A DNA stretch of 50,970 nucleotides from Bacteroidota bacterium (GTDB lineage Bacteria; Bacteroidota; Bacteroidia; JAFLBG01): NCBI GenBank assembly GCA_017303975.1, contig JAFLBG010000024.1:1-50970 (forward strand), read 5' to 3'. Below, piece after piece: positions 1 through 50,970 of the stretch (position 1 is its first letter; each line of letters opens with the position of its first letter). Made by a program: the position numbers and the translations under genes. Below the pieces are notes generated by a model, which saw nothing but the letters and a program-made list of their open reading frames with translations, was not told the origin of the DNA and did no database searches.

Positions 1-816
1 AAAAACGGCACCTGTAGAATCCGTTATAGTAACATAGTGAACGCCAGCACACAGACCTCCAATACTATCGGTGGTTTGACCACTCGGACTCCATAAATAA
101 GTAAAAGGAGGAACACCTCCATAAATCTTCACCTTGGCCGTTCCATTGCATTGATTAAAACATGTAACATCTGTAGAAACAACTTCTTTGGTGGAAAGAA
201 AACAACTCAAATTATCTACACCAAAATAAGAATACGGATTATTTGTATTACTGCATGACGATTTAGGGTTTACAACATTTCCATTATGCCCTATTGTTAA
301 ATAACACCATGTTTGTGTTGGTGTAAATTGAAATGAATAGGTTTGCCAAGTAGGGTTTCGAACTATGGTATCAAAAAACAATTCTCCTTGATGATTGCAA
401 TTATTACCTCCCCACATGGCAAAAACGCCAAAAAGACAGGAATCAGCATTGCCTATGCCTCCTCCATTTACAGGTATATTAACCAAATCAATTTCTAGTT
501 TATACTTTACACCAGCCTGAAAACATCCGGGTACAAGCTGACATGCTTTTTCCTGCCAATTACCAGAACCTGGAGTACCATCTCCTACAAAACCTTGATA
601 GGTATTGCCTGTGGAAGCAGGCACAGTAATACCCCACTGCCCAGGTTGAACATCTGGAGTTGTTCCGTTTGCTATGCTCCAACCTGGAGCAACTTGATGT
701 GCTGCAGATTGACCTTCAAAATCTGGATTAGTTAAACAAATTTTTTGTGCAAATAGTGTATGTGACAAAAAAAATAAGACAAGGAAAATTGTCTTTGTTT
801 TGGGGGATGCTCTCAT
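1..816 (-). CDS. Exported SprB-repeat protein, 3' end cut by window edge
   Basis: An open frame runs from ATG at 816 off the left edge, giving 272 codons without a stop. It starts with a signal peptide (MRASPKTKTIFLVLFFLSHT, then LFAQ before the mature part). A Cys-rich domain of about 200 residues follows (CLTNPDFEG, VDNLSCF), of the kind that carries carbohydrate-binding-like modules in Bacteroidota surface proteins; that reading is inference. From about residue 225 there is a recognisable SprB-type repeat (CNGTAKVKIYGGVPPFTYLW, then CAGVHYVTITD). SprB repeats occur in gliding adhesins and other T9SS cargo, so a C-terminal sorting domain probably lies outside the window. It is divergent from the subtilase gene. 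No clear TAnnTTTG promoter was seen in the gap between them. Confidence 0.75.
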   Translation of the reverse strand, partial: MRASPKTKTIFLVLFFLSHTLFAQKICLTNPDFEGQSAAHQVAPGWSIANGTTPDVQPGQWGITVPASTGNTYQGFVGDGTPGSGNWQEKACQLVPGCFQAGVKYKLEIDLVNIPVNGGGIGNADSCLFGVFAMWGGNNCNHQGELFFDTIVRNPTWQTYSFQFTPTQTWCYLTIGHNGNVVNPKSSCSNTNNPYSYFGVDNLSCFLSTKEVVSTDVTCFNQCNGTAKVKIYGGVPPFTYLWSPSGQTTDSIGGLCAGVHYVTITDSTGAVF

Positions 817-954
817 GCTAATTCAAAAATGGGTTGTCTTAATATACCAACAATACCAACGAAAAGCAATAGTCCACGTACAAAACATCTAAAAATTACA
901 CTTGAATTCCTGCATTTTTTTTCATACATTAAACCTATTATCAAAAAAAACAAC

Positions 955-3129
955 ATGACACGTATTTTCACATTCTTATTAATTATACTCGTTACAAGTA
1001 TTTCAAACGCCCAAACTCAAAAAATGAATTTTTCGTTGGCGTTGAAGTTAAACTCAACAGCATCTTCTAGCGACTTGCTTTCTGTTTTTGTAAAAGGAAA
1101 TATTTCAATCATAAAAGAAATTACACAACAACACGGTGGAAATTTTAAATACGCTGCAGGAGATATTGCAGCTATTCAAATTCCAACAAAAGGCATTTAT
1201 GCATTAACACAAAACTCTGCAGTAGTAAAAATTGAACACAGTAATTTGTTTACAAAACTAGAAGCGCTAAACGATACCATGCGCTTAAGAAATGACATTG
1301 AACCAATCCATCAAGGACTAGGCTCATTGCCGCAAGCATACGATGGCAGCGGAATTGTAATTGGCATCATAGATTCCGGAATGGACATCAATCATCCCGA
1401 TTATAGAGATAGTATTGGCGGTGTAAGCAAAACACGTATAAAATATATTTGGGAACAAGATGTTGCAACAGTAAACCCTCCTGCGCCTTTTACATACGGA
1501 ACAGAGTGGACTGCCAGCCAAATTGATAGCGGACTTTGCACACATACCGACACTCAATTTTCCGGACACGGAACACATGTATCCGGCATTGCTGTTGGAA
1601 ATGGAAAGTCGGTTGGCTTTAATCAAGGAGCTGCACCTAAAGCAGATATTATTTTAGTTGCACTAAATTTTAATACATCGTCCGACCAAGATGTGGCAGA
1701 TGCTACAGCATATATATACAACAAAGCCCAACAGCTAGGTAAACCGTGTGTTATAAATGCAAGTCTTGGCAGTATCATTGGATCGCACGATGGCAAAAAC
1801 CTTGAGGCACAAGCAATAAAAAATTTAATTGACCAACAAAACGGACGAGTATTTGTTGCAGCAGGCGGTAATTCAGGCGGTTCTCCGCTACATTTGGGTT
1901 ATACGGTAAATAGCGACACTTCCTTTACTTGGTTTTTAAAGCCATCCAACAGTAGTCAAATTTATATTCAAATGTGGTCCGACTCTACTGATTTCGCAAA
2001 TGTACATTTTAGCATTGGTGCGGATAGAGTTTCTCCTAATTTTCAATTCAAAGGCAACATTCCATTCAAAAATATTGTTGCATCTCCGTTTCAAACTATC
2101 ATGTTAGATACTCTTTATAGCAACAGTCAGCGTATTGGAACAGTACTCAGTTATATCGACACGCTTACAGGAGGAGATACCTATGGTGTAGAGTTTTTAA
2201 TTACCCCGGACTCTACTTCGTTTGCTTGGAGATTAATGACCACTGGAACCGGCAAATTCGACACATGGAGTTACAACATGGTTTCATCCGGACTACCAAA
2301 CGGAAATGTGTTTCCTCCAATAACCTACTACCAATTACCGGACATTCAACAAACCATCATGACAAGCTTTCAGTGCTTAGACAATGTAATTACGGTGGCT
2401 AATCATGTAAACAAAAAATCACATAAAGATATAAACGGAACACAAGCGTTGGATCCAGGCTTAACACCGGGTGCAATTGCTAGCAACTCCAGTGTTGGCC
2501 CCACACGTGATGGCAGAATAAAACCAGATATATCTGCAACAGGGGCTTACACTAATTCATGTATGGTATTATCGCTTGCTGCAGGAATTATTAGTGCAGC
2601 ACCCAGTTATGTATCATGGGGCGGATATCACTTACGCGGTGGCGGAACATCCGCAGCAGCTCCGGTTGTAGCAGGTGCAGCAGCTCTTTATCTACAACGC
2701 TTCCCTACAGCCTCAGCAACTGCCGTTAAACAAGCCTTTTTAACTACAGCTAAGCAAGATGCATTTACAGGAAGTAGTTTACCCAATAACACTTGGGGAT
2801 ACGGTAAACTTAGTGCACTTCCTGCTATACAAGCTAATCTGCTAGGATTACCTGAACGAGGATTAAAAAGCACAAACGATTTACTTATTTACCCAAATCC
2901 TAGTACCGAAAATGTAACGTTTGAATACGACCTTGACAGAATAAACACTTCATCGAACTACACAATTAAGGTAATTAACCAATTAGGAGAAGTTGTTTTT
3001 TCAAAAACAGTTCAACAGTTTTCGGGAAAATATATTTTAGAAAAAGCTAAAATAGGAACTGGTATGTATATTGGCTGCATTGAGAGAGACGGAAAAATTA
3101 TCTCTACTCAAAAATTTATTCTGGACTAA
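955..3129 (+). CDS. Secreted S8 family serine peptidase (subtilase) with T9SS sorting domain
   Basis: The protein has 724 residues from ATG 955. The in-frame ATG at 829 would add 42 residues ahead of an obvious signal peptide (MTRIFTFLLIILVTSISNAQ), so I reject it. The subtilisin triad is complete: Asp140 in IIDSGMDINHPDY, His205 in GHGTHVSG and Ser566 in GGGTSAAAP. AAGGNSGG near 302 is the likely oxyanion-hole Asn region. About 190 residues separate it from the Ser motif, more than in a minimal subtilase, so an inserted beta-rich domain is likely. Residues from about 641 (LIYPNPS to the end) form a type A T9SS sorting domain. It probably degrades proteins outside the cell or on its surface. 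The UbiA gene starts 3 nt after its stop. Confidence 0.92.
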   Translation: MTRIFTFLLIILVTSISNAQTQKMNFSLALKLNSTASSSDLLSVFVKGNISIIKEITQQHGGNFKYAAGDIAAIQIPTKGIYALTQNSAVVKIEHSNLFTKLEALNDTMRLRNDIEPIHQGLGSLPQAYDGSGIVIGIIDSGMDINHPDYRDSIGGVSKTRIKYIWEQDVATVNPPAPFTYGTEWTASQIDSGLCTHTDTQFSGHGTHVSGIAVGNGKSVGFNQGAAPKADIILVALNFNTSSDQDVADATAYIYNKAQQLGKPCVINASLGSIIGSHDGKNLEAQAIKNLIDQQNGRVFVAAGGNSGGSPLHLGYTVNSDTSFTWFLKPSNSSQIYIQMWSDSTDFANVHFSIGADRVSPNFQFKGNIPFKNIVASPFQTIMLDTLYSNSQRIGTVLSYIDTLTGGDTYGVEFLITPDSTSFAWRLMTTGTGKFDTWSYNMVSSGLPNGNVFPPITYYQLPDIQQTIMTSFQCLDNVITVANHVNKKSHKDINGTQALDPGLTPGAIASNSSVGPTRDGRIKPDISATGAYTNSCMVLSLAAGIISAAPSYVSWGGYHLRGGGTSAAAPVVAGAAALYLQRFPTASATAVKQAFLTTAKQDAFTGSSLPNNTWGYGKLSALPAIQANLLGLPERGLKSTNDLLIYPNPSTENVTFEYDLDRINTSSNYTIKVINQLGEVVFSKTVQQFSGKYILEKAKIGTGMYIGCIERDGKIISTQKFILD

Positions 3130-3132
3130 TGT

Positions 3133-4002
3133 ATGGCAGCTATTATTGCCACAACTAAAAACTTTTTATCACTTGTAAAGTTTAGCCATACTATTTTTGC
3201 GTTACCCTTTGCAATGATTGGTTTTTTTTCTGCGGTGAAGCTTACAGAAAGCAGCTTTGACATTTTTCTACTTGCAAAGGTTGTATTGTGTATGGTGTTT
3301 GCAAGAAGTGCGGCAATGGCTTTCAACAGATACCTCGACAGACAAATTGATGCAAAAAACCCAAGAACAAAAATTAGAGAGATTCCTAGCGGCATCATAA
3401 CAGAAAAATCTGCATTGGCATTCACAATTAGCAATTGCATATTGTTTGTTGGCACAACTTTTTTTATAAATAATCTTTGCTTTGCTCTATCTCCTGTTGC
3501 ACTCGCAGTAGTTCTCGGCTATAGTTTTACGAAACGCTTTACATCCTTGTGCCATTTGGTCTTAGGCCTAGGGCTATCGTTAGCCCCAATTGGAGCATAC
3601 ATAGCCGTAAGCGGCAGCTTTGCTCTTTTACCAGTTCTATTATCAATCGTAGTATTGTGCTGGGTAAGCGGATTTGATATTATATACGCATTGCAAGACG
3701 AAGACTTCGACAAATCGGAAAATCTATTTTCTATTCCTGTTGTATTTGGCAAAAAAGGGGCATTGGTAATTTCGAGAATTCTTCATACAACTTGTGCTGT
3801 AATACTCTTGCTAATTGGTTCTTTATTCCATTTTGAGATGCTGTACTTTGTTGGCACCGTACTTTTTATTGGGTTATTAATTTACCAGCACTCTATCGTA
3901 AAGCCCAATGACTTAAGCAAAGTAAACATTGCCTTTTTTACCACCAACGGCATAGCCAGCATATTGTACGCAGTTTTTTACATATCAAATTTATACTTGT
4001 AG
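3133..4002 (+). CDS. UbiA-family polyprenyltransferase (4-hydroxybenzoate polyprenyltransferase-like)
   Basis: This is a 289-residue polytopic membrane protein. It carries both Asp-rich motifs that bind the Mg-prenyl diphosphate in UbiA enzymes: NRYLDRQIDAKNPRT at residues 65-79 and YALQDEDFDKSENL at 185-198. The length fits the family. Members move a polyprenyl chain onto an aromatic acceptor. In menaquinone-making Bacteroidota this type is commonly the MqnP-like enzyme of the futalosine route, but MenA- or UbiA-type substrates cannot be excluded from sequence, so I give no symbol. The ATG lies 3 nt after the subtilase stop. That close spacing suggests co-transcription with an unrelated secreted protein, which is probably incidental. 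Confidence 0.88.
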   Translation: MAAIIATTKNFLSLVKFSHTIFALPFAMIGFFSAVKLTESSFDIFLLAKVVLCMVFARSAAMAFNRYLDRQIDAKNPRTKIREIPSGIITEKSALAFTISNCILFVGTTFFINNLCFALSPVALAVVLGYSFTKRFTSLCHLVLGLGLSLAPIGAYIAVSGSFALLPVLLSIVVLCWVSGFDIIYALQDEDFDKSENLFSIPVVFGKKGALVISRILHTTCAVILLLIGSLFHFEMLYFVGTVLFIGLLIYQHSIVKPNDLSKVNIAFFTTNGIASILYAVFYISNLYL

Positions 4003-4027
4003 CTCTACATCTTTTCTCGTAACTTTG
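3997..4027 (+). promoter_or_regulatory. Bacteroidota-type promoter for the T9SS protein at 4033
   Basis: TTG at 3997-3999, a 20-nt spacer, then TAACTTTG at 4020-4027 match the phylum consensus TTG-N19-20-TAnnTTTG. The -33 element overlaps the last codons of the UbiA gene. The start codon at 4033 is only 5 nt past the -7 element, so the transcript should be leaderless or nearly so. Confidence 0.6.
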
Positions 4028-4032
4028 CAGCT

Positions 4033-5949
4033 ATGTGTTTTGCCAAAATTAAGTTTTTTAGTGTATTCCTTTTTATAGTAATTGCGTTAAGCAGTTTTGC
4101 TCAAAAAACTACATTTGATAAATCGAGCGTTACTGTCGAAGGACCTTTTGTTGTAAATTTTTCTGCAGTTAAAGAAGATTACGCTGTATCCTTGTTAAAC
4201 ACCGAGATGCCATCGCCCAACAGTTACAGAGGCAACTTAATTGAACTAAAGAAAAAATACCACCAAGAATTTTTGGCAAAAAAACAAAGTAACACAAATA
4301 CGTTTAAAACAAATCACAATGGGCCGCACACCTCTATAGCGCCAGAACCTTTGGTACTAGATACTTTTGAGGCAAACTTGCAAAATTCGGGATATCCATT
4401 AGACAACGACATGGCCATTTCAAATGCAGGAATACTTGTATCTGTTATAAACTCTATCATCTACATTTACGACACCAACAATAACGACACACTTCTTTTC
4501 TCAAAAACATTGCACGCTTTTTCAAGTGTGTTAGGCATTAATCAATCCAAATACGACCCTAAAGTTATTTATGATCCGGAAGCCGACCGATTTATTATGG
4601 TTTACCTAAATGGATACATTGGGGCGCAAAGCAAGATTATACTTGCCTTCTCACAAACCAACGACCCAACAGGTAATTGGAATTTTTATTTTCTTCCCGG
4701 AAACCCTTTTAACAATAACCTTTGGAGCGACTACCCAATTGTAGCTATTACGAAACAAGATTTTTTTCTTACCGTAAATTTGATAAAAACAAATGCTCTT
4801 AACCCAAATTGGAAAACAGATTTTGTTGAAAGTCTTATATGGCAAGTGCAAAAGCAAGAAGGCTACAATGGCCAACCACTAATTGATTCCGTTTACCACA
4901 ACATTAAATTTGACAATAGAAATATTCGAAATTTATTTCCTGTAAAAGGTGGAGCAGAACTATTAGGACCAAACTTATATTTATTATCAAATAGAAATTT
5001 TGCTCAAGAAAACGACTCGTTATTTTTAGTAGAAATAACCGACCATTTAACAAGTGGTAATGCCTCGGTAAAAATTAAGTTACTTAAATCTCCTACAAAA
5101 TATTTCTTAGTACCGGATGCACGACAAAAAAATGGGCTATTCCTGCAAACCAATGACTCCAGGGTGTTGGGCGGATTTTTGCACAACGATAAAATTCAGT
5201 TCGTACAACATACAAAAGATACAACTACAGGATTTGCTGCTATTTACCACGGTATAGTTACCAACTTACAAAGCGAAAACCCAGTCATCTCTCATGTAAA
5301 AATTATTGGAGATAGTGTACTTGACTTCGGGTATCCAAACCTATCTTACTGCGGCTCCTACATCAATTATAGCGGAGCAACCAAACCAGAAAACGAATCT
5401 CTCATTACCTTTAGCCACTCTTCCCCAACTGATTTTGCAGGTGTATCAGCTATCTACTACAGTAACGAAAATGGGTACTCTAACGTGATAAAACTAAAAG
5501 AAGGAAGCAATGTTATAGATCAAGCTTCCGGTGCATACGAAAGATGGGGCGACTACTCCGGCTCTCAAAAAAAATACAATGAACCAAGTGTGGTATGGAT
5601 ATCTAGTTCATTTGGGAAGTCGAATAAAAAGTATGGAACTTTTGTGGCTAAATTAGGTTCTCCGCAATCAGAGCGGGTTACACCTAAAACCGAAAACACA
5701 GTTTTAGTATACCCTAATCCTACAGAAAATCTACTTTCTGTCAATTTCTTTCTTGAAGAACAAACAAACTTAAAATTCAATATATACGATATGCAAGGAA
5801 AACTTGTTATCACCCTGCTAGAAGAGTTTTCAAAAAAAGGTCAAAACATTTTTTCATTCTCTACAATCCCATTAAACAGAGGGCTATACAACTTAGTCAT
5901 CGAATCTGAAACAAAAACTATTCTTAAAGAAAAAATAGTTAAACATTAG
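4033..5949 (+). CDS. Exported protein of unknown function with T9SS type A sorting domain
   Basis: The protein has 638 residues with a signal peptide (KFFSVFLFIVIALSSFAQ). Mid-region motifs such as YDPKVIYDPEADRFIMVYL, SQTNDPTGNWNFYFLPG and RWGDYSG resemble the beta-propeller-like exo-sialidase/glycoside-hydrolase look-alikes common in Bacteroidota secretomes. I cannot assign a catalytic activity. Residues from about 557 (VLVYPNPTENLLSV) to the end form the T9SS sorting domain, so the protein is probably surface-attached or released. It has its own promoter 5 nt upstream of the ATG. A weak hairpin (TAGCTT/AAGCTA, about 5947-5968) lies just after the stop and may attenuate read-through to prfA. 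Confidence 0.85.
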   Translation: MCFAKIKFFSVFLFIVIALSSFAQKTTFDKSSVTVEGPFVVNFSAVKEDYAVSLLNTEMPSPNSYRGNLIELKKKYHQEFLAKKQSNTNTFKTNHNGPHTSIAPEPLVLDTFEANLQNSGYPLDNDMAISNAGILVSVINSIIYIYDTNNNDTLLFSKTLHAFSSVLGINQSKYDPKVIYDPEADRFIMVYLNGYIGAQSKIILAFSQTNDPTGNWNFYFLPGNPFNNNLWSDYPIVAITKQDFFLTVNLIKTNALNPNWKTDFVESLIWQVQKQEGYNGQPLIDSVYHNIKFDNRNIRNLFPVKGGAELLGPNLYLLSNRNFAQENDSLFLVEITDHLTSGNASVKIKLLKSPTKYFLVPDARQKNGLFLQTNDSRVLGGFLHNDKIQFVQHTKDTTTGFAAIYHGIVTNLQSENPVISHVKIIGDSVLDFGYPNLSYCGSYINYSGATKPENESLITFSHSSPTDFAGVSAIYYSNENGYSNVIKLKEGSNVIDQASGAYERWGDYSGSQKKYNEPSVVWISSSFGKSNKKYGTFVAKLGSPQSERVTPKTENTVLVYPNPTENLLSVNFFLEEQTNLKFNIYDMQGKLVITLLEEFSKKGQNIFSFSTIPLNRGLYNLVIESETKTILKEKIVKH

Positions 5950-6009
5950 CTTTACTTTAGTAAGCTATAATTCATTAATTCTTAATTTCAACCAGTACAA
6001 TTTTAAAGT

Positions 6010-7080
6010 ATGCTAAATAAATTACAAGCCATAAAACAACGTTGGGAAGATGTAGAAAGACAACTTTCAGACCCACAAACCATGGGTGACATGAAGCTTT
6101 TTACAAAATTAAATAAAGAATACAAAGACCTAAAAGTTATAGTTGATGCTTATCACATTTACAAAAGTACTATCGACAATATAGCTTCTGCTAAAGATGT
6201 TCTCATGAATGAGAAAGACGAAGAGTTCAAAGCAATGGCACGATTGGAGTTGGAAGAACTTACCGAAAAAAAAACTAAGTTAGACGAAGAGGTTAGAAAC
6301 CTACTAGTACCAAAAGATCCGGAAGACGATAGAAATGCAGTGGTTGAAATACGTGCAGGAACGGGAGGAGATGAGGCAAGTATTTTTGCCGGAGATTTAT
6401 TTAGAATGTATGCGCGCTATTGCGAATCGCATGGCTTTAAGGTTGAATTGGTAGATAGCTCCGAAGGTACAGTAGGCGGATTCAAAGAAATTATTTGCAA
6501 CGTGATTGGCGAAAACGCCTACGGAACATTAAAGTTTGAATCTGGCGTTCATCGTGTACAACGTGTGCCAAATACAGAAACAATGGGACGTGTGCACACA
6601 TCCGCTGCAAGTGTGGTAGTTATGCCCGAAGCAGACGATGTAGAAGTAAACATCAATCCTGCAGATATTGAAGTACAAACAGCTCGTTCGGGCGGTGCCG
6701 GTGGGCAAAATGTAAACAAGGTTGAAACAAAAGTAATGATGACGCACAAGCCATCGGGCATTGTTGTTACATGCCAAATAGAGCGATCTCAGCATGGCAA
6801 TAGAGAACGTGCATTACAAATGTTAAAAACCAAACTATACGAAATTGAGTATCAAAAAAAGATGGACGATGTAACTAAAAAAAGAAAAACCATGATTTCT
6901 ACCGGTGACCGTTCTGCAAAAATTCGCACGTATAATTATCCTCAAAGTAGAGTTACCGATCACCGCATTGGCTTGAGCACACACAACCTTCCGGCTTTTA
7001 TGAATGGAGATATTCAAGAGTTTATAGATGCCCTGCACATGGCAGAAAATGCAGAAAGATTAAAGGATGGAGGTTTGTAA
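6010..7080 (+). CDS. prfA: Peptide chain release factor 1
   Basis: The protein has 356 residues, the normal length for RF1. It recognises UAA/UAG stop codons and triggers hydrolysis of peptidyl-tRNA. The RF1 PxT recognition tripeptide is PNT at residues 187-189 (in [16 protein letters not shown]2 would have SPF). The catalytic GGQ is at 231-233 in [16 protein letters not shown], where the Gln is the site methylated by PrmC in other bacteria. The N-terminal helical domain 1 is present. It heads a tight series with pyrF (22-nt gap) and the DUF2851 gene (11-nt gap), probably one transcript. No prmC gene is visible nearby. Confidence 0.98.
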
Positions 7081-7102
7081 TTAATTATTTATTAAGACAG
7101 GT

Positions 7103-7915
7103 ATGACAAAGCAAGAATTAAAAAATAGTATCATTCAAAAAAAATCTTGCCTTTGTATAGGCTTAGATACCGATATTACAAAAATTCCCAAACACTTACT
7201 TTCTTCATCTGACCCAGTTTTCGAATTCAACAAACAACTAATTGATGCAACAAACGATGTTTGTGTTGCCTATAAACTAAACACCGCATTTTACGAAAGC
7301 CTTGGCTCTGTGGGTTGGGAAGCTTTAGAAAAAACAGCACATTACCTAAAAGAATTTAAAAACATATTTACCATTGCCGATGCCAAACGCGGAGACATTG
7401 GAAATACATCAACTATGTATGCACAAGCATTCTTCGGGCTTATGAATTTTGATGCGGTAACTGTAGCACCTTACATGGGCTCTGACTCCGTTACACCATT
7501 TCTACAATACGAAGGCAAGTGGGTAATTCTACTTGCACTTACATCTAACAAAGGAGCGGATGATTTTCAATTAACTAAAAATGTAAGTAATGCATTCATA
7601 TATCAACAAGTTTTAGAGGTTTCACAAAAATGGGGAAATGCAGAAAACATGATGTATGTAGTGGGTGCTACCCGTCCGGAGATGCTCGAAGAAATAAGAA
7701 AACAAATCCCGAATCATTTTCTTTTAGTGCCCGGAGTGGGTGCTCAAGGTGGAGATATAAAGGAAGTGTTTAAGTACGGAAAAAATGAAGATATCGGATT
7801 ACTAATCAATTCCTCTCGCGGAATTATTTACGCTAGCAACAAAGAAGATTTTGCAGTAAAAGCTAGAGAAGAAGCCATAAAATTAAATAATGAATTGACC
7901 ATTCAACTGCGTTAA
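7103..7915 (+). CDS. pyrF: Orotidine-5'-phosphate decarboxylase (type 2)
   Basis: The 270-residue enzyme catalyses the last step of UMP synthesis, decarboxylating OMP. The catalytic signature [10 protein letters not shown] is at residues 93-102 (Asp93, Lys95, Asp98). The phosphate-binding end of the barrel is seen in [12 protein letters not shown] and [12 protein letters not shown]. The length and motif context fit the longer type 2 form typical of Bacteroidota, Actinobacteria and Myxobacteria rather than the roughly 235-residue type 1. It sits between prfA and the DUF2851 gene with short gaps, so it is probably co-transcribed. Confidence 0.96.
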
Positions 7916-7926
7916 TTTATATACCA

Positions 7927-9207
7927 ATGATTTCAGAAGATCTACTTCATCACATCTGGAAATTCAGACTTTTTGAGCAAAAAAACATTACTACATCAAA
8001 AAATATTTCCCTCGAAATTCTAAAAACAGGAGAACACAATAAAAATTCAGGACCGGATTTTTTTAACGCACGCATAAAAATAAATAATACCGAATGGGCT
8101 GGCAATGTGGAGATTCACGTCAACTCTTCTGACTGGCTAAAACACAAGCATCAAAATGACAATGCATATAAAAACGTTATCCTGCATGTAGTTTACAACC
8201 ATGATGCAGAAATTAAACAAAATGGAGAAACGCTTCCAACACTTGAATTAAAGAATATTGTATTCCCTTATATACTTAGCAACTACACAAAACTTGTACA
8301 AAGTAAACACACCATCCCTTGCGAAAAACAAGTAAAAGGTGTAGGCGAATTCACTATTTCGTCTTGGCTAGAAAGGCTTGCTATTGAACGTCTTGAAAGA
8401 AAAAGTAGCGAAATAACACAATCATTACAATTAACCACCAATAATTGGATCGCTGTATTCTATAAATTTCTTTTTAAAAGTTGGGGATTTAAAACCAATG
8501 CAGAGCCCATGTTGCAATTAGCCAATAGCTTCGATTGGACGATTCTAGAAAAAATAAATGGAAATAAACTAGCTGTAGAATCGCTACTATTTGGGCAAGC
8601 AGGATTTTTAAACGCAGAATTTAAGGACGATTACCCAAAACAACTGAAAACCGAGTACACGCACTTAAAACACAAATATAGCCTCACTACACTGGATGCT
8701 TCTATTTGGAAGTTCTCGAAAATACGCCCTGTAGGGTTTCCAACCATACGAATAGCACAATTAGCAAGCCTGGTATCGGAAAATAAAAATCTACTCTCCT
8801 CTTTCCTAGAAATTAGTAATTACAATGGCGCAGAAAAATTATTTCAAATAAGTATAAGTGATTATTGGAAAAATCATTTTCAATTTGATAGTCCATCAGT
8901 AAGCAAACAATCTGTAAACATTGGCAAAAAAGCAATAGAATCAATTATCATCAATACCATAACGCCAATTCAGTTTACTTATGGAAAACTAAGAGATTCG
9001 GAAAAGCATTGTACTAGTGCATTAATGCTTCTAGAACAAATAGATGCAGAGAGTAATTCTATAATTGAGTATTGGGAAACGATAGGCATAAAAGCAAAAA
9101 ATGCAATGGAAAGCCAAGCCCTTTTAGAGTTAAAAAACAACTATTGCAACCCTAAAAAATGCTTGCAATGTGCAATAGGTGATTCTTTGCTAAAAACGGA
9201 CTTATGA
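7927..9207 (+). CDS. DUF2851 family protein
   Basis: The 426-residue protein belongs to the Bacteroidota DUF2851 family, recognised by the N-terminal segment ISEDLLHHIWKF, TGEHNKNSGPDFFNARIKI and WAGNVEIHVNSSDW. The conserved GPDF, EIH and HVVY elements have suggested a nuclease-like fold, but the function is unknown. The C-terminus carries CNPKKCLQCAIG, a possible metal site. From residue 384 the coding sequence is repeated almost exactly at 16943-17064. This copy ends in KTDL after the duplicated part, while the downstream copy ends in KNK. The present tail was therefore probably created by the insertion event that placed 9.2-16.9 kb here. Confidence 0.9.
   Translation: MISEDLLHHIWKFRLFEQKNITTSKNISLEILKTGEHNKNSGPDFFNARIKINNTEWAGNVEIHVNSSDWLKHKHQNDNAYKNVILHVVYNHDAEIKQNGETLPTLELKNIVFPYILSNYTKLVQSKHTIPCEKQVKGVGEFTISSWLERLAIERLERKSSEITQSLQLTTNNWIAVFYKFLFKSWGFKTNAEPMLQLANSFDWTILEKINGNKLAVESLLFGQAGFLNAEFKDDYPKQLKTEYTHLKHKYSLTTLDASIWKFSKIRPVGFPTIRIAQLASLVSENKNLLSSFLEISNYNGAEKLFQISISDYWKNHFQFDSPSVSKQSVNIGKKAIESIIINTITPIQFTYGKLRDSEKHCTSALMLLEQIDAESNSIIEYWETIGIKAKNAMESQALLELKNNYCNPKKCLQCAIGDSLLKTDL
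9075..9196 (+). repeat. Direct repeat copy 1: 3' end of the DUF2851 gene
   Basis: This 122-bp segment inside the DUF2851 coding region matches 16943-17064 at 120 of 122 positions with no gaps. The two differences are GGC/AGC in the fourth codon of the repeat and TTA/TTG in a Leu codon. It ends in CTAAAAA, after which the two copies diverge completely. Confidence 0.97.
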
Positions 9208-9302
9208 AAAACAAGTCTAAAATTTTCACAGAAAGAATCTTAATCTATATAAAGTGAATACTTTCTTTTTCATATATATTGATTTTGTTTGGTAAAAACA
9301 AG

Positions 9303-12300
9303 CTACCGAACTAGCACAACCTTTTGGCTGGTTGATGATTTAGCACTTTGTAGCTTAATTGAATATACACCACAAGGAAGAAATAACTCTCCTATATCCA
9401 GTTCATATTTCTCTTGAGTTGAACTCCCAACAAAGTGTTTTTTTCCCATTGCATCCACTATACTTATTTCATAGCCATTAGAAAAATATTCATCATTTAC
9501 CAGAATCATTATTTGGTCATTAGCAGGGTTAGGAAATATATTAATAGATTCATTTTTAAGCATAACAGCAACCAAATTGGAATAACTGTATTCCCCATCA
9601 AAATCAATTTGTTTGAGACGGTAATAAGAAACACCCTGAAATGGAAAGGAATCGACAATAGAATAATTAATTTTTGTATAACTATTTCCCTTTGCGTTAA
9701 TCCACAGTATAGGTTCAAATTTTTTCGCATCTTGCGATCGCTCCACAACAAAATATTCGTTGTTTACCTCAGATGCCGTTTCCCACCAAACGTTTACGTG
9801 TGTATTATTTTCAGGTTCAGCATTAAAAGAAACTAGTTGTATTGGAAGCGGAATACCTGATGCATATTTGCCAACAAAACTATTTGTTGTTGTCGCGCCT
9901 GTTAAGCAAGCTGAATGTGCTAATGAGCCTGCTGTAGGGTCAAAATCTACATTTTCGGAATAAAAAGATCCGGTAACGTATAAATCTCCAATAGCATCTA
10001 CCTCTATATCAACACCGCTTCCCCCTCCTCCAGTAGGTATAAACCCCCATTGATGAAAAAAAGTATTGGTAGGGATTAGGTTTTTTTTGTACACCGCCAC
10101 AAAAGCCTGCCCTGCGGAAGTGGGTGAAACACTATTGGTATTAGTTGATGGGTCTAAGTCAACAGGGGTGTCATCAATACTACCCACTACATATAAATCG
10201 TCATCAAAAATCACTAACCCAACAGCCCTTTCTTGTGAGCCAAACGTACAATCACTAGTGCTAGATAAGGTAAATGCCCATTGAAAAAAAGAGGTGCTAC
10301 TAGGGTTTAGGCTTATGTCGTACTTTGCAACAAGAATATCAGTAAAGCCACATAGACCCGGAAAAGTATTAACATTGCTAGAGGGATCAATATCTGTGCC
10401 TTCTCCTGCCATTCCTGCAATAAATAAATTAGTACCATCTAACACTGCATCATAAACAGAGGTTGGAAAATTAGACATTTGCAAATCGCCTAAACACCAC
10501 CCCCATTGAAAAAAGGAGGTATTGCTTGGGGTGGTTGTACCATCGTATTTAATCATGGTCATCCCCCTGCCGGTTATCGTATAGGTATTGGCGGATGGAT
10601 CGATATCAACAATAGAGCTTTCGCTCACCTTATTACTGGTAAGAATAATATCAGTACCACTAATATTAAGAGTTGATATGGACTGGGTATTATCCAAATC
10701 GGTATTAAAGCCCCACTTAAAAAAAGAAGTGCTCGAGGGAGCAAAGTTTAAATCGTACTTTGCCATAAATAAATAGAAGGTGCTTGTTGCTGTTATTACG
10801 CTATTGGTGTTGGTGGATGGATCTAAATCTAATGATGATGTAGATCTTGTGGCGCCTGTTAAATATAAATCGGTCCCGTTAATTGTTATGTTACCCTGTT
10901 CTTCTCTTTCCGGATTACCAATATTAAACGCCCATTTGTAAAAAGAGGTGTTGGTGGGATCTAAGCTACCATCGTATTTAGCTACAAAAATATCGTCATT
11001 GCCAGCTCCGGTAATGTTATTGGTATTGCTAGAAGGATCAAAATCTATGGCGCTTGTACCATTTATGGTACCAATAATATAAACTGTGGTTCCGCTAACT
11101 TTTATAGTTTTTATATTGTCGGCACCGCTACCCCCTAATGAAAATGCCCAAACGAGGGCGCCAGAGCTGTTATATTTTACTATGTAGGCATCTGAATTGC
11201 CATTAGATGATAAATAAGATGTTGAGCCGGAGGGATCAAAATCCACATTACTTCCTGTAAAAGTCCCCGCTGCATATACATTCCCTGAACCATCTACTAC
11301 AATGGAGCTTCCGGCATCACTACCACCTGTTGCACCTATAGCAAAGGCATTACTGTATGCTCCGGCTGTGCTGTATTTTCCAATAAAGCAGTCGGTTGTT
11401 CCTGATGGAGAGCCTAAATTAGCTGTACTTCCGCTAGGGTCCATATCCACTGTAGTACTTAAAATATTACCACCAATGTATACATGCGTAGAAGCCAATG
11501 CTGCAGTATATGCAACATCATTAGCTGTACCGCCAATAGGGAATGCCCACTGGTAAAAAGAGGTATTGGAGGAAGCTAAGCTGCCATCGTATTTGGCATA
11601 AAAGCCTTCGTTAGAACCAAGCCCTGTTATGTTATTTGTATTGGTAGATGGGTCCATGTCTATAGCGGTAGTACCATTAATGAGCCCAGCTAAATAGATA
11701 TCGGTTCCGTTTAAAAATAAATCGTATCCGATATCGCCTCCGGTAGAACCTGCTCTAAAAGCCCACTGATAGAAAGAGGTATTGGAGGGAGTTAAACTAC
11801 CATCGTATTTAGCAACAAAAATATCGGTACTACCCGCACCTGTAATAGAGTTGGTGTTGGTGGATGGATCCATATCTATAGCTGTGGTGCCATTAATGGC
11901 ACCAGTAAGATAGATGTTGTCTCCGTTGTTGGTTATTTTATAAGCTACATCGGCAGTGGTGCCCCCAACCCTAAAAGCCCAAACAAAAAAAGAAGTGTTA
12001 GATGGGGTTAGGCTTGCATCGTATTTGGCCACCACAATATCACTAGCAGCGCCATTTGCACCAAGGGTAAATGTGTTTACAGACGGATCCATGTCGGAAG
12101 CAAACGAGGACGAAAGCTGCCCAGCCATATAAATATGATTGGATTGGATGGTTATACTATACACAATATCACTAGTGGTTGATCGTCCATACAAAAAAGC
12201 CCATGTATAGAACGAAGTGCTGGATGGGCTGAAATTACCATCGTATTTGGCTATAAAGCCATCGTTGTTGTTACCCGAACCTGTTATATTGTTAGTATTT

Positions 12301-12947
12301 GTAGAGGGATCCATATCTATCGCTGTTGATCCATAAACGCTTCCACAAAAATAGATGTCGGTTCCGGAAACAAGTACTTGGTAGGCTGCATCGGCTCCTG
12401 TGCCTCCTATTGCGAAGGCCCATTGGTAAAAGGAAGTACTAGAAGGCGTAAGGCTAGCGGTGTATTTTGCTACAAAGGCATCAGTAGATCCGGCACCGGT
12501 TAAAGTATTTGTATTCGAGGAGGGATCCATGTCTATGGCACTGGTACCATTAATAACACCGGTTAGATACACATAGTCTCCGGCAACCGCTACTCCATAA
12601 CTTGCATCGGCCGAAGTGCCTCCAATAGAAAAAGCCCAAACAAAGCTTCCTGAGCTGTTGTATTTAGCTAAGAAAACATCGCTATTTACAGATCCCCCTA
12701 CGGAAGCTAAATTGTACGTACTTCCGCTAGGATCAAAATCTACAGCTAGTCCTTGAAAGGAACCGGTAACATATACGTTGCCCGAACCATCTACTGCCAT
12801 AGAGCGCACTTCGTCTGCGCCATTGTCTAAACCAATATTATTTACCCAATCGGGTGCAATGCTTGGTTGAGCTGCGGATGGAAGAGAAACAAAGAGTAAA
12901 CAAACTTGTATTAGTATAGTCGTAAATTTTTTATTTTGCATATACAT
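9303..12947 (-). CDS. Large T9SS-sorted SBBP-type beta-propeller repeat protein
   Basis: The protein has 1214 residues and a signal peptide (TTILIQVCLLFVSLPSAAQ); ATG 12941 is an equally possible start. The body carries 14 repeats with the core DxDPSxNTNxITG (for example IDMDPSTNTN; first VDFDPSGSTYNL, last VDFDPTAGS). These alternate with FVAKYD and SFYQWAFxIGGTGAD segments, the layout of SBBP/beta-propeller families. Acidic DxDPS loops could bind calcium; that is inference. Near the C-terminus, LPIQLVSFNAEPENN starts an Ig/fibronectin-like domain that leads into the sorting domain (INIFPNPANDQ to the end). It is a predicted cell-surface or released structural or adhesive protein. It lies inside the block bounded by the DUF2851 repeats and is convergent with DUF2851. 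Confidence 0.9.
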   Translation of the reverse strand: MYMQNKKFTTILIQVCLLFVSLPSAAQPSIAPDWVNNIGLDNGADEVRSMAVDGSGNVYVTGSFQGLAVDFDPSGSTYNLASVGGSVNSDVFLAKYNSSGSFVWAFSIGGTSADASYGVAVAGDYVYLTGVINGTSAIDMDPSSNTNTLTGAGSTDAFVAKYTASLTPSSTSFYQWAFAIGGTGADAAYQVLVSGTDIYFCGSVYGSTAIDMDPSTNTNNITGSGNNNDGFIAKYDGNFSPSSTSFYTWAFLYGRSTTSDIVYSITIQSNHIYMAGQLSSSFASDMDPSVNTFTLGANGAASDIVVAKYDASLTPSNTSFFVWAFRVGGTTADVAYKITNNGDNIYLTGAINGTTAIDMDPSTNTNSITGAGSTDIFVAKYDGSLTPSNTSFYQWAFRAGSTGGDIGYDLFLNGTDIYLAGLINGTTAIDMDPSTNTNNITGLGSNEGFYAKYDGSLASSNTSFYQWAFPIGGTANDVAYTAALASTHVYIGGNILSTTVDMDPSGSTANLGSPSGTTDCFIGKYSTAGAYSNAFAIGATGGSDAGSSIVVDGSGNVYAAGTFTGSNVDFDPSGSTSYLSSNGNSDAYIVKYNSSGALVWAFSLGGSGADNIKTIKVSGTTVYIIGTINGTSAIDFDPSSNTNNITGAGNDDIFVAKYDGSLDPTNTSFYKWAFNIGNPEREEQGNITINGTDLYLTGATRSTSSLDLDPSTNTNSVITATSTFYLFMAKYDLNFAPSSTSFFKWGFNTDLDNTQSISTLNISGTDIILTSNKVSESSIVDIDPSANTYTITGRGMTMIKYDGTTTPSNTSFFQWGWCLGDLQMSNFPTSVYDAVLDGTNLFIAGMAGEGTDIDPSSNVNTFPGLCGFTDILVAKYDISLNPSSTSFFQWAFTLSSTSDCTFGSQERAVGLVIFDDDLYVVGSIDDTPVDLDPSTNTNSVSPTSAGQAFVAVYKKNLIPTNTFFHQWGFIPTGGGGSGVDIEVDAIGDLYVTGSFYSENVDFDPTAGSLAHSACLTGATTTNSFVGKYASGIPLPIQLVSFNAEPENNTHVNVWWETASEVNNEYFVVERSQDAKKFEPILWINAKGNSYTKINYSIVDSFPFQGVSYYRLKQIDFDGEYSYSNLVAVMLKNESINIFPNPANDQIMILVNDEYFSNGYEISIVDAMGKKHFVGSSTQEKYELDIGELFLPCGVYSIKLQSAKSSTSQKVVLVR

Positions 12948-13029
12948 TTCATATTAATTGTCCAATTTTTTTTTGTTATAAACAATAATAACTAGCAACT
13001 TCAAAACCATATACATTGCTAACATTCGC

Positions 13030-14412
13030 CTAATCTATCTTACAAAACCATTTTATAGCTAATTCGCTGCTTGATCCGTTAATATGTAGGTAGTATAAGC
13101 CAGCCGGTAGTTGTTCAATGTTTATTTTATTATTCTCGGGAGAAATTTTGTTGGAACAAAGAACTGTTGCGCCATAGATGTTTTTTATCTCTACTGTTAT
13201 TTCCCCTTCAGGTAGATTATCAATTGTTATTTCGTTAGATGCAGGATTGGGATATACAAATAAATTCGATTTTTTTGAATTGTAATTTTGAACCGAATTA
13301 AAGCTACCTCTCTCAATTTTTCTGATTCGAGCGCCCGCTCTATCATTGCTTATAACATATACACTTCCATCGGGAGCAACAGCTACATCTCGAATTCGTT
13401 TCATACCACTGCCAATAAAATAATGATTTTTAAATACTACTGAATCCCCAGCAGAATTTAATCTATAGGCAATTACACCACCAATTGCTCCCCCAAAACT
13501 TAGTACAGACTCTAAAATGCAGTTGTTAAACTCTGGGATAGTCGTATCCGAATACCAATCAATTCCAGAGGGAGGGTGCATTCCCGCATCAATGGGAAAT
13601 TCTATTGACCAAGCGTTGCATGCAGAACCCCAAATAGTGTACCCGTCTGATGCCGGCCATCCATAGTATTTACCGGGGATTAATAAGTTTAACTCGTCTG
13701 AGTTAGCGCCAAGCTCTGAAACATAAATACTTCCAGAGGGTAATTGTATTATTCCTTGGGCGTTTCTGTGTCCGATGGTATATAGATAATTATTCATAGT
13801 AGGATTATCGGTAGGAATTGTGCCATCGAAATTCATCCGCAATACTTTTCCATTGTAATAATTATTCGAAGTATCCCACGTACATACATAATCATTAGTC
13901 GTGATAAGTAATTTTCTATCTAATGTGGTAACTAGTCTGCCACCAGAGTGTTCGCCCTGATGAAAGTATCTGATTAACTCTTGCTCATTAAAAAGAACAT
14001 CCATTGCAGAATCATACACATACTTGAACACCCTAATTTGAGTTCCTGTTGCGTAGTAATAAGCAGTATCCCATGCAATGAAAACTTCAGGGGTATCCTT
14101 AAAGTTTGGGTGAAACGTTAACCCTAAATAATTGCCACTTCCTTTATTAAAAACGGTATCTACCTTTTGAGTAGAAAAATTATAGGCAAGTATATAACTT
14201 CTGTTTGTAAACCAAAGCCGGTTATCTCCTCCCCATGCTATATCCCAGGGCACGTCACATTTGCTACTATCTACAATTGTTGTAATGTTTACATATGTAC
14301 TATCAAGTAGATAATTGTTTATTTGGGCTTTTGTATTAGATAGTAAAACACAAAATATAAAATAGATACAAATTACAAGGGGCTTCAAAATACGATGGCT
14401 TTTATTTTTCAT
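13030..14412 (-). CDS. T9SS-sorted PQQ-dependent sugar dehydrogenase-like protein
   Basis: The protein has 460 residues with a signal peptide (LVICIYFIFCVLLSNTKAQ). The beta-propeller resembles soluble aldose sugar dehydrogenases (GSDH family): VPWDIAWGGDNRLWFT, LGLTFHPNF, HQGEHSGGRLVTT (the likely catalytic-His region), YTIGHRNAQGIIQLPSG, YYGWPASDG and IRDVAVAPDGSVYVISND. Family members oxidise sugars with PQQ, but PQQ use is not shown here and no pqq genes are in the window. From about residue 378 (LFVYPNPASNE) a T9SS sorting domain follows. It is upstream of the 1214-residue repeat protein on the same strand with an 82-nt gap, so the two may be co-expressed. Both belong to the inserted block. 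Confidence 0.85.
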   Translation of the reverse strand: MKNKSHRILKPLVICIYFIFCVLLSNTKAQINNYLLDSTYVNITTIVDSSKCDVPWDIAWGGDNRLWFTNRSYILAYNFSTQKVDTVFNKGSGNYLGLTFHPNFKDTPEVFIAWDTAYYYATGTQIRVFKYVYDSAMDVLFNEQELIRYFHQGEHSGGRLVTTLDRKLLITTNDYVCTWDTSNNYYNGKVLRMNFDGTIPTDNPTMNNYLYTIGHRNAQGIIQLPSGSIYVSELGANSDELNLLIPGKYYGWPASDGYTIWGSACNAWSIEFPIDAGMHPPSGIDWYSDTTIPEFNNCILESVLSFGGAIGGVIAYRLNSAGDSVVFKNHYFIGSGMKRIRDVAVAPDGSVYVISNDRAGARIRKIERGSFNSVQNYNSKKSNLFVYPNPASNEITIDNLPEGEITVEIKNIYGATVLCSNKISPENNKINIEQLPAGLYYLHINGSSSELAIKWFCKID

Positions 14413-14433
14413 TTGGTTTTGAATTAGTTGTTA

Positions 14434-14623
14434 TTAGCGTAAAACTGTAAGATAGCCCTTTTCTATTTTACTTTCATTAGTTAAAACATCATTTACTCCC
14501 TCCATATAGTAAGTGACATTGCTATCGAACCTAGCTCCGGGCAAGTTTGCCAGACTTGAAACACTCTTACTTAGCAATGAGGTTTTTCAATGAAAACAGT
14601 TTAGATTCAAATTTATTTACCAT
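14434..14623 (-). pseudogene. Possible small ORF broken by a 4-bp tandem duplication
   Basis: On the minus strand ATG 14623 reads MVNKFESKLFSLKNLIAK and then meets a stop. At that point the sequence has TAAG twice in tandem (about 14561-14568). Removing one TAAG joins it in frame to SVSSLANLPGARFDSNVTYY and onward to KGYLTVLR and a stop at 14434, giving 61 residues. The frame also stays open upstream of the ATG for about 30 codons. I do not recognise the product. This 14413-14848 stretch otherwise shows nothing convincing. A plus-strand frame of 69 codons overlaps it and is probably chance. Confidence 0.28.
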
Positions 14624-14848
14624 TTGTGAAATTGGGAACAATATTTTTTTGCCATTTCCATTGCTCCTTTTTGACAAAGCCCAACTACCAAACTGTGAAA
14701 AGATCAATGTGGTGGTTAATAGAAAACACTATGTAATATTTGAAAGGCTCGCATAGAATTATAAAAAATAAAATGTTGTACTTTGATGAAAACTTTAGGT
14801 AATAAAACAAATAGTGGCTAACAATTCTAATTATATCTCTTGGCAAAT

Positions 14849-15208
14849 TTAGCAGTTTACAGCAGCGCTTATACATAAAATCGCTTGAATAGAACCACAT
14901 CCATTTAACACTGATTCACAATAAAAATTTCTACTATTACCACATAATAAATCAGATGCTCTTTCTCCAACAGTCCAAGCATCGTTTGCTTCTACCAAAT
15001 TAGCTACTGCGCATGAGGCTCCTAGTCCAGGTGTCGCTGGTTGTGCAGTTGGCACCGCAGTAAGTGTTCCAACAAGTGCACTTGCATACTGAGCAACCAT
15101 TGGTTTCGCCTCCCCTCCGTTTATCGTCTCTCTTTCATTTGCTTTTAAACTAGTTACAAAACTTTCCACTTTAATTTCGCCTAGGCTTAGCTTTTTAGTT
15201 GTTTTCAT
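14849..15208 (-). CDS. Small GG-leader peptide, candidate RiPP (pinensin-like lanthipeptide) precursor
   Basis: The peptide has 119 residues from ATG 15208. The upstream in-frame ATG at 15265 lies beyond the promoter and is rejected. The leader MKTTKKLSLGEIKVESFVTS ... TINGG has the KKLSL start, an SFVTSL motif and a double Gly at 31-32. From memory this resembles leaders of Bacteroidota class I lanthipeptide precursors of the pinensin type. The remaining 87 residues hold six Cys (66, 89, 97, 104, 112 and the last residue 119) among many Ser/Thr, which suits thioether rings or disulfides. No dehydratase, cyclase, protease or exporter gene is nearby, so modification would depend on enzymes encoded elsewhere. 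The length is long for a lanthipeptide; a secreted Cys-rich peptide is the alternative. Confidence 0.65.
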   Translation of the reverse strand: MKTTKKLSLGEIKVESFVTSLKANERETINGGEAKPMVAQYASALVGTLTAVPTAQPATPGLGASCAVANLVEANDAWTVGERASDLLCGNSRNFYCESVLNGCGSIQAILCISAAVNC

Positions 15209-15237
15209 GTTTTTTGTTTTTATTGCTAGTGATGATT

Positions 15238-15269
15238 CAAAATTACTACATCCAATACCTCCCAACCAA
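15238..15269 (-). promoter_or_regulatory. Promoter of the candidate RiPP precursor
   Basis: Read on the minus strand, TAATTTTG at 15245-15238 matches TAnnTTTG. TTG triplets lie 17 nt (15265-15263) and 21 nt (15269-15267) upstream. The start codon at 15208 would follow a leader of roughly 20-25 nt. Confidence 0.5.
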
Positions 15270-15361
15270 CTAAAAAAGAACTTAAATGGTTTAAATAATT
15301 AAAATTAAAAATATTAAAGGTATATTTAAAAGGTGTTTTATTTAAAAATACATGAACTCAT

Positions 15362-16831
15362 ATGAATTCACTATTTCAATTAAAAAACAATAGTAAGCGA
15401 CTTACAGCCTACCAAGAAAAGAGTCTATTAAGCCAACTAAAGAATTCGCCCAAGCAAAAAGTATTATTTAACCTGCTAAAGGCAGAACAACTGCCCAATA
15501 CCAATGCAGCAATTAAAAAAATATACGAACAGGAACTGTTAACCACTTCTTTTAAGGTGGCACAAAATAGATTCTATAAACTTAAACAGTTGCTCAACGA
15601 GCAACTTGTGTTAATTCAAAAAGCCGACACCACTGAGCAACAGCATGGACTGCTCAACAGGCATGAGTTGCTGTACTATACCTGCCGCAAATTATATACC
15701 GAAGGCAACTACCTATTGGCACTTGAGCAACTTACAGCCCTAGAGCAAGAGTTGATTAAGGCCGAAATTTTCGAATTACTTTATTTAACACAAGACTTGC
15801 AACACCGATGCTTGCAACATTTGGGAAAATTCGAGGCTTGTAAGGTAAAGGTAAAAGCACAAGAACAATCGTTTGCAAAATACGCTTGCATTTACAATGC
15901 TGCTGTGGACGATTCTAAGGCAAAGCTGAATATGCCATATGGCAATACACGCAGATGGGACAATGTGGTAATAAAAAGAAAAAAAGCAGCAGAACAGTTT
16001 AAAGAGAGCAAGCGCCTTAAACTAATACATTTATATAGTAAGCTGGAATTATACAATTACAAAAACAGTATACAGCCCGGCTTTATAAATACTTCGTGGA
16101 GTATTCATAAAATAGATGCGTTGTTAAATAAGAATAATTTGCTATGCATGAATGATTTTGGCTTAGATTATCTAGCCAATAGAGATCGAGATGTTTTCCT
16201 TCAGAAAATTATGAATCACTCTAATTTTCCCAATTTACAAGTGGAATACGATGATGATATGATAAAGCGTTTTGCAGGGCAAGCACTTGAGTTTAATTAT
16301 TTGCAGTGGCTAATTCGTTTTTTTATGAAAATGGAAGACTGGAAAAATTGTTTTTTTATACTTGAGGAGGCTCGAAACTTTGGCATAAAAAACAATTCAC
16401 ACTCTGCAAAGCTCATTACTCAATTTAGAATAATAGAAGTAAATTTAGAGGCTTTTCCTAGTTATCTTCCTCCTGACAAGGCTCAATTAAAAAAGAGTAT
16501 AGAGGAAGTAATAGCAAATATAAACTCAAAAACAATTGGTTGGGAGGTGGTTGTAGGTAATAAAGAATATTTATTATTCATGATTGTACTAAATTATTTA
16601 ATTTGTTCAGAAAAGAAAGAAGCGATAAAACTTATAGCAGGAATTAAAATAAAGAACAAACTATTGGCTTCCATGGAAATAGCAATACATACCTTTCAAA
16701 AGCTAATAAAGGGTACACTTACGAAAGCTAAAGCCATTGAACAGTTAGAAAAATTTTCGGAAGCTCTCCCATTAAATCAAAAAAGTAAAAAACTAGACGC
16801 CATTATTAGAATTGTAAAGGCACGCTTCTAG
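15362..16831 (+). CDS. Hypothetical helical (TPR-like) protein, 489 aa
   Basis: I do not recognise this protein. It has no signal peptide, no membrane segment and no cysteine motif, so it should be cytoplasmic. It is Lys/Leu/Gln-rich and appears almost wholly alpha-helical, with repeated helix pairs (LTAYQEKSLLSQLKNS, NRFYKLKQLLNEQLVLIQK, EGNYLLALEQLTALEQELIK, MEDWKNCFFILEEARNFG) that suggest a TPR-like scaffold. The start at 15362 is the only good choice: ATG 15352 is in another frame and soon stops. It is divergent from the GG-leader peptide across 153 nt and is the last gene of the inserted block. A regulatory or adaptor role for the peptide is possible but rests only on position. Confidence 0.75.
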   Translation: MNSLFQLKNNSKRLTAYQEKSLLSQLKNSPKQKVLFNLLKAEQLPNTNAAIKKIYEQELLTTSFKVAQNRFYKLKQLLNEQLVLIQKADTTEQQHGLLNRHELLYYTCRKLYTEGNYLLALEQLTALEQELIKAEIFELLYLTQDLQHRCLQHLGKFEACKVKVKAQEQSFAKYACIYNAAVDDSKAKLNMPYGNTRRWDNVVIKRKKAAEQFKESKRLKLIHLYSKLELYNYKNSIQPGFINTSWSIHKIDALLNKNNLLCMNDFGLDYLANRDRDVFLQKIMNHSNFPNLQVEYDDDMIKRFAGQALEFNYLQWLIRFFMKMEDWKNCFFILEEARNFGIKNNSHSAKLITQFRIIEVNLEAFPSYLPPDKAQLKKSIEEVIANINSKTIGWEVVVGNKEYLLFMIVLNYLICSEKKEAIKLIAGIKIKNKLLASMEIAIHTFQKLIKGTLTKAKAIEQLEKFSEALPLNQKSKKLDAIIRIVKARF

Positions 16832-16942
16832 GAATTTGCTATATAAGATTCATTTTAGCCAAATGCAGAAGGAACAATATATATAAGTGGTTTAAAGAAT
16901 ACCAGTAGTTATATACTGTTAATTTCTGAGATATGGAAGAGA

Positions 16943-17072
16943 GGAAACGATAAGCATAAAAGCAAAAAATGCAATGGAAAGCCAAGCCCTTTTAGAGTTG
17001 AAAAACAACTATTGCAACCCTAAAAAATGCTTGCAATGTGCAATAGGTGATTCTTTGCTAAAAAATAAGTAA
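16943..17072 (+). pseudogene. Direct repeat copy 2: detached 3' end of DUF2851 gene with its stop codon
   Basis: Positions 16943-17064 repeat 9075-9196 at 120/122 identity. The reading frame is preserved (ETISIKAKNAMESQALLELK onward to CNPKKCLQCAIG) and continues to a stop at 17070-17072, giving the tail LLKNK instead of LLKTDL. There is no start codon or upstream body, so it cannot make a protein. It lies 9 nt before the PspC-domain gene, so this is probably the original DUF2851 3' end, pushed away from its gene by the insert. Confidence 0.95.
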
Positions 17073-17081
17073 ATTTAACCA

Positions 17082-17324
17082 ATGATAACATCTGTAATTA
17101 CAAGAATACGTAGTTGGTTCGAATCCCAAGCATTTGGAGTTTGCGATTGGTGGGGAAAAAAGCTTGGCATAAAAGCTACCAATATCCGTATGTACTTTGT
17201 TTACCTGTCATTTTTCACATTTGGATCGCCTATCATTATTTATTTTATTATGGCTTTCATGCTAGAGCATAAAGATTATTTTAAACCTCAAAAGAGTCGT
17301 AAGCCAAGCATTTGGGACTATTAG
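17082..17324 (+). CDS. PspC-domain small membrane protein
   Basis: The protein has 80 residues. GVCDWWGKKLGIKATNIRMY is followed by one or two hydrophobic segments (FVYLSFFTFGSPIIIYFIMAFML) and a basic tail (KPQKSRKPSIWDY), which matches the PspC domain. In enterobacteria PspC is an inner-membrane partner in the phage-shock envelope-stress response. Stand-alone PspC proteins in Bacteroidota are poorly characterised. It begins 9 nt after the detached DUF2851 3' end, so before the insertion it was probably the next gene in the prfA-pyrF-DUF2851 operon and may now lack that promoter. Confidence 0.85.
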   Translation: MITSVITRIRSWFESQAFGVCDWWGKKLGIKATNIRMYFVYLSFFTFGSPIIIYFIMAFMLEHKDYFKPQKSRKPSIWDY

Positions 17325-17561
17325 AACCTTCTGTTTTTCATACTCTAATAAAACTTTTTCTTAACAATTAGAACAATACGCTTCTATAGCACAACTGTGT
17401 TTGTTATTGTCAAATAGATATACGTTACATATAAAAAAAGCACCTGAAGAGGCTAGAGCATAATTAAGAAGAGCAAATTTTTCAAACAGTTGATATATCA
17501 CTCAGTAAAAGCTCTTCAACTATTTTTATATATTTATCCTATTAAATTTTAATTATTAAAT

Positions 17562-20339
17562 ATGAAACAACACAACAACTCCAATACAACAGTAAAACTT
17601 CTAGCACTAGTAATTCATATTGCATTTTCAACCACAGCTATCGCTTCTAATTATTATTGGGTTGGCGGCACAGGTAATTGGTCGGATTACGCCAACCACT
17701 GGGCTACTACCAATGGAGGCAACACCTTTCATACATCAGCACCAACCACAGCCGATGATGTGTATTTTACAGCACAATCGTTTTCAAGCGCAAATAGTGT
17801 TGTTACTTTAGATAGTGTAGCATACTGCCACAATCTAACTTTTACAGGCATTACCGACCCACAAAAACTTGCTTCAACAGTTTTTACAAACGGTTTAAAT
17901 ATAGATGGCTCTATGACACTTTACAACAAACTACAATACGACATTCATTTCCCATTCTTTAAGTTTACCTCTAATAGCACAGGAAATACACTGAATACCA
18001 ATACTGCTACGCTACCCAATAATGTATTCTTTACTGGTACCGGAGAATGGACATTTGCAAGCAATGTTACCGCTACTTTTATTTATTTTAATAGTGGCAT
18101 ATTAAATACAAACGGCTATCAAGCATTTTTCTATTCCTTTCAATCTACCACTAATAACACTAGAACACTTAACTTAGGTAACTCATACATAAACTCATAT
18201 TATTGGACAGTTGATAACTCAAGCAATAATTTCAATCTAATAAAAGGAAACTCTAATCTTGAGTCTGTCTATTTTAAAGGTGGTGGGCTACTATATGCAA
18301 ATTTTACTATAGGTAGCATGGGAGTTGCCACTGTTGGAGACAACAATTTTTTTGACACTATATTTGTAGCTAACTACAATCAAGTAAATTTTGAAGCGGG
18401 TACAACCCAAAACGCAAACGCTTTAATACAAGCATACACATCTTCATGCATTTTAAAAGTAGCGCTTACTGGAGATAACGGTATAGCAACTATTAATATA
18501 CCAAGCGGCAACATTAATTTTAGCGATATAATAATTCATAATCTAACTGTAACCGGAAGCGCTACTTTTAATGCTTTCAATAGCTATGGTATTGGCAATA
18601 CTAACGGTTGGAATATATCAAGCGGTCCTGCAAATAGAAATTTCTATTGGATTGGCGATGATGGTGTTTGGATGGATGGTTCACATTGGTCGCTAACGAG
18701 CGGTGGAACAGCCATCAACTGTGTCCCCGGACCTTTTGATAATGTTTATTTTGATCAAAATTCATTTAGTACAGGTGGTCAAAATGTGTTTATTGACATG
18801 CCTGCTTATTGCAAAACAATGGATTGGTCCGGAGTACAAAATTCTCCTACTCTAGCTGGTTTCGAATATGATATAAATGTATGTGGGGCATTTATTTTAG
18901 ATAGCAATATGTCTTCTTCTTTTGTTCCAAACATAAATTTCATTTCTGATAGTGTTGGAAATACCATTGACTTAAATGGTATAGATCATTTGGGTGGTGT
19001 AAAGTTTTATGGCAAAGGAAATTGGAATTTGGCAACTAATTTTACCACCGGTGTATATGGATCTCCACTTATACTTCTTCAAGGAACTATTAACACCAAT
19101 GGACATGACGTCACTGCGTATGAATTTAAAACTTCTGGTGATAGTGCCAAAACTTTAGATATAAGTAATAGTAAAGTTATGATTACCACCTCCTGGTCGG
19201 CCGAAAGCGCTTTTAACTTAATTGATAGTAATTCAGTTATTGAATTGACAAATAATGGAAAGTTCATTGGGAAAGGAATGAATTACTATCACGTAAATTT
19301 TAAGGGAACTAACGGATACGAAATATTCGATAATAATATATTCGACACGCTTACCCTTACTCCTTCAGGCTCCTATCTATTTGACACAAGCAATACGCAA
19401 AAAATAGATGTGCTAAATTTTAGCTCAATGCCGAGTTCGGGTCAAGAGATTACAATAAAATCTAATAGTGTGGGTACTAAATCAAAAATAAATCTAACAG
19501 GAGACAAATTCTGCGGAGATTACCTAATTGTTCAAGACATAAACAGCATAGGCAATCATTTTTTCGCAGGACCAAATTCTACCGATAACGGAAATAACTC
19601 CAAAGTGTATTTTATAAATTGTACTGCACCCTTAAGTATTAATATTACAGACAGCATGAATGTATTGTGCTTTGGCGATTCTACAGGGTGGGCAAAATTT
19701 TCTATTGGAGGGGGATTACTTCCTTATAACTATTCATGGAGCAATGGAGCTGCTTCAGATTCAACAGGAGGATTAAGCGCAGGAACCTATACGGTTTTTG
19801 TATGGGATGCCCTAAATGATACAATTAGTAGAGTTATAATTATAACAGAACCTGCCCCAATAGCTTTAAATTTTGCAATTGGCATTGATAGTATTTGTAG
19901 CAACCACACATCTATTAATTTAAATGCAACGCCATCCGGTGGCACATTCTCCGGAAATGGTGTTGTTGGCACAACCTTCAACCCGGCCCTACTGTCTAGC
20001 GCTGGGCTTACCTATATTACTTATACGTTTGTTGATACCAGTGGATGTAGCCAATCAAAAACAGACAGTATTTTTGTTAATGTTTGTACAGGTATTGATA
20101 AAGAAGCTAAACAAATAATAACAGTTAACCCGAATCCGGCAACCAATACGGTATTTTTTAGTAGTAGCTCAATTAATGCAGAACCCATTAGTATTATAAA
20201 TGCGATGGGAATGGAAGTATATAAGGATATAATTTTAAAATCATATACAGCTGACTTAAGTTATTTACCATCCGGTATTTATACCATTAAAATAGGCTCA
20301 AATAATAACTCTAGTTATACCAAACTAGTAAAACAATAA
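17562..20339 (+). CDS. Large T9SS-sorted adhesin-like protein with SprB-type repeat
   Basis: The protein has 925 residues with a signal peptide (LLALVIHIAFSTTAIAS). Two related modules start with YYWVGGTGNWSDYANHWATT (about residue 31) and FYWIGDDGVWMDGSHWSLTS (about 359), followed by beta-helix-like sequence. This arrangement is seen in many Bacteroidota surface proteins. A SprB-type repeat covers about 700-770 (NVLCFGDSTGWAKFSIGGGL, YNYSWSNGA, LSAGTYTVFVWD). An Ig-like segment follows (GTFSGNGVVG, FNPALLSSAG), and the T9SS sorting domain starts near 853 (ITVNPNPATNT). It is probably a surface adhesin or matrix component. The 237-nt gap upstream has no clear consensus promoter. Confidence 0.88.
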   Translation: MKQHNNSNTTVKLLALVIHIAFSTTAIASNYYWVGGTGNWSDYANHWATTNGGNTFHTSAPTTADDVYFTAQSFSSANSVVTLDSVAYCHNLTFTGITDPQKLASTVFTNGLNIDGSMTLYNKLQYDIHFPFFKFTSNSTGNTLNTNTATLPNNVFFTGTGEWTFASNVTATFIYFNSGILNTNGYQAFFYSFQSTTNNTRTLNLGNSYINSYYWTVDNSSNNFNLIKGNSNLESVYFKGGGLLYANFTIGSMGVATVGDNNFFDTIFVANYNQVNFEAGTTQNANALIQAYTSSCILKVALTGDNGIATINIPSGNINFSDIIIHNLTVTGSATFNAFNSYGIGNTNGWNISSGPANRNFYWIGDDGVWMDGSHWSLTSGGTAINCVPGPFDNVYFDQNSFSTGGQNVFIDMPAYCKTMDWSGVQNSPTLAGFEYDINVCGAFILDSNMSSSFVPNINFISDSVGNTIDLNGIDHLGGVKFYGKGNWNLATNFTTGVYGSPLILLQGTINTNGHDVTAYEFKTSGDSAKTLDISNSKVMITTSWSAESAFNLIDSNSVIELTNNGKFIGKGMNYYHVNFKGTNGYEIFDNNIFDTLTLTPSGSYLFDTSNTQKIDVLNFSSMPSSGQEITIKSNSVGTKSKINLTGDKFCGDYLIVQDINSIGNHFFAGPNSTDNGNNSKVYFINCTAPLSINITDSMNVLCFGDSTGWAKFSIGGGLLPYNYSWSNGAASDSTGGLSAGTYTVFVWDALNDTISRVIIITEPAPIALNFAIGIDSICSNHTSINLNATPSGGTFSGNGVVGTTFNPALLSSAGLTYITYTFVDTSGCSQSKTDSIFVNVCTGIDKEAKQIITVNPNPATNTVFFSSSSINAEPISIINAMGMEVYKDIILKSYTADLSYLPSGIYTIKIGSNNNSSYTKLVKQ

Positions 20340-20431
20340 ACAGGGTACTACCACTCTATTAAAGTAAAAAATACAAAAATTAGAAATCTCCAAACACCAA
20401 CTTCTGATAAATCAATAGAGAAAAAAATAAA

Positions 20432-21352
20432 ATGAAAATATTAATAACAGGCAGTAACGGACTTCTTGGTCAAAAATTGGTTTACAATATTTTGAGTAGA
20501 AGTAATTATAAATTAATTGCCACCTCAAAAGGAGAAAACAGATTGAAAGAAAAAAATGGATACAAATATGAATCGCTTGATATAACGAGTAAGCAAGAAG
20601 TTGAAACGATTTTACAAAAACACCTCCCGGATGTAATTATTAATACAGCTGCGTTAACAAATGTAGATGCCTGCGAAACACAAAAAGAAGAATGTTGGAA
20701 TTTAAATGTACTTGCTGTGCAATATTTTGTTGATACACTTACCCAATTAAAATCAGAAACATACAACCCTCATTTTATACATCTTTCAACTGATTTTATA
20801 TTTGATGGAGAAGCCGGCCCTTACAAAGAAGAGGACAAACCTAATCCTTTAAGTTATTACGCAAAATCAAAATACGAAAGCGAAAAAATTGTTCAGCAAT
20901 CAAGCATTTCATGGGCAATTGCCAGAACCATCATCGTATATGGCATTGTGGACAATATGAGCCGTAGCAATATCGTGTTGTGGGCAAAAGATGCATTAAC
21001 AAAAAAACAAAACATAAACGTTGTTGACGACCAATTCCGCTCCCCTACGCTATCTGAAGATTTAGCGGAAGGATGCATGTTGATTGCAGAAAAAAAAGCA
21101 ACTGGTATTTATAATTTATCCGGACCAAATACCACAAGTATTCTTGACCTAGTTTATCAAGTAGCAGACTTCTGGAATTTAGATAAATCATTGGTAACAC
21201 CAATAAAATCAAACACCTTAAATCAAGCAGCCAAACGTCCCCCTAGAACTGGCTTTATACTTGATAAAGCAAGAAAGGATTTAAACTACAATCCACACTC
21301 TTTTTCGGAGGGACTAAAAATTTTAGATGAGCAACTCAAACGAATTAATTAA
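20432..21352 (+). CDS. SDR-family NAD(P)-dependent reductase, dTDP-4-dehydrorhamnose reductase-like (RmlD)
   Basis: The protein has 306 residues. The N-terminal Rossmann motif is ITGSNGLLGQK (Gly7, Gly10, Gly13). The SDR catalytic residues are Ser119/Thr120 in HLSTDFIFDG and Tyr143-Lys147 in YYAKSKYESE. VDACETQKEECWNLNVLA and PTLSEDLAEG fit the RmlD substrate-binding family, which makes dTDP-L-rhamnose or related sugars. No rmlABC genes are adjacent, so the actual sugar is open. Its TAA overlaps the TAA of the convergent DUF2279 gene within the palindrome TTAA at 21349-21352, leaving no room for a terminator between them. Confidence 0.87.
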   Translation: MKILITGSNGLLGQKLVYNILSRSNYKLIATSKGENRLKEKNGYKYESLDITSKQEVETILQKHLPDVIINTAALTNVDACETQKEECWNLNVLAVQYFVDTLTQLKSETYNPHFIHLSTDFIFDGEAGPYKEEDKPNPLSYYAKSKYESEKIVQQSSISWAIARTIIVYGIVDNMSRSNIVLWAKDALTKKQNINVVDDQFRSPTLSEDLAEGCMLIAEKKATGIYNLSGPNTTSILDLVYQVADFWNLDKSLVTPIKSNTLNQAAKRPPRTGFILDKARKDLNYNPHSFSEGLKILDEQLKRIN

Positions 21353-22284
21353 AATCCAATCCAATCAACTCCAAACTTATTGTTTGAATACATAAGTGCA
21401 GGGAATGGCACTTTAACTCTATTTGCAACGTGAATCAACGTACGCAAGAACTTCGACTTACATTTTATTCTTGACAAATCAACATCTAAGCTTACGTAAT
21501 ACTCCGAATATCTTTTAAATACCGGTAGCGCATTTCCTTTGTCATCAAACAATGGGTTAGATGTTCCTCCAATCATACCTGTTCCTCCATAACCAACAGC
21601 AATATTCAACCACTTAGGAAATCTACTATCTCTCGTCATAAATGATGCAGGATTCCAACTCAACCAAAAAGTATGAGCATTGTAATCTTTCATCCCTTTT
21701 TCCAACAAACTTTTACCAAGCAACTCTGGTCTATACTTTGCCAAACCCGATTCGCGATAAGAATATTTTATAGTAAAGCGTTGCTCTTCCCATAACAACT
21801 CTTGTGTAGCCATTAAAGCTGTACCTGTTACATTTGCAATCATATCTCCCGGTGAAAATCCCCAATGTGCAGAATATCCATCTAAAATTTCAATACAACT
21901 TATGTAACTCATTCCCATCAACGATCCATACAAGACAGATTTTTTCTTATTCACACCACACCATCTATAAACTTTATAGGACGCATGGGCTATGCTGTAG
22001 GTATTAAACACATGGCCAACTTTATCCAACACCAACCACTCATCATTATCATTAAAAAAATGAAACTTGCTTTTTGGATAATCTGCATACCACAGTTGAT
22101 TCAAACCAATAAAAGATATCGCTTGAACAGAAATTGCAGTAGTAGAAACAGCTACAAATCTTTTTTTGTTGAAGGGATTTTGCTTAACCGTAGTATCCTG
22201 CTGAGCGAAAGAAAATAATGGGAATATAAAAAACACAAAAATACTACGAACCAATAAACGATATGATTTTAGTAAATCGGACAT
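21349..22284 (-). CDS. DUF2279 family exported/outer-membrane-associated protein
   Basis: The protein has 311 residues from ATG 22284. The longer frame from 22350 starts inside glpF and is rejected. The signal-like N-terminus is LLVRSIFVFFIFPLFSFAQ. Conserved DUF2279 elements are present: DEWLVLDKVGHVFNTYSIAH, EILDGYSAHWGFSPGDMIAN and KDYNAHTFWLSWNP. The His/Asp-containing helices resemble those of YfiM-type proteins; the function is unknown. The start codon overlaps the glpF stop as TAATG, suggesting translational coupling, so it appears to be the last gene of the glycerol operon. Confidence 0.85.
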   Translation of the reverse strand: MSDLLKSYRLLVRSIFVFFIFPLFSFAQQDTTVKQNPFNKKRFVAVSTTAISVQAISFIGLNQLWYADYPKSKFHFFNDNDEWLVLDKVGHVFNTYSIAHASYKVYRWCGVNKKKSVLYGSLMGMSYISCIEILDGYSAHWGFSPGDMIANVTGTALMATQELLWEEQRFTIKYSYRESGLAKYRPELLGKSLLEKGMKDYNAHTFWLSWNPASFMTRDSRFPKWLNIAVGYGGTGMIGGTSNPLFDDKGNALPVFKRYSEYYVSLDVDLSRIKCKSKFLRTLIHVANRVKVPFPALMYSNNKFGVDWIGF

Positions 22285-22991
22285 TAAAATAAACAATATA
22301 CAGCTACTCCAATGATTGCTCCAATAATAGGCCCCACAATAGGTATCCAACTATAGCTCCAATCGCTATCTCGCTTATTTTTTATTGGTAATAAAAAATG
22401 TGCAATCCTTGGACCTAAATCTCGTGCGGGATTAATAGCGTATCCTGTAGGGCCGCCTAATGATAAACCAATTCCCAACACAAGTAAAGAAACTGGTAAC
22501 GCATCCAATGTTCCTAAACTAGTTGTTGGATTTGACAATGCCATAGCTCCAAACATCAACACAAACGCTCCTATAATTTCTGTTATTAAATTATGAACGG
22601 TGCTCCGTATTGCCGGGGCTGTGCTGAACACAGCAAACTTCAAATCCTTGTCGTCTGTTACATCAAAATGTTGCTTATAAGCAATCCAAACAACAATACT
22701 TCCTACAAACGCTCCGCCTACTTGTGCCGCTATATAAGGCAATACAAATGCCACATTAAATTTTCCAAAGGCCGCAAGGGCAATTGTAACCGCAGGATTA
22801 AGATGTCCGCCCCCCCACAATTTCGTAGAAGTATAAACACCTACAAATACAGCCATAGCCCAGCCAAATGTAATAACAATCCAGCCACTATTATTCCCTT
22901 TGGTTTGAGAGAGAACAACATTCGCAACTACACCATTGCCCAAAATAATCAGAAGCATAGTGCCAATAAATTCGCCTAAATAAGGATTCAT
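22284..22991 (-). CDS. glpF: Glycerol uptake facilitator (MIP/aquaporin family)
   Basis: The protein has 235 residues with six hydrophobic helices. Both NPA boxes are intact: GGGHLNPAVTIA (65-67) and GYAINPARDLGPR (187-189). The Asp after NPAR (Asp191) and the neighbouring genes favour a glycerol facilitator over a strict water channel. It lets glycerol diffuse across the inner membrane, after which GlpK traps it as glycerol-3-phosphate. It lies 17 nt downstream of glpD and overlaps the DUF2279 start by one base. Confidence 0.94.
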   Translation of the reverse strand: MNPYLGEFIGTMLLIILGNGVVANVVLSQTKGNNSGWIVITFGWAMAVFVGVYTSTKLWGGGHLNPAVTIALAAFGKFNVAFVLPYIAAQVGGAFVGSIVVWIAYKQHFDVTDDKDLKFAVFSTAPAIRSTVHNLITEIIGAFVLMFGAMALSNPTTSLGTLDALPVSLLVLGIGLSLGGPTGYAINPARDLGPRIAHFLLPIKNKRDSDWSYSWIPIVGPIIGAIIGVAVYCLF

Positions 22992-23008
22992 TTTTCTTTC
23001 TTTAATAA

Positions 23009-24565
23009 TTAATAAGTAGGAAGATAATTATTTGCAATTAATTTAAAATGCGCTAGTTGATTTTTTATCCATATCGAATCCTTTTGCATCTCCACAGCCA
23101 TCAATTCAGCTACCAAAGGCGCTGCTTCAATTGCAGCCTTGCTGTCTAGCAAAAGTGCTCTGGTTCTTCTCGACAGCGCATCTTCTAATGTCATGCACAT
23201 TTCATTTTGTACAGCCCAACTAATTTCTGCTTTTATATACGGAAGCGATGGATGAATCAATTGCACAAGCGCTGAATTATTTTTAACCAATTCTTTTATA
23301 TTCTCTTCGTCCGTTCCGTAATAATAAAGCGGAGCAGAGAAATCGGTATTTTCCTTGTATCCGTGTATATGAATATTTTGTGTTACACACTCCTTCGTGT
23401 TTAATCCTAATTTACAAATGGCAATATCCATAACATCTTCCGCCATTTTTCTATAAGTAGTCCACTTTCCTCCGGTAATACTTATTAATTCAGAATCGGA
23501 AATTTGAATATGATGATCTCTGGAAATAGCAGATGTAACTTTACTGTTACTCTTTACTAACGGTCGCAAGCCGGCAAATACACTTCTAACATCTGCCATT
23601 GTAGGATCCATAGCTAAATAGCGAGCAATATGTGTCAATACAAACTCAATCTCCTCTTGTTGGGCAACAGGTTCTTCACTTACCTTTGAAATCGGAGTGT
23701 CTGTAGTTCCTACAATTATTTTATTGTGCCATGGAACTGCAAATAAAACTCTTCCATCATCGGTCTTTGGAATCATAATTGCAGTTTCGGAAGGAAGAAA
23801 TTTTTTATCAAAAACCAAATGAATGCCTTGACTATGGGTAATTAAAGGCTCCGCAGCAGGATTATCCATTTTAGCAATGGAATCAGAAAAAATACCCGTA
23901 GCATTAATTACTACTTTCGATTTAACTTCATATTCGTTCCCATCCAACGAATCCTTTACTTTAACTCCACAAACAACTCCTTTCGATTTCAACAACTCCT
24001 CAACACCCATGTAATTCAGCACTACAGCCCCATGTGCAGAAGCCGTCATTGCTAAATGAATTCCTAATCGGGCATCATCAAATTGTCCATCGTGGTACAA
24101 TACACCTCCGGTCAAACCATTCGAATCAATATTAGGAATATGCTTAATTGTTTCTTCTGTGCTTAAAAATTGTGACGGCCCCAATCCCAAGCTACCAGCC
24201 ATCCAGTCATACACCTTTAAACCAATACCATAAAAGGGGTTTTCCCACCACTTGTAATTAGGAATAACAAAGGATTGGTTTTTTACAAGATGCGGTGCAT
24301 TCTTTTTCAAAAGCCCTCTTTCCTTAAGAGCTTCCATTACTAATTTTATATTGCCTTGCTGTAAATAGCGCACCCCACCATGCACCAGCTTTGTACTTCG
24401 AGAGGAAGTTCCTTTTACAAAATCACATTTCTCTAGCAGAATTGTTTTACAACCTCTAGATGCAGCATCAATAGCTATTCCCAAACCGGTAGCACCACCA
24501 CCAATAATACATATATCAAACTCCTTGATTGATGTAAGTTCTTGTATATGCTTATCTCTATTCAA
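23009..24565 (-). CDS. glpD: Aerobic FAD-dependent glycerol-3-phosphate dehydrogenase
   Basis: The protein has 518 residues. The N-terminal FAD dinucleotide fold is FDICIIGGGATGLGIAIDAA (16-35), followed by the GlpD-specific GTSSRSTKLVHGGVRYLQQG. DGRVLFAVPWHNKIIVGTTD and SITGGKWTTYRKMAEDVMD are also typical. The enzyme oxidises glycerol-3-phosphate to dihydroxyacetone phosphate at the membrane and passes electrons to the quinone pool. It lies between glpK (30-nt gap) and glpF (17-nt gap) on the same strand, so the three steps of uptake, phosphorylation and oxidation are in one operon. Confidence 0.97.
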   Translation of the reverse strand: MNRDKHIQELTSIKEFDICIIGGGATGLGIAIDAASRGCKTILLEKCDFVKGTSSRSTKLVHGGVRYLQQGNIKLVMEALKERGLLKKNAPHLVKNQSFVIPNYKWWENPFYGIGLKVYDWMAGSLGLGPSQFLSTEETIKHIPNIDSNGLTGGVLYHDGQFDDARLGIHLAMTASAHGAVVLNYMGVEELLKSKGVVCGVKVKDSLDGNEYEVKSKVVINATGIFSDSIAKMDNPAAEPLITHSQGIHLVFDKKFLPSETAIMIPKTDDGRVLFAVPWHNKIIVGTTDTPISKVSEEPVAQQEEIEFVLTHIARYLAMDPTMADVRSVFAGLRPLVKSNSKVTSAISRDHHIQISDSELISITGGKWTTYRKMAEDVMDIAICKLGLNTKECVTQNIHIHGYKENTDFSAPLYYYGTDEENIKELVKNNSALVQLIHPSLPYIKAEISWAVQNEMCMTLEDALSRRTRALLLDSKAAIEAAPLVAELMAVEMQKDSIWIKNQLAHFKLIANNYLPTY

Positions 24566-24595
24566 TTCACAATTCTTAATTTCTAATTCTCAATT

Positions 24596-26092
24596 TCAAT
24601 CGCCATCGGCCCATGCAATAGCCGCATTTACAGCGCGCTTCCAGCCCTTTATCAAATCGCTTCTATCTACACCTTTCATTGTCGATGTAAACTCCTTATC
24701 AATTTGCCATTGCTGTTGTATATCCTCCACGCTCTCCCAAAAACCAACTGCAAGTCCTGCTAAGTAAGCAGCTCCAAGCGCTGTAGTTTCGGTAACTTTG
24801 GGGCGAACTACTTTTGTGTTCAACAAATCGCTCTGAAATTGCATCAACGAATTATTAATCGTTGCACCACCATCTACTCTCAACTCCGCAATAGTAATAC
24901 CGGAATCCGCTTCCATAGCTTTGAGCACATCGTAGGTTTGATAGGCAATACTATGCAACGCAGCTTTTGCTATATGTGCATCACTGCTTCCGCGCGTCAA
25001 TCCAAACAAGCATCCTCGCGCGTGTTGATTCCAATTAGGAGTACCCAATCCGGAAAAAGCAGGCACCATATACACTCCACCTGTATCGCTAACACTGGCA
25101 GCTAAAGCTTCTATCTCTGCAGAAGTACGAATTATCTTTAATTGATCTCGCAACCACTGCACTACAGCTCCCGCAATAAACACGCTTCCTTCCAACGCAT
25201 ATTCTGTTTTACCATTTATTTGCCAGGCAATGGTAGTTAGTAAATTATTTTTAGAAGCTATTGCTTTAGTTCCGGTATTCATCAACATAAAACAACCGGT
25301 ACCATAGGTATTCTTTACCATACCTTGTTTAGTACACAATTGACCAAACAATGCAGCTTGCTGATCTCCGGCAATTCCGGCTATTGGAATATTTATTTCA
25401 GATATAGTATTTCCGGTAGTTCCATAAACACAACTAGACGATTTCACTTCCGGCAAAAGAGATTCCGGTATTGTAAATAATTGTAGTAATTCCCTATCCC
25501 ACTTACACGTATGTATATTCAATAACATAGTACGTGATGCGTTGGAAACATCTGTAACATGCACCTTTCCTCCTGTAAGCTTCCAAACAAGCCAGCTATC
25601 TATCGTTCCGAATGCGAGTTCTCCTTTTTCAGCTTTAGCTCTAGCTCCGGACACATTATCTAATATCCATTTTAATTTTGTTGCAGAAAAATATGCATCA
25701 ATTACCAATCCTGTTTTCTGCGCAATTAAAGCAGAATGTCCTGCAGTCTTTAATTCATCGCAATAACCGGCTGTACGTCTGTCTTGCCAAACAATAGCAT
25801 GATAAATAGGTTTACCGGTACTACGCTCCCAAACAACCGTTGTTTCTCGTTGATTGGTAATGCCAATAGCTGCAATTTGTTTCATAGTAGTATTTGCAGC
25901 TGCAACAGCTTCGACCATGGTGCCCAACTGAGTACTCCATATTTCTTCTGCATCATGTTCTACCCAACCCGGTTGCGGAAATATCTGTTTAAATTCTTTT
26001 TGAGCTACGCGAACAATATTTCCTGCTTTATCAAAAATAATACTGCGACTACTGGTAGTGCCCTGATCAAGAGCAAGAATATATTGAGACAT
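24596..26092 (-). CDS. glpK: Glycerol kinase
   Basis: The protein has 498 residues, the usual length. FGGY-kinase signatures are present: [18 protein letters not shown] (ATP/phosphate loop), [48 protein letters not shown] and [17 protein letters not shown]. It phosphorylates glycerol with ATP. The upstream lipoprotein gene ends 14 nt before it and glpD follows 30 nt after it. The EIIA-Glc regulatory surface of the enteric enzyme cannot be judged by eye. Confidence 0.97.
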
Positions 26093-26106
26093 GTATAAAA
26101 AATATT

Positions 26107-26622
26107 TTAGTTTACTAGGCTGAATGTTTCTTTTACGGCTGTATAATTTCTAAAATCAACATCCTTCTGCTTAGCCATAGCAGAACCTGCTATGCAAACA
26201 ATTTTAAATGTAAGAGAAGACACAGTTGGTTGCGACAAATCAGAATTCTGAATAATTATCTGCACATTTCCTGTTGTATAAACAAAACGCTGATTCATAC
26301 TGGTACTTGCAGTTAATGCAATAGTACGCGCCAACGGAGCCCAAGTACCACTAGTTGTTTTTAAATAAACCAATACTGCACCATTTGCAACAATATCCGC
26401 TGTTAAATTAGGAACAGAAATATTGCTGTATTTATAAGACCCCGCAGCATCCCATGTCCAAGTAGTAACTGTATCTGTTTGGCTTTTTACATTTGCATTT
26501 CCGTTTGTACCGTTTGTACCATCTGCTCCGGCAGGCCCGGCTTCTTTCTTACAAGAAGCAATCGTTAAGAATAAAGAAGTTGTTAAAATAATTGCTGTAA
26601 TTGTCTTTAGAATTGTTTTCAT
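26107..26622 (-). CDS. Lipoprotein with short collagen-like Gly-Xaa-Xaa segment, head of the glycerol operon
   Basis: The protein has 171 residues. The lipoprotein signal is [15 protein letters not shown] with the lipidated Cys at 24. It continues into collagen-like triplets ([16 protein letters not shown], about 29-44), then a beta-rich domain ([40 protein letters not shown]). This short GPAG linker plus beta domain is common among small Bacteroidota lipoproteins of unknown function. It is the first gene of the glp run, 14 nt before glpK. No consensus promoter is convincing upstream; TACTTTG near 26715 is one base short of TAnnTTTG. Confidence 0.82.
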
Positions 26623-26770
26623 TTTTGTAGTTTTTAGATGGTAGATTTAAAAGTAGTACATAAGATACTAAATTTTAGTTTTGGTAGATATTAAAAAAAA
26701 TAGGATTACAAAGTAAAATTCAAGTATTCTAGTTGCCCTTCTTTAAAGGGTATCCAATAAAGGCTAGACA

Positions 26771-26802
26771 TTTGACCCATTTATTGAAATTGAGTATATT
26801 TG
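26771..26802 (+). promoter_or_regulatory. Promoter of the toxin-antitoxin pair
   Basis: TTTG at 26771-26774, a 20-nt spacer and TATATTTG at 26795-26802 match the Bacteroidota consensus closely. An inverted repeat, CAATAAA (26755-26761) and TTTATTG (26780-26786), spans the -33 element and could be the autoregulatory operator. Confidence 0.65.
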
Positions 26803-26820
26803 TATATTAAATATAATGCT

Positions 26821-27018
26821 ATGGAAACTGTCCTTATCAACGTCCAAAAAAAATCCGACATTTCTTTCCTAATAAATCTTGTGAAAAAACTTGGAATGAC
26901 AGCTAAGTCGCTTACACATGCAGAGGTGGAAGATTGGAATTTAGCTCAAAAAATTGAAAAAGGGATGAAAACCTCGAATGTAAATCGGAACGAGGTAATG
27001 AAGGCTTTGGGAAAATGA
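26821..27018 (+). CDS. Antitoxin of a RelE/ParE-type module
   Basis: The protein has 65 residues from ATG 26821. An alternative start at 26800 falls inside the promoter and is rejected. The sequence is ETVLINVQKKSDISFLINLV, then KLGMTAKSLTHAEVEDW and a C-terminal helix ending VNRNEVMKALGK. It has the size and charge pattern of small antitoxins that wrap a RelE/ParE toxin, but I cannot place it in a named family. The toxin ATG overlaps its stop by 4 nt (ATGA), the usual coupling for such pairs. Confidence 0.75.
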   Translation: METVLINVQKKSDISFLINLVKKLGMTAKSLTHAEVEDWNLAQKIEKGMKTSNVNRNEVMKALGK

Positions 27019-27281
27019 AAATTGAATTCAAAAAATCTTTTCTCAAAGATTTAAAAAAGCTCAATAACAAGAATCTAAAAAATGCAATTGCAGAATGTAT
27101 TATCCAAGCCGAATCTGCTGAAAACATTTCTGAAATAAAAAACTTAAAAAAATTAATAGGATACTCTATCTACTATCGAATAAGAATTGGCGATTATAAA
27201 ATTGAACTAAAAGTCGAAAACAAAACCATCTATTTTGTTATAATTGAACACAGAAAAGATATTTATACAAATTTCCCCTAG
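27015..27281 (+). CDS. RelE/ParE-superfamily toxin
   Basis: The protein has 88 residues. The fold signature is seen in KIEFKKSFLKDLKKLNNKNL, IKNLKKLIGYSIYYRIRIGD, YKIELKVENKTIYFVIIEHR and a C-terminal KDIYTNF. The YYRIRIGDYRI-like central strand and HRKDIY end are typical of RelE-like ribosome-dependent endoribonucleases. ParE gyrase poisons share the fold, so the target is not certain. It overlaps the antitoxin gene by 4 nt. A weak hairpin at 27307-27324 may end the transcript. Confidence 0.82.
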   Translation: MKIEFKKSFLKDLKKLNNKNLKNAIAECIIQAESAENISEIKNLKKLIGYSIYYRIRIGDYKIELKVENKTIYFVIIEHRKDIYTNFP

Positions 27282-27306
27282 TAACTTTGGAACTGAAATG
27301 AATCCA

Positions 27307-27324
27307 ACTTGCTTATTGGCAAGT
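27307..27324 (+). terminator. Weak hairpin after the toxin gene
   Basis: ACTTGC and GCAAGT form a perfect 6-bp stem with a 6-nt loop 25 nt after the toxin stop. Only a short, interrupted T-run follows, so terminator function is doubtful. Confidence 0.3.
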
Positions 27325-27355
27325 AACTCTTTAGTTTGAATTTTGATTAGATAGG

Positions 27356-27625
27356 TTAATTAGAAATTTCACTCTCAATTTTTTTTGCTAATAAATTGAT
27401 TTTATGCAAATACTTATTAAGTATTTTTTGAAAAATATAAACCAATGGGATCCCTATTATCCACTGAAACATCATTGTACCGATAAGTGAGTTTCCACAT
27501 TTAAAATCTAAATTAGTATTTGATGGATAAAAAAGCTTATAAATATGGCAACTCCAAAATGAATAAAATAAAATAAAATAACATAAGAATAGAAAAAAAT
27601 AAGGGAGAAATACTACAAAAAACAT
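27356..27625 (-). CDS. Small hypothetical membrane protein
   Basis: The frame has 89 codons. I do not recognise it. Two hydrophobic segments are visible (FFVVFLPYFFLFLCYFILFY near the start and FQWIIGIPLVYIFQ at about 53-66), then a basic amphipathic tail (KKIESEISN). The N-terminal start is uncertain because the first segment is AT-driven Phe/Leu sequence. It lies between the toxin-antitoxin pair and the decayed mutase copy, in strongly AT-rich DNA. It could be a real two-helix membrane protein or a chance frame. Confidence 0.4.
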   Translation of the reverse strand: MFFVVFLPYFFLFLCYFILFYSFWSCHIYKLFYPSNTNLDFKCGNSLIGTMMFQWIIGIPLVYIFQKILNKYLHKINLLAKKIESEISN

Positions 27626-27759
27626 ATACTACAAAATCCTTATTTCTTAAACGAAATAGTATATTAACTATAAAGACTAATAACAAATAAAAAGCAGTTT
27701 CAATTACTCTATCAATATTAATTTCTCCTTAATGAGGATTATGTCCAAAATGGGGCAAG

Positions 27760-28390
27760 CTAACTAGCCAACAATTCCTTCTTGGTTTTCTCTAATATAT
27801 CAAGGGCATCTTCTTTTTTGTTCGATTCTGCGTAAGTACGTAATACCGGCTCTGTAACAGATGCACGAATCATCAACCAATCGTTCTCGTTGAAAAAACA
27901 CTTCCATCCATCAATTGTCTCCACTCGCTTAACAGCATAATTACCAAAGGAAGTATAGGTATTATTCTTACAATTATTAACAATTCTATTTTTCAACGCT
28001 TCATCCAAATACAAGTCGTAGCGCTCAAAAGCAAAGGTTCCTGTTATTTGGCAAACCTCTTCAATCAATTGCATTAAGCTCTTTCCGGGTTTTGCCATAT
28101 ATTCCCACACCACTAGCGCAATCCAAATTCCATCACGCTCCGGAATATGACCTTTTATTGCTATTCCACCGGACTCTTCTCCACCTAACAACACATCGTC
28201 TTCAATCATAATACCGGCAACATACTTAAAACCGATTTTCACTACTTGATATTCCAAGCCAAAATGCTCACACATTCTTTTCACACGGGGTGTAACAGAG
28301 AAAGCGTTTACCACTTTGCCTTTTATGTGTTTTCTTCTAATAAATATTTAATAAGCAATAATATAATGTAGTGAGCCTCGCCAAAATAGA
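27760..28390 (-). pseudogene. Decayed duplicate of the phosphohexomutase 3' end
   Basis: The frame VNAFSVTPRVKRMCEHFGLE to the C-terminus matches residues 290-472 of the intact enzyme at 29826-31244, about 85% identical by eye. Homology continues upstream in another frame (YFGEAHYIILLLIKYLLEE, to about 28390), so one base is lost near 28330. The catalytic domains with TASHNP and DGDADR are absent. In the phosphate-binding loop SGTEP has become SVTEP. The gene's first two-thirds are missing, so activity is very unlikely, although 184 codons remain open from an internal ATG at 28314. Confidence 0.88.
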
Positions 28391-28582
28391 CTAATTAAAA
28401 GTAGGCTCCCATATTAATTAGCAAATAACTTCTTTAATATTTAAATTGTAATAAAAAAACAGTATACAACTGTATATCAATCAATTATAATATAAATATT
28501 ATTTTTCATATGTTATAAAACGTATTTGTTTTCTTGGCAAAAATTAAAATAAGAAGTAAATTGAAAGTAAAAAACTAGCAAA

Positions 28583-29821
28583 ATGAAAAATGAAAAAATG
28601 TTTAGATATTGTATATTTTTCACTCTCTTATTTTTACTTGGATGCGACACAATAAAAACAGTAAAAATAATTAGAAGAGGGGAAGTTGATCAAAAACAGT
28701 TTAAAACACAAATACCATTTGAATTTAAAGATGGATTAATAATAGTAAAAGTTGGTATTAATGGTGTTGAGTATAATTTTATAGTTGATACAGGAGCTCC
28801 GAATGTTCTATCAACAGAACTAGCAACTGAACTAAAGTTAAAGAATACCTCAAAACAAAAAGTAGAAGATTCTCATGGTGCTAGCTCTGCTTTGGGCTTT
28901 ACAACAATTAACAAACTAACAATTGGGGGGATTGATTTTTTAAATACAGGAGCCGCAATTGCAGATTTAAAACAAAACCCAATTTTGGAATGTCATCACA
29001 TAAAAGGTTTTATTGGAGCTAATTTGATGAGAAAAGCAATTTGGGAATTTGATTTTAAAAATAAAATGATCTCTATTGCTAATAGTATAGATTCTTTTCG
29101 CATTCCCTCAAATGCGAATCTCGTTCCTTTTTATACAGATATAACAGGAACACCATTCATTGATATGAGCTACAACGGCCTGATTGATAAAAACGTTACT
29201 GTTGATTTTGGCTATAATGGAAATATAGAAACCTCAACAGTTGTATTTAATAAACTTAAACAATCGAAATTAATATCTGATAATACCTGTAGATTTGGGT
29301 GTAATAGTTTTGGTTTGAGTGGTAGAGGCAATAATGATACTATTTATGATGCAGTTATTTCAAAAATAAAAATTGGGGATATTACATTAACTGATTATGT
29401 TGTTTCTTTTAATCAAGATAAAAGTAAAAGTAATATCAAATTAATCGGCACAGCTTTTTTTAAAAACTATAGAATAATTCTAAACTGGAATAAGAACAAA
29501 CTAATACTCATTAAGAACAATGACAATACTAGCACAAAGGCAAAGGGCCATGCTATTAGCTGTGGCTTCGCTCCTATTTTTGAAAAGGGGATACTTTTTA
29601 TAGGAATGATTGATAAAAATTCCGATTCGGAAAAACAAGGATTGAAAATAGGTGACGAAATTTTAGAGGTTAATGGCACCAACTATCGTAACTTTACACA
29701 AGAAAAATATTGCGAAATAGTAAATAATAATGGTTTTTTTTCATTCGAAACAGATACTATCATCTTAATTACAATAAAGAGAGATTCTCAAGAATTAAAA
29801 TTTAAAATAACCCCAAATTAA
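28583..29821 (+). CDS. Retropepsin-like aspartic protease with PDZ domain, lipoprotein
   Basis: The protein has 412 residues. The lipoprotein signal FTLLFLLGC puts the lipidated Cys at 21. The aspartic protease motif FIVDTGAPNVLS has the catalytic Asp at 69. A second half-domain carries VTVDFGYNGNIETS in place of a second DTG, so it may act as a two-lobed or dimeric retropepsin-like enzyme. Residues from about 325 form a PDZ domain (SDSEKQGLKIGDEILEVNG). Such proteins are widespread in Bacteroidota, with unknown substrates in the periplasm or outer membrane. It reads opposite to both mutase copies and fills the DNA between them, as an insert would. Its 3' end is 4 nt from the mutase stop. Confidence 0.85.
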   Translation: MKNEKMFRYCIFFTLLFLLGCDTIKTVKIIRRGEVDQKQFKTQIPFEFKDGLIIVKVGINGVEYNFIVDTGAPNVLSTELATELKLKNTSKQKVEDSHGASSALGFTTINKLTIGGIDFLNTGAAIADLKQNPILECHHIKGFIGANLMRKAIWEFDFKNKMISIANSIDSFRIPSNANLVPFYTDITGTPFIDMSYNGLIDKNVTVDFGYNGNIETSTVVFNKLKQSKLISDNTCRFGCNSFGLSGRGNNDTIYDAVISKIKIGDITLTDYVVSFNQDKSKSNIKLIGTAFFKNYRIILNWNKNKLILIKNNDNTSTKAKGHAISCGFAPIFEKGILFIGMIDKNSDSEKQGLKIGDEILEVNGTNYRNFTQEKYCEIVNNNGFFSFETDTIILITIKRDSQELKFKITPN

Positions 29822-29825
29822 AACA

Positions 29826-31244
29826 CTAACTCGCCAATAATTGTTTTTTGGTTTTCTCTAAAATATCCAAAGCCTTTTCTTTGGTAAATGATTCTGCATA
29901 CGTTCGTAAAACAGGCTCGGTACCCGAAGCTCTAATCATAAGCCATTCGTGTTCATTAAAAAAATATTTCCACCCATCAATTGTCTCTACACGTTTAACA
30001 GCATAGTCTCCAAACGTTTTATAGGTATTGTTGGTGCAATTACTCACAATTTTATTTTTTAAGGCTTCGTCCAAATGCAAATCATAACGCTCAAAAGCAA
30101 ACGAATCGGTTATTTTATATACATCTTCAATAAGCTGCTCCAACGTTTTTCCCGATTTAGCCATGTATTCCCATATTACCAAACCAATCCAAATTCCATC
30201 ACGCTCCGGAATATGACCTTTTATTGCTATTCCACCGGATTCTTCACCACCCAACAACACATCGTCTTCAATCATAATACCGGCAACATATTTAAAGCCA
30301 ATTTTTACTACTTGGTATTCCAAACCAAAATGCTCGCACATTTTTTTAACACGGGGGGTAACCGAAAAAGCATTAACTACTTTGCCTTTCATATGTTTTG
30401 CCTCCACTAAATATTTTATAAGCAATAAAATAATATGGTGCGAATCAACAAAATTTCCTTTGTTGTCATACAAACCAATTCTATCGGCATCTCCATCGGT
30501 AGCTAAACCGCAAGCAATATTTCCATTTGATTTTATCAAATTAGAAAACTCTTGCAAATTTTTATGAATAGGCTCCGGTGCTGTATTGTTGAATTGCGGA
30601 TTGTGTTCACAGTGCAATTTTACTACTTCAGGAAATAAGCGCTTCATTACATTTTGTCCTGCTCCATACATAGCATCGTAAGCAAATTGCAATCCACTCT
30701 TCTTTATAGCTTGCAAATCAAAATTCTTCTCTATATGCGCGCAATACATGGTTTCTAAATCAACATATTCTAGCTGTTTTGTCGAAACAGCAGTATCTAA
30801 TGCAATTCCAGCATAATCAATCTGACATTCGGAAGGCATTATCTCTTCTATTTCTGCAACTTTTTCCGGCACCAATGGTCCACCGTACGAACCTTTCAGC
30901 TTAAAACCATTATATTCTGGCGGATTGTGGCTAGCTGTAATTATTATTCCAACAGAAGTTTCTATTTTTACAGCACCTAACGATATCATTGGTGTTGAAA
31001 CAATTCCTTTTGAAAGGTAAACTTTCACATTGTATGCAACCATTACCTTGGAAACCGTTTCTGCAAAAAGCTCTCCTGCAAATCGGCAATCATGCCCAAT
31101 CACAACTGATGGATTTTTATAGTTCTTCAACAGCCACTTAGCAGTAGCCTCTGCCACACGTGCTACATTATCAACGGTAAAGTCTTTTCCAATGATGGCT
31201 CTCCAACCATCGGTTCCAAATTTTATAGTTACTCTTGAATTCAT
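29826..31244 (-). CDS. Phosphoglucomutase/phosphomannomutase (alpha-D-phosphohexomutase)
   Basis: The protein has 472 residues. All four site motifs are present: the phosphoserine loop TASHNP (Ser105), the Mg-binding DGDADR (250-255), the sugar-binding GGEESGG (332-338) and the phosphate-binding RASGTEP (438-444). The enzyme interconverts hexose 1- and 6-phosphates for glycogen, cell-wall and surface sugar synthesis; glucose versus mannose preference cannot be read from sequence. A TATATTTG element (31274-31267, minus strand) could be a -7 box, but no well-spaced TTG precedes it. Downstream, a protease gene and then a decayed copy of this gene's 3' end follow. Confidence 0.94.
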   Translation of the reverse strand: MNSRVTIKFGTDGWRAIIGKDFTVDNVARVAEATAKWLLKNYKNPSVVIGHDCRFAGELFAETVSKVMVAYNVKVYLSKGIVSTPMISLGAVKIETSVGIIITASHNPPEYNGFKLKGSYGGPLVPEKVAEIEEIMPSECQIDYAGIALDTAVSTKQLEYVDLETMYCAHIEKNFDLQAIKKSGLQFAYDAMYGAGQNVMKRLFPEVVKLHCEHNPQFNNTAPEPIHKNLQEFSNLIKSNGNIACGLATDGDADRIGLYDNKGNFVDSHHIILLLIKYLVEAKHMKGKVVNAFSVTPRVKKMCEHFGLEYQVVKIGFKYVAGIMIEDDVLLGGEESGGIAIKGHIPERDGIWIGLVIWEYMAKSGKTLEQLIEDVYKITDSFAFERYDLHLDEALKNKIVSNCTNNTYKTFGDYAVKRVETIDGWKYFFNEHEWLMIRASGTEPVLRTYAESFTKEKALDILEKTKKQLLAS

Positions 31245-31327
31245 ATTTTATTTAAATAAACACACGCAAATATATAACAATTAAGCACTTACATGAATAT
31301 TTAAATACAATAAAACCCACCAACTGA

Positions 31328-31412
31328 AACAAATCAGATAAATATTTAACAAATTTTAATATTTATTTGTTAAAACATATATTGTTTTTACATATATTTG
31401 TTCCAACAAATA
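31328..31412 (+). promoter_or_regulatory. Array of ATTTGTT half-sites and promoter upstream of the YceI gene
   Basis: Five copies of ATTTGTT or its complement AACAAAT lie at 31328, 31348, 31365, 31396 and 31405. Two perfect inverted repeats result: TTTAACAAAT-N10-ATTTGTTAAA (31345-31374) and TATTTGTT-CC-AACAAATA (31395-31412). A -7 box TATATTTG (31393-31400) overlaps the second, with a TTTG 23 nt upstream (31366-31369), slightly long for a -33 element. This looks like an operator region for a dimeric regulator; its identity is unknown. Confidence 0.5.
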
Positions 31413-31427
31413 AAATTTTAAATAACT

Positions 31428-32021
31428 ATGAAAAAAACAATCACAATGGGAGCAATGATTCTTACCACAGCGCTTACAGAAGTAGAAGCGCAAACTACAA
31501 CATGGGCAATCGATCCATCACACACCAAAGTTGGTTTTAGTGTAACACACATGATGGTTGCCGAAACAGAAGGTAAATTCAAAATGTATGACGGAAAAGT
31601 AACTTCATCAAAAGAAGACTTTACAGACGCTCAAATTGAATTTTCTATCGATGTTGCAAGCATCAATACAGACGATGAAAAAAGAGATGGCCATTTAAAA
31701 TCTCCTGATTTCTTTGATGTAGAGAAATTTCCAAAAATGAAATTTAAAAGCAAATCGTTTAAAAAGGTAGCTGATAAAAAATACAAACTAAGTGGAGAAC
31801 TTACCATTAAAGACGTAACAAAAGCAGTTGAGTTTGATGTTATATATAATGGCACAGCCCAAAACCCTTGGACCAAAGCTATTGTAGCCGGATTTAAATT
31901 AGATGGCACAATAAACCGTGTTGATTATGGCTTAAAATGGAATGCCGCATTAGAAGCAGGAGGGGTAATTGTTGGTGAGAACGTAAAAATTAAATGTGAT
32001 GTTGAGTTAAATAAAAAATAA
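31428..32021 (+). CDS. YceI family periplasmic lipid-binding-like protein
   Basis: The protein has 197 residues with a signal peptide (MKKTITMGAMILTTALTEVEAQ). YceI landmarks are TWAIDPSHTKVGFSVTHMMV, VASINTDDEKRDGHLKSPDF, FDVEKFPKMKFKSKSFKKV and LTIKDVTKAVEFDV. The family folds as a lipocalin-like barrel that binds isoprenoid or fatty-acid-like ligands. Members are often induced by stress, but the role here is not known. The upstream palindromic array suggests tight regulation. The gene converges on the ribosomal cluster at a shared terminator. Confidence 0.93.
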   Translation: MKKTITMGAMILTTALTEVEAQTTTWAIDPSHTKVGFSVTHMMVAETEGKFKMYDGKVTSSKEDFTDAQIEFSIDVASINTDDEKRDGHLKSPDFFDVEKFPKMKFKSKSFKKVADKKYKLSGELTIKDVTKAVEFDVIYNGTAQNPWTKAIVAGFKLDGTINRVDYGLKWNAALEAGGVIVGENVKIKCDVELNKK

Positions 32022-32031
32022 ACAAATAAAC

Positions 32032-32084
32032 TATAAAACACGAAGGGGTGGTTCTTTAAAAGAACCACCCCTTCGTGTTTTATA
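32032..32084. terminator. Bidirectional terminator between the YceI gene and rplQ
   Basis: A perfect inverted repeat has 26-bp arms, 32032-32057 (TATAAAACACGAAGGGGTGG then TTCTTT) and 32059-32084, with a single central base. The GC-rich core GGGGTGG is flanked by A and T runs on both sides, so it suits transcription arriving from either gene. It lies 10 nt after the YceI stop and 13 nt after the rplQ stop. Confidence 0.9.
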
Positions 32085-32097
32085 ATTACGAGAATAT

Positions 32098-32586
32098 TTA
32101 CTCAGCAGACTCCTTATTACCAGAATCAGCAGCTTCTGCTTTTGTAGTTGTAGTTTTCTTTCTACTTCTTCTAGTTGTAGGTTTAGATTTTTTATCAGCA
32201 GTAGAAGATGTTCCTTTTAGTAAATTTTCATTAAAATCTACCAACTCGATTAAACACATTTCTGCATTATCACCAGGCCTTGGTCCTGTCTTAATAATTC
32301 TTGTATAACCACCTTTTCTTTCTGCAATTTTTGGAGAAATATCCTTAAATAAAGTAGCCACAGCCTCTTTATTTTGCAAATAACTAAATACTATTCTACG
32401 CGAATGAGTAGAATCATCCTTAGATTTAGTAATTAATGGCTCTACATATGTTCTTAACACTTTCGCTTTAGCAATAGTGGTATTAATTCTTTTATGCATG
32501 ATAAGCGAAGTTGCAAGATTTGCCAACATCAATCTTCTATGCCCATCTTTTCTACCTAAATGATTATTTTTATTTCCGTGTCTCAT
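32098..32586 (-). CDS. rplQ: 50S ribosomal protein L17
   Basis: The protein has 162 residues. The start [20 protein letters not shown] and [14 protein letters not shown] are classic L17, which sits near the peptide exit tunnel. The core ends near 125; a Lys/Thr/Ala-rich tail ([19 protein letters not shown]) makes it longer than the usual 120-130 residues, as is often seen in Bacteroidota. It is the last gene of the alpha-operon part, 59 nt after rpoA and just before the strong terminator. Confidence 0.98.
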
Positions 32587-32645
32587 TACTCTATAATATT
32601 AAATCTTTCAAAAATTTCGTATTCAATTGGTTTTATGCCCCAATA

Positions 32646-33638
32646 CTAGTCTTTATCCAACTTGTATTTAGCTACATTCATTCCAAATACCAAGCCTTTA
32701 TTTTGAACAAGCTCTTCCAATTCAGTAAGTGATTTTTTACCGAAATTTCTAAACTTCAATAAATCATTCTTATTGAATGATACTAAATCACCCAAAGTTT
32801 CTACATCAGCAGCCTTTAAACAATTCAATGCTCTAACAGATAAGTCCATATCTACTAGTTTTGTTTTAAGCAACTGACGCATATGCAATGAAGCCTCATC
32901 AAACTCTTCTTCCGAAGTTTTAACTTCTGTATCTAGTGTTATACGCTCGTCAGAAAACAACATAAAATGATGAATCAAAATTTTTGCTGCTTCTTTCAAC
33001 GCATCCTTAGGATGAATAGAACCGTCAGTAACAATATCAACTAACAGTTTTTCATAGTCAGTTTTTTGCTCAACACGGTAATTCTCAATATTAAATTTTA
33101 CATTTTTTATTGGAGTAAAAATTGAATCGATCGGAATTAAACCATTAGAAGCATTTACCGGTTTGTTCTCCTCTGCAGGAACATACCCTCGCCCTTTTGC
33201 AATAGTAAGCTCAATTTTAAGCTTTACATTAGAGTCCATATGACAAATAACTAAATTTGAATTTAGCACTTGAAAGCCAGAAGTAAATTTGCCAATATCT
33301 CCTGCAGTAAACATATCTTTACCAGTAATATTTACGATAACTCGTTCTGTTTCAGTCCCTGTAATTTGTCTTTTAAATCTAACTTGTTTTAGATTCAAAA
33401 TAATTTCGGTAACATCCTCTGTTATACCTTTTACAGTTGAAAATTCATGGTCAACATTTTCTATTTTGATAGCTGTTATTGCATATCCTTCAAGTGAAGA
33501 AAGTAAAATTCTTCTCAAGGCGTTACCGATAGTAATACCATACCCGGGCTCTAACGGACGGAACTCAAACTGCCCGTCAGTTTCGCTCGAATTTATCATG
33601 ATAACCTTATCTGGTTTTTGAAAATCTAAAATCGCCAT
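32646..33638 (-). CDS. rpoA: RNA polymerase alpha subunit
   Basis: The protein has 330 residues. The N-terminal assembly domain contains [20 protein letters not shown] and [20 protein letters not shown]. The C-terminal domain (about 250-325), which binds UP elements and activators, contains [20 protein letters not shown] and [16 protein letters not shown]. It lies between rpsD and rplQ as in most bacteria. Confidence 0.99.
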
Positions 33639-33674
33639 ATGTATTAATTTATATTTGTTGCTAAATTAGTTAAA

Positions 33675-34280
33675 TTACTTAGAATACAACTCCACTATTA
33701 ATTGTTCCTTAATATTCTCAGGAATTAACGTTCTATCAGGTACAGAAATAAACTTACCTTCCATAGTAGAACTATTAAAATCTAACCAAGGATATTTATT
33801 TGCAGATGAACCTGCATTATTACTAATAACCTCTAACGATTTAGATCTTTCTCTTACAGCAACAGTATCTCCAGGTTTTAATATATAAGAAGAAATATTA
33901 ACAACATTTCCATTTACCATTATATGACTATGTGATACAAGTTGTCTTGCAGCAGATCTTGTAGGAGCAATTCCCATTCTGTAAACAACATTATCTAATC
34001 TTGATTCGATAAGTTGCAATAAAACCTCACCTGTAATACCTTTCGCTCTAGATGCTCTCTCGAAAGTTTTAGCAAATTGCCTTTCCAATATACCATAAGT
34101 ATACTTTACCTTTTGCTTTTCTTGAAGCTGAACAGCATACTCAGATTGTTTTGATCTCTTCTTATTTAAACCGTGCATTCCCGGAGGATAGTTCTTTTTT
34201 TCTAAAACCCTATCAGAACCAAAAATTGGTTCTTTAAATCTTCTTGCTATTTTCGATTTTGGGCCAATGTATCTTGCCAT
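33675..34280 (-). CDS. rpsD: 30S ribosomal protein S4
   Basis: The protein has 201 residues and is a primary 16S rRNA binder that starts assembly of the 30S body. The start is [18 protein letters not shown]. The S4 RNA-binding domain is around 90-155 ([31 protein letters not shown]). It lacks the zinc Cys cluster found in some S4 proteins. In enterobacteria S4 represses the alpha operon; whether it does so here cannot be judged. Confidence 0.98.
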
Positions 34281-34323
34281 TTTATCTTTATTTTATTCTT
34301 AGTTTGTACTCTAAATATCAATT

Positions 34324-34737
34324 TTATACTCTTCTTCTCTTAGGAGCACGGCATCCGTTGTGTGGAATTGGAGTAATGTCCATTATCTCAGAAACCTCAA
34401 TACCAGCTGCATTTATAGAACGAATTGCAGACTCTCTACCCGCTCCAGGCCCTTTTAAAAACACCTTTACCTTCCTTAAACCTAAATCATATGCTACCTT
34501 TCCACATTCTTGAGCAGCCATTTGAGCCGCATAAGGAGTGTTCTTCTTAGAACCCTTAAAGCCCATTTTTCCGGCACTTGACCAAGAGATTACTTGACCA
34601 GCATTATTAGTTAAAGAGATAATAATGTTATTAAATGTTGCGTTTATATGTGCTTGACCAATTGCGTCAACTTTTACAACTCTTTTTTTTGCGGCTGCTT
34701 TACTTGTTGCGCTCGCTTTGTCTGTTGTTTTTGCCAT
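34324..34737 (-). CDS. rpsK: 30S ribosomal protein S11
   Basis: The protein has 137 residues. A basic, Ala/Lys-rich N-terminal extension ([19 protein letters not shown]) precedes the conserved core ([37 protein letters not shown]-like end with CRAPKRRRV). S11 forms part of the 30S platform near the E site and contacts mRNA. It lies between rpsM and rpsD in the standard alpha-operon order. Confidence 0.98.
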
Positions 34738-34758
34738 TCTAAATCTTAGTTATGTATA

Positions 34759-35139
34759 TTATTTCTTAGCTGCTACTTTTTTATTCGCCACAGTTTTTCT
34801 TCTTCCTTTTCTGGTGCGTGCATTGTTTTTAGTAGTTTGACCTCTAACAGGTAAACCATTTCTATGTCTCATACCTCTATATGATCCAATATCCACCAAA
34901 CGTTTAATGTTAAGCTGGGTTTCAGATCTTAATGCACCTTCAACCTTGTGTTTCTCATTAATAATAGTTCTTATTTTTGCCAAATCATCATCATCCCAAT
35001 CGCTTACTTTTTTATCAAAATCAATCTCAGCTTTTGTAAGAATTTTCTTAGCTGAACTTCTTCCAATACCATAAATGTATGTAAGACCAATTTCTCCTCT
35101 TTTATTTTTTGGTAAATCTATACCTGCAATCCTTGCCAT
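34759..35139 (-). CDS. rpsM: 30S ribosomal protein S13
   Basis: The protein has 126 residues. It starts [20 protein letters not shown] with a helix-hairpin-helix ([14 protein letters not shown]). The basic tail ([20 protein letters not shown]) reaches toward the P-site tRNA. S13 sits in the head of the 30S and bridges to L5. rpmJ is 28 nt upstream and rpsK follows. Confidence 0.98.
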
Positions 35140-35167
35140 TTTATATAATTATTTATGTATTAATAAA

Positions 35168-35284
35168 TTATTTTTGTCTTTGTTTGAATTTAGGATTTTT
35201 CTTGTTTATAATATATAAACGTCCTTTTCTTCTAACAATTTTACAATCAACACTTCTTTTTTTAATTGATGTTCTAACTTTCAT
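35168..35284 (-). CDS. rpmJ: 50S ribosomal protein L36, zinc-free form
   Basis: The protein has 38 residues, read directly from the sequence: [20 protein letters not shown], then [18 protein letters not shown] and TAA. It lies between infA and rpsM as usual. Only one Cys (14) remains of the C-x2-C...C-x4-H zinc set; the other ligand positions are Ser, Asn and Phe. This is therefore the zinc-independent type common in Bacteroidota. A 9-bp perfect hairpin lies in the 43-nt gap between infA and this start. Confidence 0.97.
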
Positions 35285-35301
35285 AATCTGTGTTTTTATG
35301 C

Positions 35302-35323
35302 ATGTTTTGACCTCTCAAAACAT
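35302..35323 (-). promoter_or_regulatory. Hairpin between infA and rpmJ
   Basis: ATGTTTTGA and TCAAAACAT form a perfect 9-bp stem with a 4-nt loop (GAGG in the transcript). It is located 17 nt before the rpmJ start. No U-run follows, so it is more likely an RNA processing or translational-control element than a terminator. Confidence 0.45.
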
Positions 35324-35327
35324 TATT

Positions 35328-35546
35328 TTACTTATATCTAAACGATATTCTTCCTTTTGTTAAATCATATGGAGACATCTCAACCTTTACTTTATCTCCT
35401 GGTAATATTTTAATATAATGCATCCTCATTTTGCCGGAAATATGAGCTGTTATAATATGCCCATTTTCAAGCTCAACTCGAAACATTGCATTAGACAATG
35501 CTTCAATTATTGTCCCATCTTGTTCAATGGATGGTTGTTTTGCCAT
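35328..35546 (-). CDS. infA: Translation initiation factor IF-1
   Basis: The protein has 72 residues, the exact family length, with one S1-like OB fold ([54 protein letters not shown]). It binds the A site during initiation. It lies 3 nt after map and before rpmJ, in the usual Bacteroidota order secY-map-infA-rpmJ. Confidence 0.99.
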
Positions 35547-35549
35547 ATA

Positions 35550-36329
35550 TTATTTTACTACTTTAACTATTTCTTCCAAATAAGAAAAACTTGATAATAT
35601 ATCTGCTTTCTTATCTCCAATCGCAATTGTATGTTCAAAATGCGCTGATGGCAATCTATCCAATGTTCTAATCGTCCAACCATCATTCTCTTGAACAACA
35701 TTCTTTTTCCCCATATTTATCATGGGCTCTATAGCAATTACAATTCCTTCTTTCAATTTCGGGCCACTACCTTTTTTTCCATAGTTAGGAACCTCAGGTG
35801 CCTCATGCAAACTTCTTCCAACCCCATGACCAACCAATTCCCTCACTACTGAAAAACCATTCGATTCAGCATGAGTTTGAATAGCTTCGCTAATATCTCC
35901 AACTCTATTTCCTGTCACAGCCATCTCTATACCCTTATACAAACATTCGTAAGTTACCGTTAGTAGTTTTTGAACTACTGTATCTATTTGACCAACTCCA
36001 AAAGTAAAAGCCGAATCTCCATAAAAGCCATTTTTAAGTACACCACAATCAACAGATACAATATCACCTTCTTTCAGCTCAATTGAATTGGGGATGCCAT
36101 GTACTACTACAGAGTTTACTGATACACAAAGTGTATGTTTGTAACCGTTATATCCTTTAAAACCAGGCTTGCCGCCATTATCAAGTATAAACGACTCTGC
36201 AACCTTATCTAACGCCAAGGTTGTTACTCCTGGCCTTATTAGTTTTCCAACCTCCGCAAGCGTTTGTCCAACAAGTAAAGAACTATTTCTAATTAACTCT
36301 ATTTCCTCTTTAGTTTTAAGATGAATCAT
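35550..36329 (-). CDS. map: Methionine aminopeptidase type I
   Basis: The protein has 259 residues. The pita-bread metalloprotease ligands are visible: Asp in VSVDCGVLKNG, Asp in FYGDSAFTFGVG, His in ELVGHGVGRSLHE, Glu in VIAIEPMIN and Glu in FEHTIAIGD. It removes the initiator Met co-translationally. secY ends 14 nt upstream and infA starts 3 nt downstream. There is no adk between secY and map, which is normal for this phylum. Confidence 0.98.
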   Translation of the reverse strand: MIHLKTKEEIELIRNSSLLVGQTLAEVGKLIRPGVTTLALDKVAESFILDNGGKPGFKGYNGYKHTLCVSVNSVVVHGIPNSIELKEGDIVSVDCGVLKNGFYGDSAFTFGVGQIDTVVQKLLTVTYECLYKGIEMAVTGNRVGDISEAIQTHAESNGFSVVRELVGHGVGRSLHEAPEVPNYGKKGSGPKLKEGIVIAIEPMINMGKKNVVQENDGWTIRTLDRLPSAHFEHTIAIGDKKADILSSFSYLEEIVKVVK

Positions 36330-36343
36330 TTTATAAATACATC

Positions 36344-37684
36344 TTAATAACCAGAAGCCATACTCATAGATGATCTACCTTTTATTCTACCCGATTTCAT
36401 CAATCCATCGTAATGTCTCATTAATAAATGACTTTCAATTTGCTGCAAAGTATCCAAAACAACACCAACCAATATCAACAAGGAAGTACCACCATAAAAT
36501 TGGGCAAATTCAGGAGTTACATCAAGAATAACAGCAAATGCAGGCAAAATAGCTACAAAAGCAAGAAAAATAGACCCTGGTAAAGTAATTCTAGACATTA
36601 CTGTATCAATAAATTCAGCTGTTTTCTTACCAGGCTTAACACCAGGAATAAAACCTCCATTACGTTTCATTTCCTCTGCCATTTGGTTTGGATTTACAGT
36701 AATGGCAGTATAAAAATATGTAAAAATTATAATTAAGGACGCAAAAACAAAATTATACCAAAATCCATAATGGTCAGAGAATGTTGCAACAAAGCCTGAC
36801 ATAGAGTCCGCCTCAGCAAACTGAGCCACAGTAATAGGAATAAACATAATTGCTTGTGCAAATATAATTGGCATTACACCAGCAGCATTCACTTTCAATG
36901 GAATATATTGTCTAACCCCACCATACTGTTTATTACCCACAATCTTTTTTGCAAATTGCACAGGAACTCTTCTTGTACCTTGAACTAATAGAATTGAGCC
37001 GATAATAATGAACAATAATATTACCAATTCTAACAAAAGGATGATAAAACCTCCTCCAGCTCCATGAGAACGAGAATCAAATTCAGATATAAAAGCAAAC
37101 GGCAATCTAGCCACAATACCAACCATAATTAATAGTGATATACCATTACCTATCCCTTTGTCTGTAATTCTTTCCCCAATCCACATAATGAACATTGTAC
37201 CCGTAATTAGAATTAGGACTGAAGATATCCACCAAAATGCAGATGGATCGGCTACTACACCCGGTTTATTTAAAATTTGGGTTGGAATGTATCCTATTGC
37301 TTGAAATACTGTTACCGCAATAGTAAGAATTCTTGTGTACTGATTAATTTTTCTTCTTCCACTCTCTCCTTCTTTTTGTAGTTTTTGAAAATAAGGAATA
37401 GCCATTCCCAACAATTGAACAACAATTGATGCAGAAATATAAGGCATTATCCCCAACGCAAATATAGAAGCTCTTGAAAAAGCTCCGCCTGCAAAAATAT
37501 TAATTAACGCAATAATCCCCTCTGCTTCTGAGTCATAACTGCCCAAAACATTTGAATTAACACCCGGAATTACAACATACGTTCCAAAACGATATATCAA
37601 TACTAAACCCAAAGTATAGAGAATACGAAATCTCAAATCCTCTATAGTCCAAATATTTTTAAGTGTATTTATTAAATTTTTCAC
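36344..37684 (-). CDS. secY: Preprotein translocase subunit SecY
   Basis: The protein has 446 residues with ten hydrophobic helices. It forms the protein-conducting channel in the inner membrane and works with SecE/SecG and SecA. Typical segments are YRFGTYVVIPGVN near the N-terminus, FALGIMPYISASIVVQLL, GERITDKGIGNGISLLIMVG and QFAKKIVGNKQYGGVRQYIP. The C-terminal loop SHLLMRHYDGLMKSGRIKGR ends in SSMSMASGY. It follows rplO by 30 nt. All the T9SS and lipoprotein cargo in this window must first cross this channel. Confidence 0.99.
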   Translation of the reverse strand: MKNLINTLKNIWTIEDLRFRILYTLGLVLIYRFGTYVVIPGVNSNVLGSYDSEAEGIIALINIFAGGAFSRASIFALGIMPYISASIVVQLLGMAIPYFQKLQKEGESGRRKINQYTRILTIAVTVFQAIGYIPTQILNKPGVVADPSAFWWISSVLILITGTMFIMWIGERITDKGIGNGISLLIMVGIVARLPFAFISEFDSRSHGAGGGFIILLLELVILLFIIIGSILLVQGTRRVPVQFAKKIVGNKQYGGVRQYIPLKVNAAGVMPIIFAQAIMFIPITVAQFAEADSMSGFVATFSDHYGFWYNFVFASLIIIFTYFYTAITVNPNQMAEEMKRNGGFIPGVKPGKKTAEFIDTVMSRITLPGSIFLAFVAILPAFAVILDVTPEFAQFYGGTSLLILVGVVLDTLQQIESHLLMRHYDGLMKSGRIKGRSSMSMASGY

Positions 37685-37714
37685 TATTTAATTTTTGTTT
37701 AAAATTTGTTATTA

Positions 37715-38164
37715 TTATTCAATAACAACTACTGAACCACCTTTTGCTTCAATCGCTTTTTTAGCAGTATCAGAAAATGCATGAGCTTTGATATCAACTT
37801 TGGACTTAACTTCGCCTCTACCTAAAATTTTAATTAAATCTCTTTTGTTTGCCAACCCTTTTTCAACAAGAACAGCAGGATCCAATACAGCAACATTTGA
37901 TTTATCAATAATACTTTGAATCATATCTAAGTTGATACCTCTGTATTCAACACGATTAATGTTCTTAAACCCGAATTTAGGAACCCTTCTTTGTAAAGGC
38001 ATCTGCCCTCCTTCAAAACCTTTCTTTTGGCTATATCCAGATCTAGATTGTGCTCCCTTATGACCTCTAGTAGAGGTTCCACCCTTACCAGAACCTTGCC
38101 CACGACCTTTTCTTGTGTTGTTTTTTATCGATCCTTTTGCAGGAGTTAATTTACTTAAATTCAT
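37715..38164 (-). CDS. rplO: 50S ribosomal protein L15
   Basis: The protein has 149 residues. The Gly-rich basic N-terminal arm ([20 protein letters not shown]) that threads into 23S rRNA is followed by [20 protein letters not shown] and the C-terminal globular domain ([20 protein letters not shown]). It is a late assembly protein of the 50S subunit. rpmD is 11 nt upstream. Confidence 0.98.
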
Positions 38165-38175
38165 CTTTTATAAAA

Positions 38176-38352
38176 TTATGCTTCTATCTTTACTAAATGT
38201 TTTACCTTTTCAACCATTCCTAATATCTGAGGAGTAGCTTCTAATTCAACAGTTTGTTGAACCTTTCTAAAGCCTAATGCTGTCAATGTTCTTTTTTGAC
38301 GCTCAGGTCTGTCAATTCCACTCTTAATTTGAGTAATTTTAATCTTTGCCAT
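38176..38352 (-). CDS. rpmD: 50S ribosomal protein L30
   Basis: The protein has 58 residues, read directly from the minus strand: it begins MAKIKITQIKSGIDRPERQK, continues RTLTALGFRKVQQTVELEAT and ends VKHLVKIEA before TAA. This is the standard L30 length and fold. It lies between rpsE (10 nt) and rplO (11 nt), the canonical spc-operon position. Confidence 0.97.
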   Translation of the reverse strand: MAKIKITQIKSGIDRPERQKRTLTALGFRKVQQTVELEATPQILGMVEKVKHLVKIEA

Positions 38353-38362
38353 CGTATAGATA

Positions 38363-38881
38363 TTATCCGTTAAATACTTTATCTAAGCTAATTCCCCTTT
38401 GTTGAGCCACAGTAGCTGCATCTCTCATTTTGGTAAGTGCATCAATCGTTGCCTTAACAACATTGTGTGGATTTGAAGATCCCTTTGATTTTGCTAACAC
38501 ATCGGTAATACCAACACTTTCTAAAACAGCACGCATAGCACCACCGGCAATTACTCCAGTACCATGAGATGCAGGTTTCAAAAACACCACAGACCCACTA
38601 AATTTTCCATGTTGCTCATGTGGTACAGTACCCTTATTTACTGCAACTTTAATCAAATTTTTCTTAGCATCATCAATTCCCTTGCTTATAGCATCGGTAA
38701 CTTCTTTTGCTTTGCCTAAGCCATAACCAACAACCCCCTTTTCATTTCCAACAACAACAATAGCTGCAAAACTAAATGTACGTCCACCTTTTGTTACTTT
38801 GGTAACACGCTGAACTGCAACTAATCTATCTTTTAGTTCTATTTCGCTTGACTTAACTCTTTTTACGTTTACTTTAGACAT
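38363..38881 (-). CDS. rpsE: 30S ribosomal protein S5
   Basis: The protein has 172 residues. The double-stranded RNA-binding-like N-domain shows [20 protein letters not shown] and [17 protein letters not shown]. The C-domain shows [21 protein letters not shown]5 contacts S4 at the mRNA entry site and affects decoding accuracy. It starts 12 nt after rplR. Confidence 0.99.
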
Positions 38882-38893
38882 AATTTCTTTTTA

Positions 38894-39250
38894 TTAAAAA
38901 TTTAAACCACCTTCTCTAGCTGCATCAGCCAAGGACTTAACTCTTCCGTGGTACAAGTACCCGCCTCTGTCAAAGTTAACAGTTTTTATACCTGCCTTTA
39001 TAGCTCTTTCTGCGACAGTTTTTCCTACTATTTGGGCTTGCTCTATTTTTGTTACCTTTTTCGAACCTAATTCTTTTTCTGAAGATGAAACATGTAACAA
39101 AGTTTTACCTGCCACATCATCAATAAGTTGAGCATATATCTGCTTATTACTTCTAAAGATAGAAAGCCTTGGTCTTTCAGCATTTCCTGAAACAACCTTT
39201 CTAATTCTTTTTTTAATTCTTTCTCTTCTTTCTAATTTACTAAGTGCCAT
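38894..39250 (-). CDS. rplR: 50S ribosomal protein L18
   Basis: The protein has 118 residues and binds 5S rRNA with L5 in the central protuberance. It has a basic N-terminus ([20 protein letters not shown]) and the conserved [20 protein letters not shown] and [20 protein letters not shown] end. It lies between rplF and rpsE, as usual. Confidence 0.99.
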
Positions 39251-39265
39251 TTTTATTACTATTTA

Positions 39266-39820
39266 TTATTTACCTGCAGCTTTTCCTGCTTTTCTTCTTA
39301 ATTGTTCGTTTGCAAATTTAATACCTTTTCCTTTATAAGGCTCAGGTTTTCTTAAAGATCTTATTTTAGCTGCAACCATTCCTAATAACTCATTGTCAAT
39401 AGCCTCTAAAATAACCATTGGATTTTTCCCTTTTTCAGCAGTAGTAGTAACCTTTATCTCGTTAGGCAACTCAAAAGCAACGTTGTGTGAATAACCTAAT
39501 GTTAATTCCAACAACTGACCTTTATTAGCTGCTCTATAACCTACACCTACCAATTCCTGTTGTGTTTTATAACCTTCAGAAACACCTTTCACCATGTTAG
39601 CTAAAAGAGATCTATAAAGTCCATGCAAAGCTTTGTGTCTTTTTTGATCTGTAGGTCTAGTTAATATAACTTTTCCTTCTTCAACCTTAACACTTATAGC
39701 TGGGTCAAGAGTTCTTTGCAACTCGCCTTTTGCACCCTTTATTGATACCACATTACTTGCAGAAACTTTCACTTCTACTCCTTTAGGTAATGTAATTGGT
39801 AATTTTCCGATACGTGACAT
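39266..39820 (-). CDS. rplF: 50S ribosomal protein L6
   Basis: The protein has 184 residues. It contains two L6 domains from a tandem duplication, with MSRIGKLPITLPKGVEV at the start and the rRNA-binding C-terminal motif KPEPYKGKGIKFANEQLRRK. L6 lies near the factor-binding stalk base and the sarcin-ricin loop. It sits 21 nt after rpsH and 15 nt before rplR. Confidence 0.99.
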   Translation of the reverse strand: MSRIGKLPITLPKGVEVKVSASNVVSIKGAKGELQRTLDPAISVKVEEGKVILTRPTDQKRHKALHGLYRSLLANMVKGVSEGYKTQQELVGVGYRAANKGQLLELTLGYSHNVAFELPNEIKVTTTAEKGKNPMVILEAIDNELLGMVAAKIRSLRKPEPYKGKGIKFANEQLRRKAGKAAGK

Positions 39821-39840
39821 CTTAATTCTATTCTATTTAA

Positions 39841-40239
39841 TTAGTAAATATAACATAATACTTCTCCACCCACATTTTGTTTTTTAGCTTCCTTATCTGT
39901 CATCAAACCTTTTGACGTAGATAATATTGCTACACCTAAACCATTTAATACTTTAGGCATGGAATCTACATTTGAATATTGTCTCAATCCAGGAGAACTA
40001 ATTCTTTCCAATCCCTTTATTGCAGATTGTTTTGTAACAGGATGATACTTTAATGCAATTTTTATAGACCCTTGTTTATTCTCGGTATCTTCAAATTTAT
40101 AGTTTAAAATATATCCCTTTTCATGCAATATTTTTGTAATCTCCTTTTTCGTATTTGAAGCAGGAATCTCGACAATGCGGTGATTTGCTTTTATTGCGTT
40201 TCTTACTCGTGTTAAGTAATCAGAAATTGTATCTGTCAT
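39841..40239 (-). CDS. rpsH: 30S ribosomal protein S8
   Basis: The protein has 132 residues and is a primary binder of the 16S central domain. The N-domain is TDTISDYLTRVRNAIKANHR. The C-terminal signature is NGLGVAILSTSKGLMTDKEA followed by GGEVLCYIY. In E. coli S8 represses the spc operon by binding near rplE; no such RNA site was checked here. Confidence 0.99.
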   Translation of the reverse strand: MTDTISDYLTRVRNAIKANHRIVEIPASNTKKEITKILHEKGYILNYKFEDTENKQGSIKIALKYHPVTKQSAIKGLERISSPGLRQYSNVDSMPKVLNGLGVAILSTSKGLMTDKEAKKQNVGGEVLCYIY

Positions 40240-40263
40240 CTCAGTTGTTTTTAAAAATTATTA

Positions 40264-40533
40264 TTACCAGCTAGCTTTTCTTACTCCCGGGATTTTTCCG
40301 TTTAAAGCCATTTCTCTAAATGTGTTTCTTGAAACACCAAACTGCCTAGAATAACCTCTTGGTCGTCCAGTAAGTTTACATCTGTTTCTTAATCTTACAG
40401 GAGAAGAATTTCTTGGTAATTTACTAAGTCCGATATAATCACCGGCAGCCTTAAGAGCAGCTCTTTTTTCTGCGTATCTAGCAACCAATTTTTCTCGTTT
40501 AGCCTGTCTGGCCTTCATTGACTCTTTTGCCAT
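40264..40533 (-). CDS. rpsN: 30S ribosomal protein S14 (zinc-independent form)
   Basis: The protein has 89 residues, the long form. The conserved C-terminal half [20 protein letters not shown] then [18 protein letters not shown] is intact. The CxxC...CxxC zinc ribbon of short S14 is absent. S14 lies in the head of the 30S subunit beside S3 and S10. It starts 3 nt after rplE and precedes rpsH. Confidence 0.98.
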
Positions 40534-40536
40534 GCT

Positions 40537-41100
40537 CTATGATTGTTTTTTTAAATTCTTAAATGGTAAACCAAATTCTGCAAGTAAAGCATGTGCCTCT
40601 GCATCGGTATCTGCAGATGTAACAAATGTTATATCCATACCCATAATTTTACTTACTTTATCAATATCTATTTCCGGAAAAATAATTTGTTCTGTAACAC
40701 CTAAAGTGTAATTACCTCTTCCATCAAAACCTTTATCGTTTATTCCTTTAAAATCTCTAATACGAGGCAATGAGGCAGAAATCAATCTATCTAAAAATTC
40801 ATACATAGTATCTCCTCTAAGTGTTACCTTAACACCAATTGGCACGCCTTTTCTAAGCTTAAAGTTAGAAATATCTTTTTTAGAATAGGTAGCTATAGCC
40901 TTTTGACCAGTAATGCTAGACATTTCCTTTACAGCTGATTCAATTAATTTCTTATCAGCTACTGCATCTCCTATACCTTGATTGATACAAATTTTTTCCA
41001 GTTTAGGCACCTGCATAACAGATGAATAATTAAACTGCTTTTTAAGATTAGACACCACTTGTGTCTTATACTTTTCTTTTAGTCTTGGAATGTGTGCCAT
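40537..41100 (-). CDS. rplE: 50S ribosomal protein L5
   Basis: The protein has 187 residues. It binds 5S rRNA and contacts P-site tRNA from the central protuberance. Landmarks are [57 protein letters not shown] and [19 protein letters not shown]. Its ATG overlaps the rplX stop as TAATG, pointing to translational coupling. Confidence 0.99.
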
Positions 41101-41417
41101 TATTTAATTACCTCCCCTGATTTTTTTGCATATCTAACTAATTTTTCGCCTTCTAACTTTCGTCCAAGTCTAGTTGGTTTTCCGGTAGATGGGTCGATTA
41201 ACATTAGGTTTGATATATGTATTGAACCTTCTTTTTTTACGATGCCTCCTTGAGGACTTTTAGCATTAGGTTTTGTGTGTTTAGATATCATGTTTACACC
41301 TTCTACTGTTGCTCTTAATTTTTTAGTATCAACAGTAAGAATTTTGCCTTCTTGCCCTTTAGCTTCTCCGGCAATAACCTTTACTAAATCTCCTTTTTTA
41401 ATATGTAACTTAGCCAT
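41100..41417 (-). CDS. rplX: 50S ribosomal protein L24
   Basis: The protein has 105 residues. The KOW motif [20 protein letters not shown] is at the N-terminus, followed by [21 protein letters not shown]24 is an assembly initiator of the 50S subunit near the exit tunnel. The stop shares one base with the rplE start. Confidence 0.99.
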
Positions 41418-41438
41418 TTTTCTCTTCTTTATAATATT

Positions 41439-41807
41439 TTATAGTACTTCTGGTGCTAATGAAACAATTTTCATAAATTGCTTATCTCTCAATTCTCTAG
41501 CAACGGGTCCAAAGATACGAGTTCCTCTTAATTCATCAGTAGCATTTAACAAAACTACTGCATTATCATCAAATCTTATATATGAACCATCAGGTCTTTT
41601 TATTTCTTTTTTAGTTCTAACAACAACCGCTTTAGATACAGTTCCCTTTTTTACTCCTCCGGAAGGAAGTGCATGTTTAACTGTAACAACCACTTTATCC
41701 CCAATAGAGGCATAACGTCTTCCTGTTCCGCCTAAAACTTTAATTACGAGAACTTCTTTTGCTCCACTATTATCTGCAACACTTAATCTTGACTCTTGCT
41801 GTACCAT
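41439..41807 (-). CDS. rplN: 50S ribosomal protein L14
   Basis: The protein has 122 residues, the standard length. Signatures are [40 protein letters not shown] and [21 protein letters not shown]14 lies at the subunit interface, forms bridges with 16S rRNA and is the target of RsfS silencing factor in other bacteria. It follows rpsQ by 24 nt. Confidence 0.99.
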
Positions 41808-41831
41808 AGTTATTTAGATATTTATATTATA

Positions 41832-42113
41832 TTATTTCGCTCTTTCTAAAATCTCAACTAATCTCCAACGTTTAGTTTTGCTCATAGGTCTTGTTTCCTG
41901 AACCTTCACTAAATCTCCAATTTTAGCATCGTTCTTTTCATCATGGGCTACAAATTTAGTAGTTCTATTGATAAATTTACCATACTTAGGATGTTTTACT
42001 TTTCTTTCTACAGCAATAACTATTGACTTTGTCATTTTATTACTAGTAACAACACCTATCTTTTCTTTCCTAAGTTTTCTAGTTGATGCTGTTGATGTAT
42101 CTTTTGTTTCCAT
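41832..42113 (-). CDS. rpsQ: 30S ribosomal protein S17
   Basis: The protein has 93 residues, an OB-fold early binder of the 16S 5' domain. A Thr/Ser-rich N-terminal extension ([18 protein letters not shown]) precedes the core [20 protein letters not shown] and [20 protein letters not shown]. It starts 5 nt after rpmC. Confidence 0.98.
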
Positions 42114-42118
42114 CTAAA

Positions 42119-42322
42119 TTATTTCTTTATTTCTTTAAGTTCTCTTTGTCTTAATTCTGTTTTTAATCTAGCTACTAATCTTCTTTGAGCTCTGATTTTA
42201 AGCGGATTTTCAATTGGAGAAACTGCATGATTTAATTTCAATTTTTCCAATGTTCCCTTTTCTCCTTTTACTCTTTCAGCTAAATCTGTAGTTGAAAGTT
42301 GTTTTATTTCTTCTTGTTTCAT
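42119..42322 (-). CDS. rpmC: 50S ribosomal protein L29
   Basis: The protein has 67 residues and forms a two-helix hairpin near the exit tunnel, close to where SRP and trigger factor dock. MKQEEIKQLSTTDLAERVKG and PIENPLKIRAQRRLVARLKT are typical. It lies 11 nt after rplP and 5 nt before rpsQ. Confidence 0.98.
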   Translation of the reverse strand: MKQEEIKQLSTTDLAERVKGEKGTLEKLKLNHAVSPIENPLKIRAQRRLVARLKTELRQRELKEIKK

Positions 42323-42333
42323 AATTCTAATTA

Positions 42334-42762
42334 TTATGCTTTTTCTTCTACGTAATCTCTTCTCACAACAAATTTAGTTGTAATTGGTAGTTTCTGTGCT
42401 GCCAAACGCAATGCCTCTTTGGCAACTGCCATTGGAACTCCATCAGCTTCAAAAATAATCCTTCCTGGTTTTACGATTGCAACCCATAATTCTGGATTAC
42501 CTTTACCTTTACCCATACGAACCTCTGCAGGCTTTTTAGTAACTGGTTTATCAGGGAAAATATTTATCCAAATTTGACCTTCACGTTTCATGAAACGAGT
42601 TACAGCAACCCTAGCCGCCTCAATCTGACGAGCAGTAATCCACGCTTCTTCTAATGACTTAATTCCAAATGAGCCAAATGAAAGTTGCGCTCCGCGTTTT
42701 GCGTTGCCTTTCATCATGCCTTTGTGCATTTTTCTATGCTTTGTTTTCTTTGGCTGTAACAT
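42334..42762 (-). CDS. rplP: 50S ribosomal protein L16
   Basis: The protein has 142 residues. The signatures are [40 protein letters not shown] and [21 protein letters not shown]16 organises the A-site side of the central protuberance. It sits between rpsC and rpmC in the S10-operon order. Confidence 0.99.
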
Positions 42763-42798
42763 ATTACTTATCTAGTTAAACTTTTTGCTTATTTAATC

Positions 42799-43542
42799 TT
42801 ATTGACCTCTTTTTTTATTTCCTCCTTGTGCTCCACCTCTTGGGTTGTTAAATCTTGGGGCTTGCTTTTTTTCTTTATTAGCTGTCGAAGATACAATATT
42901 TGGAGACAAATCTCTCTTTCCGTAAACTTCACCTTTACAAATCCAAACTTTCACACCTAATCTACCATAAGTAGTGTGTGCCTCTGCATGAGCATAATCA
43001 ATGTCAGCACGGAATGTATGTAATGGTGTTCTTCCTTCTTTGTAGCTTTCAGCACGAGCCATCTCAGCACCACCAATACGACCGGAGATTTTTGCTTTTA
43101 TCCCTTCTGCCCCCATTCTCATTGCGGATGCAATAACCATCTTAATAGCTCTTCTATAAGAAATACGTCCTTCTATTTGTCGAGCAATGCTATCTGCAGC
43201 TAATCGAGCATCTAGTTCTGGGCGTTTTATTTCAAAAATATTTATCTGTACTTCTTTCTTTGTAATCTTTTTCAACTCTTCTTTTATCTTATCAACTTCT
43301 TGACCACCTTTTCCTATAATAATGCCGGGACGTGCAGTATTAATGGTAACAGTAATAAGTTTCATGGTTCTCTCAATTATAATTCTTGAGATAGCACCTT
43401 TTGCAAGACGAGCTTTAAGATAGTTTCTTATTTTCTCATCTTCTACAAGTTTTTCAGCATAATGTTTACCACCGTACCAGTTAGAATCCCAACCTTTGAT
43501 GATTCCTAGTCTATTACCTATCGGATTTGCTTTTTGTCCCAT
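42799..43542 (-). CDS. rpsC: 30S ribosomal protein S3
   Basis: The protein has 247 residues. It starts [20 protein letters not shown]. The type II KH domain contains [20 protein letters not shown]. The C-domain ([40 protein letters not shown]) lines the mRNA entry tunnel. A Gly/Asn/Lys-rich tail ([18 protein letters not shown]) extends it beyond the E. coli length. Confidence 0.99.
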
Positions 43543-43564
43543 TCTATTTTTATAATAATTTTAA

Positions 43565-44005
43565 TTATTCTGCTACTGTTTCTTCTGTTTCTGCTACCTC
43601 AGCTTGCACAGGATTGTTTTTATAATCGATAAACAACGTTACGTGATTAGATCTCTTTCTTACACGATAAGCTCTCCCTTGAGGAGCTGTTCTCAACCGT
43701 TTCAACATAACCGCACTATCAACAAATACTTCTTTTACAATTAAACCAGCCTCATCAGGTCTTTGACCAGTTTTTGCTTCAAAGTTAGCAATTGCAGAAG
43801 CTAACAATTTCTCTAATCTATTGGACGACTCTTTCACATTGAATTTTAAAATATTCAATGCAGTATAGACATCTTTTCCTCTGATTAAATCGGCCACCAT
43901 TCTCATTTTTCTAGGAGATGTAGGACAATTATTGAGTTTGGCAAAATAGGTTGTCTTTTTTGCTTCCTTAATTTTATCTGCTTTTTCTTTTTTTCTAGCT
44001 CCCAT
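43565..44005 (-). CDS. rplV: 50S ribosomal protein L22
   Basis: The protein has 146 residues. The core shows [20 protein letters not shown], and the tunnel beta-hairpin region shows [20 protein letters not shown], where macrolide-resistance changes occur in other species. An acidic C-terminal extension ([12 protein letters not shown]) is beyond the usual end. It lies 22 nt before rpsC. Confidence 0.98.
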
Positions 44006-44012
44006 TTTCTAA

Positions 44013-44294
44013 TTATTTTTTAGCTTCTGTCTTATTATTTCCAGAGTGACCTCTAAAGGTTCTTGTAGGTGCAAACTCTCCAAGTTTATGCCCAACCATA
44101 TTTTCTGTTACGTATACAGGTATAAATTTGTTACCATTATGAACAGCAAATGTGTGCCCAACAAAATCCGGAGAAATTGTTGATCTTCTTGCCCAAGTTT
44201 TTACAACTGTTTTCTTATTTGACTCATTCATTACTAGAACTTTTTTTTCTAGTTTAAAATCAATAAACGGTCCTTTTTTAATGGATCTTCCCAT
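44013..44294 (-). CDS. rpsS: 30S ribosomal protein S19
   Basis: The protein has 93 residues. [40 protein letters not shown] and [18 protein letters not shown] are all standard. S19 pairs with S13 at the top of the 30S head. rplV starts 8 nt downstream. Confidence 0.99.
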
Positions 44295-44316
44295 CTTATA
44301 TCTTAATTAATTTTTG

Positions 44317-45141
44317 TTATTTCTTTCTTCTTTCAATAATATATTTATTGCTTGGATTCTTTGGCTTTCTGGTTTTGTAACCTTTAGCTGGAACTCCAGT
44401 TCTTGATCTTGGATGCCCACCGGAAGCTCTACCTTCACCACCACCCATTGGATGATCTACCGGATTCATTGCAACACCACGAGTTCTTGGCTTAACACCC
44501 AACCATCTTTTTCTACCAGCCTTACCGTGACTTTCAAGAATGTGATCTGCATTAGAAGCTGTACCAATAGTAGCCATACAAGTTAATAAAACTCTTCTAG
44601 TTTCACCAGAAGGCATTTTTAAAACTGCATACTTATCTTCTCTTGCCAACAATTGTGCATAAGAGCCGGCCGATCTTGCAAAATTTGCACCTTGAGAAGG
44701 TCTTAGCTCAATATTATATATTAATGTACCTAGTGGAATATCGCTTAGGAACATAGCATTTCCCACTTCAGGAGTTGCCTTTGGACCAGACATAATTTTT
44801 TGTCCAACTTTCAATCCATTTGGAGCAAGAATATATCTTTTCTCTCCATCAGAATAAGTTACCAACGCAATATTTGCTGTTCTATTAGGATCGTACTCAA
44901 CTGAAGTAACAACAGCTGGAATATTATGCTTATCTCTTTTGAAATCAATTAATCTAAGCTTTTTCTTGTGACCACCACCTATATAGCGCATAGTCATTTT
45001 ACCACTATTATTACGACCACCTGATCTTTTCTTACCAACTAATAAGCTCTTTTCAGGAACATTGGTGGTAATTTCATCATATGTACTAACTACTTTAAAA
45101 CGTTGACCAGGAGTAAGAGGTCTTAATTTTTTTAATGCCAT
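44317..45141 (-). CDS. rplB: 50S ribosomal protein L2
   Basis: The protein has 274 residues and is among the largest and most conserved core proteins, near the peptidyl-transferase centre. The functionally important His lies in [20 protein letters not shown]. The RNA-binding core is seen in [20 protein letters not shown] and [20 protein letters not shown]. It follows rplW by 5 nt. Confidence 0.99.
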
Positions 45142-45146
45142 TTTAC

Positions 45147-45440
45147 TTATATATTACTGTAAAAATCAATTGTTTCACCTTTCTTTAAAGACACAATAGC
45201 CTTTTTGTGCTTATTTACTCGCCCGATTGCTAAACCAGATTTTGTATTACGCGTTTTTACTTTGCCTAGGTAATTCATTGTGCGAATTGCTTCAACCGTT
45301 ACGCTATACATTTTCTCAATCGCGTTTTTTATTTCAATTTTATTTGCCTTAGCATCTACAACAAATCCAAAGCGATTAAATTTTTCGCTATTAGAAGTCA
45401 TTTTTTCTGTAATGATAGGCTTTACTATGATTGATTTCAT
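45147..45440 (-). CDS. rplW: 50S ribosomal protein L23
   Basis: The protein has 97 residues. L23 lies at the exit tunnel and is the docking point for trigger factor and [43 protein letters not shown] and the loop [20 protein letters not shown] are recognisable. It sits between rplD and rplB. Confidence 0.98.
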
Positions 45441-45459
45441 TGCTTACTTATTATTTCTC

Positions 45460-46089
45460 TTAGTTTGCTAATAATTTTTCTATTTCTTGAACAGAGCTTT
45501 CTGCTAAAACTAAGTTACTTGCATTTAGTACATCATATGTATTAATTTCTGATGCCTTTATAACTTTAGCATTAGGAATATTTCGTGCAGACAAATAAAC
45601 ATTTTTGTTATAGTCGCCCACAACAAGAAGCGTTTTCTTTGAACTAAGTTCTAGATTTTTTAGTAGCTCAATATAGTTTTTTGTTTTAGGAGCTTCAAAG
45701 TTAAAATCTTCAATAACAGTAATATTATTGTCTTTAGCTTTATAAGTTAAAGCTGATTTCTTTGCTACTTGCTTAAGTTTCTTATTCAGCTTAAAAGAAT
45801 AATCTCTAGGACGAGGACCGAATACAGTACCACCACCAACAAAAACAGGAGACTTTCTACTGCCGGCACGAGCGCCACCAGTACCTTTTTGTCTTTTTAG
45901 CTTTTTGGTTGTACGATTAACTTCAGCTCTCTCTTTTGTTTTATGAGTTCCTTGGCGCTTGTTAGCTAAGATTTGCTTAACATCCAAATAGATTGCATGA
46001 TCATTAGGTTCTATACCAAAAATATCTTGATTAAGTGTAACTTTCTTAGAAGTTTTTTTGCCACTTATATTTACTACTGCTAATTCCAT
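45460..46089 (-). CDS. rplD: 50S ribosomal protein L4
   Basis: The protein has 209 residues. The internal loop that reaches the tunnel constriction contains [20 protein letters not shown] and [20 protein letters not shown]. In enterobacteria L4 also represses the S10 operon; the leader structure needed for that was not found by eye. rplC ends 13 nt upstream. Confidence 0.98.
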
Positions 46090-46102
46090 TGCGATTTGTT
46101 AA

Positions 46103-46717
46103 TTATTTTTCAACTGTAACATAAGATCCTTTAGCTCCAGGTATAGACCCTTTAACTACTAAAAGATTTTTCTCTGCTAAAACTTCTACTATTTCAAGGT
46201 TTGCTTTTTTAACACGATTTCCACCTGTTCTTCCAGCATGCTTTTTCCCCTTAAATACTCTTGAAGGGTCAGATCCTGCACCATTAGATCCTGGAGCTCT
46301 GCTACGATCGTGCTGACCGTGAGTGCTTCCTCCAACACCACTAAATCCGTGTCTTTTTACAACACCTTGAAAACCTTTTCCTTTTGAAGTACCAGTTATA
46401 TCAACAAAATCACCTTTAGCGAACATTTCGACAGTAATTTGTTCTCCTAGATTTTTTCCCTCAAACCCTTTAAACTCTACTAATTTTCTCTTAGGAGTTG
46501 CATTCGATTTTTTGAAGTGTCCTTTCATTGCATTTGATGTATGCTTTTCCTTTTTATCATCAAATGCTAATTGAAGTGCTTCATATCCATCACTCTCTAA
46601 GGTTTTTACTTGCGATACAACGCAAGGACCAGCTTCGATTATTGTGCATGGTGTATATTTACCATTGGCACCGAAAACGCTAGTCATTCCAATTTTTTTA
46701 CCTATTAATCCTGACAT
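46103..46717 (-). CDS. rplC: 50S ribosomal protein L3
   Basis: The protein has 204 residues. L3 is an assembly initiator that reaches the peptidyl-transferase centre. [20 protein letters not shown] and [20 protein letters not shown] are standard. The loop reads [20 protein letters not shown] where enteric L3 has GSIGQNQTPG; the Gln methylated by PrmB there is therefore not present. It follows rpsJ by 59 nt. Confidence 0.99.
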
Positions 46718-46776
46718 TTTATATATATACTATTAGTTTATTCTTTTTTGTTAATCTAAACGGAACGGCTTTAACC

Positions 46777-47082
46777 TCATACTTTGATTTCAACCTCAAC
46801 ACCGCTAGGCAACTCCAACTTCATCAGCGCATCAACGGTTTTAGATGTTGAGCTATAGATATCAAGCATTCTTTTGTAGGAGCTTAATTGGAACTGCTCA
46901 CGAGCTTTTTTATTTACGTGAGGTGCGCGTAATACAGTATAAATATTTTTGTGCGTTGGTAGAGGAATTGGTCCGCTTACAATTGCACCAGTCATTTTTA
47001 CTGTTTTTACGATTTTTTCAGCTGACTTATCAACCAAGTTATGATCGTATGATTTTAGTTTTATTCTAATTTTTTGGCTCAT
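46777..47082 (-). CDS. rpsJ: 30S ribosomal protein S10
   Basis: The protein has 101 residues. [40 protein letters not shown] and the loop [20 protein letters not shown] are canonical. It is also known as NusE, a partner in transcription antitermination. It comes directly after fusA (29-nt gap) with no tuf between them, joining the str and S10 operons. Confidence 0.99.
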
Positions 47083-47111
47083 CTATTTATTAAACCTTAA
47101 CGTTATATTAT

Positions 47112-49232
47112 TTAAACTTTTTCTGTTTTTCCTTTTACTTTTGCAATTACTTCGTCAGCAACGTTTTTAGGAGCATCTGCGTAATGAGAGAATTCCATTG
47201 TAGATGTTGCTCTACCAGATGTAATTGTTCTAAGAGTAGTAACATAGCCAAACATTTCGGATAATGGTACTAACGCTTTTACAACCTGAGCTCCTGCTCT
47301 AGAATCCATTCCTTGAATTTGCCCTCTACGTTTATTTAAATCGCCAACCACATCACCCATATTTTGTTCAGGAGTGATAACTTCTACCTTCATGATAGGC
47401 TCTAACAATACAGGTTTAGATTTAGGTAATGCTTCTCTATAGGCTGTTTTAGCGCATATTTCGAATGATAATGCGTCAGAGTCAACAGCATGGTAAGAAC
47501 CATCTATTAGAACTACCTTCATTTTATCCATTGGATAACCTGCTAACACACCATTAACCATTGCTGAACGGAATCCTTTTTCTACAGATGGAACAAATTC
47601 ACGAGGAATATTACCACCTTTTATTTCGTTTATAAATTGTAATCCTAAATTCTTTTTATCAATTACGAAATCGTCATCAGCAGGACCAACTTTGAAAACA
47701 ATATCTGCAAACTTACCGCGACCACCGGTTTGTTTTTTGTAAACTTCTCTATGATCAACAGTTTGAGAAATAGTTTCTTTATATGCTACTTGAGGCGCAC
47801 CTTGATTGATTTCCACTTTAAATTCTCTTTTTAAGCGGTCAACTATAATCTCTAAGTGAAGCTCGCCCATACCACTAATGATGGTTTGTCCTGAATCTTC
47901 ATCTGTTTTAACACGGAAAGTAGGATCTTCTTCTGCTAATTTACCAAGAGCCATACCTAGTTTATCTAAATCTGCTTGCGTTTTAGGCTCAACAGCAAGA
48001 CCGATAACCGGTTCAGGGAATTGCATTGCTTCTAATACAATTGGATTTTTTTCATCACAAAGTGTATCTCCTGTCTTAATATCCTTGAATCCAACAGCAG
48101 CACCAATATCTCCTGCTTCGATAAAATCGACAGGATTTTGTTTATTTGCATGCATTTGGAAAATACGAGAAATACGTTCTTTATTGCCACTTCTTGTGTT
48201 TAATACATAAGAACCTGCATCTAAACGACCTGCATAGGCTCTAAAGAAGCATAGGCGACCAACAAATGGATCGGTTGCAATTTTAAATGCAAGAGCTGTA
48301 AAAGGCTCTTTAGCATCCGGCTTACGAGTTACCTCTTCGCCTGTATTTGGATTTGTACCAACAATATTATCTTTATCAAGCGGACTAGGTAAAATCTCCA
48401 TTACATAATCCAACATGGTTTGAACACCTTTATTTTTGAATGCAGAACCGCAAAGCATAGGAACTACTTTACCTGCAATACAAGCTTTACGCAGAGCGGT
48501 TAGAATTTCTTGTTCGGAAATAGAGTTAGGATCTTCAAAGAATTTCTCCATTAACTTGTCGTCAAACTCCGCAATTGCTTCCAACAAAAGTCCTCTGTAT
48601 TCAGCTACCTCAGCTTTCATATCATCAGGAATAGGAACAACAGTAAATGTCATTCCCTGGTCAGCTTCATTCCAAACAATACCTCTGTTATTTACTAAAT
48701 CTACCACACCTTTAAAATTCTCCTCGGCTCCAATTGGTAATTGCAAAGGAAGAGCATTTCCGCCTAACATTTCACGCACTTGCTTTACAACGTTTAGAAA
48801 ATCTGCACCAGAGCGATCCATCTTGTTAACAAAACACAAACGCGTAACGTTATAATTGTTAGCTAAACGCCAATTTGTTTCAGATTGAGGTTCAACACCA
48901 TCAACTGCTGAAAACAAAAAAACTAACCCATCTAGTACACGTAAAGAACGATTTACCTCAACTGTAAAATCAACGTGACCCGGGGTATCAATAATATTTA
49001 TTTTGTATTTATTATTTCTATAATTCCAGAAACAAGTTGTAGCAGCAGAAGTAATAGTAATACCACGCTCTTGCTCTTGGACCATCCAGTCCATAGTGGC
49101 AGCGCCATCATGCACCTCACCAATTTTATGATTTACACCTGTATAGTAAAGAATACGCTCAGTTGTAGTGGTTTTACCAGCATCAATATGGGCAGCAATC
49201 CCAATGTTTCTTGTATATTTTAAATCGCTCAT
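47112..49232 (-). CDS. fusA: Translation elongation factor G
   Basis: The protein has 706 residues, full length. The GTPase motifs are [20 protein letters not shown] (G1), [11 protein letters not shown] (G2), DTPGHVDF (G3), [10 protein letters not shown] (G4) and [10 protein letters not shown] (G5). Domain IV contains [18 protein letters not shown], which enters the A site during translocation. rpsG lies 18 nt upstream. No tuf follows, as is usual in Bacteroidota, where tuf sits beside secE-nusG. Confidence 0.99.
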
Positions 49233-49249
49233 AGGTTATTTATAAAATT

Positions 49250-49717
49250 TTATACTCTAAAGTGAGAATACGCTTTGTTAGCTTCTGCCATTTTATGCAC
49301 ATCTTCTTTCTTTTTGAAAGAAGCACCTTCTTCTTTAGAAGCAGCAATAATTTCAGCAGCTAATTTTTGCCCCATTGATTTTTCGTTTCTTTGACGAGCA
49401 TAAGAAATCATCCATTTCATGCCCATAGAAACTCTTCTGTCTGGGCGAATTTCTTGAGGTATCTGAAAGTTAGAACCTCCAACACGTCTGCTTTTTACTT
49501 CAACAGAAGGCATTACATTTTCTAATGCTTTTCTCCAAACTTGCAAGCCATCTTGCTCGGTTTTCTGAGATACTATATCAATTGCCTCATAAAGTGTTGT
49601 TAATGCTGCACTTTTTTTGCCATCGTACATTAAATTATTGGCAAAACGAGTAATCATTGTATCGTTAAACCTTGGATCTGGGCTTAAAATTCTCTTTTTG
49701 GCTCTCGACTTTCTCAT
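49250..49717 (-). CDS. rpsG: 30S ribosomal protein S7
   Basis: The protein has 155 residues and organises the 3' major domain of 16S rRNA. MRKSRAKKRILSPDPRFNDT, NVMPSVEVKSRRVGGSNFQI and the C-terminal HKMAEANKAYSHFRV are standard. It is between rpsL (28-nt gap) and fusA. Confidence 0.99.
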   Translation of the reverse strand: MRKSRAKKRILSPDPRFNDTMITRFANNLMYDGKKSAALTTLYEAIDIVSQKTEQDGLQVWRKALENVMPSVEVKSRRVGGSNFQIPQEIRPDRRVSMGMKWMISYARQRNEKSMGQKLAAEIIAASKEEGASFKKKEDVHKMAEANKAYSHFRV

Positions 49718-49744
49718 TTATATTCTGTCTAATCTTATTAATAT

Positions 49745-50143
49745 TTATTTTTTAGCAGGTGCTTTTGCTCCACCTTTACCTTTTTTGGTTCCGTATTTTG
49801 AACGTCTTTGATTTCTACCTTCAACTCCGGCAGTATCAAGCGCTCCACGAACAATATGATAACGTACACCAGGCAAGTCTTTTACCCTACCTCCTCTTAC
49901 CAACACGATAGAGTGCTCTTGCAAGTTGTGACCCTCGCCAGGGATGTAGGCAATAATTTCTTGACTGTTTACCAATCTAACCTTTGCCACTTTTCTCATA
50001 GCTGAGTTAGGTTTTTTAGGTGTTGTAGTATACACACGTGTACAAACTCCTCGTTTTTGAGGACAAGAACCCAAAGCAGCTGATTTACTGCGATTTGTAG
50101 CTCTAACTCTACTTTTTCTTACTAATTGTTGTATTGTAGGCAT
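49745..50143 (-). CDS. rpsL: 30S ribosomal protein S12
   Basis: The protein has 132 residues. Decoding-centre segments are [20 protein letters not shown] and [20 protein letters not shown]. The Lys positions equivalent to E. coli 42/43 and 87 are unchanged, so the typical streptomycin-resistance substitutions are absent. It is the first gene of the ribosomal cluster, with a promoter 37 nt upstream. Confidence 0.99.
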
Positions 50144-50179
50144 TATAAATTTTTATAAAATTCCACTTATTTGGGAGGG

Positions 50180-50210
50180 CAAAGGTAAAAAATTAAAATC
50201 TTATAAACAA
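50180..50210 (-). promoter_or_regulatory. Promoter of the str-S10-spc-alpha cluster
   Basis: On the minus strand, TTG (50210-50208), a 20-nt AT-rich spacer and TACCTTTG (50187-50180) match TTG-N19-20-TAnnTTTG. The rpsL start is at 50143, giving a leader of about 30 nt. No second equally good site was found before any other ribosomal gene. Confidence 0.65.
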
Positions 50211-50314
50211 TACCTATGTTGTAAAATTTTTAAATATTATTTGATTTTAAGTATTTTTCTAGGGTATTGAGAATGGAATATTTGATAATATATTGATAAT
50301 CAGATATTTAATTT

Positions 50315-50970
50315 TTATTGTCTAATTATAAAATTTTGCTTTTGAAGTTCATTTTTAAAAAATACAATACCCAAATAAAAGAGGTCTATTGTAACTTTAG
50401 TCTTCTGATGCTGTTTTATGTAATTCCAAGCATCTTCCATTTCGGCTGACCAATGAATATCATCGAAAACAAATACCGAATTATTGGTGATAAAAGGCAA
50501 ACATTGTTCAAAATAGTCGATTGTTGGTTTTTTTTTATGATTTGCATCAAAAAAGACAAAATCTACTTTTTTTAATTTTTCTAATGCCGGGTTAAGTGTT
50601 TTCGAAATATCGCCAACAGAAATTTGAATATTTTGGATATTGAGGTTGTTGAAGTTTTTTTGAGCAATATTAGCAATTTCTGGAGCACCTTCGAGCGATA
50701 TTATTTGAGAATTTGGAGCAGCAGAAGCCAAATAAGCTGTAGAAGTACCTAAACTCGTTCCTAATTCGAGAATTGTGCTGGGATTGAAATAGTTAACTAT
50801 TCTAAAAAGCAACTGTGATTGTTTTGAAGGCTTTAATGCGCTTTTGGCAATATCCGCTATTCTTCTTCGAGAATTCTTTTTTCCGTTTATTGAACCAGCA
50901 CCCAAATCTAGAACTTCAATTGAGGCCGTATCTTTTTTTAAATTACGTCTAATGGTTTCAATTTTTTGAT
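50315..50970 (-). CDS. Class I SAM-dependent methyltransferase, 5' end outside the window
   Basis: The frame is open to the right edge: QKIETIRRNLKKDTASIEVL continues into DLGAGSINGKKNSRRRI, so an apparent TTG start at 50905 is internal. The SAM-binding motif is TILELGTSLGTSTAYLASAA. The next motifs are IISLEGAPEIANIAQ, KVDFVFFDANHKKKPTIDYF and NSVFVFDDIHWSAEME. They match the methyltransferase family related to O-methyltransferases that is common in Bacteroidota; the substrate is unknown. It is upstream of the ribosomal cluster on the same strand, separated by 171 nt that hold the cluster promoter. Confidence 0.87.
   Translation of the reverse strand, partial: QKIETIRRNLKKDTASIEVLDLGAGSINGKKNSRRRIADIAKSALKPSKQSQLLFRIVNYFNPSTILELGTSLGTSTAYLASAAPNSQIISLEGAPEIANIAQKNFNNLNIQNIQISVGDISKTLNPALEKLKKVDFVFFDANHKKKPTIDYFEQCLPFITNNSVFVFDDIHWSAEMEDAWNYIKQHQKTKVTIDLFYLGIVFFKNELQKQNFIIRQ

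Follow-up and report, generated by a model that had tools for sequence, protein, structure and literature searches.

A duplicated gene end at both borders of a gene block

The locus described here raises the question of how a block of unrelated genes came to lie between two copies of the 3' end of one conserved gene, and whether a mobile element is needed to account for it. The window, which is the whole stretch of 50,970 nucleotides that was analysed, belongs to a Bacteroidota bacterium (assembly GCA_017303975.1, contig JAFLBG010000024.1). The conserved gene, the repeat copies and the neighbouring gene are as follows:

7927 to 9207, plus strand: intact DUF2851 gene, 426 aa (Pfam PF11013, E 4.2e-142)
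9075 to 9196, plus strand: upstream repeat copy, the DUF2851 3' end, encoding the conserved YCxxKxCLxCxIG motif
9197 to 16942, no strand assigned: inserted block of 7,746 bp, absent from the DUF2851 loci of 45 relatives
16943 to 17064, plus strand: downstream repeat copy, a bodiless DUF2851 3' end with a conserved Gly replaced by Ser
17082 to 17324, plus strand: PspC-domain gene, 80 aa (Pfam PF04024, E 2.1e-7), the usual direct downstream neighbour of DUF2851

A repeat search of the window re-found the direct repeat reported in the first-pass annotation, 122 nt that match at 120 positions (98%) without gaps. The copies start 7,868 bp apart and 7,746 bp separate them, in line with the insert of about 7.7 kb described earlier, and their two mismatches fall at 9085 (G/A) and 9132 (A/G). 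BLAST against 0.5 Mb sampled from the genome gave E = 4e-55 for the pair, which is therefore not a chance match, and no third copy is present in the whole assembly. Both edges of the repeat are sharp, since homology is no longer seen in the 120 bp past either edge (shuffle p 0.68 and 0.41).

The upstream copy had been placed inside an intact gene, and the full-length DUF2851 product and its Pfam match bear this out. The most conserved motif of the DUF2851 protein falls within the repeat, while the final codons of the present gene (TDL and the stop) lie beyond it and are supplied by the inserted side. The downstream copy had been read as a bodiless 3' end that keeps the frame and stops 9 nt before the PspC gene; the frame and the stop stand (the product ends in LLKNK, with the stop codon at 17071-17073), but the gap to the PspC start at 17082 is 8 nt. 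At position 9085 the upstream copy encodes the Gly that almost every relative has, whereas the downstream copy encodes Ser; loss of this residue is what a relic would be expected to show.

The block is a derived insertion

The locus was compared with 45 DUF2851 neighbourhoods from the Bacteroidia, all of them relatives at class level only, with DUF2851 proteins about 34-50% identical; the best relative in a scan of GTDB r220 was 48% identical. PspC lies downstream of DUF2851 in 29 of the 45 loci, the two genes overlapping or lying within about 100 nt of each other in 24, where some overlaps reflect imprecise start calls, and 240-610 nt apart in the other 5. On these gene orders, DUF2851-PspC adjacency is a widespread arrangement in the class. 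Neither the block nor a second DUF2851 3' end occurs in any of the 45 loci, a few of which have weak SBBP matches in other settings. The adjacency, together with the absence of block and second 3' end from the relatives, makes the downstream copy look original and the block derived. Because these relatives are class-level and include no close empty site, a history of a single event is inferred from distant synteny.

The 7.7-kb block is thus a real, derived insertion with duplication of the target end, a kind of anatomy that is already known. The earlier proposal of an insertion with the DUF2851 3' end at each of its borders is backed by the widespread adjacency in the class, by the lack of the block in all 45 loci and by the native appearance of the downstream copy; the situation named as speaking against it, relatives that all carry the block with both repeats, was found in none of the 45. 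As is characteristic of elements at gene 3' ends, the target 3' end is present at both borders and the gene is regenerated. Of the marks of a Campbell insertion, a direct repeat is present at both borders, and the uninterrupted DUF2851-PspC order is seen in class-level relatives only.

Cargo of the block

The block carries four genes:

9303 to 12947, minus strand: SBBP beta-propeller protein, 1,214 aa, with a T9SS sorting tail (Pfam PF06739, PF18962)
13030 to 14412, minus strand: glucose/sorbosone (PQQ) dehydrogenase-like protein, 460 aa, with a T9SS tail (Pfam PF07995, PF18962)
14849 to 15208, minus strand: pinensin-leader (GG-type) peptide precursor, 119 aa (NF038180, E 4.1e-12)
15362 to 16831, plus strand: 489-aa protein with no assigned family and no match in Pfam, NCBIfam or PHROGs

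Three of the four have counterparts on contig C4 of the same genome. A BLAST search of the block against its own genome found paralogues there of the SBBP, dehydrogenase and pinensin-leader peptide genes at 69-76% DNA identity (68%, 62% and 71% amino acid identity, respectively), and the SBBP-dehydrogenase pair is ordered as in the block. The C4 set was rejected as a recent donor, its DNA identity of about 70% comparing with 98% between the repeat copies; the set would predate the repeat, provided that gene conversion has not kept the repeat copies alike. Within the genome, which is 99.8% complete, these paralogues are the nearest sequences to the block, and no near-identical donor is present. 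Foreign composition was likewise rejected, as the tetranucleotide distance of the insert, at the 82nd percentile of genome windows, does not make it an outlier. A plasmid search with the dehydrogenase gave distant matches only, below 60% identity.

The 489-aa protein, which is probably helical, has distant paralogues beside other pinensin-leader peptides in the same genome and no close copy. A family of 480-500 aa proteins occurs near pinensin-leader genes at three places (window 15362-16831, L097:2322-3773 and L108:14720-16213) and is possibly a partner or regulator of these peptides. The genome holds 12 scattered pinensin-leader peptide genes, for example at 15113-15196 of the window, L095:6645-7001 and L097:7686-8015, and a single match to a lanthipeptide dehydratase (LanB-type, PF04738), on contig C23.

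No agent of insertion is recognised in the block

Searches with Pfam, NCBIfam and PHROGs found no integrase, transposase, excisionase, phage or other mobile gene among the ORFs of the block, and none of these libraries places an integrase near a border. No tRNA was found in the block and no Rfam RNA at the site, and a comparison of its inner ends gave no inverted match of significance (p 0.05). The first reading of the locus, that no integrase, transposase or terminal inverted repeat is visible, was thus confirmed by profile searches and a test for inverted matches. The block does not look like a transposon, either IS or composite, as it has neither a transposase domain nor significant terminal inverted repeats; transposons usually duplicate 2-14 bp of their target, and 122 bp is far larger. 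The 489-aa protein was considered as a hidden recombinase; it matches no family in the three libraries and its single-sequence AlphaFold model (pLDDT 38.5) is unusable, results that speak neither for nor against the idea. Comparison of the block DNA with phages gave no match. No plasmid match for the 122-bp segment and no viral contig carrying the DUF2851 end were found in the collections searched, absence from which proves little.

Across the genome there are 14 matches to the tyrosine recombinase family (PF00589), 12 of them above the Pfam cut-off and none in the window. Contig C40 (5817-20559) has three tyrosine-recombinase pairs in a row, two of which score identically and lie 7.3 kb apart; these look like repeated elements.

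Comparable repeats elsewhere in the genome

Direct repeats with a length of 80 bp or more, an identity of 90% or more and a spacing above 1.5 kb were sought in 1.26 Mb of this genome, and three places beyond the window came to light, on contigs C7, C8 and C2. The C7 repeat (452 bp, 97.6% identity; 1031-1478 and 7109-7560 of the stretch C7:20001-40000, L111) spans the upstream region and first codons of a gene for a 630-aa T9SS protein. From one copy the gene runs on intact, from the other it breaks off after about six codons, and the roughly 5.6 kb between the copies hold small ORFs without assigned function, among which no recombinase was recognised. This case is partly comparable to the window as its mirror image, with the edge at a gene's 5' end instead of its 3' end, although its surroundings are T9SS genes and it may have a different origin. 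Its repeat is unrelated to that of the window in sequence, of another length and placed at a gene's 5' end, so that a single fixed attachment sequence is less likely. On C8 (18228-22302), a tandem duplication comprises the 3' end of a ribonucleotide-reductase-like gene and a PIN-like gene (names that are readings of the sequences, not library matches), with copies about 91-93% identical and a bodiless 3' end left behind. C2 has a 573-bp repeat pair at 91%.

No such repeat pairs occur in 633 kb around the DUF2851 genes of relatives, which is a conserved neighbourhood and no fair random control. Within the window, two minus-strand ORFs (27760-28314 and 29826-31244) share a 300-bp direct repeat of 76% identity that starts at their 3' ends (27760-28059 and 29826-30125).

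A proposed insertion without a dedicated recombinase

With middling confidence, we favour a duplicative insertion in which incoming DNA was joined by general or illegitimate recombination and no dedicated recombinase acted. Some 7.75 kb of DNA, whose source was probably a related bacterium, would have entered at the DUF2851 end, between DUF2851 and PspC, and the joining would have copied the last 122 bp of DUF2851. The body of the gene would have retained one copy and acquired a new tail, and the original 3' end would have remained on the PspC side, where it may now be a decaying relic. Two sub-routes could lead there, either a single RecA-type crossover with circular or concatenated DNA bearing a DUF2851 end, or an illegitimate join by template switching or break repair, with a step back of 122 bp on return to the chromosome. 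They leave the same trace here and cannot be told apart. Against the crossover stands its requirement for a donor with a nearly identical DUF2851 end, as none was found. A search of the genome for Ku was also negative, so that an illegitimate route through Ku-type end joining loses weight. Campbell integration of a circle, offered as one possibility in the first-pass annotation, is not established, integrase-type or illegitimate insertion leaving the same anatomy. The 98% identity is no proof of a recent event, since gene conversion could keep the repeats alike.

We infer both the outside origin of the block DNA and the recombinase-free route. The latter is favoured because no integrase was found in the block, the site is not reused in relatives and the C7 repeat is unrelated, that is, on absent evidence and one partly comparable case. 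That the lineage repeatedly acquires foreign or shuffled gene blocks without a recombinase, copying 100-450 bp of a gene edge and leaving the neighbours unbroken, is unlikely on present data.

Alternative explanations

The alternative that survives best, tentative as it is, is a site-specific element, a remnant of one or a trans-mobilised block, with an attP that carries the DUF2851 3' end and an integrase that has been lost or lies elsewhere; the upstream copy would then be attL and the downstream copy attR. Many attB sites cover conserved motifs, as does the repeat, which spans the most conserved one in DUF2851. In its anatomy the locus matches e14 at icd (PMC6379469), and any of the 12 above-cut-off tyrosine-recombinase matches in the genome could act in trans. 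However, the block itself has no integrase, excisionase or other mobile gene, its cargo families are ordinary for this genome, the 3'-end duplication recurs in none of the 45 relatives and no viral contig has the DUF2851 end. The recombinase-free insertion is accordingly preferred to such a disarmed element.

It is improbable that the block was copied within the genome, by template switching or ectopic duplication, from a donor that was later lost or diverged. C4 offers the SBBP-dehydrogenase pair in matching order and a homologous peptide gene, but the divergence of this set far exceeds that of the repeat and the 489-aa gene has no close copy. A tandem duplication that began inside DUF2851 and was followed by deletions in one copy has a precedent in the C8 event, which left a bodiless 3' end in the same genome; it is likewise improbable here, as only 122 bp are repeated and the downstream copy keeps its native spacing to PspC, so that this route must assume a precise deletion. 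An assembly artefact, such as an extrachromosomal circle mis-joined to the chromosome, is very improbable even in a draft of 70 contigs. The longest exact run common to the copies (64 bp) is shorter than the apparent assembly k of 127, suggested by the ends of contigs C3 and C6, one pair that overlaps by exactly 127 bp. Each copy would thus be bridged along with its flanking sequence, and a mis-join at the repeat is unlikely.

Comparison with known systems

The locus is a clean example of accessory genes, here for secreted proteins and a peptide natural-product precursor, added between conserved neighbours with none broken and no mobile element in sight. If this is a recurrent process, at which the C7 case hints, it would point to a general route of gene gain that is missed by searches for mobile elements.

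The closest likeness is to e14, a prophage at the icd 3' end in Escherichia coli K-12, where a 163-bp relic (icd') lies beyond the element (PMC6379469). In both loci the target gene is whole but has exchanged its 3' end, a bodiless relic lies opposite and cargo sits between, but e14 is a prophage that uses site-specific recombination, whereas the block has no recombinase or phage gene, and the copies in the window disagree at 2 of 122 bases. Insertion of incoming DNA without a transposase or integrase is known from homology-facilitated illegitimate integration (PMC3240628). Campbell-type integration also leaves a direct repeat, through a single crossover, although for the window no donor was found. 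In Streptococcus pneumoniae, transformation drives the formation of merodiploids, in which about 100-900 kb lying between pre-existing repeats are duplicated in tandem (PMC3784515). These resemble the window in being bounded by direct repeats and in keeping an intact gene copy, whereas the window has unrelated cargo between two copies of one gene end.
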